A stretch of 43,146 nt of DNA. Origin: Acidimicrobiales bacterium (lineage in GTDB: Bacteria; Actinomycetota; Acidimicrobiia; Acidimicrobiales; JAHWLA01). The stretch lies in the NCBI GenBank assembly GCA_035536915.1, contig DATLNE010000051.1, forward strand, positions 1 to 43,146. Direction: 5' to 3'. The position numbers were made by a program, and so were the translations under genes. Under the pieces are notes generated by a model that was given only the letters and a program-made list of their open reading frames with translations, did no database searches and was not told the origin of the DNA. Below, one piece after another: positions 1-43,146 of the stretch; the stretch's first letter is position 1, and each line of letters starts with the position of its first letter.

Positions 1-45
1 TCGCGCTGTAAAACGGCGCGATTTCGACGCAACTTCGGACGGGGG

Positions 46-849
46 TTACTTGGCTCGGGGGCGGAGGCCGGCGTCGAGGCGGACGACTTCGGCGTTGAGG
101 TAGGGGTTGGCCGCCAGGTGGACCACGAGGGCGGCGAACTCGGCGGGCTCGCCCACGCGGCGCGGGAAGAGGATTTCCGACTCCAGCCTGCGGTGCAGGT
201 TCTCCACGAACGTGCGCGCCTCGGGCGGTGCCGCGGCGAGCACCTCCTCGGGCGGCTGGTACATGGGCGTGGCGAAGGTGCCGGGGGCGATCGTCATGAC
301 CCGCACCCCGACGGGCGCCAGGTCGCGTGCCAGCGGGAGCGTCATGCCGGCGACGCCCGCCTTGGCGGCCGCGTAGGGCACCTGCCCGGCCTGGCCGTCG
401 AAGGCGGCACACGAGGCGGTGAGCACCAGCAGCCCCCGTTCGCCGCGCTCGTCGGGCTCCTGCGCAGCCATGGCGGCGGCGGCCAGGCGGGCGACGTTGA
501 ACGTCCCTCCCAAGTTGACGTCGACGATGTGGCGGAACACGTCGAGCGCCATCACCGAGCCGTCGGAGTCGAGGGTGCGACCGGGGATGCCCGTGCCCGC
601 GCAGTGCACCACCAGGCGCAGCGGGGCGGCGGCTGCCGCAGCATCGACGGCGGCGGCCACGTCGTCGGCCACGGTGACGTCGCCTTGGAGCTCCTGCAGC
701 CGCTCGGAGCCCCGCCCCGCCGGCTCGCGGTCGAGCACGACGACGTGCCACCCCTCGGCCAGCAAGGCCTCGGCGGAAGCGGCGCCGAGGCCGGAGGAGC
801 CGCCGGTCACCAGGGCGGAACGGTGGGGAAGGGGAGCGGGGTCGGTCAC
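46..849 (-). CDS. SDR family NAD-dependent oxidoreductase (HSD10-like)
   Basis: A 267-residue classical short-chain dehydrogenase, probably a cytosolic 3-hydroxyacyl-CoA or hydroxysteroid dehydrogenase. Visible: the nucleotide-binding TGGSSGLG at residues 15-22, an acidic Asp40 at the end of beta-2 that favours NAD over NADP, the VHCAG strand around 81-85, and the catalytic Ser146, Tyr159 and Lys163 (YAAAK). Length is normal for the family. The start is GTG at 849; the TAA stop is at 46-48. It is divergent from the acyl-CoA dehydrogenase at 968, so the two probably share the 118-bp promoter region. The acyl-CoA context supports a beta-oxidation-like role, but the substrate cannot be read from sequence. 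Confidence 0.9.
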   Translation of the reverse strand: MTDPAPLPHRSALVTGGSSGLGAASAEALLAEGWHVVVLDREPAGRGSERLQELQGDVTVADDVAAAVDAAAAAAPLRLVVHCAGTGIPGRTLDSDGSVMALDVFRHIVDVNLGGTFNVARLAAAAMAAQEPDERGERGLLVLTASCAAFDGQAGQVPYAAAKAGVAGMTLPLARDLAPVGVRVMTIAPGTFATPMYQPPEEVLAAAPPEARTFVENLHRRLESEILFPRRVGEPAEFAALVVHLAANPYLNAEVVRLDAGLRPRAK

Positions 850-877
850 GGGAACGAGCGTCCGCCTTCCCGGCGCC

Positions 878-898
878 CCCAGCTAGTCGGAAATTCCC
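878..898 (+). promoter_or_regulatory. Shared 21-bp element, copy A
   Basis: Near-palindromic GGAAATTCC core inside a 21-bp stretch ending in CCC. It matches the copy at 2132-2152 at 14 of 21 positions by hand alignment. It lies 69 bp before the ATG of the acyl-CoA dehydrogenase and 29 bp before the divergent SDR start. Related copies occur at 2132, 6712, 9714 and 11294. Confidence 0.45.
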
Positions 899-967
899 GG
901 CAGTTAGTCCTTACTTTCAGGGGTTCCATGCCTGGTCGGGCGGCCACCCTCATGGTCGGCTGTACCG

Positions 968-2116
968 ATGCGCCACCAGTACCTCACCGACGATCACGAG
1001 CAGTTCCGGGCCTCGTTCGCCTCCTTCGTGGAAAAGGAGATGGTCCCCCACGCCTCCCGCTGGGACGAGGCGGGCATCGTCGACCGCGAGCTGTTCGCCG
1101 CTGCGGGGAGCCACGGATTCCTCGGTTTCGCGGCACCGATCGAGGACGGCGGGGGTGGCGTCGACGACTTCCGCTTCAACCAGGTCATCTCCGAGGAGCT
1201 GCACCGCTTCCAGGTGGGGACGGCGGGTACCGGCTTGGTCCTGCAGAACGACGTGTGCCTCCCGTACTTCGTGGGCCTGGCCGACGAGGAGCAGCGCAAG
1301 CGTTGGCTCCCCGGCATCTGCTCGGGCGAGCTGGTGGCGGCCATCGCCATGACCGAACCGGGGGCAGGCTCCGACTTGGCGGGCATGCGCACCTCCGCCA
1401 TCCCCACCGACGGCGGCTTCGTGCTCAACGGATCGAAGACGTTCATCACCAACGGCATCAATGCCGACGTGGTGATCGTGGCGGCCAAGACCGACCCGTC
1501 CCTGGCGCACCGGGGCATCTCCCTGCTGGTGGTGGAGCGGGGGATGCCGGGCTTCGAACGGGGCCGCAACCTCGACAAGCTCGGCATGCACGCCCAGGAC
1601 ACCGCCGAGCTGTTCTTCGACAACGTGCATGTCCCCGCCGAGAACCTGCTCGGCACCCAAGGCGCGGGCTTCGCCGCCCTGGTCCGGAACCTGGCGCAGG
1701 AGCGGCTCTCGATCGCCGTGACCTCGGTCTGCGCGGCACGAGCCGCCTTCGAGCTCGCCCTGGCCTACTGCACCGAACGGGAGGCGTTCGGCCGGCCCAT
1801 CGCCGACTTCCAGAACACCCGGTTCCGGCTGGCCGAGATGGCCACCGAGGTGGAGATCGGCGAGACCTTCGTAGACCGCTGCGTGGAGGCCCGCAACCGC
1901 GGCACCTTGACGCCCGAGACAGCCGCCATGGCGAAGTACTGGTGCACCGAACTGCAGGGCCGGGTGGTCGATACAGCCGTCCAACTCCACGGCGGCTACG
2001 GCTTCATGGTCGAGCAGCCCGTGGCCCGCCTGTACGCCGATGCCCGGGCCTCGCGCATCTTCGGCGGCACCAATGAAATAATGAGGGAGGTCATCGGACG
2101 ATCGCTTGTTCGGTGA
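968..2116 (+). CDS. Acyl-CoA dehydrogenase (LCAD/IVD-like active site)
   Basis: A 382-residue flavoprotein acyl-CoA dehydrogenase, expected to introduce the alpha-beta double bond of an acyl-CoA and pass electrons to ETF. Visible: family signature MTEPGAGSD (residues 128-136), the flavin-contacting FITNG (159-163), REAFGRPI (271-278), and the C-terminal GGTNEIMREVIGR. The usual C-terminal catalytic Glu (MCAD position) is Gly. A Glu at 245 in NLAQERL sits where LCAD and isovaleryl-CoA dehydrogenase carry their base, so this one likely uses the alternative position. ATG at 968. An EthD-like gene and a LuxR regulator follow on the same strand. Confidence 0.93.
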   Translation: MRHQYLTDDHEQFRASFASFVEKEMVPHASRWDEAGIVDRELFAAAGSHGFLGFAAPIEDGGGGVDDFRFNQVISEELHRFQVGTAGTGLVLQNDVCLPYFVGLADEEQRKRWLPGICSGELVAAIAMTEPGAGSDLAGMRTSAIPTDGGFVLNGSKTFITNGINADVVIVAAKTDPSLAHRGISLLVVERGMPGFERGRNLDKLGMHAQDTAELFFDNVHVPAENLLGTQGAGFAALVRNLAQERLSIAVTSVCAARAAFELALAYCTEREAFGRPIADFQNTRFRLAEMATEVEIGETFVDRCVEARNRGTLTPETAAMAKYWCTELQGRVVDTAVQLHGGYGFMVEQPVARLYADARASRIFGGTNEIMREVIGRSLVR

Positions 2117-2131
2117 CCCGGCCCCGGACCA

Positions 2132-2152
2132 CTTAGGTGGAGGGAAATCCCC
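2132..2152 (+). promoter_or_regulatory. Shared 21-bp element, copy B
   Basis: Begins CTTAGG and ends GGGAAATCCCC, a short palindrome. It sits 63 bp before the GTG of the EthD-like gene and just after the acyl-CoA dehydrogenase stop, so it may start a new transcript that also carries the LuxR regulator. Confidence 0.5.
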
Positions 2153-2215
2153 AGTTCCGGGCCCGCGCGGGCGCGACGTAGGTTGCCGACCGGGGGCCGA
2201 GGAACGGAGGCAGGG

Positions 2216-2557
2216 GTGAAGGCAGTCATGGTGGCGTTCACGAATCGGACGTCCGGCACGAGCAACGAAGCGTTCAACGCCTGGTACGACGAGATCCACA
2301 TTCCCGAGGTGCTGGGGGTGCCCGGCTTCGTGGCGGCAACCCGCTACCGGGGCTCCAGCGTCGACCCCGGCCTTGGTAGCCGCGCCCACGAGTACCTCTG
2401 TGTGTACGAGATCGAAGCCGACGACTTGGCCACCGCCAAGAAAGGCTTGGCCGCCGCGGCACCGACATGGCAGCCGACCGACGTGCTCGACCTCGAGAGC
2501 CGCTCCATCCTGTTCTACGAGCAGATCACCGAGACAGTCGGCGCATCGCCTGCTTGA
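2216..2557 (+). CDS. Small EthD/dimeric alpha-beta-barrel-like protein
   Basis: A 113-residue protein. The pattern NEAFNAWYDEIHIPEVL followed by GVPGFVAATRYR is the hallmark of EthD-like ferredoxin-fold (dimeric alpha-beta barrel) proteins, which often sit in catabolic clusters for sterols, ethers and aromatics. Their role is usually unclear (accessory protein, decarboxylase or cyclase). The start is taken as GTG 2216 because GGAGG lies about six bases upstream. An in-frame TTG at 2183 would add 11 residues without a ribosome site. It lies between the acyl-CoA dehydrogenase and the LuxR regulator, on the same strand. Confidence 0.75.
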   Translation: MKAVMVAFTNRTSGTSNEAFNAWYDEIHIPEVLGVPGFVAATRYRGSSVDPGLGSRAHEYLCVYEIEADDLATAKKGLAAAAPTWQPTDVLDLESRSILFYEQITETVGASPA

Positions 2558-2642
2558 GGCCGGGGATGCGGGCCGCGCTGCACCAGGCGACGAGCCCCTC
2601 TCGTCGGCGCCCTCGCCGCGGCCGCGCCCGTCCGGTCGGGCG

Positions 2643-5435
2643 GTGAGCGCCCCCGTCATCCCGGCCGCCAGCCCGCTGGTCGGCCGCGACGCCGAGTTCG
2701 CCGAAGCCAGCGCGTTCGTGGCCGACCTGGTCGACACGGGCGGCGGGGCCTTCCTCCTGCGCGGGGAAGCGGGCATCGGCAAGAGCCGGTTGCTGGCCGA
2801 GCTCGCCGCCGACTGTGAGGCGGCAGGCTGGCAGGTGCTGGCCGCGTCGGCGTCCAACATCGAGAGCCAGCTGCCGTACTCCGTCTTCCTGCAGTTGGTG
2901 CGCTCGACGCCGTCCAACCAGCCGCCGCACGTCCGCGAGCAGGCCGCCCGCCTGGTCGAGCAGCTCGACGTCACCAACGACAAGCCGATGGTGGCGGCCT
3001 ACGGGGCCGCCACCCGCTACATCGACGCCATGCGCAGGCACGGCCCGACGATCCTGGTGGTCGACGACCTCGGCCACTGCGACGACGACACGGCGGCCCT
3101 GCTGACGACGCTGCTGCGCCGGTCGGCGGAGAGCCCCCTCGTCGTAGTGGGGACGGCTCGGGTGTCGATGGCCCAGCGGGGGCCGATGGCCGCCCTGCTC
3201 GACCAGCTGGCCGAGTCGAACCGCCTACGCAGGCTCGACCTCCGGCCCCTCGGCAAGCAGGCCGTCGAAGCCCTCGTGGCCGCCACCCTCGGTTCCCCGC
3301 CCGACGAACGCTTGGTCGAGGCGGTGGCGCGGTCGACGAACGGCAACCCGTTCTTCGTCACCCAGGTCCTGCTCAGCTTGCTCGAAGCCGACGCCGTCGC
3401 CGTCGAAGGCGGCCGCTCGACGTTGCGGGAGCCGGTGGCGCCCATGTCGCCCGACCGCCGCGAGGTCGTCCTGCGCCGAGTGCTGCGGGTCAGCGAGGAA
3501 GCCCGGACCGTCGCCCGGGCCGTCGCCCTGCTCGGCTCGCTCCGTTCCGACCGCTTCTCGCTGGTGGCCACGCTGGCCCAGCTCGACCTGGCCCAAGTGG
3601 CCAAGGCCATCGACGGCCTGGTGGCCAGCCAGGTGCTGGGGGAAGACGACGGCACCTTCCGCTTCAGCCACCAGTTGCTGCGCGACACCCTCTACCAGGA
3701 CATCGGCGCAGGCACGCGGTGGCGGTGGCACCAACTGGTGGCGGAGTGGCTGTCCACGCTGCCGACGACCGGGGAAGTGGCGCTGGAGTTGGCCCACCAC
3801 ACGGGCGAGACGGCGGAGGTGGGCGACCAGCAGGCCCTCGAAGTGATCGTGCGGGCGGGCGAGCTCATGGCCGAGTCGGCGCCGAGGTCGGCGGTGCCGT
3901 GGTACCACCGCGCCCTGGCGATCATGCCGGAGGACCACCCGAAGCGTGACTGGCTGTTGGGCAGGCTGGCCCGGGCGCTGCTCTTTGCGGGCCGCCCCCA
4001 CGAGGCCGTCGACGTGGGCCGCAGCGTGCTGGCCCGGGCGGGCTCCAGCGCCGACAACGCCCGTACGACGTACCTCCTCGTGGAGGCGTTGTGGGAAGCG
4101 GGCAACTTGGCCGAGGCGCAGGAACTGGTCGACCTGCTCACCGCGGTGGAGCCGTTGCCGGTGCGGTTCGTGGCCCAAGCGGCGAACCTGTTCCACGTCA
4201 CCGGCCGCTACGACGACGCCTTCGCCGCCGAGGCCCGCACCCGGGCGCTGCTCACCGAGGCGCCGCCCGTGGAGCGGGTGGTCGCGCACTGTCACCTCGG
4301 GCTCCTGTGGGCCCGTGACGGCTGGGTCTCCAAGGCGGCGGCCATCTGGCGCGAACTCGAGGAGGAGTTGGCCGACGCGCCACCGTCGACCCAGCTCGGC
4401 GCCTACTCGGTGATGAGCTTCCAAGCGGCCCTGGTCGGCTGCATCGAGCCTGCCGAGCAGTTCCAGGCTCGTGCCGACGTCCTGCTCGACGAGGCCAAGC
4501 TGCTCATGTTCGGCAACGCCTTGGCCACCGGCCGCGTGCTCACGGCCTCGCACGTCGGCGACTGGGACAGCGCCCTGCGCCTGGCCGACGACGTCATCGC
4601 CGGCGTGGACGACGAGGGGCACTCGCCCATGCAGTTCGACGCGGTACTCGCCGTGGCCGCCGACATCGAGTCGAACCGCGGCGACTGGCGCCGGGCCCGC
4701 CACCTGCTCGCCCGCTACGAGCCGCAGTCGCCTGCCACCCGGGCGCAGTGGGCGTGGACGATGGGGGGCATCGAGCTCGCCAGTGGCAGCGCGTCCGAGG
4801 CGCGGCGGCTGTTGGAGGCGGAACTGGCCGAGGGCACGGCCCGCCCTGTCGCCGAGGTCTTGCTCCGAGCCCGTTTGGCGGAGACGCTGCACGCCGCGGG
4901 CGCACTGGATGAGGCACGACGGGTGGCCGAGGAGTTGGCTGCCGTCGACGTCGACGACATGTCGTTCCCGGCCCGCACCGAGGCCCTGTGCGTGGTCGGC
5001 ACGGTGCTGGCCGATGCCGACCGCCTCACCCAGGCGGCGGCGCTGGCGCGTCGCCATCGTGCCCCGTTCGTCGAAGCCCGCGCCCAACTGGCGCTCGGCG
5101 ACCTCGGCCGCGAGCGCCTCGACGACCTGCTCGTGGCCCACGAGGCGTTCCACCGCTTGGGCGCCCAGCCGTGGCGCCGTCGTGCCGCGTCGTCGTTGCG
5201 CCGTTACGGCGTGCCCGTCCCGCGCTTTCGGGCGCCGAAGCCGTCGATCTTCACGGAGACGGAGGCGCAGATCGTCCGCCTCGTGCAGGAGGCGCGCTCG
5301 AACCGGGAGATCGCCCAGACGCTGTCGATCAGCCTCAAGACCGTGGAGTCGTACCTCACCCGCATCTACGCCAAGACGGGGTGCGCCACCCGCCTCGAGC
5401 TGGCCCGGGCGTCCGACGCCGGGCGCTTCAACTGA
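2643..5435 (+). CDS. LuxR family regulator with AAA/NACHT-like ATPase (LAL/MalT type)
   Basis: A 930-residue LAL regulator. It has an N-terminal P-loop ATPase with Walker A GEAGIGKS (residues 41-48) and Walker B ILVVDD ending at Asp141-Asp142. A long helical, TPR-like middle follows, rich in Ala/Leu/Glu. The C-terminal LuxR helix-turn-helix reads FTETEAQIVRLV...SNREIAQTLSISLKTVESYLTRIY. Such proteins activate transcription when ATP and an inducer bind. The start is taken as GTG 2643, just before the conserved PLVGRDAEF; the open frame extends further upstream but without family similarity. The gene sits among CoA-ester enzymes, so it is a plausible local regulator. Its stop overlaps the convergent gene by 8 bp. 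Confidence 0.92.
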   Translation: MSAPVIPAASPLVGRDAEFAEASAFVADLVDTGGGAFLLRGEAGIGKSRLLAELAADCEAAGWQVLAASASNIESQLPYSVFLQLVRSTPSNQPPHVREQAARLVEQLDVTNDKPMVAAYGAATRYIDAMRRHGPTILVVDDLGHCDDDTAALLTTLLRRSAESPLVVVGTARVSMAQRGPMAALLDQLAESNRLRRLDLRPLGKQAVEALVAATLGSPPDERLVEAVARSTNGNPFFVTQVLLSLLEADAVAVEGGRSTLREPVAPMSPDRREVVLRRVLRVSEEARTVARAVALLGSLRSDRFSLVATLAQLDLAQVAKAIDGLVASQVLGEDDGTFRFSHQLLRDTLYQDIGAGTRWRWHQLVAEWLSTLPTTGEVALELAHHTGETAEVGDQQALEVIVRAGELMAESAPRSAVPWYHRALAIMPEDHPKRDWLLGRLARALLFAGRPHEAVDVGRSVLARAGSSADNARTTYLLVEALWEAGNLAEAQELVDLLTAVEPLPVRFVAQAANLFHVTGRYDDAFAAEARTRALLTEAPPVERVVAHCHLGLLWARDGWVSKAAAIWRELEEELADAPPSTQLGAYSVMSFQAALVGCIEPAEQFQARADVLLDEAKLLMFGNALATGRVLTASHVGDWDSALRLADDVIAGVDDEGHSPMQFDAVLAVAADIESNRGDWRRARHLLARYEPQSPATRAQWAWTMGGIELASGSASEARRLLEAELAEGTARPVAEVLLRARLAETLHAAGALDEARRVAEELAAVDVDDMSFPARTEALCVVGTVLADADRLTQAAALARRHRAPFVEARAQLALGDLGRERLDDLLVAHEAFHRLGAQPWRRRAASSLRRYGVPVPRFRAPKPSIFTETEAQIVRLVQEARSNREIAQTLSISLKTVESYLTRIYAKTGCATRLELARASDAGRFN

Positions 5436-6570
5436 CGCAGTCGTAGACCGCCGTCACCAGGCGCTCGGCCAGCGGGTCGCGCAGCCCGCACGTGACCCTG
5501 GTGGTGGCGTAGCCGATGGCGATGCCCCGGTCGGCATCGGCCATGCCGCGGGTGGCTCCCACCGGGGCCTGCCCGAACATGCGGGTGCCCGCTCCCGACA
5601 ACGGGAAGCCGTCGGCGTGCAGTGCGTAGCCGAGGCCGTAGCGGCCGGGGACGCCGAGCACGGCGTCGACCCCCTCGGCGGCCACTTCGCACGCCAGGTC
5701 CACCGTCGGCTGCGACAAGAGGCGCGGGACGTCGAGGTCGCCGATCATCGCCGCGTACATGCGGGCCAACGAGCGGGCGTTGCCGACGGCGCCGAAGCCG
5801 GGCAGTTCGCCCGCATGGAGGGCGCGCCGGTTGACCGAGGGCGAGGTGACGAGCAGGTGACCGTCGAAGGTGGCCGCCCGCCACAGCAGGCTGTCCGCCT
5901 CGATGCCCCAGGAGCCGTCGCCGGTCGTCGCCCGCAGGGGCGCTACCCGCCACTCCTCGTCGCCCGGCAGCCCGAACCAGAGCTCCAGGCCCAAGGGGCC
6001 GGCGACCTCCTCGGTGAAGAAGGTGGCCAGCGAGCGGCCGTCGATGCGGCGGACGAGCTCGCTGATGGCCAGCGCGACGGTGTGGACGTGGTAGCCGTGG
6101 GCCTCGCCTGGTGCCCACAGGGGCTCCTGGCGGGCCAACATGGCCGCTGTCAGCGCCGAGTCGGGAGGATCGGCCAGGTGCGGCCCGGGCTGGAGCACCG
6201 GCACGCCCGCCCGGTGGGCCAGCAGGTCGCGCACGGAGATGGCCGACTTCCCGCAGGCGGCGAACTCCGGCCAGTAGTCGGCCACCGGCCGGTCGGGGTG
6301 CAGCAGGCCGCGGTCCACCAGCAGCAGGGCGACCAGGGCGGCGGCCCCGTTGGTGGCGAACGACAGCACTTGCAGGGTCTCGTCGGTGTAGCGGCGGCCC
6401 GTGCGGTCGTCGGCCACGCCGCCCCAGACGTCGACCACGCACTGGCCGTCGGCGTAGACACACAGTGCGGCGCCGGGCTCGCCGTCGGCCAGGCTGTCCT
6501 CGAAACAGCCCGCGACGACCTCCCACCCCCGGGCCACCGTCCCGTCGAAGGGCGTCTTGAGATGCGCCAT
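5428..6570 (-). CDS. Beta-lactamase-fold (EstB-like) protein with degenerate active site
   Basis: A 380-residue protein of the class C beta-lactamase/EstB esterase superfamily. Recognisable blocks: ALLLVDRGLLHPDRPVADYW (81-100), ISVRDLLAHRAGVP (111-124), APGEAHGYH (153-161), ELVRRIDGRS (171-180) and EEVAGPLG. In active relatives the first block is preceded by F-S-x-x-K-G. Here the region reads LSFATNG (69-75), so the aligned nucleophile Ser is Phe71 and the base Lys is Asn74; Ser70 is one residue out of register. Tyr160 of the YxN/YH motif is kept. It is therefore either a non-hydrolytic member or one with altered chemistry. ATG at 6570; the open frame extends to 6864 but the extra part is not family-like. 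Confidence 0.85.
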   Translation of the reverse strand: MAHLKTPFDGTVARGWEVVAGCFEDSLADGEPGAALCVYADGQCVVDVWGGVADDRTGRRYTDETLQVLSFATNGAAALVALLLVDRGLLHPDRPVADYWPEFAACGKSAISVRDLLAHRAGVPVLQPGPHLADPPDSALTAAMLARQEPLWAPGEAHGYHVHTVALAISELVRRIDGRSLATFFTEEVAGPLGLELWFGLPGDEEWRVAPLRATTGDGSWGIEADSLLWRAATFDGHLLVTSPSVNRRALHAGELPGFGAVGNARSLARMYAAMIGDLDVPRLLSQPTVDLACEVAAEGVDAVLGVPGRYGLGYALHADGFPLSGAGTRMFGQAPVGATRGMADADRGIAIGYATTRVTCGLRDPLAERLVTAVYDCVS

Positions 6571-6636
6571 GCCGTGAGCATCTTCCAATTCACCCGGCGT
6601 GGGAAGAGGGGCAGCCCTACGGCTAAGGGCGCTCGT

Positions 6637-6682
6637 TGATTTCGGAATAGTTACGAGCCCGCTCGTAACTACTGCGAAATCA
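6637..6682. promoter_or_regulatory. 46-bp interrupted palindrome (operator candidate)
   Basis: Two 21-bp arms separated by 4 bp. The inner 10 bp, TAGTTACGAG and CTCGTAACTA, are perfect; the outer part has two mismatches. It lies between the divergent genes at 6570 (minus) and 6806 (plus), as expected for a TetR-type or similar dimeric repressor. No regulator gene sits beside it. Confidence 0.6.
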
Positions 6683-6711
6683 CGCACGGCGGCGGGCTCC
6701 CGCACGGGCCG

Positions 6712-6732
6712 CTTATGCGTAGAGGTATCCCC
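6712..6732 (+). promoter_or_regulatory. Shared 21-bp element, copy E
   Basis: Begins CTTATG and ends GGTATCCCC. It matches the copy at 2132-2152 at 15 of 21 positions and lies 73 bp before the ATG at 6806. Confidence 0.45.
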
Positions 6733-6805
6733 TCTGTGCCCGTCGGGGGTGCCGTTCGTACAGTGCGCTCGGGCGGCATCGGCCCGCGCCTGGAAGGAGC
6801 GATCG

Positions 6806-7372
6806 ATGACAGTGACCGCAGAAACGTCCTGGGCGCTGGCGAGGCTGGCTCGGCTGGTAGCCACGCCCCAGCCCGACCTGGTGGAACTGTTCCGGTCGCT
6901 GGAGCCGCCCTCGCTGTCGGAAGCCGACGGCGAGTTCGCGGGCTACCTGCCGGTGCGCGGCCTGTCCGACGACAAGCTTGCCGTCGTCGATGCCATGTAC
7001 TCGGGGGAGCTGCCCGCCGGGCTGTGGCTGGGCAAGGCGTTCATCGGGACCACTGACGCCAGGAGCGAGGGCTACAACATGTGGCGCACCCCGGAGGGCG
7101 CCGTGAAGCGCAGCCTTCGGTTCACCACCTTCGTCGGCGAGTCCGCCATCGACGGCAAGCCCAGCTTGGTCATGAACTACTGCGACTTCGCCAACGAGGC
7201 GGCGGCCATCGGCCTGGTCGACGAAGTACGCAAGGTCGAGGACGGCGTCTACATCGGCGCAGGCCTGACCGCCGAGGAACGAGAGGCCGGCGTGGTCTCG
7301 GGCTGCTTCCTCCTCGCCGGCCCCGTCCACCCGTCGACTGTCGTCGACGACCCCGACGCGGAGAGGAAGTAG
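6806..7372 (+). CDS. Protein of unknown function, 188 aa
   Basis: Not confidently recognised. The protein has no signal peptide or membrane segment and so is likely cytosolic. The segment ELPAGLWLGKAF (about residues 69-80), followed by a beta-rich half with VMNYCDFAN and GVYIGAGL, is faintly reminiscent of GXWXG/DUF4334 proteins, but I would not assign it. The ATG at 6806 is preceded by AGGAG with 7-base spacing. It leads directly into the SDR at 7375 (2 bp gap) and the CoA ligase, so it is probably co-transcribed with them and involved in the same pathway. Confidence 0.75.
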   Translation: MTVTAETSWALARLARLVATPQPDLVELFRSLEPPSLSEADGEFAGYLPVRGLSDDKLAVVDAMYSGELPAGLWLGKAFIGTTDARSEGYNMWRTPEGAVKRSLRFTTFVGESAIDGKPSLVMNYCDFANEAAAIGLVDEVRKVEDGVYIGAGLTAEEREAGVVSGCFLLAGPVHPSTVVDDPDAERK

Positions 7373-7374
7373 CC

Positions 7375-8124
7375 ATGGGCATTCTCGAGGGCAAGGTCGC
7401 CTTCATCACCGGTGGGGGCTCGGGCATCGGCGCCGCCACGGCCGCCACGCTGGCGAGCGAAGGCGCCCGAGTGGCCTGCACCGACATCGACCTCGCCGCC
7501 GCCGAGCGCACGGCCAAAGAGATCGAAAGCGCCGGGGGCACGGCCCTCGCGCTGGCGCTCGACGTGAGCGACGAGGCGGCCAATGTCGCCGTCGTCGAGC
7601 GCGTGGTCGACGAGTGGGGCGCGCTCCACATCGCCCACCTGAACGCAGGCACGGGCGGCTCGCAGCCGGTGCTGGAGCACACCGCCGAGCTGTGGGATCG
7701 CACCATCGCCGTCAACCTCACCGGCGTCTTCTTCGGCATCAAGGCGGCAGGCGCCGCCATCATCGAGAGCGGCGGCGGCTCCATCGTGATCACCTCGTCG
7801 GCCGCCGGCCTGCGCGGCGTGGCGGGGTCGGTGGCCTACTCGGCCTCGAAGCACGGCGTGATCGGCTTGGCCAAGTCGGCGGCGGTGGAGCTGGCGTCGC
7901 AGAACGTGCGCGTCAACGCCATCTGCCCCGCCATCGTCGACACCCCGTTGATCCGCAACGCCTTCGGCGACGACGCCATCGCCGGCCTTGGCATGCTGCA
8001 GCCGCTGGGCCGCGTGGGGCAGCCCGAGGAGGTGGCCCGCCTCGTTCGCTACCTGGTGAGCGACGACGCCGTCTTCATCACCGGGTCGGTGTACCCGATC
8101 GACGGCGGCCTCACAGCCGGGTGA
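7375..8124 (+). CDS. SDR family oxidoreductase
   Basis: A 249-residue classical short-chain dehydrogenase. Visible: TGGGSGIG (residues 12-19), Asp37 pointing to NAD preference, LNAG (89-92), catalytic Ser141/142, Tyr155 and Lys159 (YSASK), and the C-terminal ITGSVYPIDGG. The ATG at 7375 follows GAGAGGAAG. It lies between the unknown 188-residue protein and a fatty-acid-type CoA ligase, separated by 2 bp and 14 bp, so an operon is likely. A 3-hydroxyacyl or secondary-alcohol substrate is likely, but nothing in the sequence fixes it. Confidence 0.92.
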   Translation: MGILEGKVAFITGGGSGIGAATAATLASEGARVACTDIDLAAAERTAKEIESAGGTALALALDVSDEAANVAVVERVVDEWGALHIAHLNAGTGGSQPVLEHTAELWDRTIAVNLTGVFFGIKAAGAAIIESGGGSIVITSSAAGLRGVAGSVAYSASKHGVIGLAKSAAVELASQNVRVNAICPAIVDTPLIRNAFGDDAIAGLGMLQPLGRVGQPEEVARLVRYLVSDDAVFITGSVYPIDGGLTAG

Positions 8125-8138
8125 CGGGAGCGCCAACC

Positions 8139-9698
8139 ATGACAACGACCCCTGCAGAACGCGCATCGAGCCTGGCCGCCATTCTCGACCACTGGGCCGA
8201 GACCACCCCCGACGGCCCGGCGCTCACCATGGACGAGGTCACCGTCCGCTGGCGTGAGCTGGCCGAGCGCAGTCGCGGCGTCGCCGCCGCTCTCCAGGGC
8301 GCGGGCGTCGAGCCGGGCGACCGCGTCGGCTTCTACGACAAGAACAGCCTCGAGTACTTCGAGGTGCTCTTCGGGGCGGCCATGCTCAACGCCGTCACCG
8401 TCGCCGTCAACTGGCGCTTGGCCCCCGACGAGATCGTGGCCGTGGCCGACGACGCGGGCCTGCGCGTGCTCGTGGTGGCGGCCGAGTTCGCCGATGTGGC
8501 CCGGCGCCTGGAGGCCGAGGTGCCGTCGCTGGAGAAGGTCGTCGTCATCGAGGAGGAGTACGCCTCGTGGCGCGACGCGGGCGGGCCCGTCGAGCGCCGA
8601 GAGGCAAGCCCCGACGACGTCGCCATGCTGCTCTACACGAGCGGCACCACGGGTGAGCCCAAGGGCGTCATGATCGACAACCGCAACCTCGGTGCCCTCC
8701 TGGCCCGCAGCGACGAACTGGGCTTCACCCTCGACGGGGCGGCCATCGTCGGCATGCCCCTGTTCCACATGGGGGGCGTGGGTTGGGCGTTGTGGAGCCT
8801 GTACCAAGGCTCCCACTCCGTCGTCATGCGCGAGTTCGACCCGAGGCGGCTGCTCGAGCTCATCGCCGAGCACCGCGTCACCCATGTGCTGCTCGTCCCC
8901 GCCATGCTGCTCGTCGTCACAGGCACCCCGGAGGCGGCCACCGCCGACCTCTCGACCGTGCGGGTGATGGTCTACGGGGCGGCGCCGATCAGCGAGGAGC
9001 TGCTGGAGGTGTCGCTCAAGCTGTTCGACTGCGACTTCTACCAGGTGTACGGGGCGACCGAGACCACCGGCGCGGTCACCTGGCTGCGCCCCGAGGACCA
9101 CCGGGCCGACGGCGCCGCCCCGCCGCGCCTGCGTTCGGCAGGCCGGGCCATGACCGCCGTCGAGCTCCGAGTCGTCGACACCGACAGCGAACTCCCGGTC
9201 GGCGCCGACCAGATCGGCGAGGTGTGGATTCGTTCCGCCCAAGTGATGAAGGGCTACTGGAACAAGCCCGACGCCACCGCGGCGACGGTCACCGACGACG
9301 GCTGGTACCGCACCGGCGACGCCGGGTCGCTCGACGCCGAGGGGTACCTCTACCTCTACGACCGGGTCAAGGACATGATCGTCACCGGCGCCGAGAACGT
9401 GTACCCGATCGAGGTCGAGAACGTCCTCATGCGCCACCCCGCGGTGGCCGACGTGGCTGTCATCGGCGTGCCCAGCGAACGGTGGGGCGAAGAGGTCAAG
9501 GCCGTGGTGGTGCGCCACCCCGGCGAGCAGGTCACGGCCGAGGAGCTCATCGCCTTCACCCGCGAGCGCCTGGCGGGCTACAAGACCCCCAAGAGCGTCG
9601 ACTTCCTCGACGTGTTGCCTCGCAACCCAAGCGGCAAGATCCTCAAGAAGGACCTGCGCGCGCCCTATTGGGCGGGCCGCTCGCGCCTCATCGGCTGA
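8139..9698 (+). CDS. Fatty-acid/organic-acid CoA ligase (AMP-binding, FadD-like)
   Basis: A 519-residue ANL-superfamily acyl-CoA synthetase that would adenylate a carboxylic acid and pass it to CoA. Visible: P-loop YTSGTTGEPKG near residue 165, the A5 motif VYGATETTGA, the A7-A8 region YRTGDAGSLDAEGYLYLYDR then VKDMIVTGAENVYP, and the terminal catalytic Lys in PSGKILKKDL near residue 497. Length and order are standard. The ATG at 8139 has only weak ribosome-site similarity but is 14 bp after the SDR stop. The acid specificity is unknown. It presumably feeds the acyl-CoA dehydrogenase and hydratase encoded nearby. Confidence 0.93.
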   Translation: MTTTPAERASSLAAILDHWAETTPDGPALTMDEVTVRWRELAERSRGVAAALQGAGVEPGDRVGFYDKNSLEYFEVLFGAAMLNAVTVAVNWRLAPDEIVAVADDAGLRVLVVAAEFADVARRLEAEVPSLEKVVVIEEEYASWRDAGGPVERREASPDDVAMLLYTSGTTGEPKGVMIDNRNLGALLARSDELGFTLDGAAIVGMPLFHMGGVGWALWSLYQGSHSVVMREFDPRRLLELIAEHRVTHVLLVPAMLLVVTGTPEAATADLSTVRVMVYGAAPISEELLEVSLKLFDCDFYQVYGATETTGAVTWLRPEDHRADGAAPPRLRSAGRAMTAVELRVVDTDSELPVGADQIGEVWIRSAQVMKGYWNKPDATAATVTDDGWYRTGDAGSLDAEGYLYLYDRVKDMIVTGAENVYPIEVENVLMRHPAVADVAVIGVPSERWGEEVKAVVVRHPGEQVTAEELIAFTRERLAGYKTPKSVDFLDVLPRNPSGKILKKDLRAPYWAGRSRLIG

Positions 9699-9713
9699 CC
9701 GCTCGAAACGGCT

Positions 9714-9734
9714 CTATCTGCAGGGCGACCTCCC
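9714..9734 (+). promoter_or_regulatory. Shared 21-bp element, copy D
   Basis: Begins CTATCTGCAGGGCGA and ends CTCCC. It lies 66 bp before the GTG of the second CoA ligase and closely resembles the copy at 11294 (AGGGCGAC in both). Confidence 0.45.
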
Positions 9735-9800
9735 GTAGGCGGGAACCCCCGAACCTGGTTGTCTGGCCTCAACCGTGGGACTGCGACTGGAGGGACGCCA

Positions 9801-11279
9801 GTGACGGAGATGCCGGAAATCAAGCCGTTGGGGCAGCTGTTCACCGATCGGGCCGCTGAGGCCCCTGACGCCCCTGCGGTGACCGTGGGTGCGGACACGA
9901 TCACCCGAGGCGAGCTGGAGTCGAGGGCCAACCGCACTGCTCGTCACTACGAGCAGTTGGGCGTCGGCGTCGGCGACTTCGTGACCATCGCCCTGCCGAA
10001 CTCCATCGAGTTCTTCGTGGCCACCGCTGCGGTGTGGAAGCTCGGGGCGGTGCCCCAGCCGATCTCGTGGCGGCTGCCCCGTCGGGAGCGCCAGGAGATC
10101 GTGGAGCTGGCCGACCCCAAGCTCATCGTCGGCGTCGAGGCCGACGACCACCCGGGGCGCACCACGCTCCCCGTGGGCGCCGAAATCGACGCTTCGCTCG
10201 ACGACTCGCCGCTGCCCGGCGAGCGCATCTCCCCGGCCTGGAAGGCGCCGACCTCGGGCGGGAGCACCGGCCGTCCCAAGGTGATCGTGGCGGGCCAGCC
10301 CGGCCTCTTCCCCAAGGAAGTGGGCGCCGGCTGGGGCATGGCGCCCGACGACGTCCAGCTGGTGCCGGGGCCGATGTACCACAGCGCGCCGTTCGGCTGG
10401 AGCTTCTTCGGCCTGTGGATGGGCCACCACATCATCGTGCTGCCCCGCTTCGACCCGGAGGTGGCGCTGCAGGCCGTCCACGACCGGCAGGTGACGTGGG
10501 CGTGCTTCGTGCCCACCATGTTGCGGCGCATGCTCCGGGTCATCGACGAGAAGCCCGGTCGTTTCGACCTGTCGTCGCTGCGCATGCTGTGGCACATGGG
10601 CGCGCCGTGCGCACCGTGGCTGAAGGAGCGCTGGATCGAGCTCGTCGGCCCCGACCGCGTCTTCGAGCTCTACGGCGGCACCGAGGCGCAGGCCATCGCC
10701 GTCATCAGCGGGCGTGAGTGGCTGGAGAAGCGCGGCGCCGTGGGCAAGCCCGCCCTCGGCGAGATGATGATCCTCGACCCGCAGGGCAACCAGCTGCCGC
10801 CGGGCGAGATCGGCGAGATCTACATGCGCTCGCCCTCCGACGAGCCGCCCCGCTACCACTACGTCGGCGCCGAGGCGCGCGTTCGCGACGGGTGGGAGTC
10901 GCTGGGCGACATGGGCTGGATGGACGAGGACGGCTACGTCTACATCAGCGACCGCCGCACCGACATGATCGTGACGGGCGGGGCCAACGTCTACCCGGCC
11001 GAGGTCGAGGCCGCCATCGACGAGCACCCGTTGGTGGAGTCGAGCGCCGTGGTCGGCATCCCCGACGACGACCTCGGCCAACGGGTGCACGCGGTCGTGC
11101 ACGCAGCCGACGGCCTCACCGACGACGCCTTGCTCGCCCACCTCGAAGAGCGGCTGGTGAAGTACAAGCTGCCCCGTTCGATCGAGTTCGTCGACGAGCA
11201 GCTGCGTGACGATGCCGGGAAGGTGCGGCGGGCCGCCGTGCGCGAGGCCGTGCTGGCCCGGCAGAGCGTGGCCGGATAG
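9801..11279 (+). CDS. AMP-binding CoA ligase, bile-acid/aromatic-acid ligase-like
   Basis: A 492-residue ANL enzyme distinct from the ligase just upstream. Its P-loop is SGGSTGRPK (near residue 152) instead of the common SGTTG, a variant seen in BaiB-like bile-acid CoA ligases. Other blocks: HMGAPCAPWLKERW, the A5 equivalent ELYGGTEAQ, and LGDMGWMDEDGYVYISDR followed by TDMIVTGGANVYP. The C-terminus is GKVRRAAVREAV, where the usual catalytic Lys is present in the GK pair. GTG 9801 is preceded by GGAGGG with 6-base spacing. It has its own upstream element at 9714. The likely substrate is a bulky cyclic or aromatic acid, by family analogy only. Confidence 0.88.
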   Translation: MTEMPEIKPLGQLFTDRAAEAPDAPAVTVGADTITRGELESRANRTARHYEQLGVGVGDFVTIALPNSIEFFVATAAVWKLGAVPQPISWRLPRRERQEIVELADPKLIVGVEADDHPGRTTLPVGAEIDASLDDSPLPGERISPAWKAPTSGGSTGRPKVIVAGQPGLFPKEVGAGWGMAPDDVQLVPGPMYHSAPFGWSFFGLWMGHHIIVLPRFDPEVALQAVHDRQVTWACFVPTMLRRMLRVIDEKPGRFDLSSLRMLWHMGAPCAPWLKERWIELVGPDRVFELYGGTEAQAIAVISGREWLEKRGAVGKPALGEMMILDPQGNQLPPGEIGEIYMRSPSDEPPRYHYVGAEARVRDGWESLGDMGWMDEDGYVYISDRRTDMIVTGGANVYPAEVEAAIDEHPLVESSAVVGIPDDDLGQRVHAVVHAADGLTDDALLAHLEERLVKYKLPRSIEFVDEQLRDDAGKVRRAAVREAVLARQSVAG

Positions 11280-11293
11280 CCCGCAGCCCCTCA

Positions 11294-11314
11294 CTAACTA
11301 GAGGGCGACTCCCC
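11294..11314 (+). promoter_or_regulatory. Shared 21-bp element, copy C
   Basis: Begins CTAACTAGAGGGCGA and ends CTCCCC. It lies 94 bp before the TTG start of the first gene of the transport operon and so would link that operon to the CoA-ester genes upstream. Confidence 0.45.
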
Positions 11315-11408
11315 ATGGTCGGGGGGCCCGCCCAGGCAGACAATACGCGGAGACGTCCAATCGAGCGGGGGGTTCGTCGTCGGTTTCACCAGACTCCCGG
11401 GAGATGCA

Positions 11409-12326
11409 TTGCGTACGAGCACCGTTGACCTCCCGACCCGGCTCCGGTCGCGTCGCCTCGATGTCGCCACCGCCGTTGTGGCCGTGCTCCTGGCCGGCCT
11501 GGCGATCTTCCCTGCCACTGCTGCCGCCGACGAGCCGATGGCAGGCTGGTGGTCGAAGCTCAACGCGGGCGTCGTGCCGCCGCCCAACCCGCCCGACGTG
11601 GGCGAGGGCAAGTTGCTCGTCGACGGCGCCTCGTACGACGAGGAAGAATCGTGGGCCGCGGTGGCGGCGTTCTCCCTGCCGCTCCCGGAAGGGGCGGCGC
11701 CCCACAGCGTGGCCCTGAAGATGACCTCCACGCCGGCAATGACGCCTGCGTCGGAGTTCCCCGTGGCCTGTCGCCTGGTCCGGGTCGTGGCCTGGGTGGA
11801 GAACGGCACCTGGGCCGAGCGCCCGGAGGCCGACTGCTCGGCCGGGAGCAGGGGGACGTCGGGAGGGGCCGGCCTGCTGCGCCTCTGGGACCTGGAGGAC
11901 TTCGTGCGCGACGGCCGCCTCGAGGTGGTCCTCGTGCCCGGTGGCCCCGGCCGCTACGTGCTCGAACCGCCCGACCCCGGGTCGCTGACGCTGTCGTTCC
12001 CGCCCACCACGACCACCTCGTCGACCACCACGACGACCTTCGTCTCCTCCGACACGACATCGTTCCGCAGTGGGCCGAGCTTCACCGCGGGTGCGCCGCT
12101 GCTGCCGACCCAGCCGCCGGTGACCGCCGCGCCCGCACCGCAGGACACCTCCGGGAACCTGCCCGCCGCCGCTGCCTCCTTCCCGCGGCCCGACCCGGTC
12201 GACTCCACCCGCATGCGCGTCTACATGGTGGTCGCCCTGCTCGCCTTGGCGGGCTTCACGTGGGCCCGTCACAGCGCTACCGCCCTCGACGAGGGCAGCC
12301 CCGAAGGCGGTGCAAAGGCGCCATGA
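11409..12326 (+). CDS. Exported, C-terminally membrane-anchored protein of unknown function
   Basis: A 305-residue protein. A basic N-terminus and hydrophobic segment VATAVVAVLLAGLAIF, then ATAAADE, form a signal peptide cleaved near residue 40. A beta-rich ectodomain with paired cysteines follows, then a threonine-rich stretch near residues 200-215, a Pro/Ala-rich linker, and one C-terminal membrane helix near residues 275-290. Topology is therefore outside the cell, tethered by the tail. TTG 11409 is used because GGGAG lies about six bases upstream. It is the first gene of the transport operon and its stop overlaps the next start (ATGA). It is probably an accessory or assembly factor for the transporter, but no family is recognised. 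Confidence 0.8.
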   Translation: MRTSTVDLPTRLRSRRLDVATAVVAVLLAGLAIFPATAAADEPMAGWWSKLNAGVVPPPNPPDVGEGKLLVDGASYDEEESWAAVAAFSLPLPEGAAPHSVALKMTSTPAMTPASEFPVACRLVRVVAWVENGTWAERPEADCSAGSRGTSGGAGLLRLWDLEDFVRDGRLEVVLVPGGPGRYVLEPPDPGSLTLSFPPTTTTSSTTTTTFVSSDTTSFRSGPSFTAGAPLLPTQPPVTAAPAPQDTSGNLPAAAASFPRPDPVDSTRMRVYMVVALLALAGFTWARHSATALDEGSPEGGAKAP

Positions 12327-13351
12327 GCCGACTGCGCGTGGCGGCTGCGATCGCGGGCGCGGCGCTGGTGGGTGCCGTCCTCGTGCCGCGCCTCGCCGCG
12401 GCGGACCGCGACGCGGCCGTTCCCGACGCCGGCTACCGCATCGTGCGGGCGGTGGAGGAAGGCGAGGTGCGTTCGACGGAAGAGGTCGTCGTCCGCGCGC
12501 CCTTCCACTCCAAGCGGGTGGTGAGTCGCGACGGCGCCGTCGTCGACGGCACACTGGCCAACGACGCGGGCCTGTGGCGTTGGGTAGGCGACGGCTGGCT
12601 CCTCGTCGACGAAGGGAGCCGTCGTGCCGACGGGGCGTCACTCCACGGAATCCTCCCCTTCCTGACGGCCAACGGGCTGGCCGAAGCTCGCGGCAGCGAC
12701 GAGGTGGCGGGCAGGCAGTGCGACGTCGTCCGCACCCGGGAGCCGGTGGGGATCGTGGCCTCGCAACCTCCGACCGACGCCGACCACGCCGAGCTCTGCA
12801 TCGCGCCGGAAGGAGTGGTCCTTCGTGAGCGTTGGCTGGTCGGCGGACGGTTGCTCCGCTCCACGACGGCCGTGCGCTTCGACGTCGCACCCGCGGACTC
12901 GGCGTCCGCCTTCGAGGCGGCGCCGGTGGCCGCCGAGGCCGAGGGCGCGCCCGCCCCGCCGTCGCTACGGCGGGGCGTGAAACTGCCCGACTCGGCCAAC
13001 CTCGTCTTCGCCACGTCGTACGACGTGCCTGCCGACGTCGAACGCCTGCCCAATGCCACGTGGGCCACCTTCGACGAAGCGGGCCGCTTCTTGGAGGGGA
13101 CCGTCGAGCGGCGCTTCCGGCGGGGCGGCGAGCTGGTCGACATCGAAGAGCTCGAGCCCGACCGCCTGCCCACGCGCGCCGGCATCGAGACCACAACGGC
13201 GGTCGGCATCGGCTCGCTCTCCACCGACCTCCGCACCCTCACCCTGACGGTCCCCGTCAACGACCACGTCACCGTGGTCATCAGGGCTTCCAGCGCTCGG
13301 CTCATCGAGGAGTTCGCCCGGGCGATCCGCATCGAAAGCGAGGACCTCTAG
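12323..13351 (+). CDS. Exported protein, possible LolA/RseB-like fold
   Basis: A 342-residue protein with an N-terminal signal peptide (RLRVAAAIAGAALVGAVLVP, then LAAAD). The mature part alternates beta strands: EEVVVRAPFHSKRVVSRDG, then GLWRWVGDGWLLVDEG. This resembles the LolA/RseB-type open barrels that bind lipids or sense envelope state, but similarity is by pattern only. ATG 12323 overlaps the previous stop, and the next gene starts one base after its TAG, so translation is probably coupled through the whole operon. Cys pairs at roughly residues 133 and 159 may form a disulfide. The function is unknown. Confidence 0.8.
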   Translation: MSRLRVAAAIAGAALVGAVLVPRLAAADRDAAVPDAGYRIVRAVEEGEVRSTEEVVVRAPFHSKRVVSRDGAVVDGTLANDAGLWRWVGDGWLLVDEGSRRADGASLHGILPFLTANGLAEARGSDEVAGRQCDVVRTREPVGIVASQPPTDADHAELCIAPEGVVLRERWLVGGRLLRSTTAVRFDVAPADSASAFEAAPVAAEAEGAPAPPSLRRGVKLPDSANLVFATSYDVPADVERLPNATWATFDEAGRFLEGTVERRFRRGGELVDIEELEPDRLPTRAGIETTTAVGIGSLSTDLRTLTLTVPVNDHVTVVIRASSARLIEEFARAIRIESEDL

Positions 13352-13352
13352 C

Positions 13353-16298
13353 GTGTTTGTTTCCACCGTGCTGGGCCTGGAGGTGAACGCGGGCCTACTC
13401 GTGCTCGGCCTCGTGACCGGCATGACGTACGGGATCCTCGCTGTCGGGCTCATCCTCGTGTACCGGTCGAGCCGGGTGATCAACTTCGCCCACGGCGAGA
13501 TCGGCGCCTTCGGCGCGGCGATCTGCAGCGTGCTCGTGGTCAAAGCCCACTTCCCCTATTGGATCGCCGCGGTGGCGGGCGTGGCCACGGCGGCCGCCGT
13601 CGGCGCCGGGGCCGAAGTGGTGGTCGTGCGGCGCCTGGCCAAGGCGCCTCGGGTCATGGGCTTGGTCGCCACCCTCGGGGTGGCCCAGTTCCTCCTGGCG
13701 TTCTCGTTGCTCATCAACTCGACGGCGTTGTCGTCGCAGACCTTCCCCAAGCCCTCGGGCATGCCCGAGTTCAACGTAGGCAACCTGGTGGTCACCCGCC
13801 CCTACTCGGCCATGCTGCTGCTGTCGCCGCTCGTGGTGGGAGTCCTCGTGGTGTTCCTGCGCAAGAGCCGCTACGGCTTGGCCATGCGCGCCGCGGCAGG
13901 CAACCCCGACCGGGCCCGGATGCTCGGCATTTCGGCCGGGCGCATGTCGACGATGGCGTGGGCGGTCGCCGGTGCCGTCGGCGGTTTCACCACCCTGCTC
14001 ATCATCCCCACCCGGGGCCTCATCAGCGCCGAGACCCTCGGCCCGGTGCTGTTGTTGCGGGCGTTGGCCCCCGCCGTCGTCGCTCGGATGTCGAGCCTGC
14101 CCGTGGCCATGGGGACGGGCATCGTCGTCGGCCTGGTCGACCAGGTGCTCGCCTATAACTCGCCCACCAGCGGCGTGGGCGACATGTTGCTCTTCCTGGC
14201 CATCGCCGGCGCCCTGCTCTTCCAGGCCCGCAAGGGTTCGCGCCTCGAAGCGCGCGAGCCGTGGTCGATGCTGCAGCCGTGGCCGCGGGTGCCCGAGCAC
14301 CTGCAGTCGATCTGGGCCATCCGCCACCTGGGCACCATCACCGCCGCGGTCTGCTTTGCCTTGGCCGTCGTCGTCGGCGGCTTCACCAGCAGCAGTTCGG
14401 CGGTGTCGCTGGTCGTGCTCGTGGCCTTCGGCCTGATGGGCCTGTCGCTGGGCGTGATCACCGGCCTCGGTGGGCAGCTGTCGCTGGGCCAGTTCGCCCT
14501 GGCGGGCGTGGGCGCCACCGCCTCGTACGTGGTCGTCGAACAGGTGGGCAACCACGTGCTCGGCCTGCTGGCCGCCGCCCTCGCCACCGCGTTGGCATCG
14601 GTGCTGCTCGGCCTGCCCGCCCTTCGGGTGCGCGGCCTGTTGCTCGGCGTGGCCACCTTGGCCTTCGCGCTGGCGTCACAACGGTGGTTGCTGGCCCAGT
14701 CGTGGATGCTGGGCGGAGGCGTGGTCACCGAGCGGCCCACGTTCGCGGGCATCTCCCTCTCCAGCACCCAGCGCTACTACCTCTGGTCGCTCGGCGTGCT
14801 CGGCGTCGGCTTGTGGCTGGCCAACAACGTGTGGCGCGGCGGGGTGGGCCTGCGCCTCCGCGCCGTGCGCGACAACGAGGACGGGGCCCGTGCCTTCGGC
14901 CTGTCGCCCACCGCGGTCAAGCTGCAGGGGTTCGCCATCGCGGGCGTGCTCGCCGGGCTGGGCGGCGCCTTGTACGGCCATGTGCTCACCCGCCTCGACT
15001 CCCAGAGCTTCGACGTGGTGACCAACATTCGGTTGGCGGCCCTCACCGTGCTCGGTGGCATCGGCGTCCTCGCAGGACCGCTGCTCGGTGCGCTCTACAT
15101 CATCGGCGTTCCGCGGTTCCTGCCCCTCGACAACGCAGGCATCGCCGCCACCTCGTTGGGCTGGCTGCTGCTGATCCTGTACTTCCCGGGCGGCGTCGCC
15201 GAACTGGTCTCTGCTCCCCGCCGCATCCTCATCAACTTCCTTGCCCGCCGCCACGGCCTCGACCCCGCCGAGCGCGACGAGGACGACGGCGCGGCCATCG
15301 GCGACCACGCCATGCGGCTCCCGGCCGCCGCGGCCGCCGTGTCGATGCCCAACGCCGACGACATCGTGCTGCGGGCAAGCGGCCTGGTGAAGCGCTACGG
15401 CGGCGTCCGTGCCGTCGACGGCGTCGACATCGACGTGCGGCGCGGCGAGATCCTCGGCCTCATCGGCCCGAACGGCGCAGGCAAGACCACCTTGTTCGAA
15501 CTGCTCGGCGGGTTCACCAAGTCCGACGACGGCACCGTCGAGCTCGACGGCGTCGACATCACGTCGCAGCGGGCCGAACAGCGCTCACGGCTCGGCATCA
15601 TCAGGTCGTTCCAGGACGCCGCCCTCTTCCCGACGCTGACCGTGCTCGAGTGCGTGGTGAACTCCTTCGAGCGGCTGACGCCCACCAACTTCATGGTGTC
15701 GGCCCTCGGCATGCAGGCGCCGGAGAAGCGCAAGCTGGCCCAGGCCCGGGAGCTGGTTTCCCTCATGGGCCTCGACCGCTACCGCAACAAGCCCATCGGC
15801 GAGCTGTCGACCGGCACCCGCCGCATCGCCGAGCTCACCTGCATCCTGGCCTTGCGTCCGTCGGTGCTGCTGCTCGACGAGCCGTCGTCGGGCATCGCCC
15901 AGCGGGAGACCGAACAACTCGGCGACGTCATCCTCGGCATCCGCCGTTACCTGGGCTGCACGGTGATCGTCATCGAACACGACATCCCGTTGGTCATGGG
16001 GTTGTCGGACCGCATCGTGGCCATGGATGCCGGGAGGGTGATCGCCGTCGGCTCACCCGGGGAGATCCGCAACGACCCGCTGGTGGTGACGTCGTACCTG
16101 GGCGGCGACCTGACCGCCATCGAGCGGTCGGGACCGGCACGCACCGACGCCGACGCCGACGCCGAGGCCGACGCCGGATTGGCGGGCGAGCCGGAGCACT
16201 GCACGGCAACGACGAGAGAGGGTCGACAATGCTCACGCCGCGCCGGCGACGACGGGTTGTGCTCCGGCCACCGCGCCCGGGTGGGGGCAGTGCGATGA
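13353..16298 (+). CDS. LivH-LivM-LivG fusion: branched-chain-type ABC permeases plus ATPase
   Basis: A 981-residue single polypeptide joining three subunits usually encoded separately. Residues 1-about 300 are a LivH-like permease (NFAHGEIGAFGA, and the coupling-loop region MRAAAGNPDRARMLGI). About 320-630 are a LivM-like permease (GGQLSLGQFALAGVGA, RAVRDNEDGARAFGLSP). From about 668 comes a LivG ATPase with Walker A GPNGAGKT (705-712), Q-loop FQDAALFPTLTV, a divergent signature LSTGTRR (about 818), Walker B VLLLDEP and the His switch VIVIEHD. After an Asp/Ala repeat linker the tail has Cys950, Cys960, Cys970 and His973. GTG 13353 follows the previous stop by one base. It transports an amino acid or organic acid, by family analogy. 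Confidence 0.95.
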   Translation: MFVSTVLGLEVNAGLLVLGLVTGMTYGILAVGLILVYRSSRVINFAHGEIGAFGAAICSVLVVKAHFPYWIAAVAGVATAAAVGAGAEVVVVRRLAKAPRVMGLVATLGVAQFLLAFSLLINSTALSSQTFPKPSGMPEFNVGNLVVTRPYSAMLLLSPLVVGVLVVFLRKSRYGLAMRAAAGNPDRARMLGISAGRMSTMAWAVAGAVGGFTTLLIIPTRGLISAETLGPVLLLRALAPAVVARMSSLPVAMGTGIVVGLVDQVLAYNSPTSGVGDMLLFLAIAGALLFQARKGSRLEAREPWSMLQPWPRVPEHLQSIWAIRHLGTITAAVCFALAVVVGGFTSSSSAVSLVVLVAFGLMGLSLGVITGLGGQLSLGQFALAGVGATASYVVVEQVGNHVLGLLAAALATALASVLLGLPALRVRGLLLGVATLAFALASQRWLLAQSWMLGGGVVTERPTFAGISLSSTQRYYLWSLGVLGVGLWLANNVWRGGVGLRLRAVRDNEDGARAFGLSPTAVKLQGFAIAGVLAGLGGALYGHVLTRLDSQSFDVVTNIRLAALTVLGGIGVLAGPLLGALYIIGVPRFLPLDNAGIAATSLGWLLLILYFPGGVAELVSAPRRILINFLARRHGLDPAERDEDDGAAIGDHAMRLPAAAAAVSMPNADDIVLRASGLVKRYGGVRAVDGVDIDVRRGEILGLIGPNGAGKTTLFELLGGFTKSDDGTVELDGVDITSQRAEQRSRLGIIRSFQDAALFPTLTVLECVVNSFERLTPTNFMVSALGMQAPEKRKLAQARELVSLMGLDRYRNKPIGELSTGTRRIAELTCILALRPSVLLLDEPSSGIAQRETEQLGDVILGIRRYLGCTVIVIEHDIPLVMGLSDRIVAMDAGRVIAVGSPGEIRNDPLVVTSYLGGDLTAIERSGPARTDADADAEADAGLAGEPEHCTATTREGRQCSRRAGDDGLCSGHRARVGAVR

Positions 16299-16783
16299 CG
16301 GCCCGTCGCCGCACGCTCGCCCTTCTGGCCCTGGCCCTGCTCGTGCCCGCCACTCTGACCGGTTGCCGGTCGAACCTGGCCTTCGAGATCGACGAGCGCA
16401 TCGAGATCCTGTCGCCCGACGACGGCGAGGAAGTGCGCCTGCCGATGACAGTGGAGTGGTCGGCCCGCGACTACGACGGAGCGTTCATCGTGCTCGTCGA
16501 CCGGGTGCCCATGCGGCCCGACAAGACGGTGGGGTCGCTCATCACAGACGACGACCCCTGTTACGACACGTCGTCGTGCATGGAGCCCGCCGAGCTCGCC
16601 GAGCGGGGGATCTTCCTCACGTCGTCGACGAGCATCACCATCGAGCGCCTGCCCGACCGGCGCGACGACGGGTCGTCGAAGGACCGGCACGACCTGACCA
16701 TCGTCCTGGCCGACGCCGACGGGCGGCGGTCGGGCGAGACGGCGTTCGTACGCGAGTTCCTCGTGGATCGAGAGGACGGCTGA
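16295..16783 (+). CDS. Small lipoprotein of the transport operon
   Basis: A 162-residue predicted lipoprotein with a basic N-terminus, a hydrophobic core LALLALALLVPA and lipobox LTGC with Cys24 as the lipidated residue. The rest reads like one Ig/FN3-like beta domain: IEILSPDDGEEVRLPMTVEW resembles domains that begin with the phrase 'P..G..v..p..v.W'. Two further cysteines in DPCYDTSSCME could form a disulfide. ATG 16295 overlaps the fusion permease stop, and its own stop overlaps the next ATG by one base. The position suggests an extracytoplasmic accessory subunit of the transporter. Confidence 0.85.
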   Translation: MTARRRTLALLALALLVPATLTGCRSNLAFEIDERIEILSPDDGEEVRLPMTVEWSARDYDGAFIVLVDRVPMRPDKTVGSLITDDDPCYDTSSCMEPAELAERGIFLTSSTSITIERLPDRRDDGSSKDRHDLTIVLADADGRRSGETAFVREFLVDREDG

Positions 16784-19050
16784 TGGCACGAGCACGCACG
16801 CGGGCCGGGCACGGCCCGCAGGGGACGGATAGGGCCGACGAGCACGTCGCCCACATCCGCCAGGAGGAGGCGGTGGTCGAGCTGCTGGAGCGCACGCAGG
16901 ACGAGTTGCGCCCGCAACACCGCAGCCTGGTCGGCGTCGGCGACGTGGCGGCGATCACGTCGCTGCGCTCGACGCTGCGGGCGGCCGACGTTGGGCTGTA
17001 CCCGGCGGTGGCCCTCGGGCTGCTCGTCATGGTCGACCAGTTGCAGACGACGGCGCTCACCGTGCTCGGCCCCGAGGTGTCGGCCGCGCTTGGCGTGTCG
17101 CGGCCCGTCTACGCCTTGGTGCTCCTCACCAAGACCCTGGTGCTCACCGTGGCCGCCTTGCCCATCGCCGCCCTTGTGCAGCGCCGGCCCCGCCGTGCCG
17201 CCCTGTGCGTCGGTACCGCCGTGGCCTGGGCCGTGTGCACGTTGGCGACGGGCTTCGTCATCTCCATCTGGGAGCTGTTGCTGCTCGGGGTGATCGCCGG
17301 AGCGGCGACGGCATCGGTGCGAGCGCTGCACGAACCGCTCCTGCTCGACTCGTACCCGCCCGCGGCGCGCATGCGGGTGATGTCGCTGTACCGCGGTTTC
17401 AACAATGTCGGCGACGTCATCGGCCCGCTGGTGATCGCCGTGTGCGCCGTCCTGCTCGGTCTCACGTGGCGCGGCGCCTTCGTGGCCATGGGCGTCATCG
17501 CCGCCGCGGCCGCAGCGACGGCCTCCCGCTTGCGCGACCCCGGCTTCGGCAAGTGGGACACCGAGCGGCTCCGCGAGGCGGTGCGCACCGACGAATCGGC
17601 GCCCGACGCCGTCGAAGCAGATGCCGTCGCCCTCGGGTTTTTCGAGACGGCCCGACGCATCCTCTTGATCCCCACCGCCCGCCGCAGCCTGGCGGCGTTT
17701 GCCGTGCTGGGCATGATGCTGGCGCCGCTGACGACGTACCTGGCGTTCTTCCTCCAGGAGCGGTGGGGCATGGGCGCGGCCGAGCGTTCGGTGTTCTTCG
17801 CCATCATGCCGGTCTTCGGCATCGTCGGCCTGCGCCTCTTCGGCCGGCGCGGCGAGGAGTTGTTCAGCCAGGACCCCGCCCGGTTGCTCCGGCTGGCCGG
17901 CTGGCTGATGTCGGTCGGCATCAGCAGCTTGGGCCTCGCCGTGTTCGCCCCGTCGTTCCCGCTCATGGCCGTCCTCTTCGGCGGGGCCCTCGCCATGGTC
18001 ACCGTGATGCTCCCGGCCATGTCGTTGCCGGTGTACGCCGTGGTGGCGGCGCCCATGCGGCCCCACATGGCGGCCCTCCAGGGCATCTTCCTCACCGGCG
18101 TCGGCGGCACTGCGGGCCTGCTCCTGCTCGGCGGCATCGACCGTCGTTTCGGCACGGGCGGCGCCATCCTCTCGCTGGCCCTGCCCGGCATCGCTGCCGG
18201 CCTCGTGCTGCGCTCGGCGGCCACCACGGTGAACGACGACCTCGACCGCATGATCGCCGAGATCGTCGAGGCCGAAGAGGTCAAGGACCTGCAACGGCGG
18301 GGCATGCCCCTGCCGATGCTGGCCGTGCGCCACGTCGACTTCTCCTACGGCCAGCTCCAGATCCTCTTCGGCGTCGACTTCACGGTGGACGACGGCGAGA
18401 TCGTCGGCCTCCTGGGGACCAACGGCGCGGGCAAGTCCACCCTGCTGCGTGTCATCTCCGGCCTCGGCCTGCCGCAGCGGGGGAGCGTGCGCTTCCAGGG
18501 CCACGACATCACGTACCTCGATGCCGAGCGTCGGGTGACCCTCGGCATCGCCCAGGTGCCCGGCGGGCGGGCGGTGTTCGGCGACCTCAGCGTGGCCGAC
18601 AACCTCCGGGTCATCGGCTACACGCACGGCAAGGACCGCCGGTCCATCGAGACGGGGATCGAGGCCAGCTTCGAGGCCTTCCCCCGATTGGCCGAACGTC
18701 GTGACCAACTGGCGTCGACGCTGTCGGGTGGGGAGCAGCAGATGCTCGGCCTGTCGACGGCGCTGATCCTGCGGCCCCGGTTGCTGCTGGTGGACGAGCT
18801 GAGCCTCGGCCTGGCACCGCGGGTGGTGGGGGAACTGCTGGAGATGATCCGGCTCATCAACCGACAGGGGACCGCCGTCGTGCTCGTGGAGCAGTCGGTC
18901 AACGTCGCCCTGTCGATCGTGCAGCACGCCTACTTCATGGAGAAGGGGGAGGTGCGCTTCGACGGCGCCGCGCAAGACCTGTTGGCGCGGCCCGACCTGT
19001 TGCGCTCGGTCTTCCTCGAAGGGGCATCGAAGGGCTTGGCGGAGGGATGA
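16783..19050 (+). CDS. MFS-like carrier fused to LivF-type ABC ATPase
   Basis: A 755-residue two-module protein. After about 60 soluble residues come roughly twelve hydrophobic segments (residues 65-490) in MFS style. A basic loop QRRPRRAA follows the second helix, and a soluble stretch separates the halves after helix six. From residue about 511 a full LivF-like ATPase follows: LAVRHVDFSYGQLQILFGV, Walker A GTNGAGKS (545-552), signature LSGGEQQ, Walker B RLLLVDE and His-switch equivalent VVLVEQS. LivF normally pairs with LivG, here encoded two genes upstream, so the ATPase dimer probably forms across the two fusion proteins and brings an MFS-like domain into the complex. ATG 16783. Confidence 0.93.
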   Translation: MARARTRAGHGPQGTDRADEHVAHIRQEEAVVELLERTQDELRPQHRSLVGVGDVAAITSLRSTLRAADVGLYPAVALGLLVMVDQLQTTALTVLGPEVSAALGVSRPVYALVLLTKTLVLTVAALPIAALVQRRPRRAALCVGTAVAWAVCTLATGFVISIWELLLLGVIAGAATASVRALHEPLLLDSYPPAARMRVMSLYRGFNNVGDVIGPLVIAVCAVLLGLTWRGAFVAMGVIAAAAAATASRLRDPGFGKWDTERLREAVRTDESAPDAVEADAVALGFFETARRILLIPTARRSLAAFAVLGMMLAPLTTYLAFFLQERWGMGAAERSVFFAIMPVFGIVGLRLFGRRGEELFSQDPARLLRLAGWLMSVGISSLGLAVFAPSFPLMAVLFGGALAMVTVMLPAMSLPVYAVVAAPMRPHMAALQGIFLTGVGGTAGLLLLGGIDRRFGTGGAILSLALPGIAAGLVLRSAATTVNDDLDRMIAEIVEAEEVKDLQRRGMPLPMLAVRHVDFSYGQLQILFGVDFTVDDGEIVGLLGTNGAGKSTLLRVISGLGLPQRGSVRFQGHDITYLDAERRVTLGIAQVPGGRAVFGDLSVADNLRVIGYTHGKDRRSIETGIEASFEAFPRLAERRDQLASTLSGGEQQMLGLSTALILRPRLLLVDELSLGLAPRVVGELLEMIRLINRQGTAVVLVEQSVNVALSIVQHAYFMEKGEVRFDGAAQDLLARPDLLRSVFLEGASKGLAEG

Positions 19051-19099
19051 ACGCAATGGGTGCACATCGTCGGGGCAACCCGCGTACCAGGAGGGTCCA

Positions 19100-20722
19100 A
19101 TGAACATGGAGATGAAGTCGCTGGTCGGCGCCGAGCGACGCCACACGGCGTTCGCGATGGTCAATCTCGTCGTCTTCCTGGCCGCCATGGTCATCCTCGG
19201 GATCCCCGAGGCGCCGTCGGGGTCGTCGCTCGACATGAACGACGGCCCGGCCGGGTCGTTCGACGACAGCACCACCTTCGACACCACGGCGGGCGCCGTA
19301 CCGCTCGGCGCCGACGGCAGGCCGCTCACCGGGCCCGGTTCAGTCGGGTCCACCGGCACCGGCGCCGGCGGGCCGGGGAGCACGGGCGGCGGGGGCGGCG
19401 GTGGTGGTGGCGGCGGGAACAGGCCACCGGGGTGGAAGCCCGCGGCGCCGGGCACCCTCGGCGTCGACGACAAGACACTCACACTCGGTTACATGAAGTC
19501 GAACATCGACGAGGCGCTGGCCGCCTTCCGGGCCTCGAGCGGCGCGACAACCTCGAACGCGGAACAGAGCTTCGGTGACCCCGAGGTGATCAACCGGGCG
19601 GTCATCGAGTACGTCAACGCTCGCGGCGGCATCGCGGGACGGCAGATCAAGCCGGTCGTGTACGACTACGACGGCGCCTCGTTCTTCACCCCGTCCGGTC
19701 GCCAGCGCGAGAACCAGCAGGCGTGCGAGACGTGGACGAAGGACAACAAGGTGTTCGCAGTGAACGCCATCGCCTTCGGCGAGGAGCTCATGGTCGACTG
19801 CGTGAACCGGGCCCGCACGCCCGGGGTCTTCGGCCGCTACCACCCCAACGTGACGGAGAAGCGCTTCGCCTCGGTGGCGCCGTACTACTACCTGCCCTTC
19901 GAGCTCCTGGCCGAGCGCAGGGAAACCGGCCTCGTGCGCTTCCTCCACTCCAAGGGCTACTTCCAGCCCCACGACGGTGCCCCCGTGAAGGTGGGGATCA
20001 TGGTGGAAGACAAGCCCAACATCCGTGAGGGCGTGGCCCGGGCGCTGAAGCCGGAGTTGGCGCGGCTCGGCTTCCCCGTGGCGTTCGAGGTCGTCTACCC
20101 CGACATCAACGACTCCAACTGGCAGACGTACGCGCTGCAGATGCGCGACAACGACATCACCCATGTGGTCTGGTCGGCCACCACCGGCGGCGTGTTCCCG
20201 TTCTTCCACATGGCCCGTACCTCGCAGACCCAGTTGTTCTGGCCCAAATGGGGGCTGGGCTCCGACTTCCAGACGGTGTACGCCCGGCGCCTCCTCTACG
20301 ACACCTCGGAGCGCCAGCTCAGGAACGTGCACGGCATGGGCTGGAAGGCGCTCGAGGACACGGGCGACCAGACCCTGCAGTCGGCCAATGCCCAGCAGTG
20401 CGCCGAAGCGGTCAGCAAGTACGGCCAGCCCAAGGGGAGCCAGATCTCCTGGGAGATCTGCGAGTTCACCTTCTTCATGCGTGACGCTCTCGCCCGTGCC
20501 CCTGAGGTGAGCGTGAACGGCCTGGCGGCGGGCGTGGCCGCCTTGGGCGACGATTTCGGGTCGATGATGACCCACGGGGGTGCCACGACGTTCAGCCGCA
20601 CCAAGCACGACGGGGTGTCGGTGGCCCGCTACTTCGTGTACGACCCCAACAAGGTGCATTCCAACGGCAAGGACAAGGGCCTCAACGTGTACGTGGGGCC
20701 CCCGGAGCCGGTCCCCGGCTAG
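19100..20722 (+). CDS. Membrane-tethered LivK-like substrate-binding protein
   Basis: A 540-residue type I periplasmic-binding-fold protein. An N-terminal membrane helix (FAMVNLVVFLAAMVILGI, about residues 19-37) has no lipobox, so the protein is probably anchored by an uncleaved helix. An acidic low-complexity linker with eleven consecutive glycines (about residues 97-107) follows. The binding domain then starts at LTLGYMKSN; INRAVIEYVNARGGIAGRQI is the conserved first-lobe block of Liv-type receptors. The ATG at 19100 follows GGAGGG with 4-5 base spacing, 49 bp after the MFS-LivF gene. It should deliver substrate to the fused transporter. Its stop overlaps the cupin start by one base. Confidence 0.92.
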   Translation: MNMEMKSLVGAERRHTAFAMVNLVVFLAAMVILGIPEAPSGSSLDMNDGPAGSFDDSTTFDTTAGAVPLGADGRPLTGPGSVGSTGTGAGGPGSTGGGGGGGGGGGNRPPGWKPAAPGTLGVDDKTLTLGYMKSNIDEALAAFRASSGATTSNAEQSFGDPEVINRAVIEYVNARGGIAGRQIKPVVYDYDGASFFTPSGRQRENQQACETWTKDNKVFAVNAIAFGEELMVDCVNRARTPGVFGRYHPNVTEKRFASVAPYYYLPFELLAERRETGLVRFLHSKGYFQPHDGAPVKVGIMVEDKPNIREGVARALKPELARLGFPVAFEVVYPDINDSNWQTYALQMRDNDITHVVWSATTGGVFPFFHMARTSQTQLFWPKWGLGSDFQTVYARRLLYDTSERQLRNVHGMGWKALEDTGDQTLQSANAQQCAEAVSKYGQPKGSQISWEICEFTFFMRDALARAPEVSVNGLAAGVAALGDDFGSMMTHGGATTFSRTKHDGVSVARYFVYDPNKVHSNGKDKGLNVYVGPPEPVPG

Positions 20723-21126
20723 TGGCAACCATCAGGTTCGTGAGCAGCGGTGAGCGGGCGTTCGTGCCCGCCACCGAGCTCTTGAGCGACGAGCTGCTGG
20801 CCAAGATGTCGCCCGGCGAACGGCAGGCATCGTTGTTCGTCCACCACCCGGGCGCTGACGGGGAGCTGCAGCTCTTCGAGGTGCGGCTGTTGCCCGACGC
20901 CGTGGTGGAGGCGCATGCCCACGCCGTCGACGAGGTGATCGTCGTCGTCGAGGGCGAGATCGTCTTCGGTCGGCGGCGGTACGGGCCGGGGTCGTCGGTG
21001 CTGGTGCCGGGCATGACCCTCTATTCGTTCCGAGCGGGACCCGACGGCCTGACGTTCCTCAACTTTCGGGGGACCGCCGACACCTCGCTCGTCACCAAGG
21101 AAGAGCTGCGCTATCTGCAGGGGTGA
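20722..21126 (+). CDS. Cupin-domain protein
   Basis: A 134-residue single-domain cupin. The first motif is EAHAHAVDEVIVVVEGEI, with the metal-ligand pattern H-x-H, a following Glu in DEVIVV, and the Gly turn. The second is the strand YGPGSSVLVPGMTLYSFRAG, in which the usual His is missing (SF in place of H), so metal binding may be incomplete. The GTG start at 20722 overlaps the last base of the binding-protein stop, so translational coupling is likely. It may be a sensor or small enzyme acting on the transported compound; the role cannot be set from sequence. Confidence 0.85.
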   Translation: MATIRFVSSGERAFVPATELLSDELLAKMSPGERQASLFVHHPGADGELQLFEVRLLPDAVVEAHAHAVDEVIVVVEGEIVFGRRRYGPGSSVLVPGMTLYSFRAGPDGLTFLNFRGTADTSLVTKEELRYLQG

Positions 21127-21171
21127 CTCCGCTATGTCCGTTCACTGCCTCTCGTCATACTCCGCTTCGTC

Positions 21172-21972
21172 ATGACTGCCACAGCTCCCGTCGCGCCCCC
21201 CGATGTCCCCGATGTCGACGTGGTCTCCAAGGGCAACGTCGACATCGTCCGGCTCAACCGGCCCGAGGTGCGCAACGCCGTTCGCCAGCGCACCCTCGAC
21301 GACATGGAGCTGGCCTTCCGCACGACGAAGGGCCGCTGCATCATCGTCACCGGCGCCGATCCTGCCTTCTGCTCGGGCGACGACGTGCGCGAGTTGCTCA
21401 ACGGCGGCGAGGGTCCCAACGGCGACGTGCCGCCGTGCCCGCAACTGCCCCCGGCGGCCGACGCCATGCTCTATTGCGACGTGCCCATCGTGGCCGCCGT
21501 CAACGGCGCCGCCGTCGGGTGGGGCATCGAGATCGCCTTGATGTCCGACCTGCGCATCGCTTCAGAACGGGCGCGCTTCGGGGCCATCTTCGTGTTGCGC
21601 GGCTTGGTGAGCGACACCGCCTGCCTCGGGCGCCTGGCCTCGCTGGTGGGGCGGGAGAAGGCGACCGAGCTGTTGCTGACCGGTGACGTGATCGACGCCG
21701 AGGAGGCGTTGCGCATCGGCCTGGTCAGCAAGGTCGTGCCCCACGACGACCTGCTCGACGAGGCACTGGCGTTGGCCGAGCGCATCGCCTCCCGGCCGCC
21801 GCTGGCGCTGCGGGCGGTCAAGGAAGGGCTGCGACGGGCCGTCGACCCCGACTGGGCCACGCTCGGGCGCTGGGTGGCCGCCATGCAGGAGGAGCTGAAG
21901 CTCACCGACGACCACCGCGAAGGCGTGCGTTCGTTCTTGGAGAAGCGAGAGCCGAGCTTCAAGGGCCGGTAG
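21172..21972 (+). CDS. Enoyl-CoA hydratase/isomerase family protein
   Basis: A 266-residue crotonase-fold enzyme. Visible: oxyanion-hole regions at FCSGDD (66-71) and AAVNGAAVGWGIE. Glu120 occupies the first catalytic Glu position. The usual second Glu in the FGxPE block is absent (ARFGAIFVLRGLVSD), with Asp148 nearby, so isomerase- or hydrolase-like chemistry is as likely as hydration. ATG at 21172, 45 bp after the cupin. It completes a set with the acyl-CoA dehydrogenase, SDRs and CoA ligases encoded upstream. The TAG stop lies inside the stem of the hairpin that follows. Confidence 0.9.
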   Translation: MTATAPVAPPDVPDVDVVSKGNVDIVRLNRPEVRNAVRQRTLDDMELAFRTTKGRCIIVTGADPAFCSGDDVRELLNGGEGPNGDVPPCPQLPPAADAMLYCDVPIVAAVNGAAVGWGIEIALMSDLRIASERARFGAIFVLRGLVSDTACLGRLASLVGREKATELLLTGDVIDAEEALRIGLVSKVVPHDDLLDEALALAERIASRPPLALRAVKEGLRRAVDPDWATLGRWVAAMQEELKLTDDHREGVRSFLEKREPSFKGR

Positions 21973-21995
21973 GCGCCGGTCCACCCGGCGCCTAC
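21969..21995. terminator. Bidirectional hairpin terminator
   Basis: A perfect 11-bp inverted repeat (GTAGGCGCCGG and its complement) around a 5-base loop, between the convergent ends of the hydratase and the M50 protease. No T tract is present, as is usual in high-G+C actinomycetes. Confidence 0.75.
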
Positions 21996-22000
21996 GGGCG

Positions 22001-24220
22001 TCAGGGCGTCGCGGTGGTGGTGGTCGTGGTGCTGCTGGTCGTCGTCGTGGCCTCGTCCGGTGGGGGCGAGGTGGTCGACGTGGTGCTGCTGCTGCTGGTG
22101 CTCGTCGACGACGAACCGGTGGGCGTGGTCGTGCTCGTGGTGGCCACCGTGCTCGCCGTCGTGGTGGCGGGCGGTTCGTCGGCGATGAGCCCGGCGTCCG
22201 CCAAGAGCGTCACGATCTCGACCTGTACTGCCTGCACCTGCGCGTACAGCGCGGCGAGGTCGGTGGTGCCGAGGTCGAGGTCGAGCCCGTCGAGGGCGGC
22301 GTTGATCTGCGCCTGGAGGTCCTCACTCGGCATCTCCCGCAACGTGACCACAAGCTGCACGGCGAGGGCTGTGGTGGTGCAACTGATGCACCCGCCGTTG
22401 GCGGCGACGGCCACGTTCACGGGTGCCACGACGTCGGTCTGGCCCACGACGAGCACCACTTGGAACGAGACGGCGACGGTGGTGCACGCCGTGCACGAGG
22501 CCAGCGCGTAGGCCTCGTTGCGGTTGTCGACGGGGGCGCCGTCGTCGACCCAGATCAAGGCGACGGCCACGTCGTAGACGACGGTGCCGTCTTCGGTGTT
22601 GACGGCGAGTGCCTGGTTGTCGCCCTCGCCGGGCAGGTCGGGGAGGGTGAAGGGGAAGGCGACACCGAGGTCGTCGCCCTCGGTGAGGATGGCCCGGACG
22701 GTGCCGTCGTCGGCCCGGGTCACGAGCACGGTCGAGGCGGTCTTGTCGTTGCGAGGCACGAGCGCGTAGCCGCTGACCGGCTTGACGCCGGCGATGGGCT
22801 GGAAGGAGTGCTGCGCGGCGGCGCGGGTGTTCACCAAGTTGGCGAGGGTCAGGTCGTCGGCCGCGCTCACCGGCTCGTACTGGCCGCTGGGCCACCAGGC
22901 GACGAGGAGGAACAGGGCGAGCACGGCGGCGACCGCCGATGTGGCCGCCCGGGCGAACGGCCGTCCTTCGGTGCTCGTCCACACGCGGCGGGCCGAACGG
23001 CGCACCACGCGGGTGAGCATGTAGGTGGTGGCCGCCACCGGCACCACCAGGGCGGCCGTCTTGAGCAGGGCGGCGAGGGCGCCGACCACGTCGCCGTCGG
23101 CGCTGTTCGAGAGCAGGGCGCCGCCGTGTTCGCCCACGCCTTCTGCCGCGGTGGCGATGAGGCGGGGCAGCAGCAGCACGGCGCCGACGAACAGCCAGAG
23201 CAGCAGCGGCACGACGATGAGCACCCAGGCCCGCACCACCCAGCGGGCGGTGGGCCGCAGGGGTTGGGGCTTGCCCCAGTTGGCCGGGAGCATGCCCGCC
23301 AGCGTCGGCTTCATGTGCTGAAAGAGGTCGGGCACGCCGACCAGGTCGGAGAGGATGTGGTAGCCGTCGGCGCGGATGACGGGGGCGAGCTGGCGCACCA
23401 TCAACAGGTGTTGGGCGGCGACGACGAGGAGCAGGGCGTCGAGGCGCACCACGAGCCAAAGGGCGGCGACGGCGACAGCGGCGACGGCGTTGAAGTACAG
23501 CCCGCCGAGGTCGACCATCAGGCGGCCGGCGCGGGGGAGGCGGCGACTGTCGTCCACGTCGGTGTAGAAGGCGGGCCACACCATGTAGAGGCCCGCGCCC
23601 ATGGCGCCCGGGGTGGCGCCCGCCGCTCGACAGGCCGCAGCGTGGCCGAACTCGTGCCAGCCGGCCGACACCAGGATGAGGGCGAAGGCGGCAAGCAGCA
23701 GGCCGGGGGAGTCGAAGGCCTGGCGCAGGCCCGGTGCGAGCCCCTCTCGGAAGAGCACCCACCAGGTGGTGACGGCGAAGGCGAGGAGGACGGGCACCAC
23801 GACGGCCCGACGGAACAGCGGGGCGAAGGGCGCCGTCAGCCGTCGCGTCGTGTCGGGGTCGGTGACGACGACCTTCCAGCGCAGGGCCAGCAGCGGTACC
23901 GGCTTGCCGGCGGGGGGCGGCGCGCCGTCGGCGTCGCACAAGAGCCCGAGGGGGGCGAGCTTGTTGTCGAGCAGGAAGGCCACGTGCTCGGGCGCCACGT
24001 CCTTGCCGCACTGGCGGGAAAGCTCGTCGGCCAGCTCGACGAGGTCACGTCGCCCGTCCACCGCCTCCATTAGGCAGTAGAGGAGCGACGTGACCTGGAT
24101 CATCTGGCCGTCGGCACGGCGGACGACGCAGCGCGCCTCGGTGTAGCCCGAGTCGCGCAGCGCGCCCAGCAGTTCCACTCCCGGCGCCCGCGTGGGGACA
24201 CGAGCGTCGACGACGGCCAC
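22001..24220 (-). CDS. M50-type peptide zinc metalloprotease with PqqD/RRE-like domain and Thr/Ser tail
   Basis: A 739-residue membrane protein. Residues about 20-95 (GYTEARCVVRRADGQMIQVT... to LAPLGLL) have the pattern of PqqD/RiPP-recognition-element domains. A site-2-protease-like membrane core follows, with zinc motif HEFGH (189-193) and the third ligand in RADGYHILSDL (Asp285), as in YydH-type 'peptide zinc metalloproteases'. More helices extend to about 445. An extracytoplasmic domain then carries two CxxC pairs (Cys576/579 and 611/614), and a Thr/Ser/Pro tail runs from about 683. GTG 24220 lies 6 bp after the stop of the repeat-protein gene, so the two are coupled. It likely cleaves and/or exports that partner. 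Confidence 0.9.
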   Translation of the reverse strand: MAVVDARVPTRAPGVELLGALRDSGYTEARCVVRRADGQMIQVTSLLYCLMEAVDGRRDLVELADELSRQCGKDVAPEHVAFLLDNKLAPLGLLCDADGAPPPAGKPVPLLALRWKVVVTDPDTTRRLTAPFAPLFRRAVVVPVLLAFAVTTWWVLFREGLAPGLRQAFDSPGLLLAAFALILVSAGWHEFGHAAACRAAGATPGAMGAGLYMVWPAFYTDVDDSRRLPRAGRLMVDLGGLYFNAVAAVAVAALWLVVRLDALLLVVAAQHLLMVRQLAPVIRADGYHILSDLVGVPDLFQHMKPTLAGMLPANWGKPQPLRPTARWVVRAWVLIVVPLLLWLFVGAVLLLPRLIATAAEGVGEHGGALLSNSADGDVVGALAALLKTAALVVPVAATTYMLTRVVRRSARRVWTSTEGRPFARAATSAVAAVLALFLLVAWWPSGQYEPVSAADDLTLANLVNTRAAAQHSFQPIAGVKPVSGYALVPRNDKTASTVLVTRADDGTVRAILTEGDDLGVAFPFTLPDLPGEGDNQALAVNTEDGTVVYDVAVALIWVDDGAPVDNRNEAYALASCTACTTVAVSFQVVLVVGQTDVVAPVNVAVAANGGCISCTTTALAVQLVVTLREMPSEDLQAQINAALDGLDLDLGTTDLAALYAQVQAVQVEIVTLLADAGLIADEPPATTTASTVATTSTTTPTGSSSTSTSSSSTTSTTSPPPDEATTTTSSTTTTTTATP

Positions 24221-24226
24221 GGCCCG

Positions 24227-24865
24227 CTACTGCGTGATCTCGGAGTCCTGGTCGGCGGTCGCCTCTGCCGACACGCCGTCGAGGTCCTGGTTGATGATCG
24301 CCGTCTGCTGGGCCACCGCCGTGGCGCTGGAGTCGATGGAGGCGACGTTGGCGGCCACCGCGGCATCGATCGGCGCGGCGATGTTGGCGTTGGCGGCGAT
24401 CGCCCCGGCGATGGGGGCGGCGGCGTCGACGTCGGCGTCGATGTTCACGTCGATGTCGAGCAGGTTGCCCGCCGCGGTCAGGTCGCCTGTGGCGATCGAG
24501 CCGCCGTCGGTCGTGCCGTCTGTCGTGTCGTCGCCGCCGACGGTGTCGTCGGACTGGTCGATGACCGAGGTCTGCGGCGCCTCGGCGATGGCATCGCCCG
24601 ACTGCGTCTGGTCGATCATCACGGCCTGGTCGGCCACCGCGGTGGCGTCGGAGCCGATGGAGAGGATGTTGGCCGCCGCCGCGGCGTCGATCGGAGCGGC
24701 CACGTTCAGGTTGGCGGCCACGGCCAAGTCGATGGGCGCCGCCAAGTCGAGCGCCAGGTCGACATCGGCGTCGAGGTCGAGCAGCGACATGACCTCCTTC
24801 GTGGGCAGTGCTGTCGCGTCCTCAGCCGCCAGGTCCTCTTCCGACAGGCGTTCCCGGTCACTCAT
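24227..24865 (-). CDS. Two-repeat Ala/Asp/Ile-rich protein, putative substrate of the M50 protease
   Basis: A 212-residue acidic protein with no signal peptide. A charged N-terminal segment ends in LPTKEVMSLL (20-29) and looks like a leader. Two related blocks follow (about 31-104 and 137-212), joined by an Asp/Thr/Gly linker. Each block contains AAPID..(A)VAAN twice, then LSIGSDATAVADQ or ASIDSSATAVAQQ, then a run of I-x-Q motifs (VIDQ, IINQ, EITQ). There is one Met-rich leader and no Cys or Trp. This composition suggests a beta-solenoid or self-assembling fibre, by inference only. ATG 24865 follows GAGGAG with 7-base spacing. It is first in an operon with the M50 protease. Confidence 0.8.
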   Translation of the reverse strand: MSDRERLSEEDLAAEDATALPTKEVMSLLDLDADVDLALDLAAPIDLAVAANLNVAAPIDAAAAANILSIGSDATAVADQAVMIDQTQSGDAIAEAPQTSVIDQSDDTVGGDDTTDGTTDGGSIATGDLTAAGNLLDIDVNIDADVDAAAPIAGAIAANANIAAPIDAAVAANVASIDSSATAVAQQTAIINQDLDGVSAEATADQDSEITQ

Positions 24866-24904
24866 GTGGCATCTCCTCGTCTGCGGTACGGCCACGGCCG
24901 CATC

Positions 24905-24928
24905 TACCCGTGGCCGTAGTCGACAAAC
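24905..24928 (-). promoter_or_regulatory. SigB/SigF-like promoter of the repeat-protein operon
   Basis: Read on the minus strand: GTTT, 15 bp, then GGGTAG, close to the actinobacterial stress-sigma consensus GGTTT-N15-17-GGGTA. The expected start of transcription is about 30 bp before the ATG at 24865. Confidence 0.5.
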
Positions 24929-24947
24929 GGGACGTTTGGTGCCTACG
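24915..24947. promoter_or_regulatory. 33-bp dyad symmetric element
   Basis: Two nested matched pairs, CGTAG/CTACG outside and CAAAC/GTTTG inside, with equal 4-bp spacers and a 5-bp centre. It overlaps the -35 part of the SigB-like promoter and is a possible repressor site for the repeat-protein operon. Confidence 0.5.
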
Positions 24948-24952
24948 TCGAC

Positions 24953-24972
24953 AGGCAAGAAAAAACTTGCCT
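24953..24972. promoter_or_regulatory. ArsR-type operator
   Basis: Perfect 7-bp inverted repeat AGGCAAG and CTTGCCT around six A residues, ending 12 bp before the start of the ArsR-type gene. A TATAGT sequence follows at once, so bound repressor would cover the promoter. Autoregulation is the usual arrangement. Confidence 0.65.
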
Positions 24973-24984
24973 ATAGTGCGGGCC

Positions 24985-25272
24985 GTGGGCGACGTGTTCA
25001 AGGCGCTGGCGAACCCCACACGCCGGGCGGTCCTCGACGAGCTGACCGAACGCGACGGACAGACGCTGTTCGAGCTCTGCGCTCGCTTGGCCATGAAACA
25101 CGGGCTCGCGTCGACCCGGCAGGCGATCTCCCAGCACCTCGAGCTGCTCGAAGCCGCCGGTCTCGTCACAACACGGCGCCAAGGCCGCTACAAGCTCCAC
25201 CACCTCGACACCTCACCGTTGCAGCAGATCGCCGAGCGGTGGCCCATCCCCGAACCGGAGGACGAACAATGA
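24985..25272 (+). CDS. ArsR-family transcriptional repressor
   Basis: A 95-residue winged-helix protein of the ArsR family. Visible: VFKALANPTRRAVLDEL at the N-terminus, the recognition helix STRQAISQHLELLEAAGLV, and the wing TTRRQGRYKLHHLD. No ArsR-type metal-binding Cys motif (CxC) is present, and its partner is a VOC protein, so it resembles the SdpR/YdhC-like non-metal group. GTG 24985 is preferred because the family starts just before GDVFKALANP; GTG 24976 in the same frame is an alternative. Its stop overlaps the VOC start by 4 bp. The leader is very short, so translation may be leaderless. Confidence 0.9.
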   Translation: MGDVFKALANPTRRAVLDELTERDGQTLFELCARLAMKHGLASTRQAISQHLELLEAAGLVTTRRQGRYKLHHLDTSPLQQIAERWPIPEPEDEQ

Positions 25273-25652
25273 AAATCAACCTGGCCAGCGTGCTCGTCGA
25301 CGACCAGGCCAAGGCGCTTCGCTTCTACACCGAGGTGCTCGGTTTCGTGAAGAAGACCGAGGTACCGCTGGGCGAACACGCCTGGCTCACCGTTGTGTCG
25401 CCCGCCGATCCCGACGGCGTCGAGCTGGTGCTCGAGCCCGACGAGCACCCGGCGGCCAAGCCGTTCAAGCACGCACTCGTCGAGGACGGGATCCCCTACA
25501 CGTCCTTCGCCGTCGACGACGTGCAGGCCGAGTACGACCGGCTGACCGCGCTCGGCGTCCACTTCACGCAACCGCCCACGGCCATGGGCCCGGTCACGAC
25601 CGCCGTCTTCGACGACACCTGCGGCAACCTCATCCAGATCGCCGCCATGTAG
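25269..25652 (+). CDS. VOC (glyoxalase/bleomycin-resistance) family protein
   Basis: A 127-residue single-chain VOC protein. The conserved strand-helix INLASVLVDDQAKALRFYTEVLGF opens it, the middle block is DGVELVLEP, and the end is FDDTCGNLIQIAAM, with Glu or Asp in metal-ligand positions. ATG 25269 overlaps the ArsR stop (ATGA), so the repressor and this protein are translated together. ArsR-VOC pairs are common in actinomycetes and the substrate is generally unknown. Its stop is two bases from the stop of the convergent TSUP gene. Confidence 0.92.
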   Translation: MKINLASVLVDDQAKALRFYTEVLGFVKKTEVPLGEHAWLTVVSPADPDGVELVLEPDEHPAAKPFKHALVEDGIPYTSFAVDDVQAEYDRLTALGVHFTQPPTAMGPVTTAVFDDTCGNLIQIAAM

Positions 25653-25653
25653 G

Positions 25654-26541
25654 TCAGCCCACGGCGTCGTGCGCGGGCAGCGGGGCCCGGCGTGCCGCCG
25701 CGGCCAGGCGCAGCGCCATCACGGCCCAGCCGGCGGCGAGCAGCACCGACGCCGCGGCCAGGATTGAGGGCCGGACACCGAGGACGCCGGCCAGCGTGCG
25801 GGCGTTGGTGGCCACGATGAACCCGCCGATGGCGGTGCCCAACGTGCGCTGGTCGAGGCGCTGGGTGAGCCAGGCGGCGAACGGCGCCGCCACGGAACCG
25901 CCGAGCAGCAGGGCACCCACGAGGACGGGGTCGATCTGCTTCCACGGCAGCGCGATCAGGAACCCGACGCTGGCGCCGAGGGACACCAGGAACTCGCTGG
26001 CCGACACCGTGCCGATCACCCGGCGGGCCTCCATCCGCCCGGCGGCCAGCAGGGTCGACGTGCCCACGGGCCCCCAGCCCCCGCCGCCCGCGGCGTCGAG
26101 GAACCCGGCGCCGGCACCGAGGGCGGCGAAGAAGCGCTTCCCGTGCGGACGGTTGGCGACGACTTCGCCGACGCTGCGCCCCGAGCGCGAGCGCACCAGG
26201 ACGTAGACGCCCAGGACGGCGAGGACGACGGCCACCCACGGCTTGGCCGTGTCGGCCGACAGCGAGCTCAGGACGGTGGCGCCTAGGAAGGCACCGAAGG
26301 CGCCGGGGACGGCCATCCACCGCAGGGCTCGCCAGTCCACATTGCCGAAGCGATGGTGCGCAACGCCCGACACCAGAGACGTTCCCACCTCGGCCAGGTG
26401 GACGCTGGCCGATGCCAACGCCGCCGCCGTGCCCGAGGTGACGAGGAAGGAGGTCGAGGTGACGCCGTAGCCCATCCCCAGCGAGCCGTCGACGAGCTGG
26501 GCCACCAACCCGGCAAGACTGAAGGTGAGAAGGCGGCGCAC
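25654..26541 (-). CDS. TSUP family (TauE/SafE) membrane transporter
   Basis: A 295-residue polytopic membrane protein. The GLVAQLVDGSLGMGYGVTST block near the N-terminus and AGFLDAAGGGGWGP in the middle are the paired signature repeats of the TSUP/TauE/SafE family, which exports or imports sulfite, sulfonates or related anions. About eight hydrophobic segments are present. GTG 26541 follows GGAGG with 4-5 base spacing. The promoter region carries a three-copy half-site cluster, so expression is likely under tight control. No sulfur-metabolism gene is nearby to fix the substrate. Confidence 0.92.
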   Translation of the reverse strand: MRRLLTFSLAGLVAQLVDGSLGMGYGVTSTSFLVTSGTAAALASASVHLAEVGTSLVSGVAHHRFGNVDWRALRWMAVPGAFGAFLGATVLSSLSADTAKPWVAVVLAVLGVYVLVRSRSGRSVGEVVANRPHGKRFFAALGAGAGFLDAAGGGGWGPVGTSTLLAAGRMEARRVIGTVSASEFLVSLGASVGFLIALPWKQIDPVLVGALLLGGSVAAPFAAWLTQRLDQRTLGTAIGGFIVATNARTLAGVLGVRPSILAAASVLLAAGWAVMALRLAAAARRAPLPAHDAVG

Positions 26542-26563
26542 GGGACCTCCGGAGCGGGGATGT

Positions 26564-26618
26564 CGAAACCTGACTTATCTGATCAGGTTTTAATCCCGAC
26601 TGTCAAGGTCAGGTTTCG
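26564..26618. promoter_or_regulatory. Operator cluster with three AACCTGA half-sites
   Basis: CGAAACCTGAC at 26564-26574 and its exact complement GTCAGGTTTCG at 26608-26618 form an 11-bp inverted repeat. A third half-site, TCAGGTTT at 26583-26590, forms an 8-bp inverted repeat with the first. A minus-strand TTGACA (plus-strand 26601-26606) lies inside, so the sites overlap the TSUP promoter. Confidence 0.6.
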
Positions 26619-26715
26619 GCCCCGGAGGTCAGCGGCCGGCTGGCGGGCATGGCTCGTAGCAGGTCACGACAGGAAGGGAGTCCGTCGCCGGTGCATCCCC
26701 GGCATCGTCTCGTCC

Positions 26716-27588
26716 TCATCCTCCGGAGCTGTCCTGCTCGGCTAACGCCGTCGCCCAGAAGTCGCGGAGGACTTCCATGGCTCGTTCGAGCGACTTTGCT
26801 GTGATGTCCAGATCGTCGGCAAGCGCTGCGTAGGCCCGCTCCCAGTCGCCCGACGGGTCCGGAATGCCGTCGGGTACGGAATGCGTGCCGCGGACGTCGA
26901 AGACGTGCCGAACCCGGGCGACCAGGTGGCTGTCGGCGACCAGGCCGTCCTCGATCAGCAGCATGAGGTCGGGCAGATCGCGCACCCGCGAGCTCGGCCT
27001 GTCCCGGTAGACGCGGGTGAGGGCGTGCAGTTTCTCGGCAAAGTGCTGGCGGCGGTCGACGACCTCCACGTCCCTGGTCGGCATCCCTGCAAAGGCCAAT
27101 GTCCCCGGCAAGCTGAGCCGCTCGGTACCGGTGATTTCTTCGCGTCGGGCGACGACATCGAGCCGGATGGCGGCGAACTGCCGACCGGCGAGCCCGGCCT
27201 CGACGGTGAAACGCCAGCCTGGACGCCCCGCTTCGTCGACCTGCAGCGGCGTCGGCGGGCTTACTGCGAACGCAAAGCCGTCATGGTCCGGATCGGTCGC
27301 CAACGACTCGATCAACAGGTCGCGGACGTCTTCGGAGTCGGCGAGTTGGCCACGCAGCGCAAGGTCGAGGTCGCGGGTGGCGCGGGCCCGGTCATGGAGG
27401 CGGAACTCGACGGCCATCCCGCCCTTCAGGATCCACCGTCCGGGCGCCGCCGACTCGAGTCGAACGAGGAGCCGCTCGACGACGGCGCGTCGCCGAAGTC
27501 GCTGGAGGTCCACGCCGGTTTTCGCAGCCTGGTTCCTGAGACGGTCTTCCAGCGCGGCTCGTAGGGCCTGTGGCGTCTCGTAGGGCAT
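26716..27588 (-). CDS. AbiEii-family nucleotidyltransferase toxin
   Basis: A 290-residue protein of the AbiEii/AbiGii toxin family. Motif I reads LKGGMAVEFRL (54-64), followed by the ATRDLDLAL block (70-78) with Asp73 and Asp75 as probable metal ligands of a DNA-polymerase-beta-like nucleotidyltransferase. The later EKLHALTR segment and the acidic RDLPDLMLLI helix are also typical. Family members add nucleotides to tRNA acceptor ends or act as GTP-dependent toxins. Its ATG overlaps the antitoxin stop by one base (TAATG). Length is normal and the motifs are intact. Confidence 0.92.
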   Translation of the reverse strand: MPYETPQALRAALEDRLRNQAAKTGVDLQRLRRRAVVERLLVRLESAAPGRWILKGGMAVEFRLHDRARATRDLDLALRGQLADSEDVRDLLIESLATDPDHDGFAFAVSPPTPLQVDEAGRPGWRFTVEAGLAGRQFAAIRLDVVARREEITGTERLSLPGTLAFAGMPTRDVEVVDRRQHFAEKLHALTRVYRDRPSSRVRDLPDLMLLIEDGLVADSHLVARVRHVFDVRGTHSVPDGIPDPSGDWERAYAALADDLDITAKSLERAMEVLRDFWATALAEQDSSGG

Positions 27589-28181
27589 TAGGACGCTCTC
27601 GCCAGTGTCCGCTCGATTCTCAGCGCGGCGCGGTCGCCGAACTCATCGGCACGAGCGAGAAGCATCCGTCGGGTGAACAGCCCGCGCTCCAGTGCCTCTG
27701 CGACGACGGTGGCGAGTTGGTCGAGGTCGAGGTCACCGTTGGCTATGTCGAGGACCGAGCGCAGGGGGGCGGTGATTCGGAAGCCTTCCCATTGCTGCGT
27801 GTCGGCCTCCGGGACTTCTCCTCGGTGCAGGACGACGCCCTCGGCTCGCTTCCGGAAGCCGCGAGGAACGGTCAGGTGCACCTGGGCTGGGTTGAGGTCC
27901 CCGAGGTCGTGTACCGAAAGCGCCGTAGCGTGCGAGACGACGGCCCTGCCTCGACTCCACTGGCTCCAGCGGATCAGGTCCTCGTGCTCGGTGACGGGCC
28001 ATTCGGGGAGGCGAAAAAGGCCGCGATCGATCCGCTGCCAGTTCCCTTGAGCGACATGGTACGTCTGTGCTTGGTACGGGTAGCCGGCATCGAGCGCCTG
28101 CGCCGCGGTGAAGTAGCCGCCCTGTGTTCTTGCGACGTTGGACATCCGCCGACGGCGTGCCTGACGGTCGCCTTCACCCAT
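27588..28181 (-). CDS. AbiEi-family antitoxin/transcriptional regulator
   Basis: A 197-residue protein. N-terminal winged-helix region: ARTQGGYFTAAQALDAGY, then YHVAQGNWQRIDRGLFRLP. The C-terminal AbiEi-type domain contains AVVSHATALSVHDLGD, VHLTVPRG and APLRSVLDIAN. These proteins bind their own promoter and neutralise the paired AbiEii toxin, encoded next with a one-base overlap. ATG 28181 is chosen; GTG 28184 and ATG 28145 are in-frame alternatives, the last matching the point where family similarity begins. A perfect palindrome sits 9 bp upstream. Confidence 0.88.
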   Translation of the reverse strand: MGEGDRQARRRRMSNVARTQGGYFTAAQALDAGYPYQAQTYHVAQGNWQRIDRGLFRLPEWPVTEHEDLIRWSQWSRGRAVVSHATALSVHDLGDLNPAQVHLTVPRGFRKRAEGVVLHRGEVPEADTQQWEGFRITAPLRSVLDIANGDLDLDQLATVVAEALERGLFTRRMLLARADEFGDRAALRIERTLARAS

Positions 28182-28190
28182 CACACTAAC

Positions 28191-28207
28191 CTACAGTTAA
28201 ACTGTAG
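28191..28207. promoter_or_regulatory. AbiEi operator palindrome
   Basis: CTACAGTT-A-AACTGTAG, a perfect 17-bp palindrome ending 9 bp before the antitoxin start. Autoregulation of abiE operons by AbiEi at inverted repeats is established; assigning this one is inference. Confidence 0.65.
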
Positions 28208-28358
28208 CTTTGTGCATGACTCCTGCGGGAAACCCCAGTCTCACTCGACAGGCGCACACGGGGGCCACGCAATCAACTCGACGGCGGGGAGTACCTGCGC
28301 CACTCAGACTTGGACCCACACGGGACTACCAGCGGCAGGACTCGGGCTGAGTGTCTAC

Positions 28359-28397
28359 GGTGTCTCGCGACATCTGTCTCCGATGTCCCGCGACATC
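28359..28397. mobile_element. Possible insertion-sequence-end remnant
   Basis: Two near-identical 16-bp semi-palindromes, ending TCGCGACATC and CCGCGACATC, are spaced 7 bp apart just before tRNA-Val. The style resembles terminal repeats of some IS481-type elements, from memory. No transposase remains nearby, so it may instead be a small regulatory or structural repeat. Confidence 0.3.
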
Positions 28398-28403
28398 ACA
28401 GAG

Positions 28404-28476
28404 TGGGCCGTACAGGATTCGAACCTGTGACCCCTTGCGCGTCATGCAAGTGCGCTACCAACTGCGCCAACGGCCC
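28404..28476 (-). tRNA. tRNA-Val (anticodon GAC)
   Basis: A 73-base cloverleaf. Acceptor stem GGGCCGT pairs with ACGGCCC, the D stem is GCGC/GCGC, and the anticodon stem CTTGC/GCAAG closes a loop ATGACGC that gives anticodon GAC. The T stem ACAGG/CCTGT has the loop TTCGAAT. The discriminator is A and CCA is not encoded. Confidence 0.96.
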
Positions 28477-28550
28477 GTGAGCGGGTCAGAGTAGCAGGCA
28501 CGGCCGACGGCAGAGGGAGGGGGGCGTCTCGCCATTTCCCACGCCTACCG

Positions 28551-28576
28551 GGTTCTTCTCATCGTCACCAGGGGTA
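28551..28576 (+). promoter_or_regulatory. SigB/SigF-like promoter of the hemerythrin gene
   Basis: GGTTC, 16 bp, GGGTA, ending 41 bp before the ATG at 28618. This is a close match to the stress-sigma consensus of actinomycetes and fits a hemerythrin-type stress protein. Confidence 0.6.
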
Positions 28577-28617
28577 GGACGGCATCCGTTCGCCGCACCA
28601 CGACCTAGGAGGATCGC

Positions 28618-29181
28618 ATGCCCGACCCGATCGCCATGCTGGAAGAAGACCACCGTCGCGTCGAGCAACTGTTCGAGCAGTACGCGAACGGCCAGGACCC
28701 GATGATCGCCCAGCAGATCTGCATGGAGCTCAAGGTCCACACCACCGTTGAGGAGCAGGAGATCTACCCGACCGTCAAGAGCGACGTGCCCGAGGGCAAG
28801 GAGCTCGAGGAAGAGGCCGAGAAGGAGCACGCCGAGGTCGAGGCCCTCATCAAGCAGGTCGAGCAGAAGGGCTTCGACGACCCCAGCGTCCCCGAGCTCA
28901 TGCTCAAGATCGAAGAGGGCGTCTCCCATCACGTCGAGGAAGAAGAGACCGAGATGTTCCCGAAGATGCGGGACACCCTCGGCCAGCAGACACTCGACGA
29001 GCTCGGCCAGAAGGCAGCCGACGCCAAGCAGCGGCTGCTCCAGCAGCAGAGCGGCCAGGGCTCCACGGTCGAGGGCGAGCTCACCAAGGAAGAGCTCTAC
29101 CAGAAGGCCAAGGAGCAGGACGTCGACGGCCGCTCCAAGATGGACAAGGACGAACTGCAGCAGGCAGTCGGCGAGCAGTAG
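28618..29181 (+). CDS. Hemerythrin (HHE) domain protein with C-terminal Rho-N/SAP-like motif
   Basis: A 187-residue protein. Residues 1-about 140 form a four-helix HHE cation-binding domain with candidate di-iron ligands His12, His41, Glu45, His71, His105 and Glu109 in the expected order. After a short Gln/Gly linker, residues 155-184 (LTKEELYQKAKEQDVDGRSK, then MDKDELQQAV) match the Rho-N/SAP-like helix-turn motif often appended to actinobacterial stress proteins and able to bind nucleic acid. The ATG follows a perfect AGGAGG. The upstream SigB-like promoter suggests induction in oxidative, nitrosative or general stress. It is a single-gene unit. Confidence 0.92.
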   Translation: MPDPIAMLEEDHRRVEQLFEQYANGQDPMIAQQICMELKVHTTVEEQEIYPTVKSDVPEGKELEEEAEKEHAEVEALIKQVEQKGFDDPSVPELMLKIEEGVSHHVEEEETEMFPKMRDTLGQQTLDELGQKAADAKQRLLQQQSGQGSTVEGELTKEELYQKAKEQDVDGRSKMDKDELQQAVGEQ

Positions 29182-29198
29182 TCCTGCCGACAACTGAG

Positions 29199-29236
29199 CC
29201 CCCAGCCGGACGGCGGCTGAGGGGGACGTGCGTCCC
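29199..29236. terminator. Overlapping hairpins after the hemerythrin gene
   Basis: CCCCC-AGCCG pairs with CGGCT-(GA)-GGGGG around a 5-base loop (29199-29225). A second perfect stem GGGACG-tg-CGTCCC (29223-29236) shares its last bases, so the two exclude each other. The location between convergent genes suggests a terminator for both. Confidence 0.5.
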
Positions 29237-29314
29237 GAACGCCCATAGAGGCGCTTGCGACGCACGCTCCCTTCGGTCGCCGTCGGCGCGCCAGGCCCTC
29301 GCCCCGGCCGCCGG

Positions 29315-30121
29315 CTACACCAGGTCCCAGACCATCCGGTTGTCGCCCGCCGCCCCCAGCAGCTGCGCCGGCGTGTTCTTGTCGATGTGGCCGATCAAGC
29401 CCATGTACACGCCGAACCCGCACAGCTCCTGCAGCCGCGGCGAGAACCCCCGCACCACTTCGTGCGGGATCCCCAGCTGCTGGTTCTCCTGCTGGCGGAT
29501 CCACCCGGCGCAGTAGTTCATGGCAACCCCCACCCGGCGCTGGTCGGTGCGGTTGGCGCCCCCGCCGTGCCACAGGCTCCCGTGCCAGATGAGCACGCTG
29601 CCCCGCGGCATCTCGGCGGCGATCGAGTCGTAGGGCGCCCCGAAGTCGGGCGATCGGTCGGCCGTGTGCGACCCGGGGATGATGCGGGTGGCCCCGTTGG
29701 CCTCGGTGAAATCGGTCAGCGCCCACATGCTGTTGCACACCGTGGGCGGGTGCGGCTTGGGCAACGGGATCAACTGGTCGTCCGCATGGACGGGCTGGGC
29801 CTTCTCGCCGGGGTCGATGGCGATCGACGACAGCGACGACACCAGGCACCCGGTGTCGAGCACCCGCTCCACGATCGGCAGCACGTTCTGGTGCACGGGG
29901 ATGCGCTCGTACAACGCGCCTCGCGCCAACAGGTTGTAGATGCGAACGGTGTTGTGCCCCTCGAACGCATTGCCCGCAGGCACGACGCCCATCTCCCGCT
30001 CCAGCCGCAACAAGTCGTCGGACAGCTCGTCGACGAAGTCGGCCTCGATGGCATCCTCGACGATGGTGTAGCCGTCGTGCTCGATGCGGGCCACGTGGGC
30101 CTTCAGTGCATCCCCCTCCAT
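29315..30121 (-). CDS. Phytanoyl-CoA dioxygenase (PhyH) family protein
   Basis: A 268-residue Fe(II)/2-oxoglutarate dioxygenase of the PhyH family. The iron triad is visible as His112-x-Asp114 (VHADDQ) and His185 (GSLWHGGGANRT), with an Arg195-region side chain placed to bind 2-oxoglutarate. Members hydroxylate lipids, CoA esters and natural products; the substrate here is unknown. ATG 30121. It is followed on the same strand, upstream in transcription, by the LysR gene, whose stop lies 7 bp before this start, so the two may be one transcript. Confidence 0.9.
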   Translation of the reverse strand: MEGDALKAHVARIEHDGYTIVEDAIEADFVDELSDDLLRLEREMGVVPAGNAFEGHNTVRIYNLLARGALYERIPVHQNVLPIVERVLDTGCLVSSLSSIAIDPGEKAQPVHADDQLIPLPKPHPPTVCNSMWALTDFTEANGATRIIPGSHTADRSPDFGAPYDSIAAEMPRGSVLIWHGSLWHGGGANRTDQRRVGVAMNYCAGWIRQQENQQLGIPHEVVRGFSPRLQELCGFGVYMGLIGHIDKNTPAQLLGAAGDNRMVWDLV

Positions 30122-30128
30122 GGACGAG

Positions 30129-31040
30129 TCACCGTACTAGGTGCACCCCCGCTTGCCCCGGGGCGTTCTCGGCCACCACGGCCCGGAGCACGGCGAGCAC
30201 GGCCCGCGCCGGCGCCGACGGCAACCCTCGCCGCGGCTGGGCCACGCCGACGCGCCGCGGTGGCAACCCGCGCACGGCTACCGGGCGCCACTCGTCGCGC
30301 AGGTACCGGGGGACAGCGGTGGCAGGCAGCACCGACGGCCCGTGCCCGTCGAAGGTCAACGACGCGATGAGCCGCACCCCGTCGAGCTCGGCGGCGGCCA
30401 CCAGCTTCACGCCCGCCGCCTTGGCCGCAGCATCGAGCTCGCCCCGAAAGGCCGTGCCCGCCATGGGCAGCAGCAACGGCAGCCCCGCCAGGTCGGCCAC
30501 GTCGACGAGCTTGCGCCGTGCCCTCGGGTCGGACCGGTGCACCACCAGCACGATGTCCTCGTCGAACAGCGGCTGGGTGAAGAACTCACTGGCGGGCAGC
30601 GGCAGGTTGACGACCGCCATGTCGAGCCGGCCCCCGCCGAGCTGCGGCTGCAGCGACGCCGAGGTGCCCTCGAACAACCGCAGCTTCACGCCCGGGTGTT
30701 GCGCGGCCACGGCAGCCAACAGGTGCGGCGCCAGCCACCGCCCGGTGGTACCGATCAAGCCCAGTCGCACCGAACCCGAGACTTCTTGGCGCAACGCGGC
30801 GACGTCGGCGGCGATGGCATCGAGCTCGGCGGCCACCCGTCGGGCCCGGTTCACCACCACCTCGCCTTCCGGCGTCAGGGCGCAGCCGGGCCGCTGCACC
30901 AGGGTCGTGCCCAGCTCCCGTTCGAGGCGGGCCACATGGGCCGACACGTTCGACTGCACGGTGTGCAGGGCGTCGGCGGCGGCCGAGAAGCTGCCGTGTT
31001 CGGCCACGGCGACGAGGGCGCTGAGTTGTCGGACGTCCAT
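30129..31040 (-). CDS. LysR-family transcriptional regulator
   Basis: A 303-residue LysR-type regulator. N-terminal winged helix: MDVRQLSALVAVAEHGSFSA, then AADALHTVQSNVSAHVARLE and the wing QRPGCALTPEGE. The effector domain starts at VRLGLIGTTGRWLAPHLL. The start is taken as ATG 31040 (MDVRQL), where the family begins; ATG 31043 is immediately adjacent. It is transcribed toward the PhyH gene and divergently from the HAD-PlsC gene. A 5-7-5 inverted repeat lies 12 bp upstream, consistent with autoregulation. Confidence 0.93.
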   Translation of the reverse strand: MDVRQLSALVAVAEHGSFSAAADALHTVQSNVSAHVARLERELGTTLVQRPGCALTPEGEVVVNRARRVAAELDAIAADVAALRQEVSGSVRLGLIGTTGRWLAPHLLAAVAAQHPGVKLRLFEGTSASLQPQLGGGRLDMAVVNLPLPASEFFTQPLFDEDIVLVVHRSDPRARRKLVDVADLAGLPLLLPMAGTAFRGELDAAAKAAGVKLVAAAELDGVRLIASLTFDGHGPSVLPATAVPRYLRDEWRPVAVRGLPPRRVGVAQPRRGLPSAPARAVLAVLRAVVAENAPGQAGVHLVR

Positions 31041-31051
31041 CATAAAAGGTG

Positions 31052-31068
31052 ATACCACATATCGGTAT
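31052..31068. promoter_or_regulatory. LysR-type inverted repeat
   Basis: ATACC-N7-GGTAT, 12 bp before the LysR start, with a second small repeat TTGAA-cga-TTCAA at 31076-31088. Both lie in an AT-rich patch, unusual here, where promoters of the two divergent genes are expected. Confidence 0.45.
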
Positions 31069-31231
31069 TAACTGTTTGAACGATTCAACAGGCAGCCCTA
31101 CAATGACCCTCGAACGGCAGTACGGAGTCGAGCGGTGGTTCCCCCCCCACTGCTCCTTCGGACGGTCGAGCGAAGGGACCGGCATCCCCCCCAGCCGGTC
31201 CCTTCGTCGCGTCCGGGGTACCGTGCCGGAC

Positions 31232-32611
31232 ATGGCAGGTGAAGCGGCCTTCTTCGATCTCGACCGCACGTTGCTGCGTGGCGCCAGCGGTCCTCTCATC
31301 GGCGAAGCGCTGGTCGCTGCCGGCCTGGCGCCTGACCGGAGCGTGCCCGGGCAAGGGCTGCTCTACAAGCTCTACGACGTCATCGGCGAGACGCTGCCGT
31401 CGATGGCCTTGGCCCGGGGCGCCGTGCTCGCCGTGCGGGGCTGGTCACGCGAAGCAGTGCGCGACGCGGGCAAGGCGGCGGCCGAGAAGCTCGAGACACT
31501 GGTGACGCCGTTCGCCCGGCCCCTCATCGACGAGCACCGCCAAGCGGGCCGACCCGTTGTGCTGGCCACCACCACGCCGCACGACCTGGTGGCGCCGTTG
31601 GCCGAGCGCCTCGGCTTCGACGCGGTGGTCGCCACCCGCTACGCCGAAGACGAAGCGGGCGCCTACACCGGCAAGCTCGAAGGCGAGTTCGTGTGGGCCA
31701 CCGGCAAGCTCAACGCCGTGCGCCGTTGGGCCGACGCCCACGACGTCGACCTGTCGCGCAGCTACGCCTATTCCGACAGCATCTACGACCTGCCGCTGCT
31801 GTCGGCCGTCGGCCGTCCCCACGCCGTGAACCCCGACCCCCGGTTGCGCGTCTACGCCACCTTGCGGCGCTGGCCGGTCCTGCACCTCGACGTCCCGCCC
31901 GGGGTGCCCAAGCTGGCCGGCGTGGAGCCCGTCGACGTGGTCAAGCTGGCGGCTCGTCCCGAGCTGTACCCCTACGCCCGCTTCGACATCGAAGGCAGCG
32001 AACGCGTCCCCCAGGAAGGCCCTGTGATCGTGGTGGCCAACCACCGCAGCTACTTCGACACTGTGGCGGTGGGACTCACCATCTTGCGGGCCGGACGGGC
32101 GCCGCGCTTCCTGGGCAAGAAAGAGGTGTTCGACGCGCCGGTCGTCGGCACACTGGCCCGGGCTATGGGCGGCATCCGGGTCGACCGCGGCACCGGCTCC
32201 GGCGAGCCGCTGCGGGAAGCCGCACGGGCCTTGGCCGCAGGCGAGCTCGTCATCCTCATGCCCCAGGGCACCATCCCCCGGGGCCGGGCCTTCTACGAAC
32301 CCACACTGGTGGGCAAGAAGGGCGCCGCGCGCCTGGCAGCCATGACCGGAGCGCCCGTGGTGCCGATCGGCTTGTGGGGCACCGAGCAGGTGTGGCCGCG
32401 CTCGTCTCGCCTGCCCAACGTGACCAACCTCTTGCACCCGCCGCTCGTGCAGGTGCGGGTAGGGGAGCCGGTGGTCGGCTTGGAGTACGCCGACCCGCGG
32501 GCCGACACCGAGCGCATCATGGCGGCGATCATGGACCTCCTCCCCGCCGAGGCCCGCACGCGGCGCGAGCCCACCGAGGACGAGATCGCCCGAGCCATGC
32601 CGCCGGGTTAG
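31232..32611 (+). CDS. HAD-IB phosphatase fused to PlsC-type acyltransferase
   Basis: A 459-residue bifunctional lipid enzyme. The N-terminal HAD-IB hydrolase has the nucleophile motif FFDLDRT (Asp9, Asp11) and later SYAYSDSIYDLPLL, the acidic metal-binding motif. The C-terminal PlsC/LPLAT domain starts near residue 245, with the catalytic NHRSYFD (HX4D, about residue 270) and PQGTIPRG, in which the usual EGT is QGT. Such fusions act in phospholipid synthesis, acylating lysophosphatidate and dephosphorylating the product or a precursor. ATG 31232 is chosen; GTG 31223 is 3 codons upstream in frame. It is convergent with the propeller gene, overlapping by 4 bp. Confidence 0.93.
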   Translation: MAGEAAFFDLDRTLLRGASGPLIGEALVAAGLAPDRSVPGQGLLYKLYDVIGETLPSMALARGAVLAVRGWSREAVRDAGKAAAEKLETLVTPFARPLIDEHRQAGRPVVLATTTPHDLVAPLAERLGFDAVVATRYAEDEAGAYTGKLEGEFVWATGKLNAVRRWADAHDVDLSRSYAYSDSIYDLPLLSAVGRPHAVNPDPRLRVYATLRRWPVLHLDVPPGVPKLAGVEPVDVVKLAARPELYPYARFDIEGSERVPQEGPVIVVANHRSYFDTVAVGLTILRAGRAPRFLGKKEVFDAPVVGTLARAMGGIRVDRGTGSGEPLREAARALAAGELVILMPQGTIPRGRAFYEPTLVGKKGAARLAAMTGAPVVPIGLWGTEQVWPRSSRLPNVTNLLHPPLVQVRVGEPVVGLEYADPRADTERIMAAIMDLLPAEARTRREPTEDEIARAMPPG

Positions 32612-34257
32612 TGGGCGCCGAACTCCTCGGGCGACGGCCCGAACTCGGGCACGACGGGCGGAGGCGGCACGCGGAAGGTGTTGGCCGCATCCGCGATGCC
32701 CGCCTCGCACAGCACGTTGCCGTCGAAGCCCTCGTGGAGGAACTGCACGAGGTACGGCACTCCGCCTGCGAAACGCTTGGCCGGGTTGACGCATGTGGGC
32801 GGGCCGTCGGCGATGGTGCCGCCGGTGGCGATCCACAACGGCACACCCGGTAGCTGCAAGCCCCCGGTGATCACGCCCCATTGGTAGGCCGTCGAGTAGA
32901 TGCCGATGCGCAGGCCCGCTTCTTCAAGCCCGGCGATGGTGCCTTCGATGACGTGGTTGTTGAGGCCCTGGATGGGCGACCACCGGTTGACCGTTTCCAC
33001 GTCGACCCACCACAAGGGGGCCGACACGCCGCGAGCGTTGGCGTCGGCCACCGCTTGGCGGGCGCCGCGCAGGCCGTACTGGTAGAGCTGGCAGTTCAGG
33101 TCGGCGGCAGCGCACGTGTCGGCGAACATGCCCGCCAGCAACGGCTCCTCGCGCTGGTACGGGTAGTTCGTGTTGACGTACAGGCCGCCCATGGCGCCGC
33201 CTGTGGTGGACCATGCCACCTCGGGCACCAGGCACTCGTTGACGCTGTAGAGGTGGCCGCGGGTCACGCCGATGATGGCGTAGGCGTGGCGGCCGCGAGG
33301 CAGGTTGGCCAGGGTGCGCGGGCCGCACTGAGGCCAGGAGATGTCCCACCCGAAGGTGGTGTTGAGCCGTTCGCCCGGCGCGGCCGGCACGAAGTTGCCC
33401 ATGCCCGCGGCGATCCCGACGACGGGGGCGCGCAACCCTGTGAAGGCGGCCGAGCCGTAGAAGCCTGCGTCGCCGAAGGCGAACAGCCCGCCGTCGGCCG
33501 CCGCCAACCAGTAGCCCTCGCCGCTGCGGGTGCGGGCCATGCCGACCACCGGTGAACGCAGCGGCTCGTGCGCCGTGGAGCCGAAGAACACCGCGTCGCC
33601 GAAGGCGAACACGCCCCCGTCGCCCGCCACCAACCAGTAGCCGTCGCCGTTCGGCGTGGCCGCCATGCCGACGATGGGAGCGCTGAGGGGGACGCCGACC
33701 AAGGAGTCGTGGAACCCTGCGTCGCCGAAGGCGAACACGCCGCCGTCACGACCGACGAGCCAGTAGCCGTTGCCCGTGGTCGACACGGCGATGCCGACGA
33801 CCGGAGCGTTGAGCGCCGCGCCTGCGGCAGAGCCGTAGAAGCCTGCGTCGCCGAAGGCGAACACGCCGCCGTCGGCGCCGACCAGCCAGTAGCCGTTGCC
33901 CGAACGCGTGGCGGCGATGCCGACGATCTGCCGGTTGAGCGGCAGGTCGGCGGTGCCGCCGAGGTAGGGCGCGGCGCCGTAGGTGAAGACGCCGCCGTCG
34001 CGGGCCACGAGCCAGTAACCCTCGCCATCAGGGCGAACGGCGATGCCCGAGACCGGCGCTCGCAACGGCGTGCCCGCGGCGGCGCCGGCGAACTGCGCCC
34101 GCCCGAAGGCGAAGACGCCGCCGTCGGCACCGGCCAGCCAGTAGCCGGGACCGGCACGGAGGGCGGCCGCAGAGGCGGCGTCGGTCGGCACCAGCAAGGT
34201 GACGAGCAGGGCGATGGCGGCGGCCATGGCTCGGCGGGGGGAGAACAGCAGGATCAC
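32608..34257 (-). CDS. Secreted six-repeat propeller-like protein with GH25-like domain
   Basis: A 549-residue exported protein. After a signal peptide (MAAAIALLVTLLVPTDAASA) come six 41-42-residue repeats of the form GYWLVGxDGGVFAFGDAxF, then GSxxGxxLxAPVVGIA, spanning 33394-34146; six fit a closed beta-propeller. The C-terminal half starts at FGWDISWPQCG, continues with AYAIIGVTRGH and LWWVDVET, and resembles GH25/DUF1906 glycoside-hydrolase-like domains that act on cell-wall glycans. GTG 34257 gives a short signal peptide, but no clear ribosome site supports it; the frame is open to 34416. Six cysteines suggest extracellular disulfides. Confidence 0.88.
   Translation of the reverse strand: MILLFSPRRAMAAAIALLVTLLVPTDAASAAALRAGPGYWLAGADGGVFAFGRAQFAGAAAGTPLRAPVSGIAVRPDGEGYWLVARDGGVFTYGAAPYLGGTADLPLNRQIVGIAATRSGNGYWLVGADGGVFAFGDAGFYGSAAGAALNAPVVGIAVSTTGNGYWLVGRDGGVFAFGDAGFHDSLVGVPLSAPIVGMAATPNGDGYWLVAGDGGVFAFGDAVFFGSTAHEPLRSPVVGMARTRSGEGYWLAAADGGLFAFGDAGFYGSAAFTGLRAPVVGIAAGMGNFVPAAPGERLNTTFGWDISWPQCGPRTLANLPRGRHAYAIIGVTRGHLYSVNECLVPEVAWSTTGGAMGGLYVNTNYPYQREEPLLAGMFADTCAAADLNCQLYQYGLRGARQAVADANARGVSAPLWWVDVETVNRWSPIQGLNNHVIEGTIAGLEEAGLRIGIYSTAYQWGVITGGLQLPGVPLWIATGGTIADGPPTCVNPAKRFAGGVPYLVQFLHEGFDGNVLCEAGIADAANTFRVPPPPVVPEFGPSPEEFGAH
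33394..34146 (-). repeat. Six tandem 126-bp repeats in the propeller gene
   Basis: Six in-frame units of about 126 bp (the last 123 bp) encode GYWL...DGG.F.(F/Y)G units. The units differ at many codons, so the array is old rather than a recent slippage product. Confidence 0.85.
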
Positions 34258-34315
34258 CTCGGAGGTCGGGCCGACGTGCGTCGCTGCTGACGCCCGCCGG
34301 AATCGTCGCCTCCTT

Positions 34316-34352
34316 GGATCGGCAGGTTGTCGCCCGCCGCCATGGCCGATCC
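34316..34352 (-). other. Stem-loop in the leader of the propeller gene
   Basis: Perfect 8-bp inverted repeat GGATCGGC and GCCGATCC, 21 bp apart, followed on the minus strand by AAGGAGG at 34309-34315. That ribosome-site-like sequence has no start codon at a proper distance in the gene frame. It may be a leader structure; no known riboswitch class is recognised. Confidence 0.35.
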
Positions 34353-34405
34353 GGGCCATTTCCCGCCCCGCCCGCCCGGTTGACAGCCCCCCGAAGCGGA
34401 CTAGT

Positions 34406-34421
34406 TCCGAGTACATGTGCG
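34406..34421 (+). repeat. 16-bp repeat, upstream copy
   Basis: TCCGAGTACATGTGCG, identical to 35101-35116 on the far side of the small secreted-protein gene. The two starts are 695 bp apart. Confidence 0.7.
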
Positions 34422-34422
34422 C

Positions 34423-34449
34423 CCGGTTCGCACGTGACCGGTTCGCACG
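34423..34449 (+). repeat. Direct repeat CCGGTTCGCACG x2
   Basis: Two identical 12-bp copies with a 15-bp period, about 77 bp before the ATG at 34526. Possible activator or repressor half-sites. The first copy also pairs with the preceding GTGCG. Confidence 0.45.
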
Positions 34450-34525
34450 CTCCCGTACGCGGGATGCGTTGTACGCTGCCGGGATCGGCGGCGAGGGGCG
34501 TCGGCCGATTCAAGGGGGGTCAAAA

Positions 34526-35077
34526 ATGCGCAAGCTTGCGCTTTTCGTCGCGTCGTTCGTCCTGGCGGCGCTCGTGTTCACGACGCCGGCTCGGGCAGGC
34601 ACTGGTCCGTCGAACTACTGCTTCGACGGGACATGGACGGACGTGCCCCTGCTCCCCGGCCCGATCACGGTTGGCGTGGAGGTGAACACAGGGTCGCCGG
34701 GGACGTGGGTAACGGTCTGCTACGCCACGTCGCAGGTCGGCTACAGCGGTGCGCACCTGGCTGGCGGGATGGTCCATGTGTTCGTCGCGCCGAACGGCAC
34801 TGGGTACGTGTGGTGCCCGTCGGACACCAACCCGGAGACCGTGGCTGTCGATTGCCTGGCGCCGTTCTCCTTCTCGCCGACCACCGGTGCGGTGTCGTTG
34901 ACCCTCACAGGGACGGTTGACACCGTGCTGACGCCGGCGGTGACAGTGGGTAAGACCGGCGTCGCAGTGAGCCCGTTCGTGTTCATCAGCCCGGGGGTGT
35001 CGGCCGTGCCGAGGTACCCATGCGTCTGGGTGCTTGGCGTGCACCAGGTGCCCAACTGCGGAGCGATCATTGCCTGA
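34526..35077 (+). CDS. Small exported cysteine-rich protein of unknown function
   Basis: A 183-residue protein with a clear signal peptide (MRKLALFVASFVLAALVFTT then PARA|G). The mature part of about 158 residues is rich in Gly, Thr, Val and Pro, with six cysteines (32, 65, 97, 110, 166, 178), enough for three disulfides. No family is recognised. ATG 34526 follows AGGGGGG. It is a single-gene unit flanked by identical 16-bp repeats and a large hairpin, and is convergent with aconitase. It may be a secreted structural or interaction protein. Confidence 0.8.
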   Translation: MRKLALFVASFVLAALVFTTPARAGTGPSNYCFDGTWTDVPLLPGPITVGVEVNTGSPGTWVTVCYATSQVGYSGAHLAGGMVHVFVAPNGTGYVWCPSDTNPETVAVDCLAPFSFSPTTGAVSLTLTGTVDTVLTPAVTVGKTGVAVSPFVFISPGVSAVPRYPCVWVLGVHQVPNCGAIIA

Positions 35078-35100
35078 GCCGTCTGCGATGCCGGCCTGAC

Positions 35101-35141
35101 TCCGAGTACATGTGCGACGGGTTCCGTTGCACATGTACTCG
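35101..35141. terminator. Large hairpin containing the 16-bp repeat
   Basis: CGAGTACATGTGC (35103-35115) and its complement (35129-35141) extend inward through a G-T wobble and ACGG/CCGT to give an 18-bp stem with a GTT loop. It lies between convergent genes and so probably terminates both. The repeated half suggests it may belong to a small mobile or cassette-like unit. Confidence 0.6.
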
Positions 35142-35147
35142 AACTGC

Positions 35148-37379
35148 TCAGCCGGCGTGCTTGGCCCGGATGAGGTTGAGGGCGCCGCCCGCCCGGAACC
35201 AGTCGATGTGCTCGGGCGACATGGTGTGGGTGCATTCGAAGTCGACGGTGCGGCCGTCGGGCTTGGTGATGCGGCACCGCACCGGCACGTCGGGAGCGAG
35301 GTCGCCGAGGCCGAGCACCGAGATGCGGTCCTTCTCGTCGATCAGGTCGTAGGTGGCGGGGTCAGTGAACGTCAGCGGCAGCACACCCTGCTTCTTCAGG
35401 TTGGTCTCGTGGATGCGGGCGAACGACCGCACCATGATCACCTTGCCGTTCATGAACCGGGGCTCCATGGCGGCGTGCTCCCGCGACGAGCCTTCGCCGT
35501 AGTTCTCGTCGCCCACGGCGACCCACGGCACGCCGGCCTCGCGGCAGTGGCGAGCCGCCTCGGGGTACGGCTCGGTGCTGCCGTGCACGGGGCACGTGCC
35601 GGTACCCGCGTCGCCGGTGAAGGCGTTGACGGCGCCGAGGAAGAGGTTCTGCGAGATGTTCTCCAGGTGGCCGCGGTACTTCAGCCACGGCCCCGCCGCC
35701 GAGATGTGGTCGGTGGTGCACTTGCCCTTGGCCTTCATCAGGACGGGCAGGTCGACGAAGTCGTGGCCGTCCCACGCCGGGAACGGCTCCAGCAGTTGCA
35801 GCCGGTCGCTGTCGGGGCGCACCACGATCTCGACCTGCTCGGGGTTGTCGGGCGGGGCGATGAAGCCCGCTTCGCCCGACTCGAACCCACGGGCGGGCAG
35901 CTCCTCGCCCTGCGGCTCGTTGAGGCCGTCGCGGGGGTCGCCCTCCAACGTGCCGGTCAGCGCGTAGGCCATCACCGTCTCGGGCGAGGCCACGAACGAC
36001 AACGTCGAGGCCATGCCGTCGTTCCGCTTGGGGAAGTTGCGGTTGTAGGAGTTGACGATGACGTTGACCTCGCCCTCCTGCACGTCCTCCCGCTTCCACT
36101 GGCCGATGCACGGCCCGCACGCGTTGGCCAGCACGGTGGCGCCCACCGCCTCCAGGTCGGCCAGCAGGCCGTCGCGCTCGATGGTGGCGCGCACCCGCTC
36201 CGAGCCCGGCGTGACCAGCAACGGGGTCTTGACCCGCATGCCCTTGGCCGCGGCCTGGCGGGCGATGGAGGCAGCACGGGTGATGTCCTCGTACGACGAG
36301 TTGGTGCACGAGCCGACCAAGGCGGCGCTGATCTTCAGCGGCCATCCGTTGGCCTTGGCGTCCTCGCCCGCCTGGGTGATGGGCCGAGCCAGGTCGGGGG
36401 TGTGGGGCCCGTTGATGTGGGGCTCCAACGTCGACAGGTCGATCTCGATGACCTCGTCGAAATGAGCCTCGGCGCCGTCGTCGGCCCGCAGGTGTTCGGC
36501 GTGGCGCGTCGCCACATCGGCCATGGCCTCCCGGCCGGTCGACTTCAGGTAGAGCGCAGCGCGGTCGTCGTAGGGGAACAACGACGTGGTGGCGCCGATC
36601 TCTGCGCCCATGTTGCAGATGGTGGCGCGGCCGGTGGCGCTGATGGTCTCGACGCCGGGGCCGAAGTACTCGACGATTGCGCCGGTGCCGCCCTTGACGG
36701 TGAGGATGTCGGCCACCTTCAAGATGACGTCCTTGGGGGCGGTCCACCCGCTCATGCGGCCGGTGAGGCGGACGCCGATGAGCTTGGGCCAGCGCAGGCC
36801 GAAGGTCGAGCCCACCATGACGTCGACGGCATCGGCTCCGCCGACGCCGATGGCCACCATGCCGAGGCCGCCGGCGTTGGGGGTGTGGCTGTCGGTGCCG
36901 ATCATCATGCCGCCGGGGAATGCGTACTGCTCCAGCACGACCTGGTGGATGATGCCCGAGCCCGGCTTCCAGAAGCCGATGCCGTACTTGGCCGACACCG
37001 TGCGCAGGAAGTCGTAGACCTCCTTGTTCACGTCCTCGGCGGCCAGCAGGTCGGTCTTGCCGTCGACCCGGGCCTGGATGAGGTGGTCGCAATGGACGGT
37101 GGTGGGCACCGCAGCGCGAGGCAGGCCCGCGGTGGTGAACTGCAACAGCGCCATCTGGGCGGTGGCGTCCTGCATGGCGACGCGGTCGGGGTAGAGCTCG
37201 GCATAGGCGCGGCCCCGTTCGAGGTCTTGGTGCTCGGGGTCGGCCAGGTGGACGAAGAGGATCTTCTCGGCCAGCGTCAGGCCTCGCCCCAGTCGGCGGC
37301 GGGCGACGGCCGTGCGCTCGTCGAAGCGGGCGTAGACCTCGGTGATCAGTTCGAGCGGCGTACTTGCAGTTCCAGTCAT
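35148..37379 (-). CDS. Aconitate hydratase
   Basis: A 743-residue aconitase of the mitochondrial-like type that isomerises citrate to isocitrate in the TCA cycle. [4Fe-4S] ligands are visible as Cys in LVGSCTNSS and in ANACGPCIGQW. Substrate blocks include TDSHTPNAGG and the swivel-domain GEGSSREHAA; the C-terminus is complete. ATG 37379 opens MTGTASTPLE; the frame is open upstream but the extra part is unrelated. A minus-strand TATACT (plus 37388-37393) ends 8 bp before the A of ATG, so the transcript is probably leaderless. It is divergent from a GntR regulator, which may control it. Confidence 0.96.
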   Translation of the reverse strand: MTGTASTPLELITEVYARFDERTAVARRRLGRGLTLAEKILFVHLADPEHQDLERGRAYAELYPDRVAMQDATAQMALLQFTTAGLPRAAVPTTVHCDHLIQARVDGKTDLLAAEDVNKEVYDFLRTVSAKYGIGFWKPGSGIIHQVVLEQYAFPGGMMIGTDSHTPNAGGLGMVAIGVGGADAVDVMVGSTFGLRWPKLIGVRLTGRMSGWTAPKDVILKVADILTVKGGTGAIVEYFGPGVETISATGRATICNMGAEIGATTSLFPYDDRAALYLKSTGREAMADVATRHAEHLRADDGAEAHFDEVIEIDLSTLEPHINGPHTPDLARPITQAGEDAKANGWPLKISAALVGSCTNSSYEDITRAASIARQAAAKGMRVKTPLLVTPGSERVRATIERDGLLADLEAVGATVLANACGPCIGQWKREDVQEGEVNVIVNSYNRNFPKRNDGMASTLSFVASPETVMAYALTGTLEGDPRDGLNEPQGEELPARGFESGEAGFIAPPDNPEQVEIVVRPDSDRLQLLEPFPAWDGHDFVDLPVLMKAKGKCTTDHISAAGPWLKYRGHLENISQNLFLGAVNAFTGDAGTGTCPVHGSTEPYPEAARHCREAGVPWVAVGDENYGEGSSREHAAMEPRFMNGKVIMVRSFARIHETNLKKQGVLPLTFTDPATYDLIDEKDRISVLGLGDLAPDVPVRCRITKPDGRTVDFECTHTMSPEHIDWFRAGGALNLIRAKHAG

Positions 37380-37382
37380 CGC

Positions 37383-37400
37383 ATACAAGTATATGACAAG
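37383..37400. promoter_or_regulatory. Shared promoter/operator of aconitase and GntR genes
   Basis: ATAC-AA-GTAT is a 10-bp palindrome followed by ATGACAAG, giving two CAAG half-sites; the composition is close to HutC-type GntR operators. The aconitase -10 (TATACT on minus) lies within it. Only 20 bp separate the two start codons. Confidence 0.55.
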
Positions 37401-38137
37401 TGAGAGAGCTGCGCTATCGGGCGATTGCCGACGACCTGCGGGACCGGGTCGAGGCCGGGGAGTTCGGCGCCGGCCGCTTGTTGCCCAGCGAGGCCGAGCT
37501 TTCCGCCACCTACGAGGCCAGCCGCGTGACGGTGCGCAAGGCCTTGGAATCGCTGCGGACGGAGGGCTTGGTCGACGCCCGGCAGGGCTTCGGTTGGTTC
37601 GCCGTCGGGTCGCCGGTGCGCCAGACGCTGGGACGGCTGGGCACCATCGAGTCGCAGCTGGCGTCGTCGGGCGCCGCGCCCGGGCGGCGGGTGCTCGACT
37701 TCGGCTTCGTGCGGCCCACCCGGCGGGTGCGCGCCGTGTTCGGCCCCGAGTGCGAATCGGTGCTGCGGGTGCGGCGGGTGAACCTGGCTGACGGCGTGCC
37801 CTTCGCCCGGGTGACGGTGTGGTGCCCTGAGCCGCTGGGGGCACGCCTGTCGCGCAACGACGTGGAGCAGTCGTCGTTCTACGAGCTGCTCGACGTGGCG
37901 TTGGGCGGCGCCGTGCAGACCATCGGCGCAGCCGCGGCGTCGGAGTCCGACGCGGCTGTGTTGGAGGTGCCGGTGGGTTCGCCCGTGTTGCGTTGCGAAC
38001 GGATCACGTCGTCGGTGGCAGGGGAGCCGGTGCTGTTCGCCGAGCACGTCTTCCCGGCCCTGCGCACGGAGTTCGTCGTCGACCTTCCCGCCGTCGACCG
38101 GTCGATGGCGCCCAGCGGACTGCGGTTGGTGGAATGA
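37400..38137 (+). CDS. GntR-family regulator, HutC/UTRA type
   Basis: A 245-residue regulator. N-terminal winged helix: YRAIADDLRDRVEAGEFGAG, then LLPSEAELSATYEASRVTVR KALESLRTEGLV. The UTRA effector domain runs from about residue 80 to the end and includes LRVRRVNLADGVPFARVTVW and VLRCERITSS. GTG 37400 is the first possible start and lies inside the operator-like region, so the transcript is near-leaderless. It is divergent from aconitase and overlaps the MOSC gene by 4 bp (ATGA). The effector is unknown; a small acid or sugar is usual for UTRA domains. Confidence 0.93.
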   Translation: MRELRYRAIADDLRDRVEAGEFGAGRLLPSEAELSATYEASRVTVRKALESLRTEGLVDARQGFGWFAVGSPVRQTLGRLGTIESQLASSGAAPGRRVLDFGFVRPTRRVRAVFGPECESVLRVRRVNLADGVPFARVTVWCPEPLGARLSRNDVEQSSFYELLDVALGGAVQTIGAAAASESDAAVLEVPVGSPVLRCERITSSVAGEPVLFAEHVFPALRTEFVVDLPAVDRSMAPSGLRLVE

Positions 38138-38580
38138 GCGGTCGGGTGGTTGGCATCTACGTGGCGGCCGCCGGAGGCGCGCCGTGCGAGGCGGTGCCCT
38201 CGGTGGTGGCTCTGGCCGGCGCCGGATTGGAGGGCGACCGTTACGCAGTCGGCGAGGGGACGTTCTCGCGCAAGCCGGGCGACGGCAGGCACGTGACGTT
38301 GGTCGACGCGGCAGCCGTCGCTGCCGCCGGGCTGGCGCCCGGGGAGTCGCGCCGCAACATCGAGACGGAGAGCGTCGACCTGCTGTCGTTGGTCGGCAAG
38401 CGCTTCCGCATCGGCGGCGTCGAACTGGTCGCCACGCGCGACTGCCCGCCGTGCGGCTACCTGCAGAAGAAGACGCACCGCGGCGTAGTGGCCGCGCTGC
38501 AAGGGGCGGGCGGCTTGCGGGCCGAGGTCCTCGTCGGCGGCACCATCACGGCCGGAGATCCTGTCGAGCCTGTTGGCTAA
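38134..38580 (+). CDS. MOSC-domain protein
   Basis: A 148-residue stand-alone MOSC domain, the sulfur-carrier module of molybdenum-cofactor sulfurases and YiiM-like proteins. Visible: LEGDRYAVGEGTFSRKPG, RHVTLVDAAAV, ESRRNIETESVDL, and the strictly conserved cysteine region RDCPPCGYL. It probably binds pterin-sulfur or activates reducible N-hydroxylated compounds together with a flavin partner. ATG 38134 overlaps the GntR stop, so the two are co-transcribed. Its stop overlaps the stop of the convergent PlsC gene by 3 bp. Confidence 0.93.
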   Translation: MSGRVVGIYVAAAGGAPCEAVPSVVALAGAGLEGDRYAVGEGTFSRKPGDGRHVTLVDAAAVAAAGLAPGESRRNIETESVDLLSLVGKRFRIGGVELVATRDCPPCGYLQKKTHRGVVAALQGAGGLRAEVLVGGTITAGDPVEPVG

Positions 38581-39455
38581 CGGGGCCAGGTCCGGGCGCG
38601 CGCCTTGGGGCGGCGTTCGCCCAAGGCCCAGGTGCGGCGCCACGCACCGGCGGCCGGGCCGGTGAGCGACGGCGTGTTGCCGTCGGCGGCGCGACGACGG
38701 GCAGTCCACCAACCCGAGGCGTGCTCGTCGGCCAGCACGGCGATCTCGGCTTCGATGCGTGCTGCGAACGAGCGGGCGTCTTCGTCGGGCAAGGCCCGCA
38801 GCGGCGCACCGAACGTCACCGCGGTGGTCGACGGGCGCAGCTTGCCACCGCCCCGAGGCAGGATGCGACGGGTGCCTTCCAAGTGCACGGGCACCACCGG
38901 CACGTCCGCCCGCAGCGCCAGCCACGCCGGGCCGGGGCGGTGGTCCTGGCCCCACCCGTCGGCGGAGCGGCCGCCCTCAGGGAAGATGACCACCGACCAG
39001 CCCTCGCCGAGCAGGTCGGCGGTGACCCGCACCGACTTGGGTGATGCCCGCACCCGTTCGATGGGCACGGCATTGATGGCGAACGACCACATGGCCGCCT
39101 TCCACCGCTTGTCGAAGAAGTAGTCGGCGCCCGCCGCGACGACGCTGCGGTGGCGGTAGCGGTCGGGGAGCGACGCAAGCAGCAGGGGCGTGTCGACGTG
39201 CGAGGCGTGGTTGGCGGCGAACACGACAGGGCCGTGCAGCCCTTGCAGCCGGTCGAGGCCGGTGATGCGGGGCGAGGCGAGCACCTGTACGGCGGCCCGT
39301 CCCACGCTGTCGAGCACGACGGCGCGGGCCAGTCGCACCGAGTACCGACGCGCCCACGAGGTGTCGTAGTCGACGCCGGTTCGACGTTCGACGGGCGGCC
39401 GTTCCACGCCGCCGGGCCACGTCGGTGCCCGGAAGGGGAAGCCCCTACGTGACAT
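38577..39455 (-). CDS. PlsC-type 1-acylglycerol-3-phosphate acyltransferase
   Basis: A 292-residue LPLAT/PlsC acyltransferase. The catalytic HX4D motif is NHASHVD (82-88), and the second motif FPEGGRSADG is near residue 159. The GTRRILPRGGG segment completes the active-site region. It transfers acyl groups to lysophosphatidate or a similar glycerol acceptor at the membrane. ATG 39455 overlaps the LarA-like gene end by 11 bp; this is the last gene of the four-gene operon. Beside a fatty-acyl-CoA reductase, an unusual lipid (ether or wax type) is a possible product, but this is inference. Confidence 0.93.
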   Translation of the reverse strand: MSRRGFPFRAPTWPGGVERPPVERRTGVDYDTSWARRYSVRLARAVVLDSVGRAAVQVLASPRITGLDRLQGLHGPVVFAANHASHVDTPLLLASLPDRYRHRSVVAAGADYFFDKRWKAAMWSFAINAVPIERVRASPKSVRVTADLLGEGWSVVIFPEGGRSADGWGQDHRPGPAWLALRADVPVVPVHLEGTRRILPRGGGKLRPSTTAVTFGAPLRALPDEDARSFAARIEAEIAVLADEHASGWWTARRRAADGNTPSLTGPAAGAWRRTWALGERRPKARARTWPR

Positions 39456-41031
39456 CGGCCATCAGCAGCGGGGGCGTGTGGATGTGGGTGATCGACGGGT
39501 CACGACCGACCACGTCCTCGGCCATCTCCAGCGCATCGCGCAACGTCGAGGCGGGCTTGAAGCCGAGGCGGCGCACCGACTTGGGGTCGCCGCCGACGAC
39601 GATCACCGCGCCGAGGTGCTGCAGCGCGTGCGCCCCCCAGTACCACATGTAGAACGGGTGAACGCCGTGGTAGGCGTGGCTCGTGCGGTACAGGTGGATG
39701 TACCAAGGGTCGGTGGCGAAGCGCTCTTCGTAGGTCTTTTCGATCTCGACGGGATCGGTGGTGTCGGCCAGCACTTCTTCGAAGAAGTCGATGTAGCTGG
39801 GGTGGTGCACGGGGTGGAACTCCCACGGCGTGGGGTGGCTCAGAATGAGCACGCCGCCTTCGCGCACCAGCGGCCGGCCCTTGTAGAGGTTGAAGAAGTA
39901 GCCGAGCCCGAGGCACATCACCAGGATCGGGTTCATGACCGAGTTCACGTTGTAGGGCGAGATGTACGGCAGCCCCATGGTGAGCACGTCGGTCTGGCCT
40001 TCTACTGCTACGAGTTGTTGGCGGTAGACGTTCTCGGTGGTGATGCGGTGCACGGCTTCCACCTCGCCCGCCTGCACGCTGGTCATGGCGTGCGGCGCCT
40101 TGATGCCGTGGAAGATCGACCGGGCCAGGCGGGCGGGCGTGCGGGCCAGCGTCTTCGACACGGTGACGAAGGCGGCGCGGTCGCGCGCCGTCCACTCCCA
40201 CTCGCGCTTCTGAAGGAAGCCGAACTGGTCGGGGAACGTGTCGTTGTTGAGCGTGGTCTCGATCTGGAAGACCTTCACGCCCGACGCTGCGAGGACGCGG
40301 CCCATGCGCCAGTTCGACGAGTGCAGCTCCGACTTGTGCTGGTCCATAAACGACCGGCTGTGCTGCATGGTCTTGACGTTGTGGTGGTGGCGCAGGCTCT
40401 TGTACGCCGCCAGGCCGGTGGCCACCGACTTGTGCCCGCCGTCCATGGCCACCAGGTTGATGTTGACGTAGACGATGAGGTCGCTTGTGGCTGCCCGCTT
40501 GTTGATCTCGACGTCCTCGCCCTTGTCGGTCAAGCCGATGTGGAGCATGCCGTCGGGGTCCTCGGCGTCGTGCTGGGTGAGCAGCCCGGTGGGGGCGAAG
40601 GCGTCGTAGACCCGGTCGCCCAGCGCGTGGCGCAGCTCGAAGTCGTGCATGCGCCGGTGCAGGGCGAGTGCGGCGATGAGCTGCACGTCGTCGACGCCCG
40701 CGGCGGCGGCCAGGTCGAGCACCTCTTCGATGACCATCTGGCGGATGTCGGGGCGCTGCATGGGGGGCAGCGGCAGCGACACGTCGTCGAAGGCGATCGT
40801 CAGCTTCATGCCCGGCCGCAGCAGAGCGGGCAGTGGCTCGCTCTCACCCTGCGGGTTGTGCAGGGCGTGGCGGATAGCGGCCCGCGGATCGTCGAGCGCC
40901 TTCTCCGGCTCGGGCGCGTAGACGACGCGGCTGCCGACGGGCAGCTTCTCCAACCGGAACCGCTCGCCGTGCCAGAACAGGGTGGGCGGGGTCGATCGGT
41001 CGACCTCGAGGACGAAGCCGGGACGGGGCAT
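39445..41031 (-). CDS. LarA-like (DUF2088, lactate racemase family) protein
   Basis: A 528-residue protein whose N-terminal part matches the LarA/DUF2088 fold: KLTIAFDDVSLPLPP (76-90), VQLIAALALHRRM with His125 in the position of LarA's HR motif, and the later DGGHKSVATG with Lys201 where LarA binds its nickel-pincer nucleotide. The expected His before the GG is replaced, and a His (200) sits beside the Lys instead, so the reaction may differ from lactate racemisation. The C-terminal half has NVNSVMNPILVMCLGLGYFF and many aromatic/His residues. It overlaps its neighbours by 1 and 11 bp in the operon. It may racemise or epimerise a 2-hydroxy acid. Confidence 0.85.
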   Translation of the reverse strand: MPRPGFVLEVDRSTPPTLFWHGERFRLEKLPVGSRVVYAPEPEKALDDPRAAIRHALHNPQGESEPLPALLRPGMKLTIAFDDVSLPLPPMQRPDIRQMVIEEVLDLAAAAGVDDVQLIAALALHRRMHDFELRHALGDRVYDAFAPTGLLTQHDAEDPDGMLHIGLTDKGEDVEINKRAATSDLIVYVNINLVAMDGGHKSVATGLAAYKSLRHHHNVKTMQHSRSFMDQHKSELHSSNWRMGRVLAASGVKVFQIETTLNNDTFPDQFGFLQKREWEWTARDRAAFVTVSKTLARTPARLARSIFHGIKAPHAMTSVQAGEVEAVHRITTENVYRQQLVAVEGQTDVLTMGLPYISPYNVNSVMNPILVMCLGLGYFFNLYKGRPLVREGGVLILSHPTPWEFHPVHHPSYIDFFEEVLADTTDPVEIEKTYEERFATDPWYIHLYRTSHAYHGVHPFYMWYWGAHALQHLGAVIVVGGDPKSVRRLGFKPASTLRDALEMAEDVVGRDPSITHIHTPPLLMADVT

Positions 41032-42152
41032 CAGCGACGCTTCTCCTTGCGCAAGTCGAAGGCAATCTTCACGGCGCCGCGGGACCCCGCGGCAGCCGCG
41101 TGGTCGACGGCCTCACGGAACCGTTCGAGCGGATAGAGGGCCGACACCAGCCGGTCGAGCCGGGCCGAGCGCACCAGGTCGAAGGCGGTGCCGAAGTCGT
41201 CGGCCGTGTAGGCGTAGGCGCCCACCAGGCCGACCTCGCGGTGCCACAACGAGGTGAGGTCGACGGTGAGGCGGCCGGGCATGCCGACGAGCACGATGGT
41301 GCCGCCGGGGGCGACGATGTTGAGAGCTTGGGCCAGCGACGCTTCCGACCCCACGCAGTCGACGACGGTGGGCACGCCGCCGGTCAACTGCCCGCCCGCC
41401 ACGAACGACGACGTAGCGGTGCGCACGGCGCGGTCGAGCTCGCCGGGGGCGACCACCCGAGCGCCCAGCTCGCGGGCGAAGGCGCGTTGTTCGGGGTGCT
41501 TGGCGGCCACCACGACTCGGCGGCCGCGTAGGGCGGCAACGGTACAGAGGCCGAGCGTCCCCGCTCCGATGACGGCTACATCGTCGGTGGTGACGAAGCG
41601 CGCCGCGTGCACGGCGCACGCCGTGGGTTCGACCATGACGGCGGCTTCGTCGGACAGGTCGTCGGGCACCCGGTGCAACTGCGAGTCATGCGCCACCAAC
41701 GTGGTGCCCCACCCGCCGCCGGTGTCGGCGCAGAAGCCGGTCTGAAGGCCGGGGGAGAGGTGCCCGAAGGCAATGCGCTCGCACAGGTTGGTGCGGCCTG
41801 CGCTGCACTGGGCGCAGGCGGTGCCCCGGGTGGCGCACTTGAGCACGGGCTCGACGACCACGCGGGTGCCGTCGTCGAGCTCGCCCACGACCTCGTGGCC
41901 GGGCACGAACGGGAAGCTGACGATGGGCTCGAAGTACCGCGAGCTGGTGCCGTCGATGGTGGCGAGGTCGGATCCGCAGATGCCCGCCAGGCGCGGCCGG
42001 ACCCGCCGCCAGCCTTCGCCCGGAAGTTGGGGTTCATCGATATCCGCCAGATGCAGCGGGCCGACGCGGGCCGCTGTCGCCGACGACCACAAGGCGGCAA
42101 GTTTCGCCGCGGCGTACTTCGGCACCGATCGTTCGTAGACGAGGGCCTTCAT
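41031..42152 (-). CDS. Zinc-dependent alcohol dehydrogenase (MDR family)
   Basis: A 373-residue medium-chain dehydrogenase. Catalytic zinc ligands are Cys59 (GICGSD), His86-Glu87 (PGHE) and a later Glu in MVEPTACAVH. Structural-zinc cysteines are 106, 113, 116 and 124. The nucleotide-binding VIGAGTLGLCTV follows. ATG 42152 overlaps the FAR/HAD stop by 4 bp, and its own TGA overlaps the LarA-like ATG, so translation is coupled through the operon. It probably interconverts an alcohol and a ketone or aldehyde made or used by its neighbours. Confidence 0.94.
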   Translation of the reverse strand: MKALVYERSVPKYAAAKLAALWSSATAARVGPLHLADIDEPQLPGEGWRRVRPRLAGICGSDLATIDGTSSRYFEPIVSFPFVPGHEVVGELDDGTRVVVEPVLKCATRGTACAQCSAGRTNLCERIAFGHLSPGLQTGFCADTGGGWGTTLVAHDSQLHRVPDDLSDEAAVMVEPTACAVHAARFVTTDDVAVIGAGTLGLCTVAALRGRRVVVAAKHPEQRAFARELGARVVAPGELDRAVRTATSSFVAGGQLTGGVPTVVDCVGSEASLAQALNIVAPGGTIVLVGMPGRLTVDLTSLWHREVGLVGAYAYTADDFGTAFDLVRSARLDRLVSALYPLERFREAVDHAAAAGSRGAVKIAFDLRKEKRR

Positions 42153-43146
42153 CGCGAGCGGCCACCCGCGGCCGGCGTCCGTGTTCGCCATCTCGGTGCC
42201 ATCGGCAGCAACGGCCGTGGTGCTCCCGGCGCCTTCGTCCAGTGCTCGACATGCCAGCCGCGGCGGCGGGCGATGGTGGCCAGCTTGGCCTCGGGGTTGA
42301 CTGCGACGGGATGGCCCACGGCCTCGAGCATCGGCAGGTCGCTGGCGGAGTCCGCGTAGGCGACTGACTCCGCGAGGTCGAGCCCTTCCGCGGCGGCGTA
42401 GTCGGCCATGATCAGGGCGCGCGCTTCTCCGGTTGGCGGTGCATTGTCCAGCTCGCCCGAGAGGCGTCCGTCGACCTCGCCCAAGCGGGCGCACACGATG
42501 TCGTCGAAGAGGGGCGCAAGCGGGGCGACGAGGAAGTCCAGTGCACCGGTAATGAGCAGGGTGCGATGCCCGAGGGCCCGATGCTCGCGGACGCGCCGGA
42601 TGCCAGCGGGGAAAGCCTTGGTCAGAATCACATCAGTGAACAGATCCCACGCGTCAGCGCGCAGCCGGTCGGCGGGCGCGCCCTCGTACCTGCGGTAGAA
42701 GTGGCGTAAGAAGTCGCCGCGGTCGCGCCGGTCGAGGGCCAGCAGTCCGGGCGCTTGGCGCAGGGTCTTGAGCACGAAGCGAACCCGGTCGTCGTCGTCG
42801 AGATGCCTGGTGGCCATCCACGCGTACGACTCGACGACATTCGACGCGATGAGGGTGTTCTCGAGGTCGAAGGCGGCGAGATGGCGTTCGGGCGCGAGAA
42901 CAGCTTTGCGGCCCCGGTCTTCACGCGTCGGGCCCTCACGGCGGCCGCCCGCGGTGCGAACGCGCGCATGCACGACGATCGACGGCAGGTGCACCTGCTG
43001 CACATACGCGGGCCAGTCGATGACCGCAGGGTCGAAGCCGAACTCGGCGCGATCGGCCTGGGTGAGCGACTCGCTGAGCGCGACCAGCCGATCGACCCGG
43101 AAGATCGCTTCGGTTTCGGTGTACGCGCCGTACAGCTGCACGTAGC
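42149..43146 (-). CDS. Fatty-acyl-CoA reductase / HAD-IB fusion (5' end outside the window)
   Basis: The gene runs off the right edge, so its start is missing. The visible 332 residues begin in a segment of the male-sterility/fatty-acyl-CoA-reductase C-terminal type (YGAYTETEAIFRVDRLVALS, then FGFDPAVIDWPAYVQQVHLP). After an Arg/Gly linker comes a HAD-IB phosphatase domain: AAFDLENTLIASNVV (motif I with Glu in place of the usual second Asp), LLITGALDFLVAPL and SVAYADSASDLPML. In the actinobacterial fusions of this kind the missing N-terminus is an SDR reductase that makes alcohols or aldehydes from acyl-CoA. It is first visible gene of the overlapping operon with ADH, LarA-like and PlsC. Confidence 0.85.
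   Translation of the reverse strand, partial: YVQLYGAYTETEAIFRVDRLVALSESLTQADRAEFGFDPAVIDWPAYVQQVHLPSIVVHARVRTAGGRREGPTREDRGRKAVLAPERHLAAFDLENTLIASNVVESYAWMATRHLDDDDRVRFVLKTLRQAPGLLALDRRDRGDFLRHFYRRYEGAPADRLRADAWDLFTDVILTKAFPAGIRRVREHRALGHRTLLITGALDFLVAPLAPLFDDIVCARLGEVDGRLSGELDNAPPTGEARALIMADYAAAEGLDLAESVAYADSASDLPMLEAVGHPVAVNPEAKLATIARRRGWHVEHWTKAPGAPRPLLPMAPRWRTRTPAAGGRSR

What the first reader, a model, noticed from the sequence alone, without database searches (positions are those of the whole stretch)
22001..24865. Repeat protein plus RRE-like M50 metalloprotease: candidate peptide maturation/export system
A leader-like segment (LPTKEVMSLL) and two acidic repeat blocks are encoded directly before a membrane protease with a PqqD/RRE-like N-terminus and HEFGH active site. 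RRE domains bind leader peptides in RiPP systems, and YydH-type M50 proteins process peptides. The substrate here is much larger and repetitive than a classical RiPP precursor, so the pair may make a processed surface polymer or fibre.
Basis: partly seen in the sequence, partly recalled or inferred. Interest (0 to 1): 0.85.

Follow-up and report, generated by a model that had tools for sequence, protein, structure and literature searches.

The report
Leader-guided membrane protease and repeat peptides
Two neighbouring genes, found together across many Actinobacteria and some Chloroflexi, encode a repeat-built peptide with a fixed address tag and a membrane protease that carries the tag-reading domain; they look like an undescribed peptide maturation and export system, possibly making a surface material.

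Summary
Window 24227-24865(-) encodes a 212-aa protein with a leader (EEDLAAEDATALPTKEVMS) and two homologous acidic blocks. Six bases downstream, 22001-24220(-) encodes a 739-aa protein: a predicted RRE fold (residues 6-98), a site-2-protease core (HEFGH; RADGY), an extracytoplasmic domain with two CxxC motifs, and a Thr/Pro-rich tail.

In 296 genomes of the phylum, 17 carry the precursor family and 22 the RRE-M50; 16 carry both (p about 1e-20). All six 'protease-only' genomes have a short upstream ORF with the same leader but another core. So the leader is conserved and the core varies, as in RiPP systems. Elsewhere the precursor is 60-80 aa, in 1-4 tandem copies; the window's 'repeat protein' is a two-block version.

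The protease's C-terminal domain shares a motif with the precursor core (above 600 column shuffles) and is a separate secreted protein in about half the loci.

No modifying enzyme or exporter is conserved, and the protease falls far below the daptide and epipeptide cut-offs. Best reading: RRE-guided intramembrane maturation, and probably export, of unmodified peptides. Display or assembly at the cell surface is plausible but unproven. I found no description of the family in Pfam, NCBIfam or the open literature held here.

The parts
24227..24865 (-). Leader-bearing two-block repeat precursor, 212 aa (P0001)
   Evidence: ORF; the profile of short precursors from other genomes, which did not include P0001, finds it three times at E 1.7e-7 to 4.9e-7
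24785..24841 (-). Leader segment EEDLAAEDATALPTKEVMS (residues 9-27), matching the family leader E-[LI]-x-x-[EQ]-x-[AG]-x-x-L-P-x-[RK]-x-x-[ML]-[SA]
   Evidence: Mean leader identity 0.38 across 14 divergent precursors; shuffles at most 0.23; cores 0.20
24554..24781 (-). Repeat block 1 (residues 29-104): APIDLAVAANLNVAAPIDAAAAANILS followed by DATAVADQ..MIDQ..GDAIAEAPQTSVIDQ
   Evidence: Internal duplication score 188 against a shuffle maximum of 89
24230..24463 (-). Repeat block 2 (residues 135-212): AAPIAGAIAANANIAAPIDAAVAANVAS followed by SATAVAQQ..IINQ..VSAEATADQDSEITQ
   Evidence: As above
22001..24220 (-). RRE-fused intramembrane metalloprotease with C-terminal beta-repeat domain, 739 aa (P0002), GTG start
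   Evidence: ORF; NF041824 daptide_HExxH 94.7 bits, below its cut-off; AF2 model
23927..24205 (-). RRE domain (residues 6-98)
   Evidence: Predicted beta3-alpha3, pLDDT 65-90; aligns with TbiB1 5v1u, MibB 5ehk, TruD 4bs9, LynD 4v1v; R35, D37, G19 and G25 in 31 of 31 homologues
23327..23716 (-). Site-2-protease catalytic core (residues 169-298), HEFGH at 23642-23656 and RADGY at 23360-23374
   Evidence: H189, E190, H193, R283, D285 and G286 in 31 of 31 homologues; aligns with RseP 7w6y Z 8.3 and SpoIVFB 8vjl Z 7.9
22181..22624 (-). C-terminal extracytoplasmic domain (residues 533-680), CxxC motifs inside SCTAC 22484-22498 and GCISC 22379-22393; three predicted beta-hairpins then helices
   Evidence: Separate protein, usually with a signal peptide, in about 15 loci; shares a motif with the precursor core, hhalign score 26.9 against shuffle maxima 17.3 and 25.2
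22004..22177 (-). Thr/Ser/Pro-rich low-complexity tail
   Evidence: Seen directly; pLDDT below 50; present in nearly all homologues

Best explanation
The pair is a leader-guided peptide maturation module. The precursor is made in the cytoplasm without a signal peptide. The RRE domain at the cytoplasmic N-terminus of the membrane protease binds the conserved leader (E-L-x-x-E/Q...L-P-x-R/K-x-x-M-S). The site-2-protease core then cleaves near the end of the leader and probably also passes the product through or into the membrane, because no exporter is conserved beside it. The released core (no basic residues, Ala/Asn/Gln/Asp-rich, repeated N-x-A-x-A-x-N ... A-x-A-x-Q motif) meets the protease's own extracytoplasmic domain, which carries the same motif and may receive, chaperone or nucleate it at the cell surface. 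Shown by sequence or computation: the leader, the RRE fold prediction, the catalytic motifs, the co-occurrence, the duplication, the shared motif, and the extracytoplasmic placement of the C-domain in relatives. Inferred: binding, cleavage site, export route, and the role of the C-domain and of the product.
For: The RRE fold and the S2P fold are both predicted in one protein. Catalytic residues occur in 31 of 31 homologues. The precursor gene is directly upstream in nearly all loci. Genome-level co-occurrence is 16 shared out of 17 precursor genomes and 22 protease genomes in 296, p about 1e-20. The leader is conserved while cores differ, including hydrophobic and chaplin-like ones. Relatives carry tandem short precursors. 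The C-domain exists as a separate protein in about 15 loci and fused in 16. The C-domain and precursor core match above all 600 shuffles. A published review states that the M50 protease EpeP is sufficient for epipeptide production and is thought to cleave and export it (PMC10885120). An RRE-dependent intramembrane peptidase removes the daptide leader (PMC10036551).
Against: No binding, cleavage or export has been measured. Pfam M50 scores below its gathering cut-off (15.4 against 27.2). The precursor model is uninformative (pLDDT 39.6). The core/C-domain likeness could in part reflect shared low-complexity beta composition; one period-preserving shuffle reached 25.2 against 26.9. In G306 the protease and the precursors lie on different contigs (L138, L093).
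Confidence: 0.75

Rival explanations
1. The mature peptides are subunits of a surface fibre or coat: a curli-, Fap- or chaplin-like material. The protease's C-domain, and in other loci the secreted C-domain protein and a small leaderless paralogue, act as anchor or nucleator. This is a specific form of the best explanation.
For: Regular N/A/Q motif with beta prediction in the C-domain hairpins. C-domain and core share the motif. A leaderless small gene with the same core motif sits beside many short-precursor loci. One relative's core matches the chaplin family weakly (PF03777, E 0.017, below its cut-off). C-domain presence follows the N/A/Q-type core: loci with other cores and full flanks lack it.
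Against: No significant match to any curli, Fap or chaplin family for the window protein. No confident structure of the repeat. The Foldseek row to FapC has E 0.29 and is not significant.
Confidence: 0.35
2. The system makes unmodified bacteriocin-like or contact-dependent peptides for competition. The C-domain would be an immunity or receptor protein.
For: Multiple precursor paralogues per locus and diverging cores. Short hydrophobic Gly-rich cores in some loci (L135-L137). Intramembrane proteases mature known antimicrobial peptides.
Against: The window's core is about 184 residues, strongly acidic and polar, with no cationic stretch. No exporter or resistance gene is conserved. No PADLOC match.
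Confidence: 0.2
3. Regulated intramembrane proteolysis: the repeat protein is an anchor or sensor whose cleavage sends a signal, like pro-sigma-K with SpoIVFB.
For: The protease core resembles SpoIVFB and RseP.
Against: The substrates carry no DNA-binding or sigma domain, are often 60-80 aa, come in several copies, and keep a conserved leader with a variable core.
Confidence: 0.05

Closest known systems
Daptide leader protease MpaP (NCBIfam NF041824)
   Same: RRE fused in front of an intramembrane site-2 protease; precursors often in several copies nearby
   Different: Scores 77-110 bits against a cut-off of 300. Leader is L-P-x-R-x-x-M-S, not ELExMEAP. No invariant C-terminal Thr. No decarboxylase, aminotransferase or methyltransferase. 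In genome G155 a true daptide locus (406 bits, leader ELETMEAP) and this family coexist as separate loci.
Epipeptide protease YydH/LiaK/EpeP (NCBIfam NF058609)
   Same: M50 protease beside a peptide precursor; proposed to cleave and export
   Different: 34.7 bits against a cut-off of 225. An RRE is fused in front, and no radical-SAM epimerase is seen nearby.
RiPP systems in general
   Same: Conserved leader, RRE domain, variable core, dedicated protease
   Different: No post-translational modification enzyme is conserved in the neighbourhood; precursors can be 210-345 aa
Curli, Fap and chaplin surface amyloids
   Same: Repeated Asn/Gln-containing beta-type motif; a partner carrying the same motif recalls CsgB and CsgA (own knowledge)
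   Different: No family match for the window protein; no signal peptide on the subunit; a different delivery machine

Membership tests
RiPP | Precursor with conserved N-terminal leader and variable core | tested here: met
   Leader identity 0.38 against shuffle maximum 0.23 and core 0.20 over 14 divergent precursors
RiPP | RRE domain in a pathway protein | tested here: met
   Predicted fold and structural alignment, residues 6-98; leader binding itself not tested
RiPP | Post-translational modifying enzyme encoded with the precursor | tested here: not met
   All-against-all comparison of neighbours in 40 loci: no enzyme family recurs in most loci besides the protease; the window neighbours are unrelated. 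An enzyme encoded elsewhere is not excluded
Daptide | Protease above the NF041824 cut-off | tested here: not met
   94.7 bits against 300; positive control 406.5 bits in G155
Daptide | ELExMEAP leader and invariant C-terminal Thr | tested here: not met
   Precursor ends ...EITQ and leader reads LPTKEVMS; features from PMC10036551
Daptide | Oxidative decarboxylase, aminotransferase and methyltransferase in the cluster | tested here: not met
   Neighbours are cupin, enoyl-CoA hydratase, ArsR-type regulator, glyoxalase, TauE and AbiE
Epipeptide (YydH/LiaK) | Protease above the NF058609 cut-off | tested here: not met
   34.7 bits against 225
Site-2 protease (M50) | HExxH in a transmembrane helix plus a distal Asp-Gly motif | tested here: met
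   H189, E190, H193 and R283-x-D285-G286 in 31 of 31; the predicted helix 172-199 spans HEFGH
Site-2 protease (M50) | Pfam PF02163 gathering score | tested here: inconclusive
   15.4 bits against 27.2; structural alignment supports the fold
Site-2 protease (M50) | Zinc-dependent peptide cleavage | not testable with these tools
   Needs biochemistry
Chaplin | ChpA-C domain PF03777 | tested here: not met
   No match for the window protein; a relative (L103) has 15.4 bits against a cut-off of 21
Curli or Fap amyloid | Family sequence match | tested here: not met
   No Pfam match at E up to 1 for the window precursor; profile A2 matches no PDB sequence at E up to 10
Curli or Fap amyloid | Cross-beta fibre formation | not testable with these tools
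   Needs biochemistry

The most novel reading that the evidence does not exclude
A new route for building a bacterial surface amyloid or coat. An RRE-guided intramembrane protease releases unmodified beta-repeat subunits, and its own extracytoplasmic domain, built on the same motif, nucleates or holds them. It would be an assembly machine that uses RiPP leader logic for structural protein rather than for a small natural product.
Probability: 0.28. Interest if true: 0.92.

Novelty: new variant of a known kind. Interest (0 to 1): 0.76.

Why it matters
It would extend leader/RRE-guided processing from small natural products to protein-sized repeat substrates, and would give a function to an uncharacterised family found in about 6-7% of sampled species of the phylum. 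It also supplies a simple two- or three-gene system in which export and maturation by a single site-2 protease, so far only proposed for epipeptides, could be tested directly. The shared motif between substrate and protease is a concrete, testable hint of acceptor or nucleator function.

Tried and rejected
AF2 of the precursor gave pLDDT 39.6 and is not used. Foldseek of the protease gave no row with E at or below 0.001; the FapC row (E 0.29) is not evidence. Daptide and epipeptide membership were rejected on curated cut-offs and missing features. Defence: no PADLOC match. The sequence of the C-domain's first repeat does not resemble the other two beyond chance, so only two sequence repeats (R1-R2, 1 of 2000 shuffles) are claimed. 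Three phylum or relatives searches failed on the server and were replaced by smaller searches or shorter profiles. The long + strand ORFs over the pair (for example 22460-24073) look like by-products of high-GC coding and are not counted as genes. A more distant cyclic-nucleotide-domain M50 (G004, L065) is a different architecture and was not counted as a family member.

Full report
Observation. The precursor gene runs 24865 to 24227 on the minus strand (212 aa, ATG). The protease gene runs 24220 to 22001 (739 aa, GTG), so six bases separate the stop of the first from the start of the second. The two acidic blocks are a real internal duplication (score 188 against a shuffle maximum of 89; 177 nt at 74% identity). 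After the leader the protein has 33 acidic and no basic residues, and no aromatic residue, His or Cys.

The protease. AF2 gives an N-terminal beta-beta-beta-alpha-alpha-alpha domain (residues 16-88), a bundle of membrane helices with HEFGH in helix 172-199, and a C-terminal part with three predicted beta-hairpins followed by two helices. VIA-align places residues 6-98 on RRE domains, including the lasso-peptide RRE TbiB1 solved with its leader (Z 8.2, 82 of 86 residues). It places residues 169-298 on RseP (Z 8.3) and SpoIVFB (Z 7.9). Z near 8 is modest, but the RRE hit covers a whole domain, several independent RRE structures appear, and order and length fit. Both catalytic motifs are present in 31 of 31 homologues.

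Distribution and co-occurrence. A first scan found ten relatives, from Frankiales, Solirubrobacter, Thermoleophilia, Streptosporangiaceae and Chloroflexi MAGs or strains, and every one has a repeat or short leader-bearing gene directly upstream. In Chloroflexi (L010, L011) and in several genomes of the window's own order (L014, L015), the upstream genes are three or four short peptides of 61-82 aa. A profile of these short peptides, built without the window protein, finds the window protein three times at E about 1e-7. It occurs in 10 of 148 genomes of the order and 17 of 296 of the phylum. A profile of the RRE occurs in 22 of the same 296, with 16 shared; Fisher p is about 1e-20. The 17th precursor genome breaks at a contig end. 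The six genomes with protease but no profile-detected precursor all have a short ORF directly upstream that carries the leader and a different core. One genome, G306, has protease and precursors unlinked.

Leader and core. Across 14 divergent precursors the leader reads E-[LI]-x-x-[EQ]-x-[AG]-x-x-L-P-x-[RK]-x-x-[ML]-[SA]. Its mean identity is 0.38, against at most 0.23 in 1000 shuffles that keep the LP anchor, and 0.20 for aligned cores. Cores range from the N-x-A-x-A-x-N...A-x-A-x-Q type to hydrophobic and chaplin-like ones. This is the pattern expected when the leader, not the core, is what the RRE reads.

Two architectures. In 16 loci, the window included, one long precursor (209-345 aa) sits before a protease that carries the C-domain. 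In about 15 loci, mostly short precursors sit near a protease without it, and the C-domain is a separate protein, usually with a signal peptide. Loci with other core types and full flanks lack the C-domain. The C-domain and the precursor core share the motif: hhalign score 26.9, against maxima of 17.3 in 300 column shuffles and 25.2 in 300 shuffles that keep alternation. This suggests, without proving it, that the C-domain handles the product outside the membrane. A small leaderless gene with a related core motif lies beside many short-precursor loci.

Comparison with known systems. NCBIfam assigns the protease to daptide_HExxH at 94.7 bits, against a cut-off of 300, and to YydH/LiaK at 34.7, against 225. 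In genome G155 a true daptide locus (406.5 bits; precursor with ELETMEAP ending in Thr; ABC genes) and a locus of this family (101 bits) coexist, so they are distinct systems. No modifying enzyme recurs around the loci, so I do not file it as a RiPP, although it works like RiPP leader processing. The precursors match no Pfam or NCBIfam family above its cut-off. Literature searches found RRE-fused site-2 proteases only in the daptide work (PMC10036551) and a statement that EpeP is thought both to cleave and to export (PMC10885120). RRE surveys I checked do not mention an M50. Only open-licence papers were searchable.

Mechanism. Most likely the RRE recruits the precursor by its leader at the cytoplasmic face, the site-2 protease cuts, and the core leaves through or along the protease to meet the C-domain outside. 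Binding, cleavage and export are inferred. A surface fibre or coat is the most interesting end product and I give it about one in three; a competition peptide is the main alternative.

Noticed in passing
26716-28184 (-): AbiEii toxin and AbiEi antitoxin pair (type IV toxin-antitoxin), with a TauE/SafE permease gene (25654-26541) between it and the precursor region.
   Followed up: no
L061 (G000:C36, locus 3145-3586): Own genome, other contig: two tiny tandem ORFs that look like decayed precursors; one has the core (SNAAAALDALSDDSVAIAEAAQ) without the LP motif, the other a leader (EELPDNEPM) without a core. No protease nearby.
   Followed up: partly
L010 1557-1817, L090 6607-6897, L091 7740-7988, L089, L088, L096, L138: Small leaderless gene MRIRKV...NVAGxIxAVVAANV...SSRQ.IVQR.G with a motif related to the precursor core; possible minor or nucleating subunit.
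   Followed up: partly
L063, L089, L094: Secreted C-domain proteins end in long Ser/Thr/Pro tails; in L094 the C-domain gene is separated from the protease by ribosomal-protein genes.
   Followed up: no
L136, L137: LuxR-type response regulators flank the precursor-protease pair on both sides; possible regulators.
   Followed up: no
L096 2989-3531 (-): A precursor with two core copies, each followed by an acidic Asn/Asp/Glu-rich tail (NNFIEQNNEQDNFEDRDED), and a protease ending in Gly-Tyr-Asp-Ser repeats.
   Followed up: no
L056 (G010) 4261-4491: Three precursors upstream of a protease ORF that stops inside the RRE region (95 aa open frame): a natural truncation, a pseudogene or a sequencing error.
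   Followed up: no
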